A stretch of DNA of 64,000 bases. Origin: Pseudomonas sp. BN411 (lineage in GTDB: Bacteria > Pseudomonadota > Gammaproteobacteria > Pseudomonadales > Pseudomonadaceae). The DNA is taken from NCBI RefSeq assembly GCF_029871235.1, contig NZ_SSOM01000036.1:62001-126000 (forward strand), written 5' to 3'. Shown piece after piece: positions 1-64,000 of the stretch. Position 1 is the first letter of the stretch, and every line of letters begins with the position of its first letter. The notes beneath the pieces were generated by a model, which made no database searches, had not been told where the DNA came from, and saw only the letters and a list, made by a program, of their open reading frames with translations. Made by a program: the position numbers and the translations under genes.

Positions 1-119
1 TTCCATATCACCTGATCATCAGCCGCCATGAGAGGTGGGTATTCGTCACGGCACAGTTGGCTGCGGCGATTGGCCCAGGCTGCCTAAGATCACTGGATTG
101 CACGCCAAGGACCTTCGCC

Positions 120-3100
120 GTGACCACAGCCATCCAGTCCCTGCTGATCGCCAACCGTGGCGAGATCGCCATCCGCATCGCCCGCGCCGCCGCCGAACTG
201 GGCATTCGCAGCGTCGCCGTCTACGCCGAGGACGACGACCAGTCCCTGCACCTGCGCAAGGCCGACCTCGCGGTGCCGCTGAAGGGCCGTGGCGCGGCGG
301 CCTACCTGGATGCCGGGCAGTTGGTGGAGCTGGCGCGCCAGCACGGTTGCGATGCGCTGCACCCCGGCTACGGCTTCCTCAGCGAGAACGCCGAATTCGC
401 CCGCCAGTGCGAGGCGGCCGGCATCCGCTTCGTCGGCCCTGCAGCCCAAGCGCTGGAGCTGTTCGGCGACAAGGCCCGCGCCCGCGAACTGGCCGCGCGC
501 AGCGGCCTGCCGCTGGCCGCCGGGAGCAATCGCGCCACCTCCCTGGAGGAAGCCCGCGCCCTGCTGGAAGGCGGCCCGATCATGCTCAAGGCGTTGGCGG
601 GTGGCGGCGGACGCGGCATGCGCGCGGTGCGCGAAGCCGGCGAACTGGAGCAGGCCTTCGAGCGCTGCCAGTCCGAGGCTCGCGCGGCCTTTGGCAATGG
701 CGACCTGTACGTGGAGCGGCTGATCGAGAACGCCCGGCATATCGAGGTCCAGGTGCTGGGTGACGGTGAACGGGTCACTCACCTCTGGGAACGCGACTGC
801 AGCCTGCAACGTCGCCATCAGAAGGTGATCGAGATCGCCCCGGCGCCCGATCTGGATGCCAGCCTGCGCCAGCGCATCCTCGACGCCGCTCTGACCCTGG
901 CCGGCGCCGTCGGCTATCGCGGCATCGGCACCTTCGAATTCCTGGTCGACACCGGCCGTGGCGACTTCGTGTTCATGGAGGCCAATCCGCGCATCCAGGT
1001 CGAACACTGCATCACCGAGGCGGTCACCGGCATCGACCTGGTGCAGACGCAATTGCGCCTGGCCGAAGGTTTCAACCTGGCCGAGCTGGGTTTGCTGAAG
1101 CCCGTCGCTCCGCGCGGCTTCGCCGTGCAACTGCGGATCAACCTGGAAAGCATGCAGGCCGACGGCAGTGCGCGACCGGCCGGCGGGTTGATCAGCGCCT
1201 ATGACCCCCCCAGCGGCCCCGGTATCCGTGTCGATGGCTATGGCTACGCCGGGTATGCCACCAGCCCAAGCTACGACTCGCTGTTGGCCAAGCTGATCGT
1301 CCAGGGCGATGACCTGCCGGCCGCCCTGCGCCGCGCCTACCGCGCCCTCTGCGAATTCCGCCTGGAAGGGGTGGCGAGCAACATCCACTTCCTGCAGAAC
1401 CTGCTGCGCCGCCCGGAACTGGCCGGTGGCGTGGATACCCGCTTCATCGAACGGGAAATTGGCCAACTGCTGGCCCCGCAACAGACCGCCCACCCGCACC
1501 TGTTCGTCAGCGGCACCGGCGCTGCCACGGTCGCCGGGACCGGGCAGGTGGAGGCGCCCGCCGGCTGCGTACCGCTGAACGCCCCGAGCCAAGGGGTGCT
1601 GGTGAGCCTCGATGTGCAGGAGGGCGACGCGGTCGCCGTCGGCCAGCCAGTGGCGGTGCTGGAAGCGATGAAGATGGAGTTCGTGATCAAGGCGACCCAG
1701 GGCGGCATCGTCCGCGCCCTGGCCGTAGCGCCGGGCAGCAGCCTGTTCGAAGGCGCGCCGCTGCTGTTCCTGGAACCGGCGGAAGTCGCTGGCGATGCGG
1801 TGCAGAGCGAGGAAAGCCTCGACCTCGCGCATATCCGCGCCGATCTCGCCGAAGTGCTGGAGCGCCACGCCATCACCCGTGACGAGCGCCGTCCGCAGGC
1901 CGTGGCCAGGCGGCGCAAGACCGGCCAACGCACCACCCGCGAGAACCTCGACGACCTGCTCGATGAAGGCAGTTTCATCGAGTACGGCGCCCTGGCCCTG
2001 GCCGCCCAGCGTCGGCGCCGTTCGCTGGAAGAACTGATCGAGCAGAGCCCGGCGGATGGCCTGGTGGCCGGCATCGGCACGGTGAACGCCGCCCGCTTCG
2101 GCAACGAGGCCGCGCGCTGCATGACCATCGCCTACGACTACACGGTGTTCGCCGGCACCCAGGGGGTGATGAACCACAAGAAGACCGACCGCATGCTCGG
2201 CCTCGCCGAACAATGGCGCCTGCCGCTGGTGCTGTTCGCCGAAGGCGGCGGAGGCCGGCCGGGGGATTCGGACTTCGTCGGGGTGGCGGGGCTGGACTGC
2301 CACACCTTCGTCGGCATGGCGAAGTTGTCCGGCCTGGTGCCACTGGTGGGCGTGGTGTCCGGCCGCTGCTTTGCCGGCAACGCCGCGCTGCTCGGCTGCT
2401 GCGACGTGATCATCGCGACCCGCAACGCCAGCATCGGCATGGCCGGCCCGGCGATGATCGAAGGCGGTGGCCTCGGTAGCTTCGCGCCGGAGGAAGTCGG
2501 CCCCACCAGCGTCCAGAGCCCCAACGGGGTGATCGACGTGCTGGTGGAAGACGAAGCCGAGGCCGTGCGCGTGGCACAGCAGCACCTGTCCTACTTCCAG
2601 GGTGACCTGGCGGACTGGCAGTGCGCCGACCAGCGCCTGCTGCGCCACGCCATCCCCGAGAACCGCCTGCGGGTCTATGACATCCGCGCTCTGATCGAAA
2701 CTCTGGCCGACCAAGGTTCGGTACTGGAACTGCGCCGGCAGTTCGCGCCGGGCCTGATCACCGCCTTCATCCGCATCGAAGGCAGGGCGTTCGGCCTGAT
2801 CGCCAACAACCCCATGCACCTGGGCGGCGCCATCGACGCCCAGGCCGGCGACAAGGCCGCGCGCTTCATGCAGCTGTGCGACGCCTTCGACATCCCCATG
2901 CTTTCGCTCTGCGACACCCCCGGCTTCATGGTGGGGCCGGACTCGGAGAAGCAGGCCACGGTGCGCCACGTCTCGCGCATGTTCGTCGCCGCGGCCGGCT
3001 TGTCGGTGCCGTTCTTCACCGTGGTCCTGCGCAAGGGCTACGGGTTGGGCGCCCAGGCCATGGCCGCGGGGAGCTTCCATTCGCCACTGTTCACCATCGC

Positions 3101-3389
3101 CTGGCCCAGCGGCGAGTTCGGTGCCATGGGCCTGGAGGGCGCGGTGCGCCTGGGTTACGCCAAGGAGCTGGCTGCGGTGGAGGACCCGGCCGAGCGCCAG
3201 AAGCTGTTCGACAAGATGGTTGCCAAGGCCTACCAAAACGGCAAGGCGATCAACATGGCCAGCTTCCTGGAGATCGATGCCGTGATCGACCCGCAGGAAA
3301 CCCGTGCCTGGCTGCTACGCGGGCTGAACGCCGCGCCGCGGCCGGCTCCGCGCTCCGGCAAGAAACGCCCCTTCGTCGATACCTGGTAA
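120..3389 (+). CDS. Single-chain biotin-dependent acyl-CoA carboxylase (BC-BCCP-CT fusion)
   Basis: The protein (about 1,089 aa) carries all three parts of a biotin carboxylase on one chain. The biotin carboxylase/ATP-grasp domain spans about residues 6-450, with the glycine-rich GGGGRG loop, the RDCSLQRRHQK motif and NPRIQVEH. A biotinyl carrier domain follows at about 505-575, with AMKM and the acceptor lysine at K518. A carboxyltransferase domain runs from about 590 to the end. The GTG at 120 is chosen because AAGGA lies 9 bases upstream and the BC core begins right after it; an in-frame ATG at 57 lacks support. Single-chain enzymes of this design include the long-chain acyl-CoA carboxylases of mycobacteria. 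The acyl substrate here is not deducible from sequence. The next gene follows within 16 bp. Confidence 0.85.
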   Translation: MTTAIQSLLIANRGEIAIRIARAAAELGIRSVAVYAEDDDQSLHLRKADLAVPLKGRGAAAYLDAGQLVELARQHGCDALHPGYGFLSENAEFARQCEAAGIRFVGPAAQALELFGDKARARELAARSGLPLAAGSNRATSLEEARALLEGGPIMLKALAGGGGRGMRAVREAGELEQAFERCQSEARAAFGNGDLYVERLIENARHIEVQVLGDGERVTHLWERDCSLQRRHQKVIEIAPAPDLDASLRQRILDAALTLAGAVGYRGIGTFEFLVDTGRGDFVFMEANPRIQVEHCITEAVTGIDLVQTQLRLAEGFNLAELGLLKPVAPRGFAVQLRINLESMQADGSARPAGGLISAYDPPSGPGIRVDGYGYAGYATSPSYDSLLAKLIVQGDDLPAALRRAYRALCEFRLEGVASNIHFLQNLLRRPELAGGVDTRFIEREIGQLLAPQQTAHPHLFVSGTGAATVAGTGQVEAPAGCVPLNAPSQGVLVSLDVQEGDAVAVGQPVAVLEAMKMEFVIKATQGGIVRALAVAPGSSLFEGAPLLFLEPAEVAGDAVQSEESLDLAHIRADLAEVLERHAITRDERRPQAVARRRKTGQRTTRENLDDLLDEGSFIEYGALALAAQRRRRSLEELIEQSPADGLVAGIGTVNAARFGNEAARCMTIAYDYTVFAGTQGVMNHKKTDRMLGLAEQWRLPLVLFAEGGGGRPGDSDFVGVAGLDCHTFVGMAKLSGLVPLVGVVSGRCFAGNAALLGCCDVIIATRNASIGMAGPAMIEGGGLGSFAPEEVGPTSVQSPNGVIDVLVEDEAEAVRVAQQHLSYFQGDLADWQCADQRLLRHAIPENRLRVYDIRALIETLADQGSVLELRRQFAPGLITAFIRIEGRAFGLIANNPMHLGGAIDAQAGDKAARFMQLCDAFDIPMLSLCDTPGFMVGPDSEKQATVRHVSRMFVAAAGLSVPFFTVVLRKGYGLGAQAMAAGSFHSPLFTIAWPSGEFGAMGLEGAVRLGYAKELAAVEDPAERQKLFDKMVAKAYQNGKAINMASFLEIDAVIDPQETRAWLLRGLNAAPRPAPRSGKKRPFVDTW

Positions 3390-3404
3390 GCCGTGGAGGT
3401 CACC

Positions 3405-4358
3405 ATGCCCGCTTTCGAATACCACCTGCTGCCGGTCAACGGCATCACCCTGAGTCTCTACAGCGCCGGGCCGGCCGATGGACGCCCGGTCTGGCTGTTG
3501 CACGGGTTTCCCGAGTGCTGGTACTCCTGGCGTCAGCAAGCCGAGCCTCTGGCGGCGGCCGGATATCGCGTGCTGATGCCGGAGATGCGCGGCTACGGGG
3601 AAAGCAGCGCCCCGGAGGCGATCGAAGACTACGCCCTGCTGACACTGTGCGCTGACATCCAGGCGGCGATGGACAGCCTCGGTCAGACCGAGGCCTGCGT
3701 GGTCGGCCACGACTGGGGCGCGCCGGTGGCCTGGCACCTGGCCCTGCTGGAGCCAGAACGCATCCGGGCGGTGGGCGCCATGTCGGTACCCTTCGGTGGC
3801 CGTCCCAAGCGTCCGGCCATCGAGATCATGCGCGAAGTGAATGCCGGGCGCTTCAACTACATCCTCTACTTCCAGGAACCAGGGGTGGCCGAAACGGAGC
3901 TGGATGCCGACCTGGACCGCAGCCTGCGCCTGCTGCTGAGCGACCTGGGCGACGCCGTGCTGCGCGAGAGGCCGGCCGATGCGCGAATGCTGGACGGCCT
4001 GAGCGAGTCGCCGGCCCTGCCGAACTGGTGCGATGCCGACGAGTTCGCCGTCTACCAACGCACCTTTGCCGCTCGCGGCTTTCGCGGGGCGCTGAACTGG
4101 TACCGCAATTTCACCCTGAACTGGCAGCAGACCGAGCACCTGGCAGGCCAGCAGATCCGCCAACCCACGCTGTTCATGGTCGGCGACCATGATCCGGTGG
4201 CGCGGCTGGAGGCCTACACGCTCAAGCGCATGGCCGACCTTGTGCCCCAACTGGAGCAGCATCGCCTGCCCGATTGCGGCCACTGGCTGCAGAACGAACG
4301 GCCTGAACAGGTGAACGCGCACCTGCTGGAATTTCTGACCCGGCATTACCCGGCGTAA
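3405..4358 (+). CDS. Alpha/beta hydrolase, epoxide-hydrolase type
   Basis: This 317-aa soluble alpha/beta hydrolase has the features of epoxide hydrolases. The oxyanion motif HGFP is at residues 33-36, and the nucleophile elbow GHDWG at 101-105 has Asp103 as nucleophile, where esterases have Ser. A C-terminal GHW supplies the catalytic histidine. The start is the ATG at 3405, six bases after a GGAGG; a GTG at 3393 lies before that site and is rejected. The gene follows the carboxylase by 15 bp, so the two are probably co-transcribed. Haloalkane dehalogenases share the Asp nucleophile and cannot be excluded, but the HGFPECWYSW context favours epoxide hydrolase. The natural substrate is unknown. 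Confidence 0.82.
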   Translation: MPAFEYHLLPVNGITLSLYSAGPADGRPVWLLHGFPECWYSWRQQAEPLAAAGYRVLMPEMRGYGESSAPEAIEDYALLTLCADIQAAMDSLGQTEACVVGHDWGAPVAWHLALLEPERIRAVGAMSVPFGGRPKRPAIEIMREVNAGRFNYILYFQEPGVAETELDADLDRSLRLLLSDLGDAVLRERPADARMLDGLSESPALPNWCDADEFAVYQRTFAARGFRGALNWYRNFTLNWQQTEHLAGQQIRQPTLFMVGDHDPVARLEAYTLKRMADLVPQLEQHRLPDCGHWLQNERPEQVNAHLLEFLTRHYPA

Positions 4359-4397
4359 CCGATCACACAGGCTGCTACGAACCGACTGACAGCGTGT

Positions 4398-4427
4398 TTG
4401 GGCACTGAGGGGCGCATCAGGTAAACT
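4398..4427 (+). promoter_or_regulatory. Candidate sigma70 promoter for dxs
   Basis: TTGGGC at 4398-4403 and TAAACT at 4422-4427 are separated by 18 bp. They lie in the 103-bp gap between the hydrolase and dxs and would give a leader of about 28 bases. The assignment rests on sequence match only. Confidence 0.35.
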
Positions 4428-4461
4428 TGCCCATCTTTTTTTGCCCATAACGATTAGCCTG

Positions 4462-6357
4462 ATGCCCACGACGTTCCACGAGATTCCCCGCGAACGCCCC
4501 GTCACGCCCCTGCTCGACCGCGCGGCGACGCCGGATGCGCTGCGCCGGCTTGGTGAGGCTGAGCTGGAAACCCTGGCCGACGAACTGCGCCAGTACTTGC
4601 TCTATACCGTCGGCAAGACCGGCGGCCACTTCGGCGCCGGCCTGGGCGTGGTGGAACTGACCATCGCCCTGCACTACGTCTATGACACGCCCGACGACCG
4701 GCTGGTCTGGGACGTGGGCCACCAGGCCTATCCGCACAAGATCCTCACCGGTCGCCGTGAGCAGATGGGCAGCCTGCGCCAGAAGGACGGCGTCGCCGCC
4801 TTCCCGCGCCGCGTGGAGAGCGAGTACGACACCTTCGGCGTCGGCCACTCCAGCACCTCGATCAGCGCCGCCCTGGGGATGGCCATCGCCGCCCGCATGC
4901 AGGGTTCCAATCGCAAGTCGATCGCCGTGATCGGCGACGGCGCGCTGACCGCCGGCATGGCCTTCGAGGCGCTCAACCACGCTTCGGACGTACAGGCCGA
5001 CATGCTGGTGATCCTCAACGACAACGACATGTCGATCTCGCGCAACGTCGGCGGCCTGTCCAACTACCTGGCGAAGATCCTCTCCAGCCGCACCTACGCG
5101 AGCATGCGCGAAGGCAGCAAGAAGGTGCTCTCGCGCCTGCCCGGCGCCTGGGAAATCGCCCGCCGCACCGAGGAATACGCCAAGGGCATGCTGGTTCCCG
5201 GCACCCTGTTCGAAGAGCTGGGCTGGAACTACATCGGCCCCATCGACGGCCATGACCTGCCCACCCTGGTGGCCACCCTGCGCAACATGCGCGACCTCAA
5301 GGGCCCGCAGTTCCTCCATGTGGTGACCAAGAAGGGCAAGGGCTTCGCTCCGGCCGAAGTCGACCCCATCGGCTATCACGCCATCACCAAGCTGGAGCCG
5401 ATCAACGCTCCGGCCGCCCCGAAGAAACCGTCCGGCCCGAAATACTCCAACGTGTTCGGCCAATGGCTGTGCGACATGGCCGGGCAGGACCCGCGCCTGG
5501 TGGGCATCACCCCGGCGATGAAGGAAGGCTCGGACCTAGTGGCCTTCAGCGAACGCTTCCCGGACCGCTACTTCGACGTCGCCATCGCCGAGCAGCACGC
5601 CGTGACCCTGGCGGCCGGCATGGCCTGCGACGGCGCCAAGCCGGTGGTGGCCATCTATTCCACCTTCCTCCAGCGCGGCTATGACCAGCTGATCCACGAT
5701 GTGGCGGTGCAGAACCTCGATGTGCTGTTCGCCATCGACCGCGCTGGCCTCGTGGGCGAGGACGGTCCGACCCACGCGGGCAGCTTCGATCTCTCCTACC
5801 TGCGCTGCATCCCCGGCATGCTGGTGATGACGCCGAGCGACGAAAACGAGCTGCGCCTGCTGCTGACCACCGGCCACCACTTCGAAGGTCCGGCGGCGGT
5901 GCGTTACCCGCGCGGCAGCGGCCCCAACGCCCCCATCGAGCGTGAATTGAAGCCGGTGGAAATCGGCAAGGGCGTGGTTCGCCGCCAGGGCTCCAAAGTC
6001 GCCTTGCTGGTGTTCGGCGTGCAATTGGCCGAGGCACTGCAGGTTGCCGAAGGCCTGGATGCCACCGTGGTCGACATGCGCTTCGTCAAACCCCTGGACG
6101 AAGCGCTGGTGCGCGAGCTGGCCGGCAGCCACGAGCTGCTGGTGACCATCGAGGAAAACAGTGTGATGGGTGGCGCCGGTGCCGCCGTCAGCGAATTCCT
6201 CGCCCGCGACAACCTGATCAAACCCGTGCTGCACCTGGGCCTGCCGGACTACTACGTCGAGCACGCCAAGCCGGCGGAAATGCTCGCCGAGTGCGGGCTG
6301 GATGCGGCGGGTATCGAAGCCTCGGTGCGCAAGCGGATGGCCCTGCTCGACCTCTGA
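4462..6357 (+). CDS. dxs: 1-deoxy-D-xylulose-5-phosphate synthase
   Basis: Dxs condenses pyruvate and glyceraldehyde-3-phosphate into DXP, the first step of the MEP isoprenoid pathway, and also feeds thiamine and pyridoxal synthesis. The 631-aa product matches the family length. It has the thiamine-diphosphate site (GDGALTAG, with NDND further on), the [12 protein letters not shown] segment and the C-terminal transketolase-like domain. The start at 4462 gives the usual Pseudomonas N-terminus ([13 protein letters not shown]). An upstream TTG at 4441 is rejected. No strong Shine-Dalgarno precedes 4462. In many pseudomonads dxs directly follows xseB-ispA; here the carboxylase and hydrolase occupy that place. 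Confidence 0.97.
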
Positions 6358-6370
6358 CCTTCGCCTGAGG

Positions 6371-6497
6371 CTGTGGGGGTGAATTCATTCGCTTCCACAG
6401 CATGGGTTTCGCTTCGCTCTACCCATCCTACAAAGACAGGCCTACCCCAACGGCGAATCCGTCGTTTTGTAGGATGGGTTGAGGTACGAAACCCATC
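6371..6497. repeat. Intergenic inverted repeat (ATGGGTTTCG / CGAAACCCAT family)
   Basis: The element contains TACCCATCCTAC at 6420-6431 and its complement GTAGGATGGGT at 6469-6479. Outer arms of the ATGGGTTTCG type occur at 6402 and as a complement ending at 6497. A related element lies at 29060-29130. It sits between the convergent ends of dxs and the BtuF-like gene and may act as a bidirectional end structure. Confidence 0.6.
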
Positions 6498-6528
6498 ATC
6501 CAGGCCTGGTGGCTGTCGCCTTGTGCAG

Positions 6529-7326
6529 CTACCTTGCGGAGTCCAGTAACCGGCAGAGCTTCCCGGTCGCCGCCAGCATTTGAAAACTTGGGCGTTCCAG
6601 CCCCCGGTCCGGCACTGGCCAGACCTGCCCCCGCTTCACCGCTGTCAGTTGCGGCCAGGCCTTCCAGGCAGTGGCCTGGCTCGGCTCGCTCACCAGGATC
6701 ACCGCCGGGTCGCGCTGCATCACGGCCTCGATGCCCACCTGGGGCGCCGGCAGGGAGAGGTCAGCGAAGACGTTCTCCGCCCCGCAGACTTTCAACGCAT
6801 CGCTGACGATCTGCTTGCCGCCAAGCGTGTAGAGCGGCTTGTCCCAGACCTGGTAGAAGACCTTCAACGGCACGTCGCGATGGTGGCGTTGGCGCAGTTC
6901 CGCCAGCCCCGACTCGAAGCGCTCGGCCATCTGGCGGCCCTGTTCGGCGCGGCCGACCCGCTCACCGATCTCGGCGAAGGCATTCGCCAGTTGTTCCAGG
7001 CTCCGGGGTTCCACCACCAGTTGCGGAACCGGGAATTTCTTCAATTGTTCGCGCCCGGCCGAGCCCACGCTGTCGGGCCAGAGCAGCACCAGATCGGGCT
7101 TGAGGGCGAGCAGGCTTTCCGGCTGCAGCTGCCCGTAGCGCCCCACGGACGGCAGACCGGCGAGGCTGGCCGGGCGCTCGCCACCATCGAGCACGCCCAC
7201 CAGCAGGTCGCCGGCGCCGAGGTCGAGCATGATTTCAGTCAGGGAGGGTGCCAGGCTGACGACTCGCAGCTGCGCCGTGGCGGGCAGCGCCAGGCACAGC
7301 AGCAGGAAGGCGAGCAGCCGGCGCAT
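6529..7326 (-). CDS. BtuF-like periplasmic metal-chelate/cobalamin-binding protein
   Basis: This 265-aa protein belongs to the helical-backbone metal receptor family (BtuF/FhuD type). It has an N-terminal signal peptide (about residues 1-18, ending in ATA) followed by the RVVSLAPSLTEIMLDLG opening typical of BtuF. It would capture a corrinoid or ferric chelate in the periplasm for an ABC importer, but no importer genes adjoin it. The start at 7326 shares one base with the stop of the upstream membrane protein gene (TGATG). It is the third gene of a ribA-led operon, so a link to riboflavin or B12 supply is plausible but unproven. Family assignment is firm; the ligand is not. Confidence 0.78.
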   Translation of the reverse strand: MRRLLAFLLLCLALPATAQLRVVSLAPSLTEIMLDLGAGDLLVGVLDGGERPASLAGLPSVGRYGQLQPESLLALKPDLVLLWPDSVGSAGREQLKKFPVPQLVVEPRSLEQLANAFAEIGERVGRAEQGRQMAERFESGLAELRQRHHRDVPLKVFYQVWDKPLYTLGGKQIVSDALKVCGAENVFADLSLPAPQVGIEAVMQRDPAVILVSEPSQATAWKAWPQLTAVKRGQVWPVPDRGLERPSFQMLAATGKLCRLLDSAR

Positions 7327-7745
7327 CAGCCGAGTTGGCGGGGGATTCGGTAAAGGTAGAGCAGTACCAGGCTGCTCATGGCCAGGAGGAACAGCGCCAC
7401 GGTATTGAGTCCGACCAGCACCGCCAGGGCGGCGATCCAGGCTGGCAGGCCGGCGGCGAGGAAGCCCTTGTTGCGACGGCGGGTCAGTTCCTGCCAGGCA
7501 CCGGGCTCCTCGGCACGACCGAGGGAGGCCTCGGTGGCTACGAGGGCGCGCTTGTAGGCGGAAAACATCGGCAGGCTGAGGAACAGCGAAACCAGGGCGG
7601 CAATGAAGATCGGCATCTGCAATACCGGCAGCACCGGCTCCCCATCGCCGAACAGGTAACCCATGATGAACAGCGGCACCAGCGTGAAACCCACCTGGCG
7701 CCACCAGGTCATGGCCAACCGGCGACGGACTTCCTTGCGGGTCAC
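7326..7745 (-). CDS. Small four-helix membrane protein of unknown function
   Basis: The 139-aa protein has a short basic N-terminus and about four hydrophobic segments (about residues 15-33, 44-63, 92-112 and 114-134). A charged loop separates the second and third. No catalytic motif is recognisable. It starts with GTG at 7745, which overlaps the ribA stop by four bases, and it overlaps the BtuF-like gene at its end. The three genes are therefore translationally coupled. Conserved hypothetical genes occupy the same place between dxs and ribA in P. aeruginosa. I cannot assign a function. Confidence 0.7.
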
Positions 7746-8356
7746 GATTCGGATTCCGCCTGATGCAGGTTACCGAGCATGTGACCGAGCTTGCCGGCCT
7801 TGGTAGCCAGGTATTTGCGGTTGTGCTTGTTCAGGCCGGTCTGCAGCGGTACGCGCTCGGCGACCTTGAGACCGTAGCTTTCCAGTGCCTTCACCTTGCG
7901 CGGGTTGTTGGTCATCAGCTTGACCGCGCAGATGCCCAGGTGCTCCAGCATCGGCTGGCACATGGCGTAGTCACGCTGGTCAGCACCGAAGCCCAGACGC
8001 TCGTTGGCTTCCACGGTGTCGGCACCGGCGTCTTGCAGCTCATAGGCGCGGATCTTGTTCAGAAGACCAATGCCACGGCCTTCCTGGCGCAGGTAGAGCA
8101 GCACACCGCTACCGGCTTCGGCGATGGCACGCAGCGCCGCTTCCAGCTGGAATCCGCAGTCGCAGCGCAGGCTGAACAGGGCGTCGCCGGTGAGGCACTC
8201 GGAATGCAGACGACCCAGGACGGGTTCGCCACTGGCCACATCGCCCAAGGTCAGGGCGACGTGTTCCTTGCCGCTGGCCTCATCAAGAAAGCCGTGCATG
8301 GTGAACACGCCGAACGGGGTGGGCAGCTGGGAGGCGGCGACGAAAACGACAGACAC
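7742..8356 (-). CDS. ribA: GTP cyclohydrolase II
   Basis: RibA opens GTP to the 2,5-diamino-6-ribosylamino-pyrimidinone phosphate, committing GTP to riboflavin synthesis. The 204-aa protein is a stand-alone enzyme. The three zinc-binding cysteines are present in HSEC...CDCG (C54, C65, C67), as is the [10 protein letters not shown] segment. The start is the GTG at 8356: AGGAG lies 8 bases upstream and the [10 protein letters not shown]-terminus matches the family. It heads a three-gene unit separate from the main rib operon. The separate ribBA gene lacks these zinc ligands, so this is the only functional GTP cyclohydrolase II visible in the window. Confidence 0.96.
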
Positions 8357-8464
8357 CGTGTAGCTCCTGGAAATTGGCAAGGCCGGCATTGTAGCAGCAG
8401 CGCTAACCGGCACGTCAGATTGAATAGTTGGGGATAAGTATCGAATGGCTCGAAGCACGCGGCC

Positions 8465-9136
8465 TCAGAACTTGGACTCCAGCATCAGCACGCCCTGCTC
8501 CTCGCGCCAGCGCACGCGGTTGAGGAAGCTCATGCCCAGCAGCACCTCCACCGGCGCCTCGCCTTCGATTACCGCGCCTTCCACGCCCAGCACTTCGAGG
8601 CTGCCGACCTTGATGCGATCGAATTTCACCCGCCAGGCGTTGACCGTTCCACTGGCGGTGCTGGCCTTCATCGGCAGCCCCTTCACCCGGTAGTCGATGC
8701 CCAGGCGGCGGGCCTGGCCCTCGTTCATGGCGACGCTGGTAGCCCCGGTATCCACGAGGAATTGCACCGGGTGGCCCTCGATGGAACCAGCGACCTGGTA
8801 GTGCCCGTTATTGCCCCGGGCGATGCTCAGCTGGGCCTTCTGCGGTGACGCCGGGGTGCCGGGGCTGTCCCCGCTGCCGGCCGGGTTGTACTCACGGCTG
8901 AGGCCGTAGCTGCGTTCGACGCCGTCGACCCGAAGCACCGCGCCCTTGCTGTCGGCGCTGATCACCTGGACGCCACCGGGGCCGGTCTGCCCGACTTTCA
9001 CCAGCTTGCGCTGGCCGTCGACGTTGATCACTGCGGCACCGGGGAACAGGCCGACCACCTGCACCTGGGTGGCTGCAGCGAACAGCGGAGCCAGCGTCAG
9101 CAGGCAGGCGGCGATACGCAGGTCAGGGCGTGACAT
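8465..9136 (-). CDS. Retropepsin-like periplasmic aspartic protease (clan AA, TIGR02281 type)
   Basis: The 223-aa protein has a signal peptide (residues 1-22), then a short beta-rich region and a proline/serine-rich linker near residue 90. The C-terminal retropepsin-like domain carries the single catalytic motif FLVDTGAT (D129) and a downstream LLGMSFL flap-like segment. Such proteins are expected to work as dimers, each giving one aspartate. The start at 9136 lies inside the last codons of the upstream solute-binding gene (14-bp overlap). The target is unknown. Confidence 0.8.
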   Translation of the reverse strand: MSRPDLRIAACLLTLAPLFAAATQVQVVGLFPGAAVINVDGQRKLVKVGQTGPGGVQVISADSKGAVLRVDGVERSYGLSREYNPAGSGDSPGTPASPQKAQLSIARGNNGHYQVAGSIEGHPVQFLVDTGATSVAMNEGQARRLGIDYRVKGLPMKASTASGTVNAWRVKFDRIKVGSLEVLGVEGAVIEGEAPVEVLLGMSFLNRVRWREEQGVLMLESKF

Positions 9137-9878
9137 TGGGTTTCTCCAGTTCCTTGTCGAAGGCATACGGCTGCTTCCAGCGTTTGAACAGCGGCGGCAA
9201 CTCACCGCTGGCCACCAGGTCCGTCATGCGGCGGTCGAAGATGTCCGCCAGGCGGCGACCGCGCGGCGTATCGGCGAAGCCCAGGTAGAGCGGCAAGCGC
9301 ACCATCGGAGTGATGCGGTAGCGGCTGCGGTCGGTGGCGGTGTCCAGCACGTCTTCCACCTCGGTACGGGCATCGATGTAGAAGTCCACATGGCCCAGTT
9401 CGAGCATCGAGAGGACGCCGCTACGCCGCTGGATTTCCGTGAAGTGCTTCAGGTTCGGCAGGTGGTCCTGATAGTCGTAACCGCGAATCCAGGCCAAGCG
9501 GTACTGGCCGAGGGTAGCCAGGGTGGGAACGGGCGTGGAGGTCAGCGAAAGCGCGCTGACCTGGTCGGCATCGTAATGCCATCTCGGATAGTAGGCGCCG
9601 TCGACTTCGTTGCGGTAGGAGCCGACCCAGGCGTCGGCCTCACCTCGCTGCACCAGGCCGATGGAGCGGGTATAGGGCACGATGTGGATCTTCAGCTGGA
9701 TGCCTTCAGGCTCGTAGACCCGCCGCAGGATGTCCCATCCGAGTCCGGTGCCATCGGCTTCGGTGTGCTCGGGCCAGACGTCGCTGGCGAGATGGATTTC
9801 ATTATCCGGGAACGGCGCCGCCCAGGCCGCCGGCAGCAGCAGGCAGCCGATCAGGAACTTCAGTAACCAGCTCCGCAT
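9123..9878 (-). CDS. Periplasmic solute-binding protein, amino-acid type (SBP_bac_3)
   Basis: The 251-aa product has a signal peptide ending at AWA (residue about 20). It then shows the periplasmic type II binding fold seen in polar amino acid ABC systems (DVWPEHTEADGTGLGWDIL near the N-terminus). No permease or ATPase gene is adjacent, so it may be an orphan receptor or a signalling sensor. The start at 9878 is preceded by GGAGG at about 11 bases. It overlaps the following protease gene by 14 bp and lies 46 bp after pgpA. The ligand cannot be inferred. Confidence 0.75.
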   Translation of the reverse strand: MRSWLLKFLIGCLLLPAAWAAPFPDNEIHLASDVWPEHTEADGTGLGWDILRRVYEPEGIQLKIHIVPYTRSIGLVQRGEADAWVGSYRNEVDGAYYPRWHYDADQVSALSLTSTPVPTLATLGQYRLAWIRGYDYQDHLPNLKHFTEIQRRSGVLSMLELGHVDFYIDARTEVEDVLDTATDRSRYRITPMVRLPLYLGFADTPRGRRLADIFDRRMTDLVASGELPPLFKRWKQPYAFDKELEKPNVTP

Positions 9879-9924
9879 CACGCATCCCTCCACCAGCCCT
9901 TCGCCATTGCGGGTCCAACCAAGA

Positions 9925-10425
9925 TTAGGCCAGACCCCAGACGATGAGCTGCATTGCCAGCCAGGCGAAGACACCGGCCAGGACGTCATCGAGCATGATG
10001 CCCACGCCACCATGGACATGGCGGTCGATCCAGCGGATCGGCCAGGGCTTGAGGATGTCCATCACGCGGAACACCAGGAAGCCGATCAGCAGCCAATGCC
10101 AGCCCTCGGGCACCAGCCAGAGGGTGATCCACATACCGACCATTTCATCCCAGACGATGCCTTCGTGGTCATGCACCCGCAGGTCGTCGGCCACCTTGCC
10201 GCACAGCCAGAAGCCGAACAGCATGGTCAGCCCCAGCATCAGCCAATAGCCCCAGTCCGGCAGCATCTGCCAGAGCGGGATGAACGGCAGCGCTACGAGA
10301 GAGCCCCAGGTGCCCGGAGCCTTGGGCAGCGTGCCCGAACCGAATCCGAAGGCGATGAAATGCCAGGGGTTGCTCCACACCGAATGAGGAATGGGTTGCG
10401 GCGTGGCCGACTCGTGATCAGTCAC
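9925..10425 (-). CDS. pgpA: Phosphatidylglycerophosphatase A
   Basis: PgpA dephosphorylates phosphatidylglycerol phosphate in the inner membrane. The 166-aa protein has the family core (FGSGTLPKAPGTWGS near residue 28, then IVWDEMVGMWITL and DILKPWP) and several membrane segments. The start chosen is the GTG at 10425, which lies within the last codons of thiL and has GGGAG just upstream. A longer in-frame start at 10485 would overlap thiL heavily and adds no conserved residues. It ends the nrdR-to-pgpA gene string. Confidence 0.93.
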   Translation of the reverse strand: MTDHESATPQPIPHSVWSNPWHFIAFGFGSGTLPKAPGTWGSLVALPFIPLWQMLPDWGYWLMLGLTMLFGFWLCGKVADDLRVHDHEGIVWDEMVGMWITLWLVPEGWHWLLIGFLVFRVMDILKPWPIRWIDRHVHGGVGIMLDDVLAGVFAWLAMQLIVWGLA

Positions 10426-11386
10426 CTTGACTCCCGAAATGTTGATAACCCAATGCTGGCGGCTGCAGTTCGAGACCGGCGGCATCCAGCAGGTGAACCC
10501 CCTGCCCGGCTTCCACCCGGCCGATCACCGCCACTTCCGGCCACTGCGCCTGAACAGCGGCCAGTTCTGCGGCGGGAAGGGTAAAGGCGAGGCGGTAGTC
10601 GTCGCCACCGGCTAGCGCACATTTGCGCGCGAACTCACTGGTGAAGAGTCGTTCGAGCGCTGGCGACAGCGGCAGCTTCTCCGTTTCCACCAGCAGCGCG
10701 ACGCCCGAAGCCCTGGCGATGTGGCCGCAGTCGGCGAGCAGGCCATCGGAGATGTCCAGCGCCGCAGTGGCCCGGCCGCGCAGCGCCTGGCCCAGGGCCA
10801 ATTGAGGCTGCGGCGCCCAGTAACGCTGCAACAGGTACTCCGCATCCGCGCCGCTGTCCTGCCTTTCGCCCAGCACCAGCGGCAGCGCGCCGGCACCGTC
10901 ACCCAGGCTGCCGCCCACGCAGAGCAGATCGCCGGGGCGCGCACCCGCGCGGGTCAGCACCAGTCCGGCAGGCACCCGGCCGAACACCGTGAGGGTCAGG
11001 CTCAGCGGGCCACGGGTGGTATCGCCGCCCACCAGGCCGATCCCGCAATCCCGCGCCATGGCGCAGAGGCCACGGGCGAAGCCTTCGAGCCAGTCGGCGC
11101 GTGCGTCGGGCAAGGTCAGGGCCAGGGTGAAGGCAATGGGCTGGGCGCCCATGGCGGCCAGATCGCTGGCGGAAACCGCCAGGGCGCGCTGACCGAGAAG
11201 GAAGGAGTCGGCCACTTGCGGGAAGTGCACGCCGGCCACCAGGGTATCGGTGGAAATCGCCAGTTGCTCGCCGGGGGGCACTTGCAACAGGGCGCAGTCG
11301 TCGCCGATGCCAAGGGCAATGCCTTCGCCCCCGGCCGCACAGGCGGCGGAGGCGAAGAAACGGCGGATCAGCTCGAACTCACCCAT
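10418..11386 (-). CDS. thiL: Thiamine-monophosphate kinase
   Basis: ThiL phosphorylates thiamine monophosphate to the coenzyme thiamine diphosphate. The 322-aa product has the N-terminal GEFELIRRFF opening, the GIGDDCALL metal/nucleotide segment, STDTLVAGVHF, and the GGDDYRLAF motif in the C-terminal half, typical of the PurM/ThiL fold. It begins 14 bp after nusB and overlaps pgpA by 8 bp, as in the conserved nusB-thiL-pgpA arrangement of gammaproteobacteria. Confidence 0.96.
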   Translation of the reverse strand: MGEFELIRRFFASAACAAGGEGIALGIGDDCALLQVPPGEQLAISTDTLVAGVHFPQVADSFLLGQRALAVSASDLAAMGAQPIAFTLALTLPDARADWLEGFARGLCAMARDCGIGLVGGDTTRGPLSLTLTVFGRVPAGLVLTRAGARPGDLLCVGGSLGDGAGALPLVLGERQDSGADAEYLLQRYWAPQPQLALGQALRGRATAALDISDGLLADCGHIARASGVALLVETEKLPLSPALERLFTSEFARKCALAGGDDYRLAFTLPAAELAAVQAQWPEVAVIGRVEAGQGVHLLDAAGLELQPPALGYQHFGSQGD

Positions 11387-11400
11387 TCACTGGGCTGCGA

Positions 11401-11874
11401 TCAGCGCTTGCCGCCACGGACTTCAGCGGCGCGCAGGCGCGGCGCCAGCTTGTCCAGCACGCCGTTGACGAACTTGTGTCCGTCGGTGGCGCCGAACACC
11501 TTGGCCAGCTCGATGCCTTCGTTGATCACCACGCGGTACGGCACGTCCACGCGGTTCATCAGCTCGTAGGTGGACAGGCGCAGGATCGCCAGCTCTACCG
11601 GGTCGACTTCCTCAAGGGCGCGGTCCAGGCAGGGCAGGAAGGCCGCGTCGATCTCGGTCTTCTGGCGCGGTACGCCGTGGAGGATCTCGTGGAAGTAGGC
11701 GCCGTCGACGCTGGCGAAATCGTTATCGACGCGGAACTGCGCCTCGATTTCGTTGAGCGGCTGACCGGCGATGTGCCAGGAGTAGAGCGCTTGCATCGCC
11801 AGGGTACGAGCCTGGCGACGAGCTGCGATCTTGCCTTTCGGAGCCTTGGGCGCCGAACCGTCTGCGTTGCTCAC
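11401..11874 (-). CDS. nusB: Transcription antitermination factor NusB
   Basis: NusB binds boxA RNA with NusE (S10) and supports rRNA antitermination. The 157-aa protein has a basic N-terminus and the helical core, including [15 protein letters not shown] and [14 protein letters not shown]. It starts with GTG at 11874, overlapping the ribH stop by four bases (GTGA). The 14-bp spacing to thiL and this overlap indicate one transcript. Confidence 0.96.
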
Positions 11875-12347
11875 TTGGCCTCCAGGGCAGCCAGCAGGCT
11901 TACCATCTCCAGAGCGGACAGGGCAGCTTCGGCACCCTTGTTGCCGGCCTTGGTGCCGGAACGTTCGATGGCTTGCTCGATGGAATCAACGGTCAGCACG
12001 CCAAAGGCGACCGGTACGCCGAACTCCATGGAAACCTGGGCCAGGCCCTTGGTGCACTCGCCGGCAACGTATTCGAAGTGCGGGGTGCCGCCACGAATGA
12101 CCGCGCCGAGGGCGATGATGGCGGAGTACTCGCCTTGCTGGGCGACCTTCTGGGCCACCAGCGGGATTTCAAAGGCGCCCGGCGCGCGGATGATGGTGAT
12201 GTCGCTTTCGCTGACACCGTGGCGAACCAGGGCGTCTACGGCGCCGCTCACCAGGCTTTCCACGACGAAGCTGTTGAAACGGCCGACCACCAGGGCATAG
12301 CGGCCTTTGGGGGCGATGAAGGTACCTTCGATGGTCTTCAGGGACAT
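11871..12347 (-). CDS. ribH: 6,7-dimethyl-8-ribityllumazine synthase
   Basis: RibH condenses the ribityl-aminouracil with the four-carbon DHBP to give lumazine, the riboflavin synthase substrate. The 158-aa protein is the usual length and carries GRFNSFVVE at the N-terminus, [10 protein letters not shown], and [14 protein letters not shown] with the catalytic histidine. The start at 12347 (MSLKTIEG) is preferred to an upstream extension in the 62-bp gap after ribBA. Confidence 0.97.
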
Positions 12348-12409
12348 GGGCGAGTTCTCGTCAATTAAAGAGCGAGGGCCCCGGCCTTGACGGTCGGAGC
12401 CCTGCGGGA

Positions 12410-13504
12410 TCATTCGGCGGGCAGGTATTCTACAACTTCCAGGTCGAAACCGGATATCGCGTTGAACTTCATCGGCGAGCTCATCAGGCGCATCTTGCGC
12501 ACTCCGAGGTCGCGAAGAATCTGCGATCCGGCACCAACGGTACTGTAGGTAGTCGGGTTGGTGACCTTGGTTTCCGCACCCAACTGACGCTCCAGGTGCG
12601 CGAGCAGCTGCGGACCGGTGAGCGGGGTGCCGAGCAGCAGCACCACACCGCTGCCGGCGGCGGCCACTTCCTTCATGGCGGCGCGCAGGCTCCAGCGGCC
12701 AGCCTGGTTGACCATGAACAGGTCACGCAGCGGGTCCATGTTGTGAACGCGCACCAGGGTCGGCTCTTCCGGGCAGATCTTGCCCAGGGTCAGGGCCATG
12801 TGCACATCACCTTCCACGGCATCGCGGTAGGTCACCAGGTTGAAGTGGCCCAGTTCGCTGTCCAGCGGCTGCTCGGCGATGCGCTCGACGGTGCGTTCGT
12901 GGATCAGGCGGTAGTGGATGAGGTCGGCGATGGTGCCGATCTTGATCCCGTGCTCGGCGGCGAAGGCCTCCAGCTCGGGGCGACGGGACATGGTGCCGTC
13001 GTCGTTCATGATTTCGCAGATCACGCCGGAAGGCTCGAAGCCAGCCATTCGCGACAGGTCGCAAGCCGCTTCAGTGTGGCCGGCACGGGCCAGCACGCCG
13101 CCCGGTTGGGCCATCAGCGGGAAGATGTGGCCGGGGCTGACGATGTCGTCGGCCTTGGCGCCCTTGGCGGCGGCCACCTGCACGGTGCGCGCGCGGTCGG
13201 CGGCGGAGATGCCGGTGGTCACGCCTTCGGCGGCTTCGATGGACACGGTGAACTTGGTGCCGAAGCCGGAGCCGTTGCGCGGCGCCATCAGCGGCAGCTT
13301 CAGCAGTTCGCAGCGCTCGCGGGTCATTGGCATGCAGATCAGCCCACGGGCGAAGCGGGCCATGAAGTTGATGTGCTCGGCCTGCACGCACTCGGAGGCC
13401 ATGATCAGGTCGCCTTCGTTCTCGCGATCCTCGTCATCCATGAGGATGACCATCTTGCCCTGGCGGATGTCTTCGATCAGTTCTTCGATGCTGTTGAGAG
13501 CCAT
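12410..13504 (-). CDS. ribBA: 3,4-dihydroxy-2-butanone-4-phosphate synthase with degenerate GTP cyclohydrolase II domain
   Basis: The N-terminal half (residues 1-200) is a complete DHBP synthase, with [11 protein letters not shown] and [10 protein letters not shown] making the metal and ribulose-5-phosphate site. The C-terminal half has the GTP cyclohydrolase II fold but lacks all three zinc cysteines: where RibA has HSEC...CDC, this protein has [13 protein letters not shown]. It should therefore supply only the DHBP branch, with RibA at 7742-8356 supplying the GTP branch. The 364-aa start at 13504 is preceded by AAGGAGG. It lies 17 bp after ribE. Confidence 0.95.
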
Positions 13505-13521
13505 GGGCCCTCCTTCTGAAT

Positions 13522-14184
13522 TCAGTGTTTGAGGTAGCCGTGTTCGGCGAGGAAGCTTTCGGTCAGGCCGGAGGACTGGGGCTCGGCAGCCTTGTCGCCG
13601 AGCAGCAGGCGCTCCAGGTAGCGGGCCAGCAGGTCGACCTCGAGGTTCACGCGGCGACCCGGGCGGTAGTCGACCATGATGGTCTCGGCCAGGGTATGCG
13701 GGACGATGGTCAGCTCGAACTCGGCGCCATTCACCGAATTCACCGTCAGGCTGGTGCCATCGACGGTGATCGAGCCCTTCAAGGCGATGTATTTGGCCAG
13801 GTCACGCGGCGCGCGGATGCGGAATTGCACAGCGCGGGCGTTGTCCTCGCGCATCACGATCTCGCCGATGCCGTCGACATGGCCGCTGACCAGGTGGCCA
13901 CCGAGGCGGCTGGTGGGGGTCAGGGCCTTTTCCAGGTTGACCGGGCTGCCGGGCTTGAGGTCGTCGAAGGCGGTGCGGGCCAGGGTCTCGCGGCTGACGT
14001 CGGCCCAGAAGCCGTTGCCGGGCAGTTCTACGGCGGTGAGGCAGACGCCGTTGACGGCGATGCTGTCGCCCAGCTTGACGTCGGCGAGGTCCAGCTTGCC
14101 GGTTTCCACCAGGACACGGACGTCACCGCCCTTGGGCGTGATCGCGCGGATGGTGCCGATGGCTTCGATTATGCCGGTGAACAT
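13522..14184 (-). CDS. ribE: Riboflavin synthase, alpha chain
   Basis: Riboflavin synthase dismutates two lumazine molecules into riboflavin. The 220-aa protein starts with the diagnostic MFTGIIEAIG and has two lumazine-binding barrels in tandem (about residues 1-97 and 98-195, each with a VNGVCLT- or VDGTSLT-like segment). GGAGG precedes the ATG at 14184. It is the first full gene after the FMN riboswitch, with about 220 bp between the aptamer end and the start codon. Confidence 0.97.
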   Translation of the reverse strand: MFTGIIEAIGTIRAITPKGGDVRVLVETGKLDLADVKLGDSIAVNGVCLTAVELPGNGFWADVSRETLARTAFDDLKPGSPVNLEKALTPTSRLGGHLVSGHVDGIGEIVMREDNARAVQFRIRAPRDLAKYIALKGSITVDGTSLTVNSVNGAEFELTIVPHTLAETIMVDYRPGRRVNLEVDLLARYLERLLLGDKAAEPQSSGLTESFLAEHGYLKH

Positions 14185-14309
14185 GGGACCTCCAGAGCTT
14201 GCAGCGAACCGGTCGATACCGGTGAAAGACGCATTATAGGCGCCCGCCCCTCACCCGCGCGCGGGCACGCCGCCGACGCCGGAAGGATGTGGACTGTTGC
14301 ATTTGACAT
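14169..14309 (-). CDS. Possible 46-codon upstream ORF between the FMN riboswitch and ribE
   Basis: An ATG at 14309 with AGGAG about 6 bases upstream opens a 46-codon frame (MSNATVHILP...) that runs into ribE and stops 16 bases inside it. A hairpin with 7-bp arms (CCTGTTT/AAACAGG, about 14321-14340) includes part of the Shine-Dalgarno. The codon use is not typical of the genome. It may be chance, or a translated leader coupled to ribE. I see no protein-family signal. Confidence 0.25.
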   Translation of the reverse strand: MSNATVHILPASAACPRAGEGRAPIMRLSPVSTGSLQALEVPCSPA

Positions 14310-14404
14310 CGATGGAACTCCTGTTTCGTGAAAAACAGGGCGTATCGGATCGAAAGGGATCTGACGGACACGGGCACGGACGCACCCTGGACCAGGCAGG
14401 CAAT

Positions 14405-14684
14405 CCCGTTCTCTCTTCATCCGGACTATTACCGTCGGCCTCGGAATCGCACCGAGTCTGCTGACCTCACTGGATGGATTGGCTGCGCGTCGGCGATACG
14501 GCGTTAAAAACCGCCTCGGAATGCTCATTTACAGTCGTAAACTCCGCTTCCTCGGCTGTTTCTGCCTTGTCTCGCTCTAGCTCGCTCAATCCTGAAAAGT
14601 GTTCTTCCAGCAAGCGCTCGCGGGCTATGCGCATTTCGCGCAATTACCGCCGGTGGGGACTTGCACCCCGCCCTGAGAACGTTT
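14405..14684 (-). ncRNA. FMN riboswitch (RFN element)
   Basis: Read on the minus strand, the aptamer opens with GTTCTCAGGGCGGGGTGCAA, continues with CCGGCGGTAATT and AGCCCGCGAGCG, and closes with GACTCGGTGCGATTCCGAG, GCCGACGGTA and AGAGAACG pairing with the 5' end. These are the conserved RFN blocks. It lies between ribD and ribE, so it would lower ribE-ribBA-ribH-nusB-thiL-pgpA expression when FMN is plentiful. It is long (about 280 bases) because the arm between the third and fourth blocks is expanded to about 165 bases and carries its own hairpin. Confidence 0.95.
14506..14562. repeat. Imperfect palindromic element within the FMN riboswitch variable arm
   Basis: The outer arms AAACCGCCTCGGAA (about 14508-14521) and the complement of TTCCTCGGCTGTTT (14549-14562) match at 11 of 14 positions. 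Nested inside is TTTAC-AGTC-GTAAA at 14528-14541. The nested symmetry and AT-rich centre resemble a dispersed intergenic repeat inserted into the arm. Its presence elsewhere in the genome was not tested. Confidence 0.5.
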
Positions 14685-14772
14685 CAGCCAGCATCTAACT
14701 GGCTGGCAGGCGTTTTATCACAGTCGTGGCGAACTTGCATCGGCCTTTGCGGCCATGCCGCTGGTGCGTAAA

Positions 14773-15882
14773 TCAGGCAGTGGCGCGGGGTATCGCGATG
14801 ACTCGCCAGTCGTCGCCCACAGCGCGCATTTCGACGATGTTCAGTTCTTGCGCTTCCGCCATCCGCGCCAGGGGCCAGTCCAGCAGCGGACGGGCGCTGG
14901 AGCCCAGGAACTTGGCGGCGATGAATATCTGATACTCATCCACCAGTCCGGCCTGGGCGAAGGCACCAGCCAGGCTCGGGCCGGCTTCCACCAGGACTTC
15001 GTTCACGCCACGGCTAGCCAGTTCCTGCAACAGCTTGCGCAGGTCGACGCGACCATCGGCGCCGGGCAGCGCCAGCAGTTCGTGGCCCGCGTAGGCGTCC
15101 GAGCTGCAATCACTGGCGGTTGCCACCAATGCCGGTCCCGCCTGGAAGAAGGGCGCTGCCAGCGGCACCCGCAGGCGACCGTCCACCAGCACACGCAGCG
15201 GCGGACGGCTAACCGCGAGGGCGGTGAGTTCGGGATCGAGGCCCAGCTCATCGGCGCGGACGGTGAGGCGCGCGGCATCGGTGAGCACGGTATCGGCGCC
15301 AGTCAGCACCACGCTGGCTTGGGCACGCAGGCGTTGCACCGCCGAGCGGGCAGCCGGGCCGGTTATCCACTGGCTCTCGCCACTCGCCATGGCGGTGCGT
15401 CCGTCCAGGCTCATGGCCAGCTTGACCCGCACGAAGGGCAGTCCCTTCTCCATGCGCTTGATGAAACCGGCGTTCAGCGCTCGCGCCTCAGCCTCCAGCA
15501 CGCCGCTTTCGACGGCGATGCCAGCATCGGCCAGCCGTTTCAGACCACGGCCGGCGACCTGGGGATTGGGGTCCTGCATGGCCGCCACCACGCGCCCTAC
15601 GCCGGCGGCCACCAGCGCATCGGCGCAAGGCGGCGTGCGGCCGTGATGGCTGCAGGGTTCGAGGGTGACGTAGGCGGTGGCGCCACGGGCCAGCTCGCCA
15701 GCCTGGCGCAGGGCATGGACTTCGGCGTGGGGCTCACCCGCGCGGACGTGCCAGCCTTCGCCGACGACTTGGCCATCGCGAACGATGACGCAACCGACGC
15801 GCGGATTGGGATGGGTGGAACAGATGCCCTTGCGCGCCAGCTCGAGGGCGCGGGCCATGTAGGCCTGATCGCTGGCGGCCAT
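14773..15882 (-). CDS. ribD: Bifunctional pyrimidine deaminase/reductase of riboflavin synthesis
   Basis: RibD deaminates and then reduces the first pyrimidine intermediate. The 369-aa protein has an N-terminal zinc deaminase domain with HAEVHAL (H52, E54) and PCSHHGRTPPC (C77, C86). The C-terminal reductase has KLAMSLDGRTA and a late EVLVEAGPSLAGAF segment. Its ATG at 15882 shares one base with the nrdR stop. The FMN riboswitch begins about 90 bp after its stop, so ribD itself lies upstream of, and outside, riboswitch control. Confidence 0.96.
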   Translation of the reverse strand: MAASDQAYMARALELARKGICSTHPNPRVGCVIVRDGQVVGEGWHVRAGEPHAEVHALRQAGELARGATAYVTLEPCSHHGRTPPCADALVAAGVGRVVAAMQDPNPQVAGRGLKRLADAGIAVESGVLEAEARALNAGFIKRMEKGLPFVRVKLAMSLDGRTAMASGESQWITGPAARSAVQRLRAQASVVLTGADTVLTDAARLTVRADELGLDPELTALAVSRPPLRVLVDGRLRVPLAAPFFQAGPALVATASDCSSDAYAGHELLALPGADGRVDLRKLLQELASRGVNEVLVEAGPSLAGAFAQAGLVDEYQIFIAAKFLGSSARPLLDWPLARMAEAQELNIVEMRAVGDDWRVIAIPRATA

Positions 15883-16346
15883 CAGTCTTTCGATGGCTCG
15901 CGGGCCAGGCGCTCGATTTCCTCGCGGAATTCGTTGAGGTCCTGGAAGCGCCGATAGACCGACGCGAAACGGATGTAGGCGACTTCGTCGAGTTTCTGCA
16001 GCTCCGCCATGACCAGCTCACCCAGCACCCGCGACTTCACTTCGCGTTCGCCGGTGGCGCGCAGCTTGTGCTTGATATGGGCGATGGCCGCTTCCAGGCG
16101 CTCGACGCTCACCGGGCGCTTCTCCAGCGCGCGTTGCATGCCGGCACGCAGCTTCTCTTCGTCGAAGGGCTGGCGGCTACCGTCCTGCTTGATCAGCCGG
16201 GGCATCACCAGTTCGGCGGTCTCGAAGGTGGTGAAGCGTTCTTCGCAGGCCAGGCACTCGCGGCGACGGCGCACCTGGTCGCCCTCGGCAACCAGCCGCG
16301 AATCAATGACCTTGGTATCGTGGGCGCCGCAGAAGGGACAGTGCAT
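15882..16346 (-). CDS. nrdR: Transcriptional repressor NrdR
   Basis: NrdR represses ribonucleotide reductase genes in response to ATP/dATP. The 154-aa protein has the N-terminal zinc ribbon (C3, C6, C31, C34; [15 protein letters not shown] and [12 protein letters not shown]) and the ATP-cone domain with the VIKQDG-like segment at about residue 50. It is the first gene of the minus-strand string and is divergent from the lipoprotein at 16459. Its stop overlaps the ribD start. Confidence 0.97.
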
Positions 16347-16458
16347 GGGTTAGAAGAGGCATCGGCGGAAAAGGTGGTCCATGGTAGCGCATCCCCCAGG
16401 CAAGACAAGCCGGCGGCTTTGCGCTATAAGGCCCGCGCACCAGTATCAGGAAGCCCAG

Positions 16459-16884
16459 ATGCGCCCACTCCTCCCCCTGCTCCTGGCCGCCATGCTCGCG
16501 GCCTGTGCCAGCGAAGAGCCCGCCCCGCAACAGCCCGCGCCGACGCAGAAACCCAGGGTGGAAGCGACGCCGGCCCATATGCGCGAGCTCATCGGCGTGC
16601 TGCAGACGCCTCCGTCCGGCAGTGAAGTCGAGCTGGCGCTGATGTCGATCGATTCCCGCGACCGTCCGCAGCGCTTGCTGGGCAATCTCGTACTGAACGG
16701 CAATGGCGGTCCGCTGCCCTTCCGCCTGCTGTTCAACCCGGAATCCTTCCCCCGTGGCGAGCGCGTGGAACTGCGTGGTCGCGCCAGCCTCTCCGGACGC
16801 CTGATCCTCAAGCTGCAACCCCGCGTCATTCTCCAGCCGGAAAGCCAGACCCTCGGCCCGCTGCAGATGGTCCCCGCGCCATGA
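16459..16884 (+). CDS. Small lipoprotein, YbaY/YscW-like beta-barrel domain
   Basis: The 141-aa protein has a lipoprotein signal with lipobox LAAC (Cys at residue 15), a Glu/Pro/Gln-rich spacer, then a compact domain from about residue 45. That domain contains DRPQRLLGN and PRGERVELRGR, resembling the YbaY/YscW family of outer-membrane lipoproteins. AGGAAG precedes the ATG at 16459, and a GTG at 16381 is rejected because it would place the signal internally. Its stop overlaps the next start (ATGA). Function is unknown. Confidence 0.72.
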   Translation: MRPLLPLLLAAMLAACASEEPAPQQPAPTQKPRVEATPAHMRELIGVLQTPPSGSEVELALMSIDSRDRPQRLLGNLVLNGNGGPLPFRLLFNPESFPRGERVELRGRASLSGRLILKLQPRVILQPESQTLGPLQMVPAP

Positions 16885-17534
16885 CCGCCCCGAAGATGCT
16901 GCAGCAGGCGCTGACTCAGTTGCTCGGCGACGCCAGCCTCAGCGCGGAAACCCTGCCCGGCACCGACCTCAAGCTCTGGCTGATCGACGCCGACAACATG
17001 GACCGTGCATTCAGCCCGGAAGAGACCCGGCGCATCCTCGAAGAGCCGCCCTACTGGTGCTTCTGCTGGGCCAGCGGCCTGGCCCTGGCGCGCTGGCTGG
17101 CCGAGAAGCCCGAGTGGGTCGCCGGCAAGCGTGTGCTGGATTTCGGTGCCGGATCGGGTGTCGCCGCCATTGCCGCAGCCAAGGCCGGCGCCGCTGAAGT
17201 GGTGGCGTGCGACCTAGACCCGCTGGCCCTGGAAGCCTGTCGTGCCAACGCCGAACTGAACGGCGTGGTGCTGAGCTACTCGGCGGACTTCTTTCAGGAA
17301 GAGGATCGCTTCGACCTGATCATCGTCGCCGACGTGCTCTACGACCGCGCCAACCTGCCGCTGCTCGACCACTTCCTCACCCGAGGCCGCCAGGCCCTGG
17401 TGGCCGACTCGCGGGTCCGTGACTTCCAGCACCCGCTCTACACCCGCCTCGCCGTACTGGATGCCTGCACCTGGCCGGACCTTGCGGAGCCTGCCGAATT
17501 CAGCAATGTGAGCCTGTATCACGCGATTCGGTGA
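16881..17534 (+). CDS. Class I SAM-dependent methyltransferase, ETFB-lysine/Nnt1-like
   Basis: The 217-aa protein has motif I VLDFGAGSG at residues 85-93, followed by an acidic CDLDPLALEA loop and DLIIVADVLYDR (motif post II), as in the METTL20/protein N-methyltransferase group. The start codon overlaps the lipoprotein stop by four bases, so the two genes are coupled. A protein lysine is the likely target by family resemblance; no substrate is indicated by the neighbours. Confidence 0.78.
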   Translation: MTAPKMLQQALTQLLGDASLSAETLPGTDLKLWLIDADNMDRAFSPEETRRILEEPPYWCFCWASGLALARWLAEKPEWVAGKRVLDFGAGSGVAAIAAAKAGAAEVVACDLDPLALEACRANAELNGVVLSYSADFFQEEDRFDLIIVADVLYDRANLPLLDHFLTRGRQALVADSRVRDFQHPLYTRLAVLDACTWPDLAEPAEFSNVSLYHAIR

Positions 17535-17555
17535 GCCTGGGCCAGTGCATCGCCC

Positions 17556-17610
17556 GTAGGAGCTGGCTTGCCAGCGAATGGCCCTTTTTCGCTAGCAAGC
17601 TAGCTCCTAC
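17556..17610. repeat. REP-type palindrome (GTAGGAGC...GCTCCTAC)
   Basis: GTAGGAGCTGGCTTGCCAGC at 17556 is mirrored by GCTAGCAAGCTAGCTCCTAC ending at 17610. This is the classical extragenic palindrome layout of Pseudomonas. A second copy of the family lies at 45752-45817. Confidence 0.75.
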
Positions 17611-17675
17611 AAGGCTCCTGACTTCTGGCAGACATAGCCTTTCAGGTAAGGAATCGTCCCGGTACAGCTCGGAGT

Positions 17676-17721
17676 TGGGGCGCCCCTGCGGGGCGCTTGG
17701 CGAATGAATTCGCCCCTACGG
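17676..17721. repeat. Extragenic repeat (GCGAATGAATTCGCCCCTAC family)
   Basis: A GGGGCGCCCCTGCGGGGCGC palindrome is followed by GGCGAATGAATTCGCCCCTAC. The GCGAATGAATTCGCCCCTAC module recurs, in variants, at 6373, 18710, 32978 and 47416. Together with the previous element it fills most of the 294-bp gap before cnoX. Confidence 0.6.
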
Positions 17722-17828
17722 GTAGAGCAGACCGAGTAGCAGGGAAGCCCGGCGCTCGTGCAGGGCATATTCATCCCCGGCCGGCAGCCGTATGATTCGC
17801 CCATCCTTTCGTGCCTTCGAGAGCCCAG

Positions 17829-18698
17829 ATGAGCGACATTCCCTACATCTTCGATACCACCGGCGCCGACTTCGACCAGGCGGTGATCCAGAACTCCTTC
17901 CACAAGCCCGTGCTGGTGGATTTCTGGGCTGACTGGTGCGCCCCCTGCAAGGCGCTGATGCCGCTGCTGGCGCAGATCGCCGAGGCCTACCAGGGCGAAC
18001 TGCTGCTGGCCAAGGTCAACTGCGATATCGAGCAGGACATCGTGATGCGCTTCGGCATCCGCAGCCTGCCCACCGTGGTGCTGTTCAAGGACGGCCAGCC
18101 GGTGGACGGCTTCGCCGGTGCGCAGCCGGAATCGGCTATCCGCGCCATGCTCGAACCCCATGTGCAGATGCCCGCCACGCCCCAGGGCAACTTGCTGGAC
18201 GCCGCCCAGGCCGCCTTCAGCGAAGGCCGCATCAGCGAAGCCGAAAACCTGCTCAAGCAACTGCTGACCGAAGACAACACCAACGCTGCCGGGCTGATCC
18301 TCTATGCCCGTTGCCTGGCCGAACGCGGTGAGCTGGGCGAAGCGGAAACCGTGCTCAATGCGGTGAAGAGCGACGAACACAAACAGGCGATCGCGGGTGC
18401 CCGTGCTCAGCTGACCTTCCTGCGCCAGGCTGCCGATCTGCCGGAAGTCGCCGACCTGAAATCGCGCCTGGCGCAAGATGCCGGTGACGACGAAGCGGTC
18501 TACCAACTGGCGATCCAGCAACTTTCCCGTCAGCAGTACGAGCCGGCGCTGGACAGCCTGCTCAAGCTCTTCGTGCGCAACCGCAGTTATGAAAGCGGCC
18601 TGCCCCACAAGACCCTGCTGCAGGTGTTCGACCTGCTAGGCAACGACCACCCGCTGGTCACCACCTACCGCCGCAAGCTGTACAACGCCATCTACTGA
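17829..18698 (+). CDS. cnoX: Chaperedoxin CnoX (thioredoxin-like plus TPR)
   Basis: The 289-aa protein joins an N-terminal thioredoxin domain (residues 1-110) to a TPR-like helical region (about 120-289), the YbbN/CnoX architecture. CnoX protects client proteins from oxidation and hands them to GroEL and DnaK. The active site is a complete WCAPC (C37, C40), whereas E. coli CnoX lacks the first cysteine, so this protein may retain redox activity. The start at 17829 gives the normal N-terminus; an upstream in-frame start at 17811 adds only six residues. Confidence 0.92.
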   Translation: MSDIPYIFDTTGADFDQAVIQNSFHKPVLVDFWADWCAPCKALMPLLAQIAEAYQGELLLAKVNCDIEQDIVMRFGIRSLPTVVLFKDGQPVDGFAGAQPESAIRAMLEPHVQMPATPQGNLLDAAQAAFSEGRISEAENLLKQLLTEDNTNAAGLILYARCLAERGELGEAETVLNAVKSDEHKQAIAGARAQLTFLRQAADLPEVADLKSRLAQDAGDDEAVYQLAIQQLSRQQYEPALDSLLKLFVRNRSYESGLPHKTLLQVFDLLGNDHPLVTTYRRKLYNAIY

Positions 18699-18709
18699 CC
18701 CGCTCTACC

Positions 18710-18751
18710 CTGTGGGTGCGATTTCATTCGCGATTGAACTCGCTCCCACAG
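18710..18751. repeat. Short inverted repeat CTGTGGG...CCCACAG
   Basis: CTGTGGGTGCGATTTCATTCGC and its imperfect complement end in CTCCCACAG. The element sits between the convergent cnoX and 18756-19103 genes and may serve as a shared end structure. Confidence 0.55.
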
Positions 18752-18755
18752 CTCA

Positions 18756-19103
18756 TCACCCCCGCCAGATATAGAGAGGCGCGTCTTCCCGCACCTCGAC
18801 ATGCACCTGCTCGCTGTGGCGCAGACGCACCAGCAGACGCTTTCCCGCCGCCACACCACCGGTCAGGGCTTCCAGTTCGGCCAGCAATCGCGGCCCTTCC
18901 ATCTGTCCGGCTTCGCGCAGGAGTTGCTGGGCGGTCTCCCAGAGCGCATCGGTGCGCGGGGCGCTTGGGGCTTTCGGCGCGGCCTGGGCCCCGTCCACCA
19001 GCTCCGGCGACAGACGACTGGCCAACTGGTCCCAGTCCTCGGCGTCCATTTCGACCGTCAGGTCCACCGGCCAGTCGCCGATCTGTCCGCGTATGCGCAG
19101 CAT
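18756..19103 (-). CDS. Conserved hypothetical protein, 115 aa
   Basis: The product begins MLRIRGQIGDWPVDLTVEMD and has an Ala/Pro-rich middle (about residues 40-55), then a helical region and a short beta C-terminus ending in YIWRG. No catalytic or binding motif is recognised. The ATG at 19103 is preferred over a TTG at 19109 because GGAGGAG lies 6-8 bases upstream. A conserved hypothetical gene sits at the same place next to the zinc-regulated cluster in P. aeruginosa. It is divergent from the zrgA-like gene. Confidence 0.7.
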   Translation of the reverse strand: MLRIRGQIGDWPVDLTVEMDAEDWDQLASRLSPELVDGAQAAPKAPSAPRTDALWETAQQLLREAGQMEGPRLLAELEALTGGVAAGKRLLVRLRHSEQVHVEVREDAPLYIWRG

Positions 19104-19164
19104 GTCCAACTCCTCCAGAAACGAATGCGCAATGCTCCCACGGCGCTGGCGGGCTGCCTACATT

Positions 19165-19185
19165 TGTTATAACGTAACGAAATCT
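19165..19185. promoter_or_regulatory. Candidate Zur box
   Basis: TGTTATAACGTAACGAAATC contains the imperfect palindrome GTTAT-AAC-GTAAC and resembles the Pseudomonas Zur operator (GTTATA...ATAAC followed by an A/T-rich tail). It lies about 25-45 bp upstream of a gene for a histidine-rich, probable zinc-binding periplasmic protein. Confidence 0.6.
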
Positions 19186-19208
19186 TTTAACCCTCTCGGG
19201 AGACCTCC

Positions 19209-19769
19209 ATGCGCCGCCTGCTGCTTGCCCTGCCCTTCGCCTTGCTGCCCCTGGCCGCTGTCCAGGCCCACGAGCACGACCATGATCACGACAGCCTCGG
19301 CGCCCACGAGCACGGCGTAGCGCGCCTGAACGCCGCGCTGGACGGCAATACTCTCGAGCTGGAACTGGAAAGCCCGGCGATGAACCTGGTGGGCTTCGAG
19401 CATGCCGCCAGCAGCGATGCCGACAAAGCCAAAGTCGCTGCTGTCCGTAACGAGCTGGAAAGTCCCCTGGCGCTCTTCGGCCTTCCCCAGGCGGCCAGCT
19501 GCAAGGTCGCGTCCCAGGAACTGGAAAGCCCGCTCTTCGGCGCTGACGATCACCATGACGAACATGCCAAGGGCCATGACCACGAGCACAGCGAAGTCCA
19601 CGCCCACTACCGGTTCGAGTGCTCCACCCCCGATGCGCTGAAGTCCCTGGACCTCGCCGGGCTGTTCAAGCGCTTCCCAGCCACCGAGAAAATTCAGGTA
19701 CAACTGATCGGCCCGAACGGGCAGCAAGGCGCGGAACTGAGCAAGTCCAACGCCAACCTGAGCTTCTAA
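19209..19769 (+). CDS. zrgA: Histidine-rich periplasmic zinc-binding protein, ZrgA/DUF2796 family
   Basis: The 186-aa protein has a signal peptide (residues 1-20) followed by a run of His/Asp/Glu residues (HEHDHDHD, then HEHG). A second His-rich stretch (DDHHDEHAKGHDHEHSEVH) follows at about residues 114-132. The ZrgA family helps gather zinc for uptake systems. The conserved HEHGVARLNAAL opening and the candidate Zur box just upstream support this. The ABC genes follow 38 bp downstream, so the cluster is likely induced by zinc shortage. Confidence 0.82.
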   Translation: MRRLLLALPFALLPLAAVQAHEHDHDHDSLGAHEHGVARLNAALDGNTLELELESPAMNLVGFEHAASSDADKAKVAAVRNELESPLALFGLPQAASCKVASQELESPLFGADDHHDEHAKGHDHEHSEVHAHYRFECSTPDALKSLDLAGLFKRFPATEKIQVQLIGPNGQQGAELSKSNANLSF

Positions 19770-19807
19770 TTCCCTAGAACCGGCCGGGGCAACCCGGTCG
19801 TTTTCCC

Positions 19808-20515
19808 ATGAGCCAGACACTGATCGAACTCCAGGGGCTGGGCTTTGCCTGGCCCGGTCACCCGGAACTGCTGGATATTCCCGAGTTCCGCCTGCAACGC
19901 GGCGAAAGCCTCTTCCTCAAAGGCCCCAGCGGCAGTGGCAAGACCACCCTGCTAGGCCTGCTCGGCGGTGTGCAGAAACCCGGCCGTGGCAGCATCCGTC
20001 TGCTCGGTCAGGACCTGGCCAAGCTCTCGGCCAGCGCCCGTGACCATTTCCGTGTGGACCACACCGGCTACATCTTCCAGCAGTTCAATCTGCTGCCCTT
20101 CCTCTCGGTGCGCGAGAACGTCGAGCTGCCGTGCCGCTTCTCGCGTCTGCGCGCCGAACGTGCGCGCCAGCGCCACGGCAGCGTCGATGCGGCCGCCGCC
20201 ACCCTGCTGCGCCATCTCGGCCTGAAGGAAGAACTGCTGCAACGCCGCGCTGATGCCCTGTCCATCGGCCAGCAACAACGGGTAGCCGCTGCCCGCGCGC
20301 TGATCGGTCAGCCGGAACTGGTGATCGCCGACGAACCTACCTCGGCCCTGGATGCCGACGCCCGCGAAGCGTTCCTGCAACTGCTGTTCGCCGAATGCCG
20401 TGAAGCCGGCTCCAGCCTGCTGTTCGTCAGCCACGACCAGAGCCTGGCATCGCTGTTCGACCGCAGCCTGTCTCTGGCGGACCTGAACCACGCCGCGCGC
20501 ATTGAGGAGGATTGA
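19808..20515 (+). CDS. ABC transporter ATP-binding protein, MacB/LolD-like
   Basis: The 235-aa ATPase has Walker A GPSGSGKTT (39-47), the Q-loop region FQQFNLL, a degenerate signature LSIGQQQRVA, Walker B VIADEPTSALD and the H-loop VSHDQ. The sequence groups with the LolD/MacB class. Its partner is the FtsX-type permease immediately downstream (a one-base gap). The pair follows the zinc-binding protein, so it may move a substrate that matters under zinc limitation; the cargo is unknown. Confidence 0.88.
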   Translation: MSQTLIELQGLGFAWPGHPELLDIPEFRLQRGESLFLKGPSGSGKTTLLGLLGGVQKPGRGSIRLLGQDLAKLSASARDHFRVDHTGYIFQQFNLLPFLSVRENVELPCRFSRLRAERARQRHGSVDAAAATLLRHLGLKEELLQRRADALSIGQQQRVAAARALIGQPELVIADEPTSALDADAREAFLQLLFAECREAGSSLLFVSHDQSLASLFDRSLSLADLNHAARIEED

Positions 20516-20516
20516 G

Positions 20517-21779
20517 ATGTATCTGCTGCGCCTGGCCCTGGCCAGCCTCGCCAACCGCCGTTTCACCGCCCTGCTGACGGTCTTCGCCATCGCCCTTTCG
20601 GTCTGCCTGCTGCTGGCCGTCGAGCGTGTGCGCACCGAGGCCCGCGCCAGCTTCGCCAGCACCATCAGCGGCACGGACCTGATCATCGGCGCCCGCTCCG
20701 GATCGGTGAACCTGCTGCTCTATTCGGTGTTCCGCATCGGCAACGCCACCAACAACATCCGCTGGGACAGCTTCGAAGCCATCAGCCAGGACAAGCGAGT
20801 GAAGTGGGCCATCCCCATTTCCCTAGGCGACTCCCATCGCGGCTACCGCGTCATGGGCACCAGCGGCGCCTATTTCGATCATTACCGCTATGGCCGCAGT
20901 CAGCCGCTGCGACTGGCCGAGGGCAAGCCTTTCGCCGATATGTTCGAGGTGGTGCTCGGCGCCGAAGTGGCCGAGGCCCTGCACTACAAGCTGGGAGACC
21001 AACTGGTGCTGGCCCACGGCGTCAGCACCGTCAGCCTGGTACAGCACGACGACAAGCCGTTCACGGTGGTCGGCATCCTCGCGCGCACCGGCACGCCGGT
21101 GGATCGCACCCTGCACATTTCCCTGGCGGGCATGGAGGCACTGCACGTCGACTGGCAAAACGGCGTGCCTGCGCGCGGCGCCGGCAAGGTCAGCGCCGAC
21201 CAGGCCCGCGCCATGGACCTGCAACCCAAGGCCATCACCGCCTTCATGCTCGGCCTCAACAGCAAGATCGCCACCTTCGCGCTGCAACGGCAGATCAACG
21301 AATACCGTGGCGAGCCGCTGCTGGCGATCCTGCCCGGCGTGGCCCTGCAGGAACTCTGGAGCCTGATGGGCACGGCCGAGAAGGCGCTCTTCGTGGTCTC
21401 ACTGTTCGTGGTGCTGACCGGCCTGATCGGCATGCTCACGGCCATCCTCACCAGCCTCAACGAACGCCGCCGAGAGATGGCCATCCTCCGTTCCGTGGGC
21501 GCACGGCCCTGGCACGTCGGCAGTCTGCTGGTGCTGGAAGCCTTCGCCCTGGCCGTGGCGGGTGCGGTACTGGGCGTGGGGCTGTTGTACCTCGGTATCG
21601 GGCTCAGCCAGGGCTATGTGCAGGCGAACTATGGGCTCTACCTGCCGCTGGCCCTGCCCAGCCCCTATGAGTGGACGCTGCTCGGCGCTATTCTGGCCGC
21701 CGCCCTGCTGATGGGCGTGGTGCCAGCCTGGCGTGCCTACCGGCAGTCGTTGGCCGACGGCCTGTCCATTCGCCTGTGA
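20517..21779 (+). CDS. FtsX-like ABC transporter permease
   Basis: The 420-aa protein has an N-terminal membrane helix (about residues 16-36), a large periplasmic domain, and three membrane helices near the C-terminus (about 290-315, 335-360 and 380-405). This is the MacB/LolC topology. The start at 20517 follows GAGGAGG closely, and a longer start at 20502 would overlap the ATPase. It forms a pair with the preceding ATPase; MacB-like systems push substrates out of the periplasmic leaflet rather than importing them. Confidence 0.86.
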   Translation: MYLLRLALASLANRRFTALLTVFAIALSVCLLLAVERVRTEARASFASTISGTDLIIGARSGSVNLLLYSVFRIGNATNNIRWDSFEAISQDKRVKWAIPISLGDSHRGYRVMGTSGAYFDHYRYGRSQPLRLAEGKPFADMFEVVLGAEVAEALHYKLGDQLVLAHGVSTVSLVQHDDKPFTVVGILARTGTPVDRTLHISLAGMEALHVDWQNGVPARGAGKVSADQARAMDLQPKAITAFMLGLNSKIATFALQRQINEYRGEPLLAILPGVALQELWSLMGTAEKALFVVSLFVVLTGLIGMLTAILTSLNERRREMAILRSVGARPWHVGSLLVLEAFALAVAGAVLGVGLLYLGIGLSQGYVQANYGLYLPLALPSPYEWTLLGAILAAALLMGVVPAWRAYRQSLADGLSIRL

Positions 21780-21786
21780 GACTCCC

Positions 21787-22305
21787 ATGAGACGCATCCT
21801 GCTGGCCCTGCTGCTGACCCTTTCCTCCCCGCTCTGGGCCGGCGAGGCACGTGAGCTCACCTGGGCGGAGATGATCCCGGAAGGCGCGCCGCCGCCCGCA
21901 CCGCCCGCCCCCATCCATGACCTTTCGCAGTTGTCCGACGCCCTCAACGCCGAGGCTGGCCCGGCGGCGAGCCAGCAATCTCCTGCAGCACCGGTGGTCA
22001 AGGCGCTGGATGGCCAGGACGTGAAGCTGCCGGGCTACATCGTGCCGCTGGATGTGACCGAGGAAGGCCGGGTCACCGAGTTCCTCCTGGTGCCCTATTT
22101 CGGCGCTTGCATCCACGTACCGCCACCGCCATCGAACCAGATCGTCCACGTGAAGAGCGAACTCGGTGTGCTGATGGATGCCCTCTACCAACCCTTCTGG
22201 ATTGAAGGCCCGCTGCAGGTGAAAGCCAGCAGCAGCGAACTGGCGGAAGCCGGCTACCAGATGGACGCGAGCAAGATTTACCCCTACGAGTCCACCAGCA
22301 ACTGA
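21787..22305 (+). CDS. Periplasmic DUF3299 protein
   Basis: The 172-aa protein has a signal peptide (residues 1-19) and a compact domain. That domain has PGYIVPLDVTEEGRVTEFLL and LVPYFGACIHVPPPPSNQ, the hallmark of DUF3299 proteins found next to zinc-responsive ABC transporters. It is the last gene of the zrgA-like/ABC cluster, 7 bp after the permease, and a terminator follows. Its role is unknown; it probably assists the same transport system. Confidence 0.78.
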   Translation: MRRILLALLLTLSSPLWAGEARELTWAEMIPEGAPPPAPPAPIHDLSQLSDALNAEAGPAASQQSPAAPVVKALDGQDVKLPGYIVPLDVTEEGRVTEFLLVPYFGACIHVPPPPSNQIVHVKSELGVLMDALYQPFWIEGPLQVKASSSELAEAGYQMDASKIYPYESTSN

Positions 22306-22332
22306 CCCTGGACGCTCAATCCCTGAATGCAC

Positions 22333-22360
22333 AAAGGCCCGGTCTTACCGGGCCTTTTGC
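22333..22360 (+). terminator. Intrinsic terminator after the zrgA-like/ABC cluster
   Basis: AAAGGCCCGG-TCTTA-CCGGGCCTTTTGC forms a GC-rich stem followed by T residues, 28 bp after the DUF3299 stop. Confidence 0.85.
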
Positions 22361-22378
22361 TGTCGACCGTCCGCGACA

Positions 22379-22392
22379 TTGCTCTGGATCAA
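22379..22392. promoter_or_regulatory. Candidate Anr (FNR-type) box upstream of oprG
   Basis: TTGCT-CTGG-ATCAA matches the FNR/Anr consensus TTGAT-N4-ATCAA at nine of ten fixed positions. It lies about 75 bp before the oprG start, a fitting distance for an activator site. OprG of P. aeruginosa is known to be induced under low oxygen. Confidence 0.65.
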
Positions 22393-22460
22393 GATACAAA
22401 GCTTCCTAATTACCGAAACTGGCTCCAGTCCAACACATTTAGAACTCATTGGAGCCTTCC

Positions 22461-23135
22461 ATGCGCAAGCCTCTTCTCGCCGCCTCCCTGCTCGCACTTG
22501 CCATCGCCTCCCCCCTGGCCCATGCCCACAAGGCCGGCGACGTGATCATCCGCGCAGGCGCAGCCACCGTCGATCCGCAAGAGGACAGCTCCAACCTGTC
22601 CCTGGCCGGCACCAAGGTCGGCGGCACCAAAGCCACCCTGGACAGCGACACCCAGCTCGGCCTGACCGGTACTTACATGCTGACCGACCATGTCGGTATT
22701 GAACTGCTGGCCGCCACCCCGTTCCAGCACGAAGTAGGCGTGAAAGGCCTCGGCGGCGCCCTTGACGGCAAACTGGCCGACATCAAGCACCTGCCCCCGA
22801 CCTTGAGCCTCCAGTACTACCCGCTGGACCCGAACTCCGCGTTCCAGCCGTATGTCGGTGCTGGCCTGAACTACACCCTGTTCTTCGACGAAGACCTGAC
22901 CAGCTCGCGCAAAGCCCAAGGCTTCAGCAACCTGGACCTGGACGACTCCTGGGGCTTGGCCGCGCAGGTCGGCATGGACTACATGCTGACTGACAACATC
23001 CTGCTCAACGCCGCTGTCTGGTACATCGATATCGACACCACTGCCACCACCGACCTGGCCGGCGTGGGCAAGGTCAAGGTCGATGTGGACGTGGACCCGT
23101 GGGTATACATGGTCGGCGTCGGCTACAAGTTCTGA
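22461..23135 (+). CDS. oprG: Outer membrane porin OprG (OmpW family)
   Basis: OprG is an eight-stranded outer-membrane barrel; in pseudomonads it is linked to uptake of small hydrophobic molecules or amino acids. The 224-aa protein has a signal peptide cut near AHA (residue 22), then alternating beta segments with the OmpW signatures GDVIIRAGAATVDP and WVYMVGVGYKF, ending in Phe as barrel proteins do. The start at 22461 has GGAG about 8 bases upstream. The Anr-like site before it and a terminator after it make it a single-gene unit. Confidence 0.93.
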   Translation: MRKPLLAASLLALAIASPLAHAHKAGDVIIRAGAATVDPQEDSSNLSLAGTKVGGTKATLDSDTQLGLTGTYMLTDHVGIELLAATPFQHEVGVKGLGGALDGKLADIKHLPPTLSLQYYPLDPNSAFQPYVGAGLNYTLFFDEDLTSSRKAQGFSNLDLDDSWGLAAQVGMDYMLTDNILLNAAVWYIDIDTTATTDLAGVGKVKVDVDVDPWVYMVGVGYKF

Positions 23136-23170
23136 GCGGGCTCTTCCACGAGAGGAACACCCCCGCCAAA

Positions 23171-23196
23171 AGGCGCCTTCGGGCGCCTTTTTTTGT
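23171..23196 (+). terminator. Intrinsic terminator after oprG
   Basis: AGGCGCC-TTCG-GGCGCCT with a seven-base T run; the UUCG-type loop makes it very stable. The 148 bp beyond it, before the convergent epimerase gene, contain only a short GTAGGGTGCGCCGCGCGCACC repeat near 23247. Confidence 0.9.
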
Positions 23197-23344
23197 GCCT
23201 GGAGATTTATGAGGAAGCGGGGCCGCGTCCTTCATCGGGACCTAACGTAGGGTGCGCCGCGCGCACCGACCTCGCTTCCCGATCAGCCCAGCCTGCCAGT
23301 GCGTACGACCGCCCTACAGGCTCAGGCAAAGCGTGGTTGGCTGC

Positions 23345-24266
<922 letters not shown>

Positions 24267-24274
<8 letters not shown>

Positions 24275-25151
24275 GGCGATAGTAACGGTCCAGCAGGGTT
24301 GGCAATGCGGCGCGCCAGGCGCGCGGCTTGATACCGAAGGTATGGAGGATTTTCTTGCAGGCCAGCACCGCGTTCTGCGGTTCGTCCGCCGCATCGGGAC
24401 GGGCGGCGTGGGCCTGCGGGGTGATGTCCTGCACCTTCAGCGGGTGCAGGCTGCGGGCCTCGCTGAGCAGCGCCTGACCGAGGGCCAGGGGCGTCGTGGC
24501 TTCGTGGCCGCCGTAGTGATAGGTGCCCCAGAGCGGCGCCTGGCAATCCAGCTGCTTGATCACCGCGAGCAACACGCGCGCGGCATCGTCCACCGGCGTG
24601 GGATTGCCGCGACGGTCATCCGCCAGGCAGATCTCGTCCGCTTGCTCGGCACGGGTGAGGAAGCGCCCCAGGGAGCCTTCCCGGCTGTCGTCCAGCAACC
24701 AGCCGAAGCGCAGCAGCACATGCTTGGGGCAGGCCGCACGCACGCTCTGCTCCATGCGCCAGATGGCCTGGCCACGGTCGCTGAGCGGAACGGATTCGTC
24801 TTTTTCGCTGTAGGCCGTGGCGCGGGAGCCATCGAATACCCGGTAGCTGGAAGGTTGCAGCAGGACGATGCCGTGGTGCTGGCAGAGCTCGGCAAGTCGC
24901 TCCACTCCGCGCTCCTGGGCTGCCAGGCGGACGTCACTGACTTCTTCGGCCTGGAACCAGTCGAAGTAGTAGGCGAGGTTGATCACGGCGTCGGGCCGGG
25001 TGTCATCGAGCAGCTGGGTCAGGCTGGCGGCGTCCCAGCCCTGCTCAGGCGGACGCGGAGCGAGAAAACCTACGTCTTCCTCGGCACCCTGGCGAATCAG
25101 CGCCTGTCCGAGTGAATTGCCGCCACCCAACAGCATCAAGCGCATTCGCAT
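24267..25151 (-). CDS. RmlD-like sugar-nucleotide reductase family protein
   Basis: The 294-aa protein starts MLLGGGNSLGQALIRQG, a Rossmann nucleotide-binding loop, and keeps the RmlD-type layout (VINLAYYFDWF, then LLRFGWLLDDS and the TPVDDAAR segment). The usual YxxxK catalytic pair of dTDP-4-dehydrorhamnose reductase is not evident, so the reductase activity is uncertain. Two ATGs (25151 and 25145) fit; the first is used here. It overlaps the epimerase gene by 8 bp. Confidence 0.72.
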
Positions 25152-25263
25152 AGAGAAAAAGGTCGCTTAAAGCCGGTTAGAAGGAGTTGGCGGGAAAATT
25201 GCCCGCCACATAAGAGCCGCATTCTGCGGGTTTCACCGGCTCACGTCACTAGCCGCGTAGCGG

Positions 25264-26019
25264 TTACGCCTGGCCCGGGCGGTAGAGATGGGCATGGCTG
25301 GCGCGGTAGAGGGAGGAATCGGTGAAGCCATCTGCTGCCAGCACCTTGCCCACGAGGATCAGCGCCGTACGGCGGAAGTCCCGCGCCGCCACTTTGGGGA
25401 GGATGTCGCCGAGGGTACCGGTGACCTGCTCCTGATCGGGCCAGCTGGCGCGATGGATCACGGCGATCGGGCATTCGGCGCCGTAGTGCGGCAACAGTTC
25501 TTCGACGATCTTCGCCAGTTGGCTCACGCCCAGGTGGATGGCCATGGTCGCGCGATGCCGGGCCAGATCGCCCAGCGCTTCCCCTTCGGGCATGCGCGTT
25601 TTGCTGGCGTAACGGGTGAGGATCAGGGTCTGCGACACGTCCGGCAGGGTCAGCTCGCATCCCAGCAGCGCGGCGCACGCGGCAGTGGCGGTCACCCCCG
25701 GCACAATTTCGTAGGGGATATCCCGTTCGCGCAGGTGGCGGATCTGCTCGCCAATGGCGCCGTAGAGCGACGGGTCGCCGGAATGCACCCGCGCCACGTC
25801 CTGCCCCTTGGCATGGGCCTCGGCAAGCAGGGCGACGATCCCGTCCAGGTGCAGTTCCGCCGTGTTCACCACCCGCTCGGCTCTATGCCCAGCCAACACG
25901 GCTTCTGGCACCAGGGAACCTGCGTAGAGAATCACCGGGCAGGTCCGAATGAGGCGCTGCCCCTTCACGGTGATGAGCTCCGGATCGCCAGGGCCGGCGC
26001 CGATGAAATAGACCGTCAT
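25264..26019 (-). CDS. cobM: Precorrin-4 C11-methyltransferase
   Basis: CobM methylates precorrin-4 at C11 using SAM in corrin ring synthesis. The 251-aa protein shows the tetrapyrrole methylase fold: [16 protein letters not shown] at the N-terminus, ARVHSGDPSLYGAI for SAM binding, and EIVPGVTATAACAA. The start (26019) overlaps the cobE stop by four bases. It closes the cbtB-cbtA-cobE-cobM unit, which starts behind a B12 riboswitch. Confidence 0.95.
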   Translation of the reverse strand: MTVYFIGAGPGDPELITVKGQRLIRTCPVILYAGSLVPEAVLAGHRAERVVNTAELHLDGIVALLAEAHAKGQDVARVHSGDPSLYGAIGEQIRHLRERDIPYEIVPGVTATAACAALLGCELTLPDVSQTLILTRYASKTRMPEGEALGDLARHRATMAIHLGVSQLAKIVEELLPHYGAECPIAVIHRASWPDQEQVTGTLGDILPKVAARDFRRTALILVGKVLAADGFTDSSLYRASHAHLYRPGQA

Positions 26020-26459
26020 GGCTGTTCAGCCTCCTGGGGGACACAGGCCAGGGCACAGGTGGCGCTGGCGCTGCAGCGTTTATCGACAAGCAGGGTGGCG
26101 TGACCGCCGAACAGGGCCTCGGCCTGGGCCAGGGCGGCCGCCTCGGCAACGCCCGGACTACCAACGGCTTCCCGCACCCGTTCGGACGGCTGGCTCAGGC
26201 ATGTCTCACGGGCTGCGAGGATATCCACAGGCAGGAAATTCAGCGACAGGCCTAATCGCTCGGCCAGGGCGATCAGCCCCGGCTCTGCCGCCTTCACCTC
26301 GCTGCTGGCCAGGGCGACCAGCTCATCGAGTGAGGCACCGGCCTCCGCAAGGCACTGCTGTAGCAGGCCTTGCAGCTCATCCGCCGAGCAGCCGCGTCGG
26401 CAGCCCAGCCCGGCGACCAGCTTCAAGCGGAGGGCGAGGTGTGGCGCTGGTACAGCCAA
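26016..26459 (-). CDS. cobE: CobE / CbiG C-terminal domain protein
   Basis: This is a stand-alone version of the CbiG C-terminal domain. CobE is required for aerobic B12 synthesis in a step near CobJ, though its exact role is not settled. The protein has the diagnostic LVAGLGCRRGCS and SEVKAAEPGLIALAERLG segments. Start codons are poor: a TTG at 26459 gives 147 aa, and a TTG at 26426 gives 136 aa. The second overlaps the cbtA stop (TTGA) and may be the true start. The upstream overlap with cbtA supports co-translation. Confidence 0.85.
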   Translation of the reverse strand: MAVPAPHLALRLKLVAGLGCRRGCSADELQGLLQQCLAEAGASLDELVALASSEVKAAEPGLIALAERLGLSLNFLPVDILAARETCLSQPSERVREAVGSPGVAEAAALAQAEALFGGHATLLVDKRCSASATCALACVPQEAEQP

Positions 26460-27136
26460 CCGGCCGCCCAGCCCAGTACGGCCCAGAATGCCGCATTGGT
26501 GATCAACGAAGCGGCGATGAACTCGTGTTCAAGCGCTTCCGGCGCCAGGCTGGAGTGCACCTCCGGCTGCGGCGCGCCCACTACATGGGGGATAACCAGC
26601 AATACGACGCCCGCCACGCGCAGCCCCCAATGACGGCCGAAGGCGATCAGCGCGAGGCCAACGGCCGTGGAGGCGGCGGTGCCGATCCACCAGGTCTGGC
26701 GCTGGGCCAGTTCGGCGGCGGCTGTGCCCGGCAACTCCGGCGGCAGGCCCAGGGACGGCGCCAGCGCGAAGGTGGCGAAACCGCCCAGGCCCCACAGCAG
26801 GCCATGCCAGGCGCGGGTCGGACCGCGCAGGCTGAACAGTCCGGCAAGGATCAGGGCGAAGCCCACAGCCACCACCAGGTTGCTGCCGCCCGTGGACAGG
26901 GTCCGCTGCCAGCCATCTTCCGGGGCCCAGGCTTCGTCATTGTGTTCATGCACATGGGGAACAGCGGCGCCGCCGTGTTCATGGTCGTGGACCTGCTCGA
27001 CGGGGGCCGGCTCGGCGCTTTCATAGGTCTCCGCCTGGAGAATCAGCGGAGTGACCCACAGGCTCTGCAGCAGGGTCAGCACCAGGGCCGCGATGAGGCC
27101 GGCGAACCCTGCGGTCTGGGCGATGCGCTTGATCAT
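26423..27136 (-). CDS. cbtA: Cobalt transporter subunit CbtA
   Basis: CbtA is the main membrane subunit of a cobalt uptake system controlled by B12. The 237-aa protein has five or more membrane helices. A metal-binding loop after the first helix is rich in His (EQVHDHEHGGAAVPHVHEHNDE at about residues 48-68). It follows cbtB by 11 bp. The His-rich loop and the B12 riboswitch upstream of cbtB support cobalt transport. Confidence 0.92.
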   Translation of the reverse strand: MIKRIAQTAGFAGLIAALVLTLLQSLWVTPLILQAETYESAEPAPVEQVHDHEHGGAAVPHVHEHNDEAWAPEDGWQRTLSTGGSNLVVAVGFALILAGLFSLRGPTRAWHGLLWGLGGFATFALAPSLGLPPELPGTAAAELAQRQTWWIGTAASTAVGLALIAFGRHWGLRVAGVVLLVIPHVVGAPQPEVHSSLAPEALEHEFIAASLITNAAFWAVLGWAAGWLYQRHTSPSA

Positions 27137-27147
27137 GGATGCATCAC

Positions 27148-27333
27148 TCAGTGGCAGGGGAAGGCGGCGCTGTGGCGGGTGTCGTGGGCGGCGTTGTGCA
27201 CGGCCTCGACGTGCGAGAAACCGGCGAAGTACACCAGGGACAGGCCGACCAGGCCGGCACCGATGGCCAGCACCAGGCGTTGGGCCAGGGTCGAGGAGGA
27301 AGCGGCGGAATGGGACAGGGTGCGGCTGGACAT
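27148..27333 (-). CDS. cbtB: Cobalt transporter subunit CbtB
   Basis: The 61-aa protein has one membrane helix (about residues 20-42) followed by a His-rich tail (HVEAVHNAAHDTRH) that ends in PCH, the typical CbtB layout. It is the first gene after the minus-strand B12 riboswitch, with the ATG at 27333 and a GGAACC-type leader just upstream. CbtB is thought to help CbtA capture Co(II). Confidence 0.92.
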   Translation of the reverse strand: MSSRTLSHSAASSSTLAQRLVLAIGAGLVGLSLVYFAGFSHVEAVHNAAHDTRHSAAFPCH

Positions 27334-27446
27334 GGAGGTTCCCTCTGCGTTGCTAGTGATACCGGCAGAGGAACGCGCGCGAGGGAAGCGGACGCACGGG
27401 CGCCCAGATTTCCGGCTTGCGCCCGCCCACCGCGGGTTGCCAAAAC

Positions 27447-27640
27447 GTGATCAGGCCGGTCTCCGGGCTTGCGACGCCAGCCTTGGGCTGGATGGGCATG
27501 CCTTCCCATGCCGAACCGGCACAGTGGCGTACTTAACCCTACGATCGCTTACCGTTGCGGGGGCAGCGTCGGACTTGTCCGAAAATGGACGCACCGATTT
27601 CCCGTTTCACCTCGCGTACGGCGACGCAAGGCACCTGAAA
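27447..27640 (-). ncRNA. Cobalamin riboswitch (cbtB-cbtA-cobE-cobM)
   Basis: On the minus strand the element reads AGGTGCC near its 5' end, then GGGAAATCGGTGCG, GCTGCCCCCGCAACGGTAAG, CACTGTGCC, TGGGAAGG, and the B12-box variant AAGCCCGGAGACCGGCCTG. These are the ordered cobalamin aptamer blocks. It lies about 114 bp before cbtB and would shut off cobalt uptake when adenosylcobalamin is abundant. Confidence 0.93.
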
Positions 27641-27720
27641 AAACCGTGCTAGGACATCACGAGTCCGACCAAGCGTCAACTGCTGCGATTGACCGCTGCT
27701 GGCACGCTGCGTAGCCTTCG

Positions 27721-27896
27721 CCCTTTCGAGGTTCTCCGGATATACGCCGGAGCTAAGAGGGAACGTGGTCAAGGCCACGGCTGCCCCCGCAACTGTGAAC
27801 GCCCCCAAGGCCCTTCGAAATGCCACTGCGCAAGCGGGAAGGCGAAGGTGCCGCGCAACGCGCAGGGTCGTGAGCCAGGAGACCTGCCTCGACGAC
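27721..27896 (+). ncRNA. Cobalamin riboswitch (cobW-cobN)
   Basis: The plus-strand element contains GAGGTTCTCCGG, AGAGGGAACGTGGTC, GGCTGCCCCCGCAACTGTGA, GCCACTG, AGCGGGAAGGCG and the exact B12 box GAGCCAGGAGACCTGCC. It lies 101 bp before cobW. It starts only about 80 bp from the opposite-strand riboswitch, so both promoters must sit between or within the two leaders. Confidence 0.95.
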
Positions 27897-27997
27897 ATTC
27901 CAGACAACCGGGCGGGGTGATCCGGTGGCGAATCCGTTGCGCGGGGCCGGCCCCGCTGCGTTCGTCATGCCCGCCGACCGACCACGCAGAGGCGCGC

Positions 27998-29050
27998 ATG
28001 AAAACCCTGGCAAAGCTCCCCGTCACCATCGTCACCGGCTTCCTCGGCGCCGGTAAGACCACCCTCCTCCGCCACATGCTCGACAACGCAGAAGGCCGCC
28101 GCATCGCGGTGATCGTCAACGAGTTCGGCGAACTGGGCATCGACGGCGAAATCCTCAAGCAGTGCTCCATCGGCTGCACCGAAGAAGAGGCCGCGGGCCG
28201 CGTGTTCGAACTGGCCAACGGCTGCCTCTGCTGCACCGTGCAGGAGGAGTTCTTCCCGGTGATGCGCGAGCTGGTAGCGCGCCGTGGCGACCTCGACCAG
28301 ATCCTCATCGAGACCTCTGGCCTCGCCCTGCCCAAGCCCCTGGTGCAGGCCTTCCAGTGGCCGGAAATCCGCAACGCCTGCACCGTCGACGCGGTGATCA
28401 CCGTGGTCGACAGCCCGGCCGTGGCCGCCGGCACCTTCGCCGCCCACCCCGAGCAGGTGGACGAACAGCGCAAGCAGGATCCGAACCTCGACCATGAATC
28501 CCCGCTGCACGAGCTGTTCGAAGACCAGCTCGCCAGCGCCGACCTAGTGGTGCTGAACAAGGCCGACCTGCTCGACGCCGAAGTCCTCGCCGCCGTGCGC
28601 GCCGAAGTGGCCGAGGAGTTGCCGCCGGCGGTGAAAATCGTCGAAGCCCGCGCCGGCAAGCTGCCGCTCGATGTCCTGCTCGGGCTGAACGCCGAAGCCG
28701 AACTGCACATCGACAGCCGCCCCACCCACCACGACCACGAAGGTCATGAAGACCACGACCACGACGAGTTCGACTCCTTCCACGTCGACCTGCCGGAAGT
28801 CGAGGAAGCCGCGCTGCTCACCGCCCTCGGCCAACTGGTGGAGCGCCACGCCATCCTGCGCATCAAGGGTTTCGCCGCCATTCCCGGCAAGCCGATGCGC
28901 CTGCTGATCCAGGGCGTCGGCAAACGCTTCGACAAACACTTCGACCGCAAGTGGCTGACCGACGAAACCCGCGGCACCCGCCTGGTGGTCATCGGCCAGG
29001 AGCTGGACCAGACAGCCATCGCCAACGAACTGCGCACCGCGCTCTCCTGA
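27998..29050 (+). CDS. cobW: CobW, GTP-dependent cobalt chaperone of corrin synthesis
   Basis: The 350-aa G3E GTPase has the P-loop GFLGAGKTT (residues 14-22), the metal site CLCC (CxCC, 76-79), NKAD guanine recognition and a His-rich loop (HHDHEGHEDHDHDE). That loop may pre-bind cobalt. CobW supplies Co(II) to the CobN chelatase. The ATG at 27998 is the first in frame after the riboswitch. cobN lies 172 bp downstream, past two repeats. Confidence 0.95.
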   Translation: MKTLAKLPVTIVTGFLGAGKTTLLRHMLDNAEGRRIAVIVNEFGELGIDGEILKQCSIGCTEEEAAGRVFELANGCLCCTVQEEFFPVMRELVARRGDLDQILIETSGLALPKPLVQAFQWPEIRNACTVDAVITVVDSPAVAAGTFAAHPEQVDEQRKQDPNLDHESPLHELFEDQLASADLVVLNKADLLDAEVLAAVRAEVAEELPPAVKIVEARAGKLPLDVLLGLNAEAELHIDSRPTHHDHEGHEDHDHDEFDSFHVDLPEVEEAALLTALGQLVERHAILRIKGFAAIPGKPMRLLIQGVGKRFDKHFDRKWLTDETRGTRLVVIGQELDQTAIANELRTALS

Positions 29051-29059
29051 CCCACGACC

Positions 29060-29130
29060 GTAGGGTGGGTGGAGCGGAGCGATACCCACCGGGCGATATC
29101 GATGGGTATCGCAAGCTCAACCCATCCTAC
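29060..29130. repeat. Inverted repeat GTAGGGTGGGT...ACCCATCCTAC
   Basis: GTAGGGTGGGTGGAGCGGAG and its mirrored half ending ACCCATCCTAC flank a GATACCCACC/GATGGGTATC inner pair. The same family occurs at 6371-6497. Confidence 0.65.
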
Positions 29131-29159
29131 GTAGAGCCATCCGCGCATGCCGAACCGCT

Positions 29160-29194
29160 CCCTCTCCCTTCAGGGAGAGGGCTGGGGAGAGGGT
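29160..29194. repeat. CCCTCTCCC/GGGAGAGGG palindrome
   Basis: CCCTCTCCCTTCAGGGAGAGGG is followed by a second GGAGAGGG. It is the same family as the larger element at 50061-50175, and lies 29 bp before cobN. Confidence 0.65.
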
Positions 29195-29222
29195 GCTGCC
29201 ATCGAGCGATAAGGTCCGATCC

Positions 29223-32200
29223 ATGCACCTCCTCCGCACCCAACCCGGCGGCTTTGTCCCCGACGACGGCATTGCCCACCTGGCTCAGACACCCGCCGAG
29301 CTGGTGATCCTCTGCAGCGGCGATTCGCACCTGGCCTTGCTGGCAGAAGCCGCCCGCGAACTGCCGGAGGACTACCCGAGCCTGCGCCTGGCCAACCCCA
29401 TGCAGCTGCAGAATCACGCCTCGGTGGACCTTTACGTCGACGAGGTGCTGCAGCACGCGAAAGTCATCCTCATCTCGGTGCACGGTGGCGTCGGCTACTG
29501 GCGCTACGGCATCGAACAACTGGTGGCGCTGGCCGAGCGCGGTGCAACGCTGATCCTGGTACCCGGAGACGACCGCCCCGATCCCGAGCTGGCAGGTCTC
29601 TGCAACGTCCCGGGGGAAGACGCCGAACGCCTCTGGCAGTACCTGCGCCAGGGCGGGCTGGACAACGCGCGACAGCTCTTCAACTGCCTGGCCACTCGCT
29701 GGCTGGAGCGTGATTACCCCTGGCGCGAACCGCAGGTCCTGCCCCGCGTCGCCCTCTACCACCCACGCATCCGCCCTGCGCAACTACAGGACTGGCAGGC
29801 CGAATGGCTGTCGCATCAGCCCGTGGCCGCCCTGCTCTTCTATCGAACGCACCTGCAGGCGGCGAATACCGCCTTCATCGATGCCTTCTGTGAGCGACTG
29901 GCTGCCCAGGGCCTGAATCCCCTGCCCATCGCGGTTGCCAGCCTCAAGGAAGCCGAGTGCCTGGAGGTTGTGGAAAACTGGCTGGACGCCGCAGGAGCCG
30001 GGTTGATCATCAACACCACCGGCTTCGCCCAGTCCAACCCCGATGCCCCCAGCCTTCGCCCGTTCCGCCGCGACATCCCGGTGCTGCAGGCCATCTGCTC
30101 CCTGGACAACGAACCCCTCTGGCGCGACAACCCACAAGGCCTGGGCCCGCGCGACCTGGCCATGCACATCGCCCTGCCGGAGTTGGACGGCCGCATCATC
30201 ACCCGCCCCATCAGCTTCAAGGGCATGGCCTGGCGCAGCGAGCGCAGCCAGAGTGACGTCGTCTGCTACCTGCCGCACGGCGAGCGCATGGACTTCGTTG
30301 CCGAACTCGGGCGGCGCTGGTGCGAACTGGCGCGCAAGGCCAATGCCGACAAGCGCGTCGCGCTGATCCTGGCCAACTACCCCACCCGCGATGGCCGCAT
30401 CGGCAATGGCGTAGGCCTGGACACCCCGGTCGCTGCGTTGAACATCCTCCGCGCCCTCGAAGACGAGGGTTATCCGGTCGCGGGCCTGCCGGACAGCGGC
30501 ACAGCACTTATCCACAACCTGCTCGGTGGCGTCAGCAACGATCTGGATAGCCTCGACCTGCGCCCTTGCGCCCAGAGTCTCGCGTTTGCCGACTACCTGA
30601 CCTGCTTCGCGCGCCTGCCCGAGGCCAACCAGCGCGCCGTGCGCGAACGCTGGGGCGAACCGCAGCAGGACGCGATGTTCCGCAGTGGCCGCATGATGAT
30701 CGCCGGCCTGCGCTTCGGCCTGACCTTCGTCGGCATCCAGCCGGCCCGCGGCTACCAGCTCGACCCGGCGGCCATCTACCACGACGCCGACCTGGTGCCG
30801 CCCCACGGCTACCTCGCCTTCTACTTCTGGCTGCGCGAAGTGTTCGCCGCCGATGCACTGATCCACGTCGGCAAGCACGGCAACCTGGAATGGCTGCCGG
30901 GCAAGGGTGTCGGCCTTTCCGCCGAATGCTGGCCGGACGCCGTGATGGGCCCTCTGCCGAACATCTACCCCTTCATCGTCAACGACCCGGGCGAAGGCGC
31001 CCAGGCCAAGCGCCGCGCCCAGGCGGTGATCATCGACCACCTGATGCCGCCGCTGACCCGCGCCGAGAACTATGGCCCGCTGCGCGACCTGGAACGCCTG
31101 GCCGACGAGTACTACGACGCCTCCCTGCTGGACCCGCGCCGCGCCGTGCAGCTGCGTGGGGAAATCCTCGAACTGGTGAAGGCCACCGCCCTGGACCGCG
31201 AGCTGAACCTCGCCATCAGCGATGACCCGGAAAGCTGGCTACCGCAGTTGGACGCCTACCTCTGCGACCTCAAGGAGTCGCAGATCCGCGACGGCCTGCA
31301 TGTGTTCGGCGAATCCCCAACCGGACGCCTGCGCGACGACACCCTGCTCTCCCTGGTCCGCATTCCGCGTGGCGACGGCAAGGGGGTCAACGCCAGCCTG
31401 CTGCGCGCCCTCGCCAGCGATCTGCAACTGGGCACCGACCCGCTCGACCTCAATTGGGCCGAGCCTTGGCAAGGTCCGCGCCCGGCGGTACTGGAGGCCG
31501 TCAGCGATGAGCCCTGGCGCAGCAACGGCGACACCCGCGAGCGCCTGGAATTGTTGGCGCTGGGTCTGATCGAGACTGCCGATTTCGGTTCCATCGGTCC
31601 CGCCAGCGATGCGGTTATCCACAACCTGCGGGCCGTGATCGCCCCCACCCTGGATGCCTGCGGCAGCGCTGAGATTGGCGGCGTACTGGCAGCACTCAAT
31701 GGCCGCTTCGTTCCGCCCGGCCCCAGCGGAGCCCCCAGTCGCGGACGCCTCGACGTACTGCCCACCGGGCGCAATTTCTTCACCGTGGACGTGCGCAACC
31801 TGCCCACACCCACGGCCTGGCGCCTGGGATTCCAGTCCGCCAGCCTGCTGCTGGAACGCCACCTGCAGGACCACGGCGATCACCTGCGCCAACTGGGCAT
31901 TTCCGTCTGGGGCACTGCCACCATGCGCACTGGCGGCGACGACATCGCCCAGGCCCTGGCGTTGATGGGCGTGCGGCCGGTGTGGCAGGCGGGCAGCCAG
32001 CGGGTCGAAGACTTCGAAATCCTGCCGTTGTCCCTGCTGGACCGGCCTCGCGTGGACGTGACCTTGCGCGTCTCCGGTTTCTTCCGCGACGCCTTCGCCA
32101 ACCTCATCCGCCTGTTCGATGCCGCGGTGCAGGCGGTCGCGGAACTGGACGAACCCGAGGACATGAACCCGCTGGCCGCGCGGGTGAAACAGGAAAGCGA

Positions 32201-32957
32201 ACGTCTCGCAGCCGAGGGGCTGGCCGTGGAGGATGCGCGGCTGCAAGCCGGCTGGCGGGTGTTCGGCGCCCAGCCCGGCGCTTACGGTGCGGGTGTGCAG
32301 GGCGCCATCGAAGAGCGCCAGTGGCAGGACCGAGCCGAGCTGGCCGAGGTCTACCTCAACTGGGGCGGCTACGCCTACGGCTCCCAGGACGCCGGCACCC
32401 CGGCGCGGGAACGCTTCGCCCAGCGGCTGCAACGGTTGCAGGCCGTCCTGCAGAACCAGGACAACCGCGAGCACGACATCCTCGACTCCAACGACTACTA
32501 CCAGTTCCAGGGCGGCATGCTCGCCGCTGCCGAAACCCTGCGCGGCGAGAAGGTAGCGAGCTACCACGGCGACCACAGCCAGCCGGACCTGCCACGCATC
32601 CGTTCGCTCAAGGAAGAACTGGGCCGCGTGGTCCGCGCCCGCGCCGCCAATCCGAAGTGGATCGCCGGCATGAAGCGCCACGGCTACAAGGGTGCCTTCG
32701 AGCTGGCCGCGACCGTGGACTACCTGTTCGCCTTCGACGCCACCAGCGAACTGGTGGACGACCACCAGTACCAGTTGCTGGCCGATGCCTACCTGCTGGA
32801 CGAAGACACCCGCGAGTTCATCCGCCAGCACAACCCCGAAGCCCTGCGCGACATCGCCGAGCGGCTGGTGGAAGCCCAGCAGCGCGGGTTGTGGGAGAAC
32901 CCCGGGGAGTACCGCGAAGCGATCGAGAATCTGTTGCTGGATATCGAGGAGCAGTGA
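29223..32957 (+). CDS. cobN: Aerobic cobaltochelatase subunit CobN
   Basis: CobN is the large subunit (1,244 aa, against about 1,275 in P. denitrificans) that inserts Co(II) into hydrogenobyrinic acid a,c-diamide. It resembles the BchH/ChlH subunit of Mg-chelatase. The conserved segment HVGKHGNLEWLPGKG is at about residues 546-560, and the C-terminal third has the conserved DSNDYYQFQGGM motif. The start at 29223 gives the normal N-terminus (MHLLRTQPGGF). The matching ATPase and integrin-like subunits lie 1.9 kb downstream at 34853 and are of the BchI/ChlD type. Confidence 0.97.
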   Translation: MHLLRTQPGGFVPDDGIAHLAQTPAELVILCSGDSHLALLAEAARELPEDYPSLRLANPMQLQNHASVDLYVDEVLQHAKVILISVHGGVGYWRYGIEQLVALAERGATLILVPGDDRPDPELAGLCNVPGEDAERLWQYLRQGGLDNARQLFNCLATRWLERDYPWREPQVLPRVALYHPRIRPAQLQDWQAEWLSHQPVAALLFYRTHLQAANTAFIDAFCERLAAQGLNPLPIAVASLKEAECLEVVENWLDAAGAGLIINTTGFAQSNPDAPSLRPFRRDIPVLQAICSLDNEPLWRDNPQGLGPRDLAMHIALPELDGRIITRPISFKGMAWRSERSQSDVVCYLPHGERMDFVAELGRRWCELARKANADKRVALILANYPTRDGRIGNGVGLDTPVAALNILRALEDEGYPVAGLPDSGTALIHNLLGGVSNDLDSLDLRPCAQSLAFADYLTCFARLPEANQRAVRERWGEPQQDAMFRSGRMMIAGLRFGLTFVGIQPARGYQLDPAAIYHDADLVPPHGYLAFYFWLREVFAADALIHVGKHGNLEWLPGKGVGLSAECWPDAVMGPLPNIYPFIVNDPGEGAQAKRRAQAVIIDHLMPPLTRAENYGPLRDLERLADEYYDASLLDPRRAVQLRGEILELVKATALDRELNLAISDDPESWLPQLDAYLCDLKESQIRDGLHVFGESPTGRLRDDTLLSLVRIPRGDGKGVNASLLRALASDLQLGTDPLDLNWAEPWQGPRPAVLEAVSDEPWRSNGDTRERLELLALGLIETADFGSIGPASDAVIHNLRAVIAPTLDACGSAEIGGVLAALNGRFVPPGPSGAPSRGRLDVLPTGRNFFTVDVRNLPTPTAWRLGFQSASLLLERHLQDHGDHLRQLGISVWGTATMRTGGDDIAQALALMGVRPVWQAGSQRVEDFEILPLSLLDRPRVDVTLRVSGFFRDAFANLIRLFDAAVQAVAELDEPEDMNPLAARVKQESERLAAEGLAVEDARLQAGWRVFGAQPGAYGAGVQGAIEERQWQDRAELAEVYLNWGGYAYGSQDAGTPARERFAQRLQRLQAVLQNQDNREHDILDSNDYYQFQGGMLAAAETLRGEKVASYHGDHSQPDLPRIRSLKEELGRVVRARAANPKWIAGMKRHGYKGAFELAATVDYLFAFDATSELVDDHQYQLLADAYLLDEDTREFIRQHNPEALRDIAERLVEAQQRGLWENPGEYREAIENLLLDIEEQ

Positions 32958-33028
32958 TTCGTACTGAGGTCCAGGCAACCTGTGGGGCAAATTCATTCGC
33001 GATGGATCGCGCAGCAACCCTGTAAGCC

Positions 33029-33112
33029 GTAGGGTGGATCACGCTTCATCGATCCACCATCGTCGGTTGGCCTGACCTCGTTGGTGGATGTGAAAAGCGA
33101 CATCCACCCTAC
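33029..33112. repeat. Inverted repeat GTAGGGTGGATCACGC...CCACCCTAC, copy 1
   Basis: The left half GTAGGGTGGATCACGCTTCA and the right half ending AGCGACATCCACCCTAC pair with each other and share GATCCACCATCG / TGGTGGATGTG inner arms. A near-identical copy lies at 52906-52989. Shorter repeats at 32978-33003 and 33142-33170 fill the rest of this 286-bp gap. Confidence 0.75.
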
Positions 33113-33243
33113 CTGGCTCCCACCATTCCATCGGCACAAACCCTGTGGGGGCGATTTCAATCGCTACGCAGGACGCAGTCCTGCCTTCTGCCCATCACCT
33201 ACTGGAAGGCAGTCATTGACCACAGGGTAAACCTGCCGGGTCC

Positions 33244-34335
33244 TCACCCGCGCAACCGCTCCGCCGCCTCCCGCAGGATGCGCTCGGTGCCTTCCCAGCC
33301 CAGGCACCCATCGGTAATCGAAACCCCGTAACGCAGGTCGCAGGACAGCGATTGCGCGCCATCGAACAGGTGACTCTCGATCATCACGCCGCGCAGGGCG
33401 TCCTGGCCGGCCAGGCGCTGATTGACCACATCTTGCAGCACCGCGGGCTGGCGAAGCGGGTCTTTGCCGCTGTTGGCGTGACTGCAATCGACCAGGATGC
33501 GCGGTGCGATGCCGAGCTTCTCCAGCCCCTCGCGGGCCGCCTGCACGCTCGACGCATCATGGTTCGGCCCCTTGTGGCCGCCGCGCAGCACCAGGTGGGT
33601 GTCCGCATTGCCGGCGGTCTGCACCAGCGCCGGACGACCCAGGGTGTCGATGCCGAAATGCTGGTGGGCATGGGCGGCCGAGCGCATGGCGTCGGTCGCG
33701 ATACCGAGGCTGCCGTCCGTTCCGTTCTTGAAGCCCACTGGCAGGTCCAGCCCGCTGACCATCTCGCGGTGGATCTGCGACTCACTGGTGCGCGCACCGA
33801 TGGCGGCCCAGCTCAGCAGGTCATCCAGGTAGCCGGCCACCAGCGGTTGCAGCAATTCCGTGGCGACCGGAAGCCCCAGCTCAGCCATCTCCAGCATCAG
33901 CCGGCGGCTCAGGGCCAGGCCCCCGGCCATGTCGCCGCTGCCATCCAGATGCGGGTCGTAGACCAGCCCCTTCCAGCCCACGGTGGTGCGCGGCTTCTCG
34001 ACGTAGGCGCGCATCACCAGCAGCAACTGGTCGCTGACTTCCGGCGCCAGCCTGGCGAGGCGACGTGCGTAGTCGAGGGCGGAATCGGCATCGTGGATGG
34101 AACAGGGACCGACCACCACCAGCAGGCGCGAATCCTCGCCATCCAGCACGGCCCGCACAGCCTCGCGCTGGGCGCGGATCTGATGGGCGAGCTCATGGGA
34201 CAGCGGCAGGCGCTGGCGCAGTTCGGCGGGAGTGGGCAGCGGCTGGGTGCTGCGCGATGGGGGAAGGGCAGCCTCCAGCGCCATGGCATGGAGCGGCTGT
34301 ACAGCGGTGGGCAGAACGGATTGGTGCGAATTCAT
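33244..34335 (-). CDS. 3-deoxy-7-phosphoheptulonate (DAHP) synthase, AroFGH class
   Basis: This enzyme condenses phosphoenolpyruvate and erythrose-4-phosphate, opening the shikimate pathway. The 363-aa protein is of the E. coli AroF/AroG/AroH class: VVGPCSIHD, RAYVEKPRTTVGWKG, GARTSESQ (PEP/metal region) and the metal site LVDCSHANSGKD. The ATG at 34335 is chosen because GAGG lies 9 bases upstream; an ATG at 34344 would touch it. Which aromatic amino acid inhibits it cannot be told from sequence. The gene is preceded by an aromatic-rich leader region and a terminator. Confidence 0.95.
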   Translation of the reverse strand: MNSHQSVLPTAVQPLHAMALEAALPPSRSTQPLPTPAELRQRLPLSHELAHQIRAQREAVRAVLDGEDSRLLVVVGPCSIHDADSALDYARRLARLAPEVSDQLLLVMRAYVEKPRTTVGWKGLVYDPHLDGSGDMAGGLALSRRLMLEMAELGLPVATELLQPLVAGYLDDLLSWAAIGARTSESQIHREMVSGLDLPVGFKNGTDGSLGIATDAMRSAAHAHQHFGIDTLGRPALVQTAGNADTHLVLRGGHKGPNHDASSVQAAREGLEKLGIAPRILVDCSHANSGKDPLRQPAVLQDVVNQRLAGQDALRGVMIESHLFDGAQSLSCDLRYGVSITDGCLGWEGTERILREAAERLRG

Positions 34336-34377
34336 GACTGGCATCCTCAGCCGGCGCGGCTTGATCCGCGCGCGGCG

Positions 34378-34479
34378 CTATCTGGGTGTTCGATTCAACG
34401 GTGTCTGAGCGGTGCCTGCGCGGCTAAATCGCCAGTCGGAGTTGCGGTAATAGGTCTGGTAAGTGCGGTAGCTGATCAT
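34378..34479 (-). CDS. Second leader peptide upstream of DAHP synthase (Tyr-rich, 33 aa)
   Basis: The ATG at 34479 has GAGG about 9 bases upstream and opens a 33-codon frame. It begins [16 protein letters not shown], with four Tyr codons in the first eleven and a Trp at codon 16, and stops 43 bp before the synthase start. An in-frame ATG at 34500 adds seven residues. After its stop a GCGCGG-ATCAAG-CCGCGC hairpin lies just before the synthase Shine-Dalgarno. The peptide probably has no function as protein; it likely senses Tyr/Trp charging. Confidence 0.6.
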
Positions 34480-34521
34480 GGTGCGATCCTCGAATCTCAT
34501 GTGTTTGGCCTTGTGGGCCGG

Positions 34522-34560
34522 AAAACAAAAACCCCCGGTCGGGTTGCCGACCGGGGGTTT
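34522..34560 (-). terminator. Attenuator-type intrinsic terminator before DAHP synthase
   Basis: On the minus strand, CCCCCGGTCGG-CAAC-CCGACCGGGGG forms an 11-bp GC-rich stem followed directly by TTTTTGTTTT. It lies 50 bases after the stop of the 39-codon aromatic-rich leader and 187 bases before the synthase, with no gene ending at it. It is the expected place for a transcription attenuator. Confidence 0.85.
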
Positions 34561-34609
34561 CGTGGAGCTTTGGCGGCGACCCTGCTGGAGTGGGCCGCCT
34601 GATTGGGTA

Positions 34610-34729
34610 TCAGGCCAGCCCGTGGCTAAACCAATACCCATAGAAATAGCTGGCCGCAGCGGCCACACGCACACGCGCCACGACCTGAGTCTGGCGAGCG
34701 GTGAGCGAAGTGGAAGCGAGTTGCGGCAT
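34610..34729 (-). CDS. First leader peptide (39 aa) with Tyr/Phe/Trp codon cluster
   Basis: GGAGA lies 5 bases before the ATG at 34729, and the frame runs 39 codons. Its last thirteen codons read [13 protein letters not shown]: three Tyr, two Phe and one Trp in seven consecutive codons. The GGG-TAT codons there can pair with ATACCC just past the stop, and CCTGAT/ATCAGG can form a competing hairpin over the stop codon. A strong terminator follows. This is the layout of ribosome-mediated attenuation. Confidence 0.75.
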
Positions 34730-34755
34730 GACAATCTCCAAAGCGAATGCTGGAT

Positions 34756-34784
34756 AACCTACTGGATCGCCGCGCGCCGTTCAA
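34756..34784 (-). promoter_or_regulatory. Candidate promoter of the DAHP synthase leader
   Basis: On the minus strand TTGAAC (34784-34779) and TAGGTT (34761-34756) are 17 bp apart, upstream of the first leader peptide. The -35 match is good and the -10 weak. It would give a transcript starting about 20 bases before the leader start. Confidence 0.4.
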
Positions 34785-34852
34785 TCACTGATTTCTATCG
34801 GCCACCCCGACCTTTCGCTACCATGCGCGACACGCTTTCCCAGGATCCCGCC

Positions 34853-35854
34853 ATGTCCGACCTTCTCCACTTTCCCCTGAGCGCGGTCGTCGGTTCCGAC
34901 GAACTGAAGCTGGCGCTCTACCTCGCTGCCATCGACCCCGCCATCGGCGGCGTGCTGATCGAAGGTCCGCGCGGCATGGCCAAATCCACCCTGGCGCGCG
35001 GCATCGCCGACCTGCTGCCGGAAGCCACCTTCGTCACCCTGCCCCTGGGTGCCAGCGAAGAGCGCATCGTCGGCACCCTCGACCTGGACGCCGCCCTCGG
35101 CGAAGGCCGTGCGCGCTTCTCCCCCGGCGTGCTGGCGAAGGCCCACGGCGGCGTGCTCTATGTGGATGAAGTGAACCTGTTGCCCGACCACCTGGTGGAC
35201 CTGCTGCTCGACGTGGCCGCCAGCGGTGTGAACCAGGTGGAGCGCGATGGTCTTTCCCATCGACACCCCGCCCGCTTTGTGCTGATCGGCACCATGAACC
35301 CGGAAGAAGGCGAACTGCGACCGCAACTGCTGGACCGCTTCGGCCTCAAGGTCCGCCAGGACGGCCAGCCGCAACCGGCCGACCGTGCCGAGATCGTTCG
35401 CCGCCGCCTGGCCTTCGATGCCGATCCCCAGGCCTTCATCACCCAATGGAACGGCGAACAACAGGCCCTGGCCCGACGTTGCCAGGACGCCCGCGCACGC
35501 CTGCCCGGCATTCCCCTGGACGATGTCGCCCTCGATGACATCGCCCAGCGCTGTTTTGCCGCCGGTGTCGACGGCCTGCGCGCCGACCTGGTCTGGCTGC
35601 GCGCCGCCCGTGCCCACGCTGCCTGGCGCGGCGCCGAGCGCATCGAAGCCGAAGACATCGACGCCGTCGAAGACTTCGCCCTAGCCCACCGTCGCACCCA
35701 CACGCCACCACCCGCCGCGCAGCCGCCGCAAGCTCCACCGGCCGCCTCGCAGTCGCAGGCTTCCGGCGGTGAGGGCCAATGGGGCGAACTGCCCGCGCAA
35801 GCGGTACCCACCGGCGAGCGACGCGACCTGCCGCGCTGGCCAAAAAAGCCCTGA
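34853..35854 (+). CDS. Chelatase AAA+ subunit, BchI/ChlI-like (partner of CobN)
   Basis: The 333-aa AAA+ ATPase has Walker [10 protein letters not shown] (38-46), Walker [11 protein letters not shown] (101-110) and the sensor segment [20 protein letters not shown], as in Mg-chelatase BchI. The C-terminal 45 residues are Pro/Ala-rich. The start at 34853 has AGGA 9 bases upstream; an in-frame ATG at 34823 is possible. With the VWA gene that overlaps it by 76 bp and with CobN, it likely forms the cobalt chelatase motor, replacing CobS. Confidence 0.88.
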
Positions 35855-36510
35855 GCATCCGCCCGCGCACGGTCACAGGGGCGGGTGCCCAACCCAGACC
35901 CGGCACTCTTGGCAACGGCCGCAGCGGCGCTCGCCGTGCGGGTGCCAATGGCGCAATCCAGTGGTTGCCCACGCTCCTGCGTGGCCGTCCGCGCAAGGCC
36001 TCAGACCTGGTGCGTGCGCCACGCAGCCAGCGCCCCGACCAGCTCTGGCTGGTGGTGGTGGATGCCTCCGCCTCCACCCGCCGCCACGGCGCCCTGGCCC
36101 AGGCCAAGGGGTTGCTGGCCAATCTGTTCGAAGCCGCCTACCGCGAGCGCGCGCGCCTTGCCGTACTCCACGCCACCGGCCACCAGCCCCGATGGCTCTG
36201 GCAGGGCCAGAAGGCCTCCCCCGCCCTGCACCACTGGCTCGCCGAACTCGGTGCCGGCGGTGGTACGCCCGTCATCGAAGCACTACAGCAATCCGCCCAC
36301 TGGCTGGCCCGCCGACAGCGGCAGAAGCCGGCCGAGGAACAGCGTTTGCTGGTGCTCACCGATGGGCGTTTGAAGGACTGGTCGTCACTGCAGCCGCCGG
36401 GTTGCCCGACGCTGTTGGTGGATATCGAAAGCGGGCCGATTCGGCTGGGGCGGGCGAAGAAGTTGGCGGAGGAGTTGGGCGCGGAGTACCGGGTCATCTC
36501 CGAGCTGTGA
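35779..36510 (+). CDS. VWA-domain chelatase subunit, ChlD/BchD C-terminal-like
   Basis: The 243-aa protein has a basic, low-complexity N-terminus (residues 1-80). An integrin I (VWA) domain follows, with the complete MIDAS DASAS (95-99), the second metal ligand region GGGTPV and LTDGR. It would couple the AAA+ ring to CobN, the job CobT does elsewhere. The first ATG lies 76 bp inside the ATPase gene in another frame. A later start cannot be excluded, but the MIDAS region is well after it. Confidence 0.82.
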
Positions 36511-36559
36511 GTCGATGGGTATCGCTCCTCAGCAGAACGCCCACGCTCCATCCTGCGGA

Positions 36560-36877
36560 CTAGATCCCGGTAATCAGCAGGTCCAGAGCCGCAATGATTT
36601 CATTGCGCATGGCAGAGAGATCGGCGACCTGCTTGCCCAGTACTTTCCTGGATACCCCGGCCAGCAGTGGAGTGAGCATAACGACGGGCGTTCCCTCCAC
36701 CTCGAAGAGCGGCATCAGGGTCTTCAGCACCTTGTCCTTCATCACCTCGGCCGTATAGAGAGGCACGACGACACGGGTACTCAACTCGGCGATCAGGTCG
36801 CTCTGCACATCGAGCAAGTAAGGAATGGTCGTACGGGTCGAAGGATTGGCGTTCAGATAAACGGCGAATTGCGGCAT
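36560..36877 (-). CDS. ccdB: Toxin CcdB (gyrase poison)
   Basis: CcdB poisons DNA gyrase by trapping its cleaved-DNA complex. The 105-aa protein is close to the 101 aa of F-plasmid CcdB. It has the family N-terminus (MPQFAVYLNANPSTRTTIPYLLDVQS), the TRVVVPL strand, and a C-terminal ITGI. The final Gly-Ile pair is important for gyrase binding in the plasmid protein. Its ATG shares one base with the antitoxin stop. No frame damage is seen. Confidence 0.93.
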   Translation of the reverse strand: MPQFAVYLNANPSTRTTIPYLLDVQSDLIAELSTRVVVPLYTAEVMKDKVLKTLMPLFEVEGTPVVMLTPLLAGVSRKVLGKQVADLSAMRNEIIAALDLLITGI

Positions 36878-37122
36878 CAGAAGCTCCGCAGATCGTCGCT
36901 GAAGACGCCTTCGTCTTCCACGTACTGGTTGTAGGCGGCAATCGCCGCGCGATTTTCAGCCAGCCAGGATTCACGCTGCTTGAGCCTCAGCTCTTCCGCC
37001 AGGGCGTGTTCAAGTGCGGCGGACAGATTGATATCCAGCGCCCGCGCCTTGTTGAGGAGGTCGCTGTTGATGCTGAGGTTCGCGGCCTTCTTTGGAGCAT
37101 GAGGATCGTAGATGGGACGCAT
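36877..37122 (-). CDS. ccdA: Antitoxin CcdA
   Basis: The 81-aa protein has an N-terminal ribbon-helix-helix DNA-binding domain (PKKAANLSINSDLLNKARALDINLS). The disordered C-terminal tail (WLAENRAAIAAYNQYVEDEGVFSDDLRSF) wraps CcdB in the family. The ATG at 37122 is preferred to 37152 because the extra residues are unlike CcdA and would run into the operator palindromes. The toxin gene overlaps its stop. Complexes with CcdB normally repress the promoter. Confidence 0.93.
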   Translation of the reverse strand: MRPIYDPHAPKKAANLSINSDLLNKARALDINLSAALEHALAEELRLKQRESWLAENRAAIAAYNQYVEDEGVFSDDLRSF

Positions 37123-37143
37123 GAGCAGGTTTCCCAGGCAATC

Positions 37144-37166
37144 TATGCGCATACCCTATGCGCATA
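37144..37166. promoter_or_regulatory. Doubled palindrome, probable ccdAB operator
   Basis: TATGCGCATA-CCC-TATGCGCATA: two copies of the same perfect 10-bp palindrome 3 bp apart, 22 bp upstream of the ccdA start. Ribbon-helix-helix antitoxins bind short palindromes in tandem, so this is the probable site of CcdA/CcdB autorepression. It also separates the cassette from the next gene. Confidence 0.75.
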
Positions 37167-37199
37167 GCAATACGACAGTCAAAGCCGGGGGCCGGACGG

Positions 37200-37910
37200 T
37201 CACCGCAAGCGCATCAACAGCTCCGGCACCTGCTGATCTTCGACGATCCGCTCCTGCACCCAGCGCAGCACCTCTTCCTCATCGCGAATGCGGTACCACT
37301 CGCCTTCCGGGTAGAGGCTGGCAGTTGGGCCTTCATCGCAGGGGAACTGGCATTGGGTGCGGGTGATGTGCACGCCGCCTTCGCACTCCAGCTTGCCGGC
37401 AGCCTTTAGGGTTTCCCGCATTTTCTTCCACAACGGCAAGGCACCCCGGCGGGTGCAGCGCGGGCCGTTGCACAGCAGCAGACGGCGGGCGTGGGGCGGG
37501 ATGCAGGACCAGGAATGGCTCTCCGGCAGTGCAGCTACGTCCACGCAAGTCAGATGCAGTTCACGGCGTTCAGCCAGGGCGCAGGCGGCACCGGCCGGGT
37601 CGGTGTCGAACTGGCCCAGCAGGCTGGCGACGAAGAGCTGCTCAGGGGCATCCAACCGGCCCAGCTCGCTGCGCAGCCAGTCCAGGTGCTGGGACGAGGA
37701 TTGCGGTTCGAGGTCGATCACCAGCAAGGGTCGTGGACTCGCCTGAACGCGCCGCCACAGCAGTTCGTGACCGGCGCTGGTGTCGACGATATCGGCCAAG
37801 GCTGACCCGCCACGCAATGCCAGAAGCTGACGGCGGAACAGCTCAGCGAAGGAGCCTTGGGCGAGGTCCGGCCCGGCGAACAGCACGCGGGCGTAGGGTG
37901 TTGCGTTCAT
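37200..37910 (-). CDS. Protein with C-terminal thioredoxin-like [2Fe-2S] ferredoxin domain
   Basis: The 236-aa protein has an N-terminal domain of about 130 aa with no recognised motif (possibly degenerate CbiX/sirohydrochlorin-chelatase-like, low confidence). The C-terminal [2Fe-2S] domain has cysteines at C147, C152, C187 and C191 (CNGPRC...CQFPC), typical of thioredoxin-like ferredoxins. Its ATG at 37910 overlaps the cobK stop by four bases, so it is translated with corrin-synthesis genes. It may supply electrons to CobG, CobK or a cobalt-reduction step. Confidence 0.78.
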   Translation of the reverse strand: MNATPYARVLFAGPDLAQGSFAELFRRQLLALRGGSALADIVDTSAGHELLWRRVQASPRPLLVIDLEPQSSSQHLDWLRSELGRLDAPEQLFVASLLGQFDTDPAGAACALAERRELHLTCVDVAALPESHSWSCIPPHARRLLLCNGPRCTRRGALPLWKKMRETLKAAGKLECEGGVHITRTQCQFPCDEGPTASLYPEGEWYRIRDEEEVLRWVQERIVEDQQVPELLMRLR

Positions 37911-38638
37911 GGGGTTTCCAGGTAGGTGGCGAGGGCCTGCCAGAGGCGCTCGACAGATTCGAATTCGCGGGTGACGGCAGGCAGCTCCGGGCGCTCGAGG
38001 ATCAGCACCGGCAGCCCAAGCTCGCGGGCGACCTGCAGCTTGGGTTCAGTGGACTGGCTGCCGCTGTTCTTGCTGATCAGCACGTCGCTGCACAATCGGC
38101 GGAACAGCTCACGCTCGCCGTCGAGGCTGAAGGGGCCACGGGCGCCGATCACCTCGTAGCGTTCCCCGGCTGGTTGCCCTTGCAGACAGCGCACGGTCCA
38201 GTGCTGCTCTGGTGGGATCTCCTGCAGGTGCTCCAACGGTTCGCGGCCGAGGGTGAAGAAAGGACGGTGGAAGGATTTCAGCGCCTCGATCAGCCCGGCC
38301 CAGTCGGCCACGTTGCGCCAGTCGTCATCGGGGCCGGCCTGCCAACCAGGACGCCGCAGGGCCCAGCAGGGAACATCGGCCATGCCGGCAGCCGCCGCCG
38401 CGTTGTGGCTGATCTGCGCGGCATAGGGATGGGTGGCATCCACCAGCAACCCGATTCCCTCGTCGGCGATGAAACGCGCCAGCCCCTCGGCACCGCCATA
38501 GCCGCCGACGCGAACCTGGCAGTCGAGGTCCTCCGGCACTTTGCCGAGGCCGGCGAGGCTGTAGACGTGTTCAGGCCCCAGGCGGCGCGCCAGCGCCAGG
38601 GCTTCGGCAACGCCACCCAGCAGCAGGATGCGCTTCAT
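37907..38638 (-). CDS. cobK: Precorrin-6A reductase
   Basis: CobK reduces precorrin-6A to precorrin-6B with NADPH. The 243-aa protein starts [21 protein letters not shown] and contains [12 protein letters not shown] and [13 protein letters not shown], the conserved family segments. It overlaps cbiD upstream and the ferredoxin-like gene downstream by four bases each. Confidence 0.95.
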
Positions 38639-39732
38639 CGCGGCTCCACCGCTTCGCCGACGATGTTGCCCTGGCGGTCGATGGCGAAGACTTCCAGCGC
38701 CACGCTGGCCGGCACCGTCTTGCGGGCGAAGGCCAGGGCATGGGCGCAGACCGCGTTGCCCAGCGGGATGCCGGCGTCATGGGCCATGACCAGCGCCAGC
38801 TGGCTGGTATTGGCGCCGTGCATGGCGTCCTGCAACTCGACGCTGGCTCCCAGTTCGGCAGCCCATTGCGCCAGCAGCGGGAGGTCGATGCTGGAGCTGC
38901 GGCTGTGCAGGTCCATATGGCCGGCGGCGAGCTTGCTGATCTTGCCGAAGCCTCCGCACAGGCTGAGCTTATCCACAGGCGCCTTGCGCAGGTGCTTGAG
39001 CACGGCGCCGGCGAAGTCGCCCATCTCGATCAGGGCGGTGTCATCCAGGTGATAGCGACGGCGCATGGCATCTTCGCTGGCATTGCCGGTGCACGCCGCG
39101 AGATGGGTGAAACCGTTGGCGCGGGCGACGTCGATGCCCTGATGGATCGACGCGATGTAGGCCGAACAGGAGAAGGGCCGGACGATCCCGGTGGTGCCGA
39201 GGATGGAAATGCCACCGAGGATGCCGAGGCGCGGATTCATGGTCTTCAGCGCCAGCTCCGCGCCGCCCTGCACGCAGATGGTCACCTCGAAGCCGCCGGG
39301 GTAGTGGTACTCGGCGGCGAGGCGGGTCAGGTGCTCGGTCATCATCTGCCGGGGCACCGGGTTGATCGCGGGTTCCCCCACCGCCAGGGTCAGGCCCGGC
39401 TTGGTGACGGTGCCAACGCCAGTACCTGCGTGAAAGCGCACGCCGGGCTCCGCGCCGAGGCGGACCTGCGCATAGATCAGCGCGCCGTGGGTCACGTCCG
39501 GATCATCGCCGGCATCTTTCAGGGTGCCGGCTTCGGCGCCGTCGTCACTCAGGCGACAGAACTCCAGGCGCATCAGCACCTGCTGGCCCTTGGGCAGGAC
39601 GATCTCCACCGCATCGGCCGCCTCGCCGCCCAGCAGCAGGCGCGCCGCCGCCAGGCTGGTGGCGGTGGCACAACTACCGGTGGTGTAGCCACTGCGCAGG
39701 GGTGCGGGTTGTTCGGGGGTTTCGTCACGCAT
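38635..39732 (-). CDS. cbiD: Cobalt-precorrin-5B C1-methyltransferase CbiD
   Basis: CbiD methylates C1 of the corrin ring after ring contraction in the anaerobic-type pathway. Here it substitutes for the oxygen-pathway enzyme CobF, of which no gene is seen. The 365-aa protein has the diagnostic [24 protein letters not shown] start, the GRD-like [10 protein letters not shown] region and [12 protein letters not shown]. It is the second gene of cobL-cbiD-cobK, with a 112-bp gap to cobL holding a short inverted repeat. It overlaps cobK by four bases. Confidence 0.95.
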
Positions 39733-39844
39733 GGGGCTAAGGTCTGCTCAGGAGGTGATGTCGACTGGCGCCGGGAGGACGAGCCCCAATGTCGGAGTAA
39801 TCCCGTATCCCGATACGTTGGGCTTCGCTGCGCTCTGCGCCAAC

Positions 39845-41050
39845 CTACGCATCCTTGACCACTTCCAGCAAGGTAATTGGCAATGCCGAACGCCAGGTGT
39901 CGAAACCGCCCAGCGGCTGGGCCTGGGCGATGGCGATACGGGTGAGTTCACCACCGTGCCGCTCACGGAAAGCCACCAGCGTGGCTTCGCTTTGCAGGGT
40001 CACCGCGTTGGCGATCAGCCGGCCGCCGGGCTTGAGCTGGTTCCAGCAGGTGTCCAGCACACCGGGTTCGGTGACGCCGCCGCCGATGAAGATGGCATCC
40101 GGCGCGGGCAGTCCTTCCAGCGCGGCAGGAGCCTGGCCGGCCACCAGTTGCAGGCCGGGCACGCCGAGGGCATCGCGGTTGTGGCGGATGTGAGCCTGGC
40201 GGCCTTCGTTGGCCTCGATGGCAATGGCGCGGCAATCCGGGTGCGCGCGCATCCACTCGATGCCGATGGAACCGCAGCCGGCGCCCACATCCCAGAGCAG
40301 TTCGCCGGGACGCGGCGCCAGGCGCGCAAGGGTAACGGCGCGGACGTCGCGCTTGGTGAGCTGGCCGTCGTGGCGATAGGCGTCGTCTGGCAGGCCGGTG
40401 GTCAGCTGCAATGGACGGGTGCCCTCACCGGGCAGAACTTCGACGGCCACCAGGTTGAGTGCGGCGACCTCACCGAGGGACCAGTCGCAGGCAATGCCGT
40501 CGATGCGTCGCTCACGCTCGCCACCCAGGTGCTCCAGCACCGTGATCCGGCTGGGGCCGAAGCCACGCTCGGTCAGCAGTGCAGCGATGGCCGCCGGGCT
40601 GCTGCCGTCATTGCTCAACACCAGCAGACGGGCGCCGTCGTGCAGATGGGCATTGAGGGCCGCCAGGGGACGCGCGACCACCGAGAGCAGGGTGACGTCC
40701 TGCAATGGCCAACCCAGGCGAGCCGCCGCCAAGGAATAGGACGAAGGGGCCGGGAACACGCGCAGCTCTTCCACCGGCACCTGCCGCGCAAGGCTGGCGC
40801 CCACACCGAACAGCATGGGATCGCCGCTGGCCAGCACGCAGATCGGCGTGCCGCGCCGTTCCAGCACCGGCGCCAGCGAGAAGGGGCTGGGCCAGGGCGT
40901 GCGACGGGCGCGGATGCAGCGCGGCAGCAGGTCGAGCTGGCGCGGGCCGCCCACCACCTCGGCGGCACCCAGCAGGGCATGACGTGCAGCCTTGCCCAGG
41001 CCTGCATAACCGTCTTCGCCAATCCCCACCACTGTCAGCCAGGGCTGCAT
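39845..41050 (-). CDS. cobL: Precorrin-6Y C5,15-methyltransferase (decarboxylating)
   Basis: CobL methylates C5 and C15 and removes the acetate side chain at C12. The 401-aa enzyme joins an N-terminal tetrapyrrole methylase (residues 1-200, [13 protein letters not shown] and [10 protein letters not shown]-like segments) to a C-terminal SAM methyltransferase ([15 protein letters not shown] at about 245-260). It leads the cobL-cbiD-cobK unit and is divergent from cobG. No B12 riboswitch is visible on its own strand in the 358-bp gap. Confidence 0.95.
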
Positions 41051-41142
41051 TTGCTCTCCTCGATTCTGAAAACGCCAAGGTCATTCGGCTTCCGACAGGC
41101 AGCCTTTTCCTCGGTCCGGGCAAAGCGGGCATAATAGCGCCC

Positions 41143-41310
41143 TTCATCGGTCGCTGGCGCTCACCTGACGAGCCCCAGCCTAAGAGGGAACACGGTCGAG
41201 CCGTGGCTGCCCCCGCAACTGTAAGCAGCGAGTCCATGCAATCTGGCCACTGAATTATCGGGAAGGCCGCACGGGACGACGACCTGCCAGCCAGGAGACC
41301 TGCCGGTGGA
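41143..41310 (+). ncRNA. Cobalamin riboswitch (cobG-cobH-cobI-cobJ)
   Basis: AGAGGGAACACGGTCGAGCC, GGCTGCCCCCGCAACTGTAAG, CCACTG, GGGAAGGCCG and the exact B12 box AGCCAGGAGACCTGCC appear in order on the plus strand. A CATAAT-like -10 at 41130 lies just upstream. The aptamer ends about 100 bp before cobG. A perfect CCCTAG-C-CTAGGG hairpin in between (about 41362) may be part of the expression platform. Confidence 0.95.
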
Positions 41311-41408
41311 ACCAGTCGCGTGTGTACGCATCGAGCGGGGTGTATCGGTGCAACGTTGTCCCTAGCCTAGGGAACCGGGTCGCCGCGACGCCAACCATGG
41401 TGACCTGA

Positions 41409-42725
41409 GTGAAGCACGCCCGACCCACATCGCTATCCGTTCGCGCCTCGGCTTGCCCGGGGCTGCTGCGCATCGTCCAGGCGAAGGACGGCGGCATCTG
41501 CCGGATCAAGCTGCCCTGCGGCCGCCTGCGTTCCAGCCAGGCCCGCGCCGTGGCCGCCGCCGCGACGGCCCATGCCGGCGGCGTGATCGAGGCCACCAAC
41601 CGTTCCAACCTGCAGATTCGCGGCGTGAAGCCTGGTGCCGAGTCGGCGCTGATCGACGCCCTGCTAGCCGCCGATCTGGGGGCTGGTTCTCCCGGCGCCG
41701 ACGACGTTCGCAACCTGATGGTCAGCCCGCTGGCCGGCCTTGATTCCAGTGCGCTGGTGGATGTCTCGCCACTGGCCGAGCAGATCCTCAGCCTGTTGCA
41801 GGACAAGTCGCACTTCCACGCCCTGTCGCCCAAGTTCGCCCTGCTGCTGGATGGCGGCGAGGCCATGGCGATGCTGGAACACCCCCACGATCTCTGGCTC
41901 TCGGCCATGGGTGACGGCAACCACGCGCAGTTCGCCTTTGGCCTTGCCGGCTGCCCGCCCCTATCCGGCGACGACACGCCTGCCCTGGCCGCCGTGCCGC
42001 GCGCCCAGGTTCCTGCACTGGTTGAAGCCGTGCTGGAACTGTTCCTCGAACTGGCGACGCCCGAGCAGACACGCATGCGCCACCTGCTCGCTGGACACCC
42101 ACCGGGCGACCTGCTGCTGCGTCTGCAACAACGACTGGAATTTCCCCTGCTGCCGGCCGGCGACTGGCAACGCGCTGCCCCGCAACCCTTCGCTCACCTG
42201 GGTATTCGCGAGGGCCGCCATGTCGGTGGCGCGCCAACCCTCGGCCGACTGAATGCCGGGCAGCTCGTCGCCCTCGCGGATGTCGCTGACCAGCAGGGCG
42301 ACGGCAGCCTGCGCCTGACGCCCTGGCAATCGATCGTGCTGCCCAACGCCGAAGATGCCGAGGCGGTCCTGCGCGCCATGCAGGACCTGGGCTTCGCCAC
42401 CGATGCCCATGAGCCCCTGGCCCGCCTGATTGCCTGTACCGGTTCCGCCGGCTGCGCCAAGGGCCTGGCCGACACCAAGGCCGATGCACTGACCCTGACG
42501 CCGCTGCTGCCGCCCGGAGCGGTGGTCCACCTCAGCGGCTGCCCGCGCTCCTGCGCCGCCGCCCATGTGGCGCCCTTTACCCTGCTGGCCGTCGCCCCCG
42601 GCCGCTACGATCTCTTCCAGCGCGGTGGCGCCGGCTTCGGCCGTCTGCTGTCGCGCGATATCAGCATCCAAGAGGCCGGCGAACGCCTGGCCGCCTCTCC
42701 TGACACCTGGAGTTCCACCCCATGA
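41409..42725 (+). CDS. cobG: Precorrin-3B synthase
   Basis: CobG uses O2 to hydroxylate precorrin-3A and form the gamma-lactone, the marker reaction of the aerobic route. The 438-aa protein belongs to the sulfite/nitrite reductase fold and keeps the four [4Fe-4S] cysteines (C343 and C349 in CTGSAGC, C378 and C382 in CPRSC). The start is GTG at 41409. Its stop overlaps cobH by four bases. It opens the riboswitch-controlled cobG-H-I-J operon. Confidence 0.95.
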
Positions 42726-43348
42726 TCGAGTACATCCGCGATGGTCAGGAGATCTATCGCAACTCCTTCTCCATCATCCGCGCCGAGGCCAACCTCGCCG
42801 GCATTCCCGCCGACCTGGAAAAGCTCGCGGTGCGGGTGATCCACGCCTGCGGCATGGTCGATGTGGTGGAAGACCTGCGCTTCTCCCCCGGTGCAGGAGC
42901 TGCCGGCCGCGCCGCCATCGCCGCCGGTGCGCCTATTCTCTGCGATGCGCGCATGGTGGCCGAAGGCATCACCCGTGCGCGCCTGCCGGCCAACAACCAG
43001 GTCATCTGCACCCTCAACGATCCGGGCGTGCCAGAGCTGGCCCGCGAGCTGGGCAATACCCGCTCGGCGGTGGCCCTGGAGCATTGGCGCGAGCACCTGG
43101 AAGGCAGCGTGGTGGTGATCGGCAATGCCCCCACTGCGCTCTTCTACCTGCTGGAAATGCTCGATGCCGGCGCACCGAAACCGGCGCTGATCCTCGGTTT
43201 CCCGGTGGGTTTCGTCGGCGCCGCGGAATCCAAGGACATGCTCGCCGCCGACAGCCGTGGCGTGCCCTATGTGATCGTACGTGGCCGTCGCGGCGGCAGT
43301 GCCATGGCGGCGGCGGCGGTCAACGCCCTGGCCACGGAGGTGGAGTGA
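42722..43348 (+). CDS. cobH: Precorrin-8X methylmutase
   Basis: CobH moves the C11 methyl to C12, making hydrogenobyrinic acid. The 208-aa protein has the conserved [12 protein letters not shown] with the catalytic histidine, and [13 protein letters not shown]. It overlaps cobG by four bases and cobI by one. Length and sequence are standard. Confidence 0.97.
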
Positions 43349-44094
43349 TGACTGGTAAAGGACGGCTGATCGGCCTGGGCGTGGGCCCCGGTGATCCGGA
43401 ACTGATTACCCTCAAGGCCCTGCGCCTGCTGCAATCGGCGCAGGTGGTGGGTTACTTCGTGGCCAAGGCGAAAGCCAGCCAGGGCCAGGGCGGCAACGCC
43501 TTCGGCATCATCGAGCAGCACCTCACCGACACGCAGCAGCGCATGCCCCTGGTGTACCCGGTGACCACCGAAAAGCTGGAACCGCCGCTGACCTACGAAA
43601 CCGTGATCAGCGACTTCTACGACACCGCCGCCGAGCAGGTGGCCCAGCATCTGGAAGCCGGCCGCGACGTGGCGGTGATCTGCGAAGGCGACCCCTTCTT
43701 CTACGGCTCCTACATGTACCTGCACGACCGCCTGGCCGAGCGCTACGAAGTGGAAGTGGTGCCCGGCGTCTGCTCCATGCTGGGCAGCGCGGCGGTGCTC
43801 GGCGTACCGCTGGTGTACCGCAACCAGAGTCTTTCCGTGCTCTCCGGCGTGCTGCCGGAAGATGAACTCAAGGACCGTCTGACGGACGCCGAAGCCGCCG
43901 TGGTGATGAAGCTCGGGCGCAACTTCGACAAGGTACGCCGCGTCCTCCAGGACCTCGGCATCGCCAGCCGCGCCCATTACGTGGAGCGCGCGACCATGGC
44001 CAACCAGCGCATCGTGCCGCTGGATGAAGTGGACCCGATGGCCTCGCCCTACTTCTCGATGATCGTCATCCCCGGGCAGAAGTGGAGGGGATGA
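43348..44094 (+). CDS. cobI: Precorrin-2 C20-methyltransferase
   Basis: CobI methylates precorrin-2 at C20, using SAM, before ring contraction. The 248-aa tetrapyrrole methylase has [16 protein letters not shown] at the N-terminus, [13 protein letters not shown] and [13 protein letters not shown], the usual SAM- and substrate-binding segments. Its ATG at 43348 shares one base with the cobH stop, and its stop overlaps the next start in the same way (TGATG). Confidence 0.96.
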
Positions 44095-45749
44095 TGGAAC
44101 CGTCCAACGCCCCCGCCATCGTCCTGCTCGGCAATGGCGGCCTGCCGATTGCGAGAAGCATCCAGGCGCTTTATCCACAGGCGCGCATCCTCGGTCTGGC
44201 CGGGCGCGTCGAGCGTGCCGACGACGTCTACGCGGAGTTCGGCGAGACCCTGCGCGAGCTCTACCGCACCGATACGCCGATCATCGCCCTGTGCGCCGCC
44301 GGCATCGTGATCCGCACCCTGGCGCCGCTGCTGACGAGCAAGGGCGCCGAACCGCCGGTACTGGCAGTCGCCGAAGACGGCAGCGCCGTGGTGCCGCTGC
44401 TCGGCGGCCTCGGCGGGGTGAACCGCATGGCGCGGGAAATCGCTGCCGCACTGGAGGTGGCGCCGGCCATCACCACCAGCGGCGAACTTCGTTTCGGTAC
44501 CTGCCTGCTGGAACCCCCGGCTGGCTTTGCCCTGGCCGATATCGAGCAGGGCAAGCGTTTCGTCTCCGACCTGCTGGGCGGCCAAACGGTACGGGTGCAG
44601 GGCGAAGCGCCCTGGCTGGACGACGTCCGTCTGCCCCTGGCGGATGAGGCGCAACGGGTCATCCACGTCACCGCCCAAGCGCGTGCGGCGGCAAGGGATG
44701 AGCTGCTGATCCATCCTCGCGTGACCGTTGCGCGCGTAGATGGCGAGGCCAGCGCGCAAGCGGTGCGTCAGGCGCTGGCCGACGCCGGACTGGCGCCGCT
44801 GTCCCTGGCCTGCCTGTTGGCGGATCGCTCGCGAATGGTCGATTCCGGACTGGCCGCCACCGCCGTCGAACTGGGCGTGCCGCTGCGTTTCATCACCGAC
44901 GAGACCGCGCTGCCGCCGCTGCACCAGCAAGTCGCCGGCATCCGCCTCCATCTCGCCAACGAACCGCTGGACCCAGCCCTGATCGGCCAACCGCGCGGGC
45001 GCCTCACCGTGATCGGCCTCGGCCCCGGCGCCGCCGAGTTCATGGTGCCCGCCACGCGCCAGGCCCTGGATGAAGCCGAAGACCTGCTTGGCTACGAAAC
45101 CTACATCCGCATGGCCGGGCCGCTGCGCCCCGATCAGGTGGCGCATTGCACCGACAACCGCGAAGAGCTGCAGCGTGCCCGCCATGCGTTCGAACTGGCC
45201 GCCAGCGGTCGCCGCGTGGTGGTGGTGTCTTCCGGCGATCCCGGCGTATTCGCCATGGCCGCTGCCGTGCTGGAGGCGCTGGATGAATCCCGCGATCCGG
45301 AATGGCTGCAGGTCGAGCTGCAGGTATTTCCCGGGGTTTCCGCCGCCCTCGCCACGGCAGCCAAGGCCGGCGCGCCACTGGGCCACGATTTCTGCCTGAT
45401 CTCGCTGTCGGACAACCTCAAGTCGTGGGACGTGATCGAGAACCGCCTCGACCACGCTGCCGCCGCCGACTTCGCCATGGCCTTCTACAACCCCATTTCC
45501 AGGGCGCGTCCCTGGCAGCTGGGGCGCGCCCTGGAAATCGTCGCCCGTCATCGCAAGCCGGAAACGGTGGTGGTGCTGGGCCGCGATATCGGCCGACCGG
45601 CGGAGAAACTGACCCTCACCACGCTCGGCGAACTGACACCGGAACAGGTGGACATGCGCACCCTGGTGATCATCGGCTCCTCGCTGACCCGGCTCGTGCC
45701 GAAGGGCAACGGCGAGGACTGGGTCTACACACCGCGCTGGTATCGCTAG
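44094..45749 (+). CDS. cobJ: CbiG-CobJ fusion: precorrin-3B C17-methyltransferase with CbiG domain
   Basis: The 551-aa protein fuses a CbiG-type N-terminal half (about 1-300; ALCAAGIVIRTLAPLL, the LLGGLGGVNRMAREIA segment and an LADRSRMVDSGLAA CbiG-C-like part) to a CobJ/CbiH tetrapyrrole methylase (about 302-551, RLTVIGLGPGAAEFM, VVSSGDPGVFAMAAA and AFYNPISR). CobJ contracts the ring and methylates C17. A stand-alone cobE exists as well. ATGs at 44091 and 44094 are both possible; 44094 fits the Shine-Dalgarno spacing and the one-base overlap with cobI. It is the last gene of the operon. Confidence 0.93.
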   Translation: MEPSNAPAIVLLGNGGLPIARSIQALYPQARILGLAGRVERADDVYAEFGETLRELYRTDTPIIALCAAGIVIRTLAPLLTSKGAEPPVLAVAEDGSAVVPLLGGLGGVNRMAREIAAALEVAPAITTSGELRFGTCLLEPPAGFALADIEQGKRFVSDLLGGQTVRVQGEAPWLDDVRLPLADEAQRVIHVTAQARAAARDELLIHPRVTVARVDGEASAQAVRQALADAGLAPLSLACLLADRSRMVDSGLAATAVELGVPLRFITDETALPPLHQQVAGIRLHLANEPLDPALIGQPRGRLTVIGLGPGAAEFMVPATRQALDEAEDLLGYETYIRMAGPLRPDQVAHCTDNREELQRARHAFELAASGRRVVVVSSGDPGVFAMAAAVLEALDESRDPEWLQVELQVFPGVSAALATAAKAGAPLGHDFCLISLSDNLKSWDVIENRLDHAAAADFAMAFYNPISRARPWQLGRALEIVARHRKPETVVVLGRDIGRPAEKLTLTTLGELTPEQVDMRTLVIIGSSLTRLVPKGNGEDWVYTPRWYR

Positions 45750-45751
45750 AG

Positions 45752-45817
45752 GTAGGAGCGAGCTCTGCTCGCGAACAAAGGCTTCGCTCGATGCTTCGCG
45801 AGCAAGCTCGCTCCTAC
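45752..45817. repeat. REP palindrome pair (GTAGGAGCGAGC...GCTCGCTCCTAC)
   Basis: GTAGGAGCGAGCTCTGCTCGCGAA and TTCGCGAGCAAGCTCGCTCCTAC are mirror images separated by a short spacer: the classical Pseudomonas REP unit just after cobJ. It can cap the cobG-J message. Confidence 0.8.
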
Positions 45818-45889
45818 AAACGTGCCGTATTCCGACGACCGCATCAGGCAAGACCTACAGTCGCTGTTGCAAAAGCCGAGGCGCATCAT

Positions 45890-45908
45890 GAAAATGCGAT
45901 TAGTTTTC
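45890..45908. promoter_or_regulatory. Candidate Fur box upstream of the sigma factor gene
   Basis: GAAAATGCGATTAGTTTTC has GAAAA/TTTTC ends and matches the 19-bp Fur consensus at 12 of 19 positions. It lies 30 bp before the sigma start, so iron repression is likely. Confidence 0.55.
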
Positions 45909-45937
45909 ATTTGTTATCGCATCTCGCGGTGGCCTTC

Positions 45938-46435
45938 ATGTCGTCTCACATCACCCTCCGGGCGCTGTACAGCGAGCACCACGGCTGGCTGAAGAACTGG
46001 CTGCGCAGCAAGCTGGGCAATGCCGCCGATGCGGCGGACCTCGCCCAGGACACCTTCCTGCGCCTGATGGGCAAGGGCGAGAGCCTGGAGCTGCGTACAC
46101 CGCGCGCCTTCCTGCGTACCGTGGCGCGCGGCCTGGTGATTGACCACTGGCGCCGCGAGGAACTGGAACGCGCCTACCTCGAAGCACTGGCGCAGCTGCC
46201 CGAAGCCGAGGCGCCCTCCCCCGAGGAACGCGAGCTGATCCTCGAACTGCTGGAGCGCATCGCGCAGATGCTCGACTGCCTCAAACCCAAGGCGCGCACC
46301 GCTTTCCTGCTCGCCCAGTGCGAGGGGCTGACCCACAAGGAGGTCGCCACGCGCCTGGGCATTTCCCTGCGCTCGGTGGAGCGCTATGTGGCCGATGCCC
46401 TCTATCACTGCTACCTGCTGCGGTTCGAAGAATGA
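45938..46435 (+). CDS. ECF RNA polymerase sigma factor, FecI type
   Basis: The 165-aa sigma factor has region 2 (DLAQDTFLRLM, then TVARGLVIDHWRR) and a C-terminal region 4 HTH (LTHKEVATRLGISLRSVERYVADALYHCY). These are typical of FecI/FiuI-like factors that switch on a siderophore receptor. The ATG at 45938 is the first sensible start after the Fur-box candidate. It overlaps the fecR-like gene by four bases, and the receptor gene follows. Confidence 0.9.
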   Translation: MSSHITLRALYSEHHGWLKNWLRSKLGNAADAADLAQDTFLRLMGKGESLELRTPRAFLRTVARGLVIDHWRREELERAYLEALAQLPEAEAPSPEERELILELLERIAQMLDCLKPKARTAFLLAQCEGLTHKEVATRLGISLRSVERYVADALYHCYLLRFEE

Positions 46436-47397
46436 GTGCCCAGAACCAAACCACCGCGCCCGATGAACAGGTAGTGCGCCAGGCCATTCAGTGGATGATG
46501 CGCTTGCGCGGCAATGGCGACGCCGAGCTGCAGCAGGCGTGCGAACACTGGCGCGGCCAGGACGCCAATCACGAGCTGGCCTGGCAGCGGGTGCAGCAAC
46601 TCGACCGCGAGCTGGGCATGGGCCTGAAGGCTCTGCCCGGCGCAGGCCTGGTGCTGAATAACGCCAGAGCCGGCCTGCGCAGGCGTCAGGCGCTGAAGCT
46701 GCTGTCCGGGGCTGCTGTGGGTGGCACCGCACTCTGGCTGACCCGCGACATCACTCCTTGGGAACGCCTCACAGCCGACCTCGCCACTGCCACGGGCCAG
46801 CGCCGCGGCCTGGTACTGGCCGACGGCAGCCAACTGCAACTGAACACCGACACGGCGGTGGATATCCGCTTCGATTCGCAGCAGCGACTGATCGACCTGC
46901 GGCGCGGGGAAATTCTCGTCAGCAACGCCATCCAGCCCACACCGATGCGCGTGCGCACCGTCCACGGCCTGGTGGAATCCCAGGCCGCGCGCTTCGTGCT
47001 GCGCCAGGGGAAAACCGCCTCGCGGCTCAGCGTGCTGCAGGGAAGCGTGGTGCTGAACCCGGCCAATGGCCTGTCGAAACAGGTCGTCGAAGCGGGACAG
47101 AGCTTCGACCTGAGCCGGGATGGCATTCATCCGGTGCGGGAGCTGGGCATGGAGGCCGGGGCCTGGGTCGACGGCCTGATCGTCACCCGCGACATGCGCC
47201 TGGCGGACTTCCTCGCCGAGGTAGCGCGCTATCGCCACGGTCGTCTGGCCTGCGCCGAAGCGATCGCCGATCTGCGCCTGTCCGGCGTGTTCCGCCTGGA
47301 TGACACCGACAAGCTGCTGGCCCTGTTACCCCGCACCCTGCCGGTGCAACTGCACTACCGCACACGGTGGTGGGTGAGGGTGGAGGCGCGGGCTTGA
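46432..47397 (+). CDS. FecR-type anti-sigma/sigma regulator
   Basis: The 321-aa protein has a cytoplasmic anti-sigma domain at the N-terminus (QWMMRLRGNGDAELQQACEHW) and a single membrane helix (about residues 85-103). A periplasmic FecR domain follows (LADGSQLQLNTDTAVDIRF, RLSVLQGSVVL) that receives the signal from the receptor plug. ATGA overlap with the sigma gene shows coupled translation. Confidence 0.9.
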   Translation: MSAQNQTTAPDEQVVRQAIQWMMRLRGNGDAELQQACEHWRGQDANHELAWQRVQQLDRELGMGLKALPGAGLVLNNARAGLRRRQALKLLSGAAVGGTALWLTRDITPWERLTADLATATGQRRGLVLADGSQLQLNTDTAVDIRFDSQQRLIDLRRGEILVSNAIQPTPMRVRTVHGLVESQAARFVLRQGKTASRLSVLQGSVVLNPANGLSKQVVEAGQSFDLSRDGIHPVRELGMEAGAWVDGLIVTRDMRLADFLAEVARYRHGRLACAEAIADLRLSGVFRLDDTDKLLALLPRTLPVQLHYRTRWWVRVEARA

Positions 47398-47415
47398 CCG
47401 CCTGGCGGCGCTGAT

Positions 47416-47518
47416 CCTGTAGGGGCGAATTCATTCGCCAAGCAGGCCGAAGGCCTGCCCTGTCCAGCTCCTTTGGGGCAGCTGCGCCACCCTTGGCGAT
47501 TGAAATCGCCCCTACAGG
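47416..47518. repeat. Inverted repeat CCTGTAGGGGCG...CGCCCCTACAGG
   Basis: The arms CCTGTAGGGGCGAATTCATTCG and CGATTGAAATCGCCCCTACAGG face each other around an AGGCCGAAGGCCT inner palindrome. It lies between fecR and the receptor gene. Confidence 0.7.
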
Positions 47519-47621
47519 TTTTGCCTTCGAACGAATTTGAATTTTTTTGGCGGGTTTTGCCGCCTGCCCCGGCAAGGGGAATGAATCCCATTAACCTTTG
47601 CCGATCCCCACGGATGCTTTC

Positions 47622-50036
47622 ATGACCGCACCTCGCGCTTCCCACCTTGCCGTCGCCATTCGCAGCGCCCTGCTGTCCGTCGCCCTCGCCACTCCGCTGC
47701 TGCCCAGCGCCGCCATCGCCGAAGAGGCCACCGCCGTCGCCAGCCGCAACTACGCCATCCCCGCGGGGGCCCTGGATGAGGCGCTGAACCGCTTCGCCCG
47801 CGAGGCCGGCATCAACCTCTCTGCCACCCCGGCGCAGACCCGTGGACTGAACAGCAATGGCCTGAACGGCACCTTCTCGGTGGAAGCGGGCCTCGCGCGC
47901 CTGCTCGACGGAACCTCCCTGCAGGCGGAGAACCTCGGTGGCGGCAGCTTCGTGCTGCGTGAGACCCCGGCCGGCAGCGCGCTGGAAGTGCCCAGCACCC
48001 AGGTATTCGCCCTGGGCAACGCACTGGGCAGCGAGGACGGCTACCTGGCCACCCACAGCCAGATCGCCACCAAGACCAGCAAATCGCTGATGGAAACCTC
48101 GCAGTCGGTCTCGGTCATCACCCGCGAGCAAATCGACGACCAGGGTTCCAAGACCGTCCAGCAATCCATGCGCTACACCCCCGGTATCTTCACCGGCCAG
48201 GTGGGCGCCTCGAACCGCTACGACTACATCGTGATGCGCGGCTTCGCCGACAACAGCGTCGACAACGTCTACCTCGACGGCCTGAAGACCATGGGCGACA
48301 GCGGCACCTTCAGCTCGATGCAGGTCGACCCGTACTTCCTCGAGCGCATCGACGTGCTCAAGGGCCCGTCCTCGGTGCTCTATGGCCGCAGCCTGCCGGG
48401 TGGCCTGGTGGCGCTGACCAGCAAGAAGCCGCTGTTTGATGACTATCACCAGGTCCAGGCAATGGTCGGCAACATGAACCAGAAGGGCGTGGGTTTCGAC
48501 TTCAGCGGTCCGCTGGATGAGGAGAAGCGCATCGCCTATCGCCTGGTGGGCCTGGGCAAGGGTGGCGACACCCAGTTCGACCACGCCAAGGACGAGCGCT
48601 ACGCCATCGCTCCGACGCTCGCCATCGACTTCAGTGAAGACACCACCCTGACCCTGCAGGGCTACCTGCAGCACGACCCGAACGGCGGCTACCACAGCGG
48701 AGTGCCGGCCGACGGCAGCCTGTTCCAGCACAACGGCCAGCGCATCAGCCGCGAATTCTTCGACGGCGAACCGGGCCTGGACGACTTCGATCGTATGCAG
48801 CGCATGTCCGGCTACCAGCTGGAGCACCGCTTCAACGACGTCTGGACCGCCCGCCAGAACTTCCGCTACCTGAGTTCGGACGTCGAGCTCTCGCAGGTCT
48901 ACGGCTACCAGTGGACCGCGCCCGACAGCAACGAGCTGAACCGCTACTTCTCCGGCGCCAGCGAGGAACTCGAGGCCTACATCATCGACAACATGGTGCA
49001 GGCCGAATTCGACTGGGGCAGCGCCCGCCACACCCTGCTCACCGGCCTCGACTACCAGAAGCGCAAAACCCACGTGGACTGGACCAGCGGCGTCTCCACC
49101 CCGCTCAACGCCTTCGACCCGGTGTACGGCAATGAGAGCCTGAGCTTCCTCTCCGAGGACAACCACACCCGCCGCCTGGAGCAGACCGGCCTGTACATGC
49201 AGGACCTGATCGATGTGGACCAGTGGCGCTTCTCACTGGGCATCCGTCAGGACTGGGTGGAGGTCTCCGACGAGAACCGCACCGCCAATACCAAGAACGA
49301 CGAGCAGTGGAGCAAGTTCACCGGCCGCGCCGGCGTGCTCTACCTCTTTGACAACGGCATTGCGCCCTACATCAGCTACTCCGAGTCGTTCAACCCGAAC
49401 GCCTACTCCGACGCATCCGGCAAAGCCCTGGAACCCACCGAGGGCAAGCAGTGGGAAGCCGGCCTGAAATTCCAGCCGCAAGACAGCAACAGCATGTACA
49501 CCGCCTCGGTATTCCACATCGCCCAGGAGAACGTCGCCTCCAAGCTGCCTCAGGACAACTTCTTCACCTCGGTGGGCAAGGTGCGCTCCCAGGGCTTCGA
49601 GCTGGAAGCCCACACCCAGGTCACCGAGAACTTCAAGGTCCTGGCCAGCTACACCTACACCGACATCACCTACGCCAAGTCGCTGGACGGCAACCAGGGC
49701 AACACCCCGAACCAGGCACCCAAGCACATGGCTTCCATCTGGGGTGATTACAACTTCAACGCGGGCGCCCTGGATGGCCTGCGCACCGGTCTCGGCGTGC
49801 GCTATGTCGGCAAGACCTGGGCGGACAAGGAAAACACCCTGCACGTGCCCTCCTACACCCTGGTCGACGCCCTCATCGGCTACGACCTCGGCAAGCTGGG
49901 CATGCAGGGCCTGGACCTCAGCCTGAACGCCAACAACCTGCTGGATGAGGATTACGTGGCGTCCTGCTACAGCCTCGACTTCTGCTACTTCGGCGAGAAG
50001 CGCAACGTTACTGCGACGCTGAGTTATCAGTTCTGA
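47622..50036 (+). CDS. TonB-dependent siderophore receptor with signalling domain (FhuA/FiuA-like)
   Basis: The 804-aa protein has a signal peptide (about 1-33). The STN signalling domain (about 44-95, IPAGALDEALNRFAREAGI) would talk to the FecR-like protein. A plug domain (SVSVITREQIDDQG and DVLKGPSSVLYGRSLPGG) and a 22-strand barrel ending in SYQF follow. The VASCYSLDFCYFGEKR segment near the end is typical of hydroxamate (ferrichrome/ferrioxamine-type) receptors. The ATG at 47622 is preferred to the TTG at 47598. The siderophore itself is not certain. Confidence 0.92.
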   Translation: MTAPRASHLAVAIRSALLSVALATPLLPSAAIAEEATAVASRNYAIPAGALDEALNRFAREAGINLSATPAQTRGLNSNGLNGTFSVEAGLARLLDGTSLQAENLGGGSFVLRETPAGSALEVPSTQVFALGNALGSEDGYLATHSQIATKTSKSLMETSQSVSVITREQIDDQGSKTVQQSMRYTPGIFTGQVGASNRYDYIVMRGFADNSVDNVYLDGLKTMGDSGTFSSMQVDPYFLERIDVLKGPSSVLYGRSLPGGLVALTSKKPLFDDYHQVQAMVGNMNQKGVGFDFSGPLDEEKRIAYRLVGLGKGGDTQFDHAKDERYAIAPTLAIDFSEDTTLTLQGYLQHDPNGGYHSGVPADGSLFQHNGQRISREFFDGEPGLDDFDRMQRMSGYQLEHRFNDVWTARQNFRYLSSDVELSQVYGYQWTAPDSNELNRYFSGASEELEAYIIDNMVQAEFDWGSARHTLLTGLDYQKRKTHVDWTSGVSTPLNAFDPVYGNESLSFLSEDNHTRRLEQTGLYMQDLIDVDQWRFSLGIRQDWVEVSDENRTANTKNDEQWSKFTGRAGVLYLFDNGIAPYISYSESFNPNAYSDASGKALEPTEGKQWEAGLKFQPQDSNSMYTASVFHIAQENVASKLPQDNFFTSVGKVRSQGFELEAHTQVTENFKVLASYTYTDITYAKSLDGNQGNTPNQAPKHMASIWGDYNFNAGALDGLRTGLGVRYVGKTWADKENTLHVPSYTLVDALIGYDLGKLGMQGLDLSLNANNLLDEDYVASCYSLDFCYFGEKRNVTATLSYQF

Positions 50037-50060
50037 TTGACCATCAGCGCCGACCAACTT

Positions 50061-50175
50061 CCCTCACCCCAACCCTCTCCCAAAGGGAGAGGGGGCAGTC
50101 CGCACGGTAGGCGACCTTTTGCCTGGGCGCCGCTTTTCTCCCCTCTCCCTCTGGGAGAGGGGCCGGGGGTGAGGG
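50061..50175. repeat. CCCTCACCCC...GGGGTGAGGG intergenic palindrome
   Basis: CCCTCACCCCAACCCTCTCCC and its distant mirror GGGAGAGGGGCCGGGGGTGAGGG enclose two CCCTCTCCC/GGGAGAGGG hairpins. It is the larger relative of the element at 29160-29194. The rest of the 302-bp gap (50176-50338) shows no gene or motif that I recognise. Confidence 0.7.
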
Positions 50176-50338
50176 ATGGTGAGCCTTGCTGGAACTCAAA
50201 AAGAATCGGCGCACTCGTGGTGCGCCGTCACTGCCATTCCGCAGCTCAAATTCGTGGGGAGGAAACGAAGCACCGCTTGTGGCGAGGCCTCGCATAGTGG
50301 GGTCGGCCGACGCGACCACCGCTATCAGGTCGGGCAGG

Positions 50339-51277
50339 TCAGACCACCGGGGTCAGCACCTCGCCCTTGTCTAGGAAGGCCTGCAGATTGGCGAACACCA
50401 GTTCTTCCATCTGCAGCCGGGTATCGATGGTGCCGCTGCCGATATGAGGCGCCAGCACCACGTTGTCCAGGGTGAACAGCACTTCAGGTACACGCGGCTC
50501 GGCCTCGAATACATCCAGCCCGGCGCCGCCCAAACGGCCTTCAGTGAGGGCTGCCACCAGCGCCTGCTCATCCACCACCGAGCCACGAGATACGTTTATC
50601 AGGATGCCTTCCGGCCCCAGGGCTTCGAGCACAGGCGCCGAAATCAGGTGGTGGGTCGCCGCGCCGCCAGGGCAGGTCAGCACCAGGAAGTCCGCCCAGC
50701 GCGCCAGCGCCAGCAGGTCCGGTTCGAAGCCGTAGGCGCTGTCGGCGTCCTGCCGACGGTTGTGGTAGCGCACCTGCATGTCGAATCCGCCGGCGCGGCG
50801 CGCCACATCCTTGCCGATGCGGCCGAGGCCGACGATACCCAGCCGCTTGCCGCTGACCTTGCGTGCCAGCGGGAAGTTGCCGGCCGGCCAGCTTCCGGCG
50901 CGAACGAAGCGATCCGATGCACTGATGCGCCGGGAACAATCGATGAGCAGCCCCATGGCCAGGTCGGCGACGCAATCGTTGAGCACGTCCGGCGTGTAGC
51001 TGACCTGAATGCCGCGCCGACGCGCCTCATCCACAGCAATGGCGTCGTAGCCGACGCCGAAGCTGCAGATGGCACGCACATTGCGCATGCGCTCCAGCAT
51101 GGCCGCCGAGCAGCCGAAGCGTGCCGAAGTCACGACGACGTCAAACTCGCCGCCGTGCTCGTCGAGATAGGCCAGGGCGTTAGCCTGATGCCACAGCTGT
51201 ACCACTTCGTGGTCGTCGGCCAGCCGCTGGTTGAAGCGCTCTGTCAGTGGGCCGACGTGAAGGACCTTGGGTTCCAT
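50339..51277 (-). CDS. D-isomer-specific 2-hydroxyacid dehydrogenase
   Basis: The 312-aa enzyme has the NAD(P)-binding GLGRIG (in RLGIVGLGRIGKD), the catalytic Arg in NVSRGSVVDE, Glu in DVFEAEP and His in LAPHIGSGT. It is closest to hydroxypyruvate/glyoxylate reductases. It is the last gene of the aldarate-catabolism region, 27 bp after garD. It could reduce tartronate semialdehyde, glyoxylate or hydroxypyruvate, but no substrate is fixed by the sequence. Confidence 0.85.
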   Translation of the reverse strand: MEPKVLHVGPLTERFNQRLADDHEVVQLWHQANALAYLDEHGGEFDVVVTSARFGCSAAMLERMRNVRAICSFGVGYDAIAVDEARRRGIQVSYTPDVLNDCVADLAMGLLIDCSRRISASDRFVRAGSWPAGNFPLARKVSGKRLGIVGLGRIGKDVARRAGGFDMQVRYHNRRQDADSAYGFEPDLLALARWADFLVLTCPGGAATHHLISAPVLEALGPEGILINVSRGSVVDEQALVAALTEGRLGGAGLDVFEAEPRVPEVLFTLDNVVLAPHIGSGTIDTRLQMEELVFANLQAFLDKGEVLTPVV

Positions 51278-51304
51278 CCGGTGTTCCTCGAATGATTTGC
51301 CGAC

Positions 51305-52861
51305 TCAAGTTACAGGGGCGGGATTGAACAGCGTCAGATCGTTGTGCAGCCGATGCTTTTCCGCCCAGGTGCGTTCCTTGCCGCTGGCCACATCCAGGTA
51401 GTAGCGGAACAGCTCCCAGCCCAGCTCTTCGAGGGTGATGCGGCCAGAGGTGATGCGGCCGGCATCGACGTCGATCAGGTCGGGCCAGCGCTCGGCCAGT
51501 TGGGTGCGGGTGGAGACCTTGATCACCGGCACCATGGCGAGGCCATAAGGCGTGCCGCGACCGGTGGTGAACACGTGCAGGTTCATGCCCGCTGCCAATT
51601 GCAGGGTGCCGCAGACGAAGTCGCTGGCCGGAGTCGCGCAGTACTGCAAACCCTTGCCGCGCACGCGCTCACCAGGCGCGACGACGCCGGCGATGGCACT
51701 GTTGCCGGATTTGGCGATGGAACCCATGGCCTTTTCGACGATGTTGTTCAGGCCGCCCTTCTTGTTGCCGGGTGTGGTGTTGGCGCTGCGGTCGGCCATG
51801 CCGCGGGCGAGGTAGCGGTCGTACCAGTCCATCTCGCGCACCAGCGCCTGGGCCACTTCGGGAGTCGCCGCGCGCGGGGTGAGCAGGTGGATGCCGTCGC
51901 GTACTTCGGTGTTCTCCGAGAACATCACGGTGGCGCCGGCACGCACCAGAAGGTCGGAGGCGACGCCCAGCGCTGGGTTGGCGGTGACACCGGAGAAAGC
52001 GTCGCTGCCGCCGCATTGCATGCCCAGCACCAGCTCGGAAGCCGGGCAGGTTTCCCGGCGGCGCAGGTCCAGAACCTTCAGTCGATCCTCGATCATGCCC
52101 ATGATCTGCTCGACCATCCCGGCAAAACCGCTGGCCGAATCCTGCAGGCGGAATAGCCAGGCTTCTTCGTCCTGGCCGGCGGTGAGTTCGTCGCCGGGCA
52201 TCAGTTGCTCGGCCTGGAGCTTCTCGCAGCCAAGGCCGATCACCAGCGCCTGGCCGCCCAGGTTAGGGTTGCGGGCGATGTTGTGCAGGGTGCGGATCGG
52301 GATGATCGCGTCCGGCGCGTTGATCGCCACACCGCAGCCGTAGCTGTGGGTCAGGGCGACCACGTCGTCGACGTTGGGGTACTTCGGCAGCAGCTCCTTG
52401 CGCACCCGGTCGACGCAGTGGTCGAGCACCCCGGTGACGCACTGCACAGTGGTGGTCACGCCGAGGATGTTGCGAGTGCCGACGCTGCCGTCCGGGTTGC
52501 GGAAGCCTTCGAAGGTGTAGCCAGGAAGCTCAGCCATGGGCGCAGGCACGGCGGTGGCCATGGGCAGGTGATCCAGCCCCGGCGCTTCGGGAATACTCAG
52601 CAGCTCTTCACGCACCCAACTGCCACGGGGAATTTCCCGCAGGGCATAACCGATCACTGTGCCGTAGCGCAGCACGGCGCCGCCGGCGGGAATGTCCACC
52701 AGGGTGACCTTGTGGCTCTGCGGAATGGCTTCACGGGTGACCAGGCCATCGGGAAAGCGACCGCCCTCGGCGACGCCCTGTTCGTTGACCACGATGGCGA
52801 CATTGTCGTCCGGGTGCAGACGCACGTGGCGCGGGGAGTCCTGGTGTTGGATCAACTGCAT
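51305..52861 (-). CDS. garD: Galactarate dehydratase
   Basis: GarD removes water from D-galactarate (mucate) to give 5-keto-4-deoxy-D-glucarate. The 518-aa protein has the UxaA/GarD layout: an N-terminal SAF-like domain ([11 protein letters not shown], about 1-100) and a large dehydratase domain (GYGRVGTRN-type [37 protein letters not shown]). Length is close to the 523 aa of E. coli GarD. It sits 160 bp after gudD with a repeat between. Altronate dehydratase is the alternative, but the neighbourhood favours galactarate. Confidence 0.92.
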
Positions 52862-52905
52862 GGCTGACTCCGTTGTTGTTCTGGTTTCACGGCGGTGAAC
52901 GATGC

Positions 52906-52989
52906 GTAGGGTGGATCACGCTTCACCGATCCACCATCGAAGGTGGGATCGGCGGCGATGGTGGATATGAAGAGCGATATCCACCCTAC
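52906..52989. repeat. Inverted repeat GTAGGGTGGATCACGC...CCACCCTAC, copy 2
   Basis: It is almost identical to the element at 33029-33112, with the same outer arms and inner GATCCACCATCG / TGGTGGAT pair; loops differ slightly. It lies between gudD and garD, a position where an mRNA hairpin could separate expression of the two genes. Confidence 0.8.
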
Positions 52990-53020
52990 ATTCGCGATTG
53001 AAATCGCTCCCACAGCCCGG

Positions 53021-54367
53021 CTAACGCACCAGGCAGGGACGCTTGTTGTTGAAGGTCCAGTTCGGCACCAGGTACTGCATGGCGATGGCGTCATCGCGCG
53101 CTCCAAGCCCCTTGGCCTTGTACAGCGCGTGAGCGCGGGCCAGCTCGTCCATATCCAGTTCGACACCCAGGCCCGGCTTTTGTGGCACCGCGACCTTGCC
53201 GCCCTTGATGCGCAGCGGCTCCTTGGTCAGGCGCTGGCCGTCCTGCCAGATCCAGTGGGTGTCGATGGCGGTGATCTTGCCCGGTGCCGCCGCGGCGACA
53301 TGGGTGAACATGGCCAGGGAGATGTCGAAGTGGTTGTTGGAGTGCGAGCCCCAGGTCAGGCCCCAGTCGTTGCACATCTGCGCCACCCGCACCGAACCCT
53401 GCATGGTCCAGAAATGCGGGTCGGCCAACGGGATGTCCACCGACTGCAGGGAGATGGCGTGGCCCATCTGGCGCCAGTCGGTGGCGATCATGTTGGTGGC
53501 GGTGGGCAGGCCGGTGGCACGGCGGAACTCGGCCATCACTTCGCGGCCGGAATAGCCGTTCTCGGCGCCGCAGGGGTCCTCGGCGTAGGCCAACACATGG
53601 TGCTGGTCACGGCACAGGGCGATGGCTTCCTTCAGGGACCAGGCGCCGTTCGGGTCGAGGGTGATGCGCGCGTCGGGGAAGCGTTCGGCCAGTGCGGTCA
53701 CGGCTTCAATTTCCTCTTCACCGCGCAGCACGCCGCCCTTGAGCTTGAAGTCGTTGAAGCCATAGCGGGCATGGGCGGCCTCGGCCAGGCGAACCACGGT
53801 CTCCGGGGTCAGCGCTTCTTCGTTGCGCAGGCGGAACCAGGCGTCGTCGGCATCGGCTTCGCTGCGGTAGTCGAGGTCGGTCTTGTTGCGGTCGCCGACG
53901 TAGAACAGGTAGCCGAGCATCTCCACTTCGTCGCGCTGCTGGCCTTCGCCGAGCAGGGCCGCTACCGGCACTTCCAGGTGCTGGCCGAGCAGGTCGAGCA
54001 GTGCGGACTCCAGCGCCGTGACGGCGTGGATGGCGATGCGCAGATCGAAGGTCTGCAGGCCACGGCCGCCGGAGTCGCGGTCGGCGAAGGCCTGGCGCAC
54101 CTGGTTGAGCAGGCGCTGGTAGTTGCCGATGGATTGGCCCACCAGCAGGCTCCGGGCATCTTCGAGGGTCTGGCGGATGGCTTCGCCGCCGGGCACCTCA
54201 CCGACGCCAACGTGGCCGGCGTTGTCCTTGAGGATCACCACGTTGCGGGTGAAATACGGACCGTGGGCGCCGCTGAGGTTGAGCAGCATGCTGTCCTGAC
54301 CGGCCACCGGCACGACGGTGAGCTCGGTGATGCGCGGAGTGCTGCTGGGCAGTTGGTGCTGGGTCAT
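53021..54367 (-). CDS. gudD: Glucarate dehydratase
   Basis: GudD converts D-glucarate to 5-keto-4-deoxy-D-glucarate. The 448-aa enolase-superfamily protein keeps the expected acid/base set: KLK (in FNDFKLKGG), [27 protein letters not shown] and [10 protein letters not shown]. The start is the ATG at 54367, 18 bp after the MFS gene, so they share a transcript. Confidence 0.95.
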
Positions 54368-54385
54368 CTTGCTGTCCTTCTCGGG

Positions 54386-55762
54386 TTAACGGACCGGGCT
54401 GGCGGCGGGGGCTTCGGAAGCAGCCGCCGTGGTGCCGGTTTCAGGCTTTACGCCCTTGAGTTCCACGCGCTTGATCTCGCCGACGATGAACAGGTAGCTG
54501 AAGGCGGCGAGGAAGGCGTTGATGCCAACGAACACCAGGGCCCACTTGAAGGAGCCGGTCGCGGCGATGATGTAGCCGATGACGATCGGGGTGGTGATGG
54601 ACGACAGGTTGCCGCAGGTGTTGAAGATGCCACCGGCCAGGCCGGCGATCTGCTTGGGTGCGGTATCCGACATCACCGCCCAGCCGAGGGCGCCGATGCC
54701 CTTGCCGAAGAAGGCCAGGGCCATGAAGCCCACCACCATCCAGTCGGCGTCCACGTAGTTGCACAGGATCATGCTCATGGACAGCAGCATGCCGCCGACG
54801 ATCGGGGTCTTGCGCGCCACGCTGAGGGAGTGGCCACGGCGCAGCAGCCAGTCGGAAATCACCCCGCCCAGTACGCCGCCGACGAAGCCGCAGATGGCCG
54901 GCAAGGAGGCGATGATGCCGGCCTTGAGGATGGTCATGCCGCGCTCCTGCACCAGGTAGACCGGGAACCAGGTGAGGAAGAAGTAGGTGAGCGCGTTGAT
55001 GCAGAACTGGCCCAGGTAGATACCCGCCATCATGCGGTTGCTCACCAGCTGCTTGATGTGATCCCACTTCGGACCGTTGCCCGGCAGGCGACGGTTCTGG
55101 TCCATGTCCACCAGGGCGCCGTTGCTGGCGATATGGTCGATCTCGGCCTGGTTGATCAGCGGGTGTTCCTTGGGGTTGTAGATGAACTTCAGCCACACGC
55201 CGGAGAACAGGATGCCGATGGTGCCCATGACGATGAACACGTGTTCCCAGCCCAGGCTGTGGACGATCCAGCCCATCAGCGGGGCGAAGATCACGGTGGC
55301 GAAGTACTGGGCGGAGTTGAAGATGGCGGACGCGGTGCCACGCTCGGCGGTGGGGAACCAGGCGGCGACGATGCGCGCGTTGCCCGGGAAGGACGGCGCC
55401 TCGGCGAAGCCCACCAGGAAGCGCAACAGGAACAGGGTCGCCACCGACCAGGCGATCGGCACCACGTCGACGAAGCCCTGCAGGAGGGTGAACACCGACC
55501 AGGTGAAGATGCTGAAGGCGTAGACGCGCTTGGAGCCGAAGCGGTCCAGCAGCCAGCCGCCCGGGATCTGGCCGAGCACATAGGCCCAGCCGAAGGCGGA
55601 GAAGATGTAGCCGAGCATGACGGCGTCGATGCCAAGCTCTTTCTGGATGGCGGAGCCGGCGATGGAGATGGTGGCGCGGTCGGCGTAGTTGATCGTGGTC
55701 ACCAGGAACAGCATGAGCAGGATCAGGTAACGCACACGGGATTGTTTGAGTACTTCGCCCAT
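54386..55762 (-). CDS. gudP: MFS aldarate (glucarate/galactarate) transporter
   Basis: The 458-aa membrane protein has twelve predicted helices and the anion:cation symporter motif (NYADRATISIAGSAIQKELGI near residue 27, RFLVGFAEAPSFPGNARIV). It belongs to the GudP/GarP group that takes up D-glucarate and galactarate. The start at 55762 is preferred over a longer one at 55831. It lies 89 bp after the enolase-family gene and 18 bp before gudD. Confidence 0.9.
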   Translation of the reverse strand: MGEVLKQSRVRYLILLMLFLVTTINYADRATISIAGSAIQKELGIDAVMLGYIFSAFGWAYVLGQIPGGWLLDRFGSKRVYAFSIFTWSVFTLLQGFVDVVPIAWSVATLFLLRFLVGFAEAPSFPGNARIVAAWFPTAERGTASAIFNSAQYFATVIFAPLMGWIVHSLGWEHVFIVMGTIGILFSGVWLKFIYNPKEHPLINQAEIDHIASNGALVDMDQNRRLPGNGPKWDHIKQLVSNRMMAGIYLGQFCINALTYFFLTWFPVYLVQERGMTILKAGIIASLPAICGFVGGVLGGVISDWLLRRGHSLSVARKTPIVGGMLLSMSMILCNYVDADWMVVGFMALAFFGKGIGALGWAVMSDTAPKQIAGLAGGIFNTCGNLSSITTPIVIGYIIAATGSFKWALVFVGINAFLAAFSYLFIVGEIKRVELKGVKPETGTTAAASEAPAASPVR

Positions 55763-55851
55763 GGTTCTTCTCTCTGAATTGTTCTTGTCGAAGAGCCCGC
55801 GCGGGATGACCGCGCGAGTGTCATGTTGCATTCCGCAGGCAGCGGACGGGG

Positions 55852-57123
55852 TCAGAACCTCGGCTTCCTGATTTTCCAGGCCGGGTCGTACTTGCGCATC
55901 TGCCGTGCGTCGTCGCGACTTCGGATGTCGATGGACAGGTACTGCTCATGGAGTTTGGCCAGCTGGTCCTGGTCCAGTTCCACGCCCAGCCCCGGCGCAC
56001 GGGTGATGCTCACGCAGCCATTGCGAATCGGCAGCTTGCCGCCCTTGATGACCTCCTCGTCCTCCTCCTGCCAGGGGTAGTGGGTGTCGCAGGCATAGGT
56101 GAGGTTGGGGACGGAGGCGGCCACATGGGCCATCGCCATCAGGCTGATGCCCAGGTGCGAGTTGGAGTGCATCGACAGGCCGAGGCCGAAGGTGTCGCAC
56201 ATCCGCGCCAGCGCCTGGGTGTCACGCAGGCCGCCCCAGTAGTGGTGGTCGGCGAGGACGATCTGCACGCTGTTCAGCGCCACGCTGCGGCGGAATTCCT
56301 CGAAGTCGGTGACCACCATGTTGGTGGCGAGCGGCATGCCGGTGCGCCGGTGCAGCTCGGCCATACCGTCTAGGCCGGGGGTGGGGTCCTCGTAGTACTC
56401 CAGGTCGTCGCCCAGCAGTTCGGCCATGCGCAAGGCGGTTTCCAGAGACCAGTTACCGTTGGGATCAATGCGCAGCGGATGGTTGGGGAAGGCCTTCTTC
56501 AGCGCCTTGATGCAGGCGACTTCGTGTTCCGGTTCCAGGGCGCCGGCCTTCAGCTTGATGCTCTGGAAGCCGTGGGCTTCGATCATGCGAGCGGCCTGGG
56601 CGACGATCTGCTCCGCGCTGAGGGCCTCGCCCCAGGAGTCCGGCGCGTAGGGCGCGTCGATGTGCTTGGCGTACTTGAAGAAGAGGTAGGCGCTGAAGGG
56701 CACTTCGGTGCGCACGGCACCGCCCAGCAGATCCACCAGAGGGATGTTCAGCGAGCGCGCCTGAAGGTCGAGGAAAGCGACCTCGAAGGCGGAATAGGCG
56801 TTGGCCACCTGCTTGCTGGGGTGCGAGCCCGGGGCAAGTTCGGCACCGGCTTCGGCCGGACCGAGGGCAGCGACGGTCTGGATGACGCGGGCACGCAGAC
56901 CGTTCAGGTCGAAGGCGTCCAGCCCGACCAGGCTGTCCTGCATGGCCTGCAATACCGCGAGGACTGGCGCGTCGCCGTAGCTTTCGCCAAGGCCGATGTA
57001 GCCGTTGTCGCTCTCCACCTCGATGATCGAGCGCAGCGCGAAGGGCTCGTGGATACCGCTGGCATTGAGCAGCGGCGCATCGCGGAAGGCGATGGGGGTG
57101 ACTCTGATTCGTTTGATCTTCAC
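55852..57123 (-). CDS. Second enolase-superfamily dehydratase (glucarate dehydratase-related)
   Basis: The 423-aa protein is a diverged relative of GudD. It keeps the full catalytic signature: SIKLKAG (KxK), RIDPNGNW, YEDPTPG, TNMVVTDF, ADHHYWGG and SMHSNSHLGIS (His). It should therefore be active, in contrast to inactive paralogues. GTG at 57123 (spaced 8 from a GGA) is the better start; a TTG at 57129 gives two more residues. A different aldarate (for example talarate or idarate) is a likely substrate, but this is inference. Confidence 0.82.
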   Translation of the reverse strand: MKIKRIRVTPIAFRDAPLLNASGIHEPFALRSIIEVESDNGYIGLGESYGDAPVLAVLQAMQDSLVGLDAFDLNGLRARVIQTVAALGPAEAGAELAPGSHPSKQVANAYSAFEVAFLDLQARSLNIPLVDLLGGAVRTEVPFSAYLFFKYAKHIDAPYAPDSWGEALSAEQIVAQAARMIEAHGFQSIKLKAGALEPEHEVACIKALKKAFPNHPLRIDPNGNWSLETALRMAELLGDDLEYYEDPTPGLDGMAELHRRTGMPLATNMVVTDFEEFRRSVALNSVQIVLADHHYWGGLRDTQALARMCDTFGLGLSMHSNSHLGISLMAMAHVAASVPNLTYACDTHYPWQEEDEEVIKGGKLPIRNGCVSITRAPGLGVELDQDQLAKLHEQYLSIDIRSRDDARQMRKYDPAWKIRKPRF

Positions 57124-57172
57124 GACCAATTCCTACCTGTGCTTGTTGTTGTACCGGTAGTCCCTGTTGAAG

Positions 57173-57195
57173 CGCGGGGCAGGCCCTGCCCCGCG
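57173..57195. other. Near-perfect intercistronic hairpin
   Basis: CGCGGGGCAGG-C-CCTGCCCCGCG is an 11-bp perfect stem, followed by TTTT on the plus strand only. In the minus-strand message it lies between the aldehyde dehydrogenase and the second dehydratase. There it has no T run, so it more likely protects RNA ends or tunes downstream expression than terminates. Confidence 0.6.
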
Positions 57196-57212
57196 TTTTC
57201 CGATGCGTCGGA

Positions 57213-58655
57213 TCAGCCTGCGATGTAGGTGGTCTTCACCGTGGTGTAGAACTCCTGGGCGTAGCGACCCTGCTCGCGAGGCCCGTAGGACGAACCTTTG
57301 CGGCCTCCGAACGGCACGTGGTAATCCACCCCGGCAGTGGGCAGGTTGACCATGACCATCCCGGCCTGGGCGTGGCGCTTGAAGTGGTTGGCGTACTTGA
57401 GCGAGGTGGTGGCGATACCGGCTGAAAGACCGAACTCGGTGTCATTGGCCAGCGCCAGCGCCTCTTCGTAGCCAGCTACGCGAATGACGTTGGCCACCGG
57501 GCCGAAGATTTCCTCACGGCTGATGCGCATGCCCGCCTCGCTGTCGGCGAACAGTGCCGGGGCGAGGAAGTAGCCATCGGTGTCGCAGCTCACGCGTTCA
57601 CCACCGGCCACCAGGCGCGCACCTTCGTCGCGGCCGATGTCGATGTAGCGCAGGTCCTGCTCCAGTTGGGCCTGGGACACCACTGGGCCGATGTCGATGC
57701 CGGTACGCAGGGCGTGACCGACACGGATCGAACGCATGCGCTCGGCCATGGCCTCGACGAAGCGGTCGTGGATGCCGGCGGTGACGATCAGCCGGCTGCT
57801 GGCGGTGCAGCGCTGGCCGGTGGAGTAGAAGGCGCTCTGGACAGCGAGTTCGACGGCGGTCTTGAGGTCAGCGTCGTCGAGGATCACCTGCGGGTTCTTG
57901 CCGCCCATTTCCAGCTGCACCTTGGCGCCACGGGCGACGCAGGTGGCGGCGATGCTGCGGCCTACACCGACGGAGCCGGTGAAGCTGATGCCATCGACGC
58001 GAGCGTCATTGACCATGGCGTCGCCGACCACTCGGCCGCTGCCCATCACCAGGTTGAACACCCCGGCAGGGAAGCCGGCGCGGGAGATGATCTCGGCCAG
58101 GGCCCAGGCGCTGCCCGGCACCAGATCGGCCGGTTTGAACACCACGCAGTTGCCGTAGGCCAGCGCCGGCGCGATCTTCCAGGCCGGAATGGCGATGGGG
58201 AAGTTCCAGGGGGTGATCAGTCCAATCACGCCCAGGGGTTCACGGGTGACTTCCACCGACACGCCGGGGCGTACGGACGGCACGATCTCGCCGTTCAGGC
58301 GCAGGCATTCACCGGCGAAGAACTTGAAGATGTTGCCGGCGCGAGCCACCTCGCCGATGGCTTCGGGCAGGGTCTTGCCCTCTTCCCGGGCCAGCAGCGT
58401 GCCCAACTCCTCGCGGCGGGAGAGGATCTCGCTGCCCACCTTGTCGAGGGCGTCGGCGCGGGCCTGGATGCCGGAGACCGACCAGGCCGGAAAGGCCGCA
58501 CGGGCGGCTTCGATGGCCTGGGCCACCTGGGCCGCGTCGGCCTGGGCGAATTCGCCCAGGCAGTCGGAGAGGTCGGAGGGGTTGATGTTGCGCGAGTAAC
58601 CGCTGCCGGCCACCCACTCCCCGCCTATGTAGTTGTCGAAGCGTTTCTCAGTCAC
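57213..58655 (-). CDS. 2-oxoglutarate semialdehyde dehydrogenase (ALDH family)
   Basis: This enzyme oxidises 2-oxoglutarate (alpha-ketoglutaric) semialdehyde, the product of KdgD, to 2-oxoglutarate. The 480-aa protein has the ALDH active-site set: N151 (in PWNF), E249 (LEMGG) and C283 (STGQRCTASS), and the SFTGSVGVG cofactor loop. It starts with GTG at 58655, 21 bp after kdgD. The pathway position supports the assignment more than the sequence, since succinate-semialdehyde dehydrogenases are similar. Confidence 0.9.
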   Translation of the reverse strand: MTEKRFDNYIGGEWVAGSGYSRNINPSDLSDCLGEFAQADAAQVAQAIEAARAAFPAWSVSGIQARADALDKVGSEILSRREELGTLLAREEGKTLPEAIGEVARAGNIFKFFAGECLRLNGEIVPSVRPGVSVEVTREPLGVIGLITPWNFPIAIPAWKIAPALAYGNCVVFKPADLVPGSAWALAEIISRAGFPAGVFNLVMGSGRVVGDAMVNDARVDGISFTGSVGVGRSIAATCVARGAKVQLEMGGKNPQVILDDADLKTAVELAVQSAFYSTGQRCTASSRLIVTAGIHDRFVEAMAERMRSIRVGHALRTGIDIGPVVSQAQLEQDLRYIDIGRDEGARLVAGGERVSCDTDGYFLAPALFADSEAGMRISREEIFGPVANVIRVAGYEEALALANDTEFGLSAGIATTSLKYANHFKRHAQAGMVMVNLPTAGVDYHVPFGGRKGSSYGPREQGRYAQEFYTTVKTTYIAG

Positions 58656-58676
58656 GAGCCTTCTCCTGGTTGCGGA

Positions 58677-59588
58677 TCACTGCGCGCCCTGGGCGTCGAT
58701 CAGCGCGGCGAGGCGCTCGTACTCGTCGGGCAGCAGGTCGGTCAGCGGAGCGCGAACGGGACCTGCGTCGTAACCGGCGATGCGCGCACCGGCCTTGACG
58801 ATGCTCACGGCATAGCCAGCGCGGCGGTTACGGATGTCCAGGTACGGCAGGAAGAAGTCGTCGATCAGTTTGCCCACGGTTTCGTGGTCGTCAGCGGCGA
58901 CGGCCTTGTAGAAGTCCATCGCGGTCTTCGGGATGAAGTTGAAAACGGCGGAGGAATAGACCGGAACGCCCAGGGCCTTGTAGGCCGCGGCATAGACTTC
59001 GGCGGTGGGCAGGCCGCCCAGGTAGCTGAAGCGGTCGCCGAGGCGGCGGCGGATGGAAACCATCAGCTCGATGTCGCCCAGGCCGTCCTTGTAGCCAATC
59101 AGGTTCGGGCAGCGCTCGGCCAGTTGCTCCAGCAGGGCCGGGGTCAGGCGGCAGACGTTGCGGTTGTAGACCACCACACCGATGTTCACCGACTTGCAGA
59201 CTTGCTCGACGTGAGCGGCCACACCTTCCTGGCTGGCTTCGGTCAGGTAGTGCGGCAGCAGCAGCAAGCCCTTGGCGCCGAGGCGCTCGGCCTCCTGTGC
59301 GTACTGGATGGCCAGGCGGGTCGGGCCGCCGACGCCGGCGAGGATCGGGACGCTACCGGCGCAGGTGTCGACGGCAGTCTTGATGACGGAGGAGTACTCA
59401 TCCGGCGCCAGGGAGAAGAATTCGCCGGTACCGCCCGCGGCAAAAAGCGCCGAGGCACCGTAGGGAGCCAGCCATTCCAGGCGACGGGCATAGCTTGCGG
59501 CGTTGAAGTTGCCGGCAGCGTCGAAGTCGGTAACGGGGAAGGACAGCAGCCCGGAGGAGAGGATGGACTTGAGTTCTTGTGGATTCAT
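58677..59588 (-). CDS. kdgD: 5-dehydro-4-deoxyglucarate dehydratase
   Basis: KdgD dehydrates and decarboxylates 5-keto-4-deoxyglucarate to 2-oxoglutarate semialdehyde. The 303-aa DapA-family protein has the AAGGTGEFF substrate loop, Y141 (VVYNRN) and the Schiff-base lysine K167 in IGYKDGLGD. The ATG at 59588 is chosen over a longer start at 59660. That region carries an operator and the promoter elements. It is the first gene of the aldarate operon. Confidence 0.95.
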
Positions 59589-59648
59589 TATTCGAGCACC
59601 CTGCGAAGCGGTTTGAGTAAGACCGGGGTAAACCGGCCCGAGAGATAC

Positions 59649-59676
59649 GTTATCGTACAACTAAAGATACTGCCAA
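59649..59676 (-). promoter_or_regulatory. kdgD promoter with overlapping GntR operator
   Basis: On the minus strand TTGGCA (59676-59671) and GATAAC (59654-59649) are 16 bp apart. The operator GTTGT-ACG-ATAAC (59661-59649) covers the -10 region, so repressor binding would block RNA polymerase. The site matches those at 59864, 59891 and 60888. Confidence 0.6.
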
Positions 59677-59863
59677 TCGCCGTTCATCCTCCTGTGCGCT
59701 CATCGCCCGCTATCTCGGTGTGACGCGCCCTACCCGCTTCCCTGCCGCACAAATGCTCTAAATCAAGGCATTAGCCCTTGAGCATGCCGGATACGGATGA
59801 ATCGACGACTGCGCAGGTGGCCATCTGTGGCCAGGCCATTCGACCCTGCGGCAATCCAAATCA

Positions 59864-59876
59864 GTTGTACGACAAC
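59864..59876. promoter_or_regulatory. GntR-family operator, perfect arms
   Basis: GTTGT-ACG-ACAAC, with perfect 5-bp inverted arms, is the best match of the four sites in the region. It lies 276 bp upstream of kdgD and may support repression by looping or serve a distal promoter. Confidence 0.6.
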
Positions 59877-59890
59877 ATATAACAGCAAAT

Positions 59891-59903
59891 CTTGTAGGAC
59901 AAC
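59891..59903. promoter_or_regulatory. GntR-family operator, tandem copy
   Basis: CTTGT-AGG-ACAAC lies 27 bp from the preceding site, a spacing of about 2.5 helical turns. It fits the same consensus with one arm mismatch. Confidence 0.5.
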
Positions 59904-59952
59904 TCCCCGACGGAAAAAAGTTGCGCCCTTTTCCCCGGGCGCACGACTGACT

Positions 59953-60029
59953 GCAGGGTGCGCTGTGCGCACCACCGCTGGATCAGCACCGGGCAACGTC
60001 CCACCACCGGTGCGCGCGGCGCACCAGAC
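59953..60029. repeat. Inverted repeat with GCGCACC arms
   Basis: GCAGGGTGCGCTGTGCGCACCACCGC and its mirror CACCGGTGCGCGCGGCGCACCAGAC form the ends. Together with the two operators and the terminator it accounts for most of the 427-bp gap between the kdgD promoter and the regulator gene. No coding region is supported there. Confidence 0.5.
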
Positions 60030-60040
60030 CTTCGACGTCC

Positions 60041-60070
60041 AAATAAAAAGGGCCGCTCGATGCGGCCCTT
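60041..60070 (-). terminator. Intrinsic terminator after the GntR gene
   Basis: On the minus strand AAGGGCCGC-ATCGA-GCGGCCCTTTTTATTT forms a stem and T tract, 19-48 bp past the regulator stop. It separates the regulator message from the aldarate operon. Confidence 0.88.
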
Positions 60071-60088
60071 GCTCTGCGCGGAATGTCC

Positions 60089-60877
60089 TCAGCCCTGCCG
60101 GGCCTTCTCGGCTTCTTCGTGCGCCTGGCGCAGCCGCTCGCGACTGTTGGTCAGGTGCAGGCGCATGGCCGCGCGGGCCGCGTCGCTGTCCTGACGGGCG
60201 ATGGCTTCGTAGATGTCCTCGTGTTCGCGACTCAGGCGAGCGAGGTAGTGCTCCCGGTCATCATGGGCGATACGCGCCGAATTGAGCCGCGTCCGCGGAA
60301 TGATGCTGGTGCCCAGGTGGGTCATGATGTCGGTGAAATAGCGATTGCCCGTGGCCAGTGCAATCTGCAGGTGGAACTGGAAGTCCGAGGCCACCGCGTC
60401 GGTGCCATGGGCGGCCTTGAGGAAGGTGTCCAGGGCTTCGCGCATCGTCGCCAGTTGCTCCGGCGTACGACGCTGGGCGGCCAGCCCGGCGGACTCCACT
60501 TCCAGGCTGATGCGCAGTTCGAGGATGGCCATGACATCGCGCAGAGTGACGATGGTCGCCGGATCGATACGGAACCCCATGGGGCTAGGTGTATCCAGCA
60601 CAAAGGTGCCGATGCCGTGGCGGGTCTCCACCAGTCCCGACGCCTGCAGCCGCGAGATAGCCTCGCGCACCACGGTGCGGCTGACTCCCTGGGCTTCCAT
60701 GATGGCGGACTCGGTGGGCAGCTTTTCGCCCCGCTTGATCACGCCATTCTGAATCTGTTGGGAGAGCTCGTTCACCAACTCCTGCGCCAGGCTGCGATGC
60801 TTGCGGCGCGGGCGTGGCTGGGTGCTTGGGTTGTCTATCACGAAGGTCGGTTCCGGTGAAAACTGAGGGTCCATCAT
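60089..60877 (-). CDS. GntR-family (FadR subfamily) transcriptional regulator of aldarate catabolism
   Basis: The 262-aa protein has a winged-helix HTH (about residues 28-95, with GEKLPTESAIMEAQGVSRTVVREAI) and a C-terminal FCD ligand-binding domain (about 108-235, with the metal-site FHLQIALATGN). It lies upstream of and in line with the aldarate operon. An operator sits 11-23 bp ahead of its start, suggesting autorepression. By analogy the inducer could be a pathway sugar acid such as 5-keto-4-deoxyglucarate; this is inference. Confidence 0.88.
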   Translation of the reverse strand: MMDPQFSPEPTFVIDNPSTQPRPRRKHRSLAQELVNELSQQIQNGVIKRGEKLPTESAIMEAQGVSRTVVREAISRLQASGLVETRHGIGTFVLDTPSPMGFRIDPATIVTLRDVMAILELRISLEVESAGLAAQRRTPEQLATMREALDTFLKAAHGTDAVASDFQFHLQIALATGNRYFTDIMTHLGTSIIPRTRLNSARIAHDDREHYLARLSREHEDIYEAIARQDSDAARAAMRLHLTNSRERLRQAHEEAEKARQG

Positions 60878-60887
60878 AGCCCAGCGA

Positions 60888-60900
60888 GTTGTACGATGAC
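60888..60900. promoter_or_regulatory. GntR-family operator at the regulator promoter
   Basis: GTTGT-ACG-ATGAC matches the consensus at 11 of 13 positions. It lies 11 bp before the regulator start, so binding would block its own transcription. Confidence 0.55.
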
Positions 60901-60935
60901 ACTCATCTACCGTTCCCTCGCTCGGCTCCAGAAAC

Positions 60936-60969
60936 GAAAAAGGCGCAGCCCGAGGGCTGCGCCTTTGTC
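60936..60969 (-). terminator. Intrinsic terminator after ssb
   Basis: On the minus strand AGGCGCAGCCC-TC-GGGCTGCGCCTTTTTCG forms a 10-bp stem with a T run. It lies 22 bp past the ssb stop. The complementary strand also carries a short T run, so it may work both ways. Confidence 0.88.
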
Positions 60970-60990
60970 TTTCCGCTTACGCGATTCGAC

Positions 60991-61476
60991 TCAGAACGGG
61001 ATGTCGTCGTCGAAGCTGTCGTAGTCCGGAGCCGGTTGAGCGGCGGGTTGCGGAGCCGGGCGCTGCTGCGGGGCGGACTGCTGCGGCTCACGCTGCGGGC
61101 GCGGAGCGCGCGGGGCGTCGCCTTCGCTGCCAGGACGGCCGCCGAGCAGCTGCATCTGGCCGTTGATGTCGACCACGATCTCGGTGGTGTAGCGCTTTAC
61201 GCCGTCCTTTTCCCACTCACGGGTGCGCAGGGCACCTTCGACGTAGACTTGCGAGCCCTTGCGCAGGTATTCGCCGGCGATTTCGGCGAGACGGCCGAAG
61301 AACACCACGCGGTGCCATTCGGTACGCTCCTGCTGCTGGCCGGTCTGCTTGTCCTTCCAGGACTCGCTGGTGGCCAGGGTGATGTTGGTCACCGCGTTGC
61401 CGTTGGGCAGATAGCGGGTTTCCGGATCACCACCGACGTTACCAACCAGAATGACTTTGTTAACCCCACGGGCCAT
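60991..61476 (-). CDS. ssb: Single-stranded DNA-binding protein
   Basis: SSB coats single-stranded DNA in replication, recombination and repair. The 161-aa protein has the OB-fold core (residues 1-110; [19 protein letters not shown]), a Gln/Pro/Ala-rich linker (about 115-150) and the acidic C-terminal tip DDDIPF that recruits partners. It lies 9 bp after the MFS gene, so the two are co-transcribed, with a terminator behind. Confidence 0.97.
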
Positions 61477-61485
61477 GACGTTCTC

Positions 61486-62880
61486 CTAGGCTTCAGCACA
61501 TTCCGGGCCCGATTCGATCAGGCGCTCCAGGGATGTGCGGTCCAGTTTTTCAGAATCCACTTTGATATAGATGGCCGCCTCTTCGGCCACCACGACGGCA
61601 TCCGCCACTCCGGGCAGTGCCAACAAACGCGCAACCAGGCCGCTATCGGCTACAGCGGCGGCGCCTAGCGGCAGGCGCAGGCTGGTTACGTACGGAGGTT
61701 CACGCATAGTAACAGCAATGGCCAACCAAATCGCACAGACCACCGCACAACCGACGAACACCGTCGACAGGCCGCCGTGCTGGAACAGCCAGCCGCCGAA
61801 AATGCCCCCTACAGCCGCTCCGAGGAACTGGCTGGTGGAGTACACGCCCATGGCGGTGCCCTTGCCGCCGGCCGGCGCCACCTTGCTGATCAGCGACGGC
61901 AGCGACGCCTCCAACAGGTTGAACGCGGTGAAGAAGACGATGGCGCCGAACACCAGCGCACGCAGACTGTCGCCGAACTGCCAGAAGAACAGCTCGCAGG
62001 CACAGAGCACGGCGACCGCACCGACCAGCACACGCTTCATCTGGCGCTTCTTTTCGCCGTAGATGATGAAGGGAACCATGCCGAAGAAACCCACCAGCAG
62101 CGCGGTGAGGTAAACCCACCAGTGCTCTTCCTTGGGCAGGCCGGCTTTCTCAACCAATGCCAGTGGCAGCGCGACGAAGCTGGCCATGAGGACGGCGTGC
62201 AGGGCGAGGATGCCGAAGTCCAGGCGCAGCAGGTCCGGGTGCCGGAGGGTGGGCAGCAGCGCCTGCCGCGCCACGCCGGACTCACGGTGCTGCAGCGGGT
62301 GGGCGGCACGCGGCACCATGGTGGCGATGATCACGATGCCGAACAGCGCCATGACGGCGGTGGCCCAGAACAGCCCGGACAGGCCGAAGGCACGGGTCAG
62401 CAGCGGCCCGACCACCATGGCAACGGCGAAGGACACGCCGATGCTCATGCCGATCATGGCCATCGCCTTGGTACGGTGCTGTTCGCGGGTGAGGTCGGAC
62501 AGCAGGGCCATCACTGCGGCGGAAATGGCGCCGGCGCCCTGCAGCACGCGGCCAGCGATCACGCCCCAGATGGAGTCGGCATTGGCCGCCAGGGCTGCAC
62601 CGGCAGCGAAGATCAGCAGGCCAATGTAGATCACCGGCAGACGGCCGATGCGGTCGGAAATGACGCCGAAGGGAATCTGCAGTACTGCCTGGGTCAGACC
62701 ATAAGCGCCGATGGCCAGGCCGATCAGGGCCGGGGTGGCGCCGGCAAGGTCCTGGCCGTAGGTGGCCAGCACTGGCAATACCATGAACATGCCGAGCATG
62801 CGGAACGCAAACACCAGGGCCAGGCCGCTGGCTGCGCGCGTTTCGCTGCCGCTCATGCGTTCTGAGTGGGAATCGTGCAT
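61486..62880 (-). CDS. MFS transporter with C-terminal extension
   Basis: The 464-aa protein has twelve membrane helices (residues about 15-390; GVISDRIGRLPVIYIG is the classic loop 2-3 motif) plus a soluble tail of about 70 aa. The tail (LLALPGVADAVVVAEEAAIYIKVD) resembles a small beta-alpha-beta domain. The tail distinguishes it from ordinary drug-efflux MFS proteins. It lies between ssb and uvrA as in other pseudomonads. The substrate is unknown. Confidence 0.88.
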   Translation of the reverse strand: MHDSHSERMSGSETRAASGLALVFAFRMLGMFMVLPVLATYGQDLAGATPALIGLAIGAYGLTQAVLQIPFGVISDRIGRLPVIYIGLLIFAAGAALAANADSIWGVIAGRVLQGAGAISAAVMALLSDLTREQHRTKAMAMIGMSIGVSFAVAMVVGPLLTRAFGLSGLFWATAVMALFGIVIIATMVPRAAHPLQHRESGVARQALLPTLRHPDLLRLDFGILALHAVLMASFVALPLALVEKAGLPKEEHWWVYLTALLVGFFGMVPFIIYGEKKRQMKRVLVGAVAVLCACELFFWQFGDSLRALVFGAIVFFTAFNLLEASLPSLISKVAPAGGKGTAMGVYSTSQFLGAAVGGIFGGWLFQHGGLSTVFVGCAVVCAIWLAIAVTMREPPYVTSLRLPLGAAAVADSGLVARLLALPGVADAVVVAEEAAIYIKVDSEKLDRTSLERLIESGPECAEA

Positions 62881-63026
62881 AGGTGCCTCGAGGGAAAGCG
62901 ATCGGGAGCTGCGTCATGCGCCCCTGTCTGGCTGGCCACCCGTCCTGGGTGCCCGGCTGTCGCCGGTGCCTGAAAAATGCCGCGCATTCTAGCAGTCCCG
63001 GCGAATTGCGACACGCTTGTGACGCT

Positions 63027-63056
63027 TTGCCGCGTTCAAGCGGCGGGCCGTATAAT
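63027..63056 (+). promoter_or_regulatory. Candidate sigma70 promoter of uvrA
   Basis: TTGCCG at 63027-63032 and a perfect TATAAT at 63051-63056 are 18 bp apart, 32 bp before the start codon. No LexA-type CTG-N10-CAG palindrome is visible in the 207-bp gap. Confidence 0.55.
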
Positions 63057-63087
63057 CGCGGGTTTCCGCCCGCCAAGTGAGGCCGTT

Positions 63088-64000
<913 letters not shown>

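Follow-up and report, generated by a model that had tools for sequence, protein, structure and literature searches.

What do two short reading frames rich in aromatic codons, with a terminator between them, do in front of the gene for a DAHP synthase? The question was raised by a preliminary description of the window, i.e. the whole 64-kb stretch of Pseudomonas sp. BN411 DNA analysed here, in which a two-stage control of the enzyme by charging of the Tyr, Phe and Trp tRNAs was proposed. The two leader peptides and the terminator had been placed correctly before the synthase gene, as judged from the open reading frames, a terminator scan and the match of the gene to NCBIfam aroFGH (443.9 bits, for a cut-off of 173.2). 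Terminator-like sites between 33800 and 35400 numbered three over both strands, two of which overlap at the terminator 34561-34522, versus 0.8 in shuffles. The elements concerned are listed in Table 1.

Table 1. Features of the leader region and the DAHP synthase gene. Positions are those of the window; empty cells, nothing to report.
Feature	Positions	Strand	Details	Basis
Possible promoter	34756..34784	-	TTGAAC-N17-TAGGTT	motif pair, candidate
Leader peptide 1, predicted Tyr/Phe/Trp sensor	34610..34729	-	39 codons; ATG 34729, stop TGA 34612-34610, TGGAG upstream	ORF and conservation
Rfam RF00627 'Pseudomonas sRNA P15', the predicted attenuator core	34532..34652	-		91 bits (gathering 70)
Arm a	34632..34639	-	GGGUAUUG; inside the aromatic codons; partner a'	
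Arm b	34610..34621	-	GGGCUGGCCUGA; end of leader 1 including the stop; partner b'	
Arm a'	34605..34612	-	UGAUACCC; partner a	
Arm b'	34592..34603	-	AUCAGGCGGCCC; partner b (antitermination) or c (termination)	
Arm c	34572..34582	-	GGGUCGCCGCC (GGGTCGCCGCC); partner b' or terminator loop	
Terminator part captured by c (antiterminator)	34541..34552	-	GGUCGGCAACCC	
Intrinsic terminator	34522..34561	-	15-pair stem and T-rich tail	stem 34561-34528, then TGTTTT
Leader peptide 2	34378..34479	-	33 codons; ATG 34479, stop TAG 34380-34378, GAGGA upstream	ORF and conservation
Conserved core of leader 2	34423..34434	-	TGG CGA TTT AGC (WRFS)	
Hairpin H	34350..34376	-	from leader 2 stop to synthase Shine-Dalgarno	covariation, isolated folding
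DAHP synthase, first shikimate enzyme	33244..34344	-		NCBIfam aroFGH

The best-scoring promoter pair ends 22-29 nt 5' of the leader 1 ATG in 45 of 62 representatives, and its mean score (7.4 versus 6.4 in shuffled sequences) is in modest excess. At this locus the top match falls elsewhere, and a promoter scan of the locus called none at 34756-34784. At the other end of the leader, the listed synthase start, ATG 34344, overlaps a TGAGGA (34349-34344); the ATG at 34335, nine bases downstream, may be the true start. Apart from RF00627, Rfam matches over the cut-off were obtained in the window only for three cobalamin riboswitches, which flank the DAHP synthase region at 27712-27905 (+), 41131-41321 (+) and 27437-27653 (-), with 103.7-107.2 bits.

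In the family, 113 of 148 genomes had an RF00627 match (110 over the cut-off); in the order, 27 of 293 did, 15 of which exceeded the cut-off. A set of 126 loci was compiled, leaving out the family genomes G333 and G416, which have a P15 match, and two weak matches on the opposite strand. All 126 loci contain a DAHP synthase homologue detected by tblastn, and in 125 of them the leader motif lies at most 800 nt upstream of it. The synthase was also searched for in sixteen P15-negative members of the family (15 of the best 20 of 35 from the family search, and one from the order search); each gave a single match, 51-54% identical. The window's own genome contains, in addition to the self match at 100%, a second match at 54%, like the sole copy of the P15-negative genomes. 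In eight such paralogues, one of them from the window's own genome, the 500 nt upstream hold at most 4 aromatics per ten residues, versus 6 here.

A motif scan of the named genomes returned at least 119 stretches. Among the matches listed, 110 precede a DAHP synthase and 3, from unrelated organisms, do not, whereas the locus ends too early in the remaining 6; the hosts among the matches listed include Pseudomonas, Stutzerimonas, Halopseudomonas, Denitrificimonas, Alcanivorax, Halotalea and Salinisphaera. With a threshold of E 0.001, the custom model R1 found matches in 43 of the 369 genomes searched in the class. Among 22 selected genomes it matched 10: the genome of the window itself and 9 of 21 that are P15-negative. 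Among the R1 loci (L127-L178), DAHP synthase was found by tblastn in seven, from six genomes, and in none of the others. Because most R1 loci are without DAHP synthase, the R1 matches of about 25-39 bits were taken to be bare terminators. R1 adds one family of the class (f207, two genomes), where the match is also beside DAHP synthase.

The six aromatics announced for seven positions of leader 1 are indeed present, as YFYGYWF. This is the sole segment with at least six aromatics among the 113,824 stop-free segments of seven residues in the six frames of the 64 kb. A predicted leader reading frame with codons for the pathway products, as in an attenuator, is found in 125 of the 126 loci: five to seven aromatics lie in the ten codons ending at W-F-S or a variant, with Tyr in all 125. 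Since the motifs used include the Trp and Phe codons, independent evidence comes from the Tyr codons alone. No leader 1 was recognisable in L114, which was kept out of the structure work for want of the motif. The closest upstream Shine-Dalgarno and ATG are in frame with the leader 1 motif in 98 of the 107 loci having one. Codon choice at the motif is nearly invariant, with TTT for F in 124 of 125 loci and AGC for S in 123 of 125; in 33 long open reading frames of the window, TTT makes up 8.9% of the Phe codons. Conservation of the aromatic codons and of the terminator in relatives, on which the preliminary description had made its proposal depend as far as sequence goes, was checked and both are kept.

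These results bear on the identity of P15. It is catalogued in Rfam as an sRNA, and a passage of PMC2375449 counts it among the sRNAs detected by Livny et al. Taken at its name, P15 would be a trans-acting small RNA and the peptide would be incidental. We regard this as very improbable, since P15 adjoins the same gene in every one of the 126 loci, the P15-negative genomes tested are without a close homologue of the synthase, and both the reading frame and the aromatic codons of leader 1 are conserved.

The two competing stems of the preliminary description, GGGTAT/ATACCC and CCTGAT/ATCAGG, are both present. The switch is completed by a third arm, c (34582-34572), which had been missed and which can pair with either ATCAGGCGGCCC or the terminator loop. 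The terminated set of helices consists of a:a', b':c and the terminator; the antiterminated set consists of b:b' and c:terminator loop. Pairing was assayed by swap tests on 61 representatives (L075 and L079 left out); four combinations of arms that adjoin or overlap were set aside. Such tests are inflated by relatedness, for which the unproposed arm pairs serve as control: the five proposed helices ranked first to fifth among the 24 arm pairs (z -9.4 to -4.6), and the other 19 gave z between -2.3 and +1.9. The tests had first been done with 16 pairs and a larger set of sequences, from which L075, L079 and L082 were left out for short arms.

In alignment A1 (59 sequences, without L018, L025, L075 and L079), paired cells made up 93.4% of the terminated set and 92.7% of the antiterminated set, with 37 and 23 doubly changed cells, respectively. 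Both sets beat 500 of 500 shuffles for paired cells, doubly changed cells and covariation score, and controls slid along the alignment paired in 25.7-59.1% of cells. For the antiterminated set, shuffles reached the doubly changed pairs in 11 of 500 cases and the further pair types in 25 of 500; one of its ten c:loop pairs is unpaired in 21 of the 59 sequences. Compensation is exemplified by L117 for a:a' (AUGGAUAU with AUAUCCAU) and by L027 for c:loop (CGUGCUGCC with GGCAGCACG). Helix a:a' is weak in several f36 loci, and the RNAalifold consensus of the attenuator contained only b':c and the terminator. Two further features of an attenuator, an intrinsic terminator before the gene and a mutually exclusive, covarying antiterminator, are present in this leader.

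The effect of ribosome position was predicted by folding the RNA left free by the ribosome, with the terminator half made, in 60 representatives (63 from which L024, L026 and L027 were removed for a mismatch to the terminator or arm pattern). The antiterminator was dominant in 56-59 of 60 when the leading edge was placed at W+0 to W+12; the number fell to 13-18 of 60 for an edge at stop+0 to stop+12. It was still preferred in 29 of 60 with no ribosome; termination without translation is therefore poorly predicted. When ten bases of the 3' half of the terminator were made, the antiterminator was obtained in 30 of 60 for a Tyr stall, 45 of 60 for a Trp stall and 2 of 60 at the stop. The prediction reverses with the leading edge at stop+15 and stop+18 (antiterminator in 51 and 60 of 60, respectively). 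At this locus, the expected number of c:loop pairs was 9.9 for a ribosome stalled at Tyr, 10.0 at Trp and 6.1 at Phe, versus 0.1 for one that had reached the stop. Within those limits, the predicted fold tracks ribosome position in the sense expected of an attenuator. A metabolite-binding riboswitch, suggested as possible for P15 in a passage of PMC2527527, is less probable still than a trans-acting RNA, given this dependence on the ribosome and the location of arms a and b in a conserved, aromatic-rich reading frame.

Altogether, conservation, covariation and folding with the ribosome in place strongly support the first stage of the proposed control, and make it very probable that leader 1 and the terminator act as a ribosome-mediated transcription attenuator of the DAHP synthase gene, which would sense Tyr, Phe and Trp together. 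In this model, the ribosome that translates leader 1 would test the charging of tRNA-Tyr, tRNA-Phe and tRNA-Trp. If any one of them were short, the ribosome would stall on YFYGYWF and cover arm a; b:b' would form, c would be free for the terminator loop, and transcription would presumably read through. If all were charged, the ribosome would reach the stop and cover b and a'; b':c would pair and the terminator would form, probably releasing a leader transcript of roughly 220 nt with 'sRNA P15'. This released leader could act in trans as well.

We conclude that the P15 family contains a predicted leader peptide and a putative antiterminator. The first stage would be a new attenuator of a known type, and it offers an explanation of P15, so that a mechanism is now proposed for an Rfam family that has been catalogued as an sRNA gene. 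It would provide a transcriptional control point for a first shikimate enzyme across Pseudomonas and relatives, with one leader reading three amino acids at once. The pathway also supplies secondary metabolites, and the switch could matter for the engineering of aromatics in Pseudomonas.

Leader 2 lies 3' of the terminator. Of the 126 loci, 114 have this Tyr-rich peptide, which contains a W-R-F motif and is in frame with an ATG; the closest Shine-Dalgarno and ATG are in frame with it in 101 of 113. The motif is written with CGA in 109 of 114 loci and with TTT in all 114; CGA accounts for 8.2% of the Arg codons of the window. Leader 2 is absent from 12 loci, 7 of them among the 9 of family f43, and can thus be lacking behind a conserved leader 1. 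Distant groups (L002, L003, L022-L026) have in common a longer form of leader 2 that ends in an RSxQxAA(S/T)SDRxxGG-like tail. In the DNA of this long form, interleaved stems CGGTCGG/CCGACCG and TGCCACC/GGTGGCA were seen by eye in L026, the first of which is weakly supported (z 3.8). The motifs of the two leaders, TGG TTT AGC (34633-34625) and TGG CGA TTT AGC (34434-34423), both on the minus strand, have near-identical bases at synonymous sites. No pairing partner was found for the TTTAGC of either leader.

The stretch from the leader 2 stop to the synthase Shine-Dalgarno was folded alone in 104 loci. The distance between the helix formed and the stop was -2 to 3 nt in 102 of them, and that between the helix and the Shine-Dalgarno was 0-2 nt in 98; the mean folding energy was -18.6 versus -10.6 in shuffled sequences. 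The two halves of this hairpin H covary in an alignment-free test (z -11.1, 41 representatives), and it was recovered in a window-pair scan with z 17.4 and 12.2. RNAalifold on the sequence-only alignment A2 (without L124-L126) gave no consensus pair for hairpin H. We attribute this to the alignment, which sets the arms out of register, the alignment-free test being positive.

Leader 2 and its hairpin are part of the same conserved leader. Our best guess, held at slightly less than an even chance, is that they couple or insulate translation of the synthase: ribosomes that terminate at the leader 2 stop would be passed across hairpin H to the synthase start, or H would keep the Shine-Dalgarno free. 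This reading draws on a helix that fills the gap between stop and Shine-Dalgarno in nearly all 104 loci and whose halves covary. It must be weighed against the result on A2, against a Shine-Dalgarno that is about equally accessible whether or not hairpin H can form, and against the sign of the effect: coupling alone predicts less synthase in starvation, which is wrong for a feedback sensor.

The role given to leader 2 in the preliminary description, that of a second aromatic sensor acting for instance on Rho or on access to the synthase start, seems unlikely to us. The codons speak for it: every one of the 114 loci with the motif has Tyr codons ahead of it, on average 3.5 in 14 codons, the motif itself includes Trp and Phe, and the rare CGA is kept in 109 of the 114 motifs. 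The synthase AUG is also predicted to be less paired, with an unpaired fraction of 0.58-0.61, when a ribosome is anywhere on leader 2 than with none (0.43; at most 97 short-type loci), but its pairing does not distinguish a stalled ribosome from a ribosome at the stop. The tail of leader 2 is C-rich, with a mean C-G skew of 0.25 over 114 loci versus 0.02 (sd 0.17) in the coding control of the window; the skew at this locus, 0.17, is however inside the control spread, and we take the composition as a weak hint of a possible Rho site. Beyond hairpin H, the best window pair reached z 4.1, for a background mean of 1.0 (sd 2.3).

Control of the Shine-Dalgarno by leader 2 was rejected after folding without ribosome and with the ribosome placed at each of four positions. 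The folds covered 97 short-type loci and 13 long-type loci, of which 94 and 10, respectively, were folded with the ribosome at the stop. The unpaired fraction of the Shine-Dalgarno is near constant across ribosome positions (0.49, 0.45, 0.45, 0.45 and 0.42). A leader 2 segment that by eye pairs with the Shine-Dalgarno, in this locus and one other genus, was unsupported in a scan of 93 aligned short-type sequences. Of the second stage, then, the conserved peptide holds, but the marks of a second attenuator do not: no terminator-like site follows leader 2, and the predicted accessibility of the Shine-Dalgarno does not depend on the ribosome. We put forward, as a rather doubtful proposal, a tandem leader in which peptide 1 would gate transcription by pooled Tyr/Phe/Trp supply and peptide 2 would gate translation of the same enzyme by an undescribed device, via the bridge of stop, hairpin and Shine-Dalgarno. 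If true, the shikimate entry point would be under two serial ribosome checks.

Novelty, a guess in the preliminary description, applies to the mechanism but not to the RNA. No published description of attenuation of the synthase gene was found in the open full-text literature searched, but the same RNA (91 bits) is already on record in Rfam RF00627, filed as an sRNA gene. We take PA2943 to be the P. aeruginosa equivalent of the DAHP synthase gene studied here. PA2943 is listed in a table in a passage of PMC9993114, and the present leader goes unmentioned in passages of PMC2965389, PMC3460626 and PMC4833913. Premature 3' ends have been mapped in P. aeruginosa (PMC8297930); the main text of that article has no match for 'aromatic' or 'P15'.

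As far as its description goes, the attenuation hypothesis for E. coli aroF-tyrA has the same kind of target as the present leader, a DAHP synthase. It was reportedly put forward by Camakaris in 1980, as cited in PMC8632094 and PMC2659441. Attenuation of E. coli aroF-tyrA is called 'hypothesised' in a passage of PMC8632094, and a list in PMC2659441 has it as a Tyr-tRNA-sensing attenuator; the same list includes Shewanella aroF, for which a Tyr-tRNA attenuator is cited. A passage of PMC8632094 proposes a leader-peptide attenuator, the uORFC-13-1 motif, before aroF in Acholeplasma. As described there, it resembles the P15 leader in combining a proposed leader-peptide attenuator and a terminator before DAHP synthase, but it relies on a U run coding for at least one Phe and is confined to Acholeplasma and environmental sequences; according to its authors, it also differs from the E. 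coli aroF 5' UTR (PMC8632094).

Judging by title, the trpE and trpGDC genes of P. putida share with the P15 leader attenuation in Pseudomonas amino acid biosynthesis, but the genes differ. Their attenuation is said to have been described by Olekhnovich and Gussin in 2001, a study cited in PMC8297930. In the attenuators of the enterobacterial his, trp and phe operons, a leader peptide rich in the amino acid of the pathway is combined with alternative stems and an intrinsic terminator. The P15 leader appears to share all three, and its five-helix relay is closer to the his leader than to the three-helix trp leader. It is unlike them in having codons for three amino acids in one run, in its target, which is the common first enzyme, and in the second conserved leader that follows the terminator.
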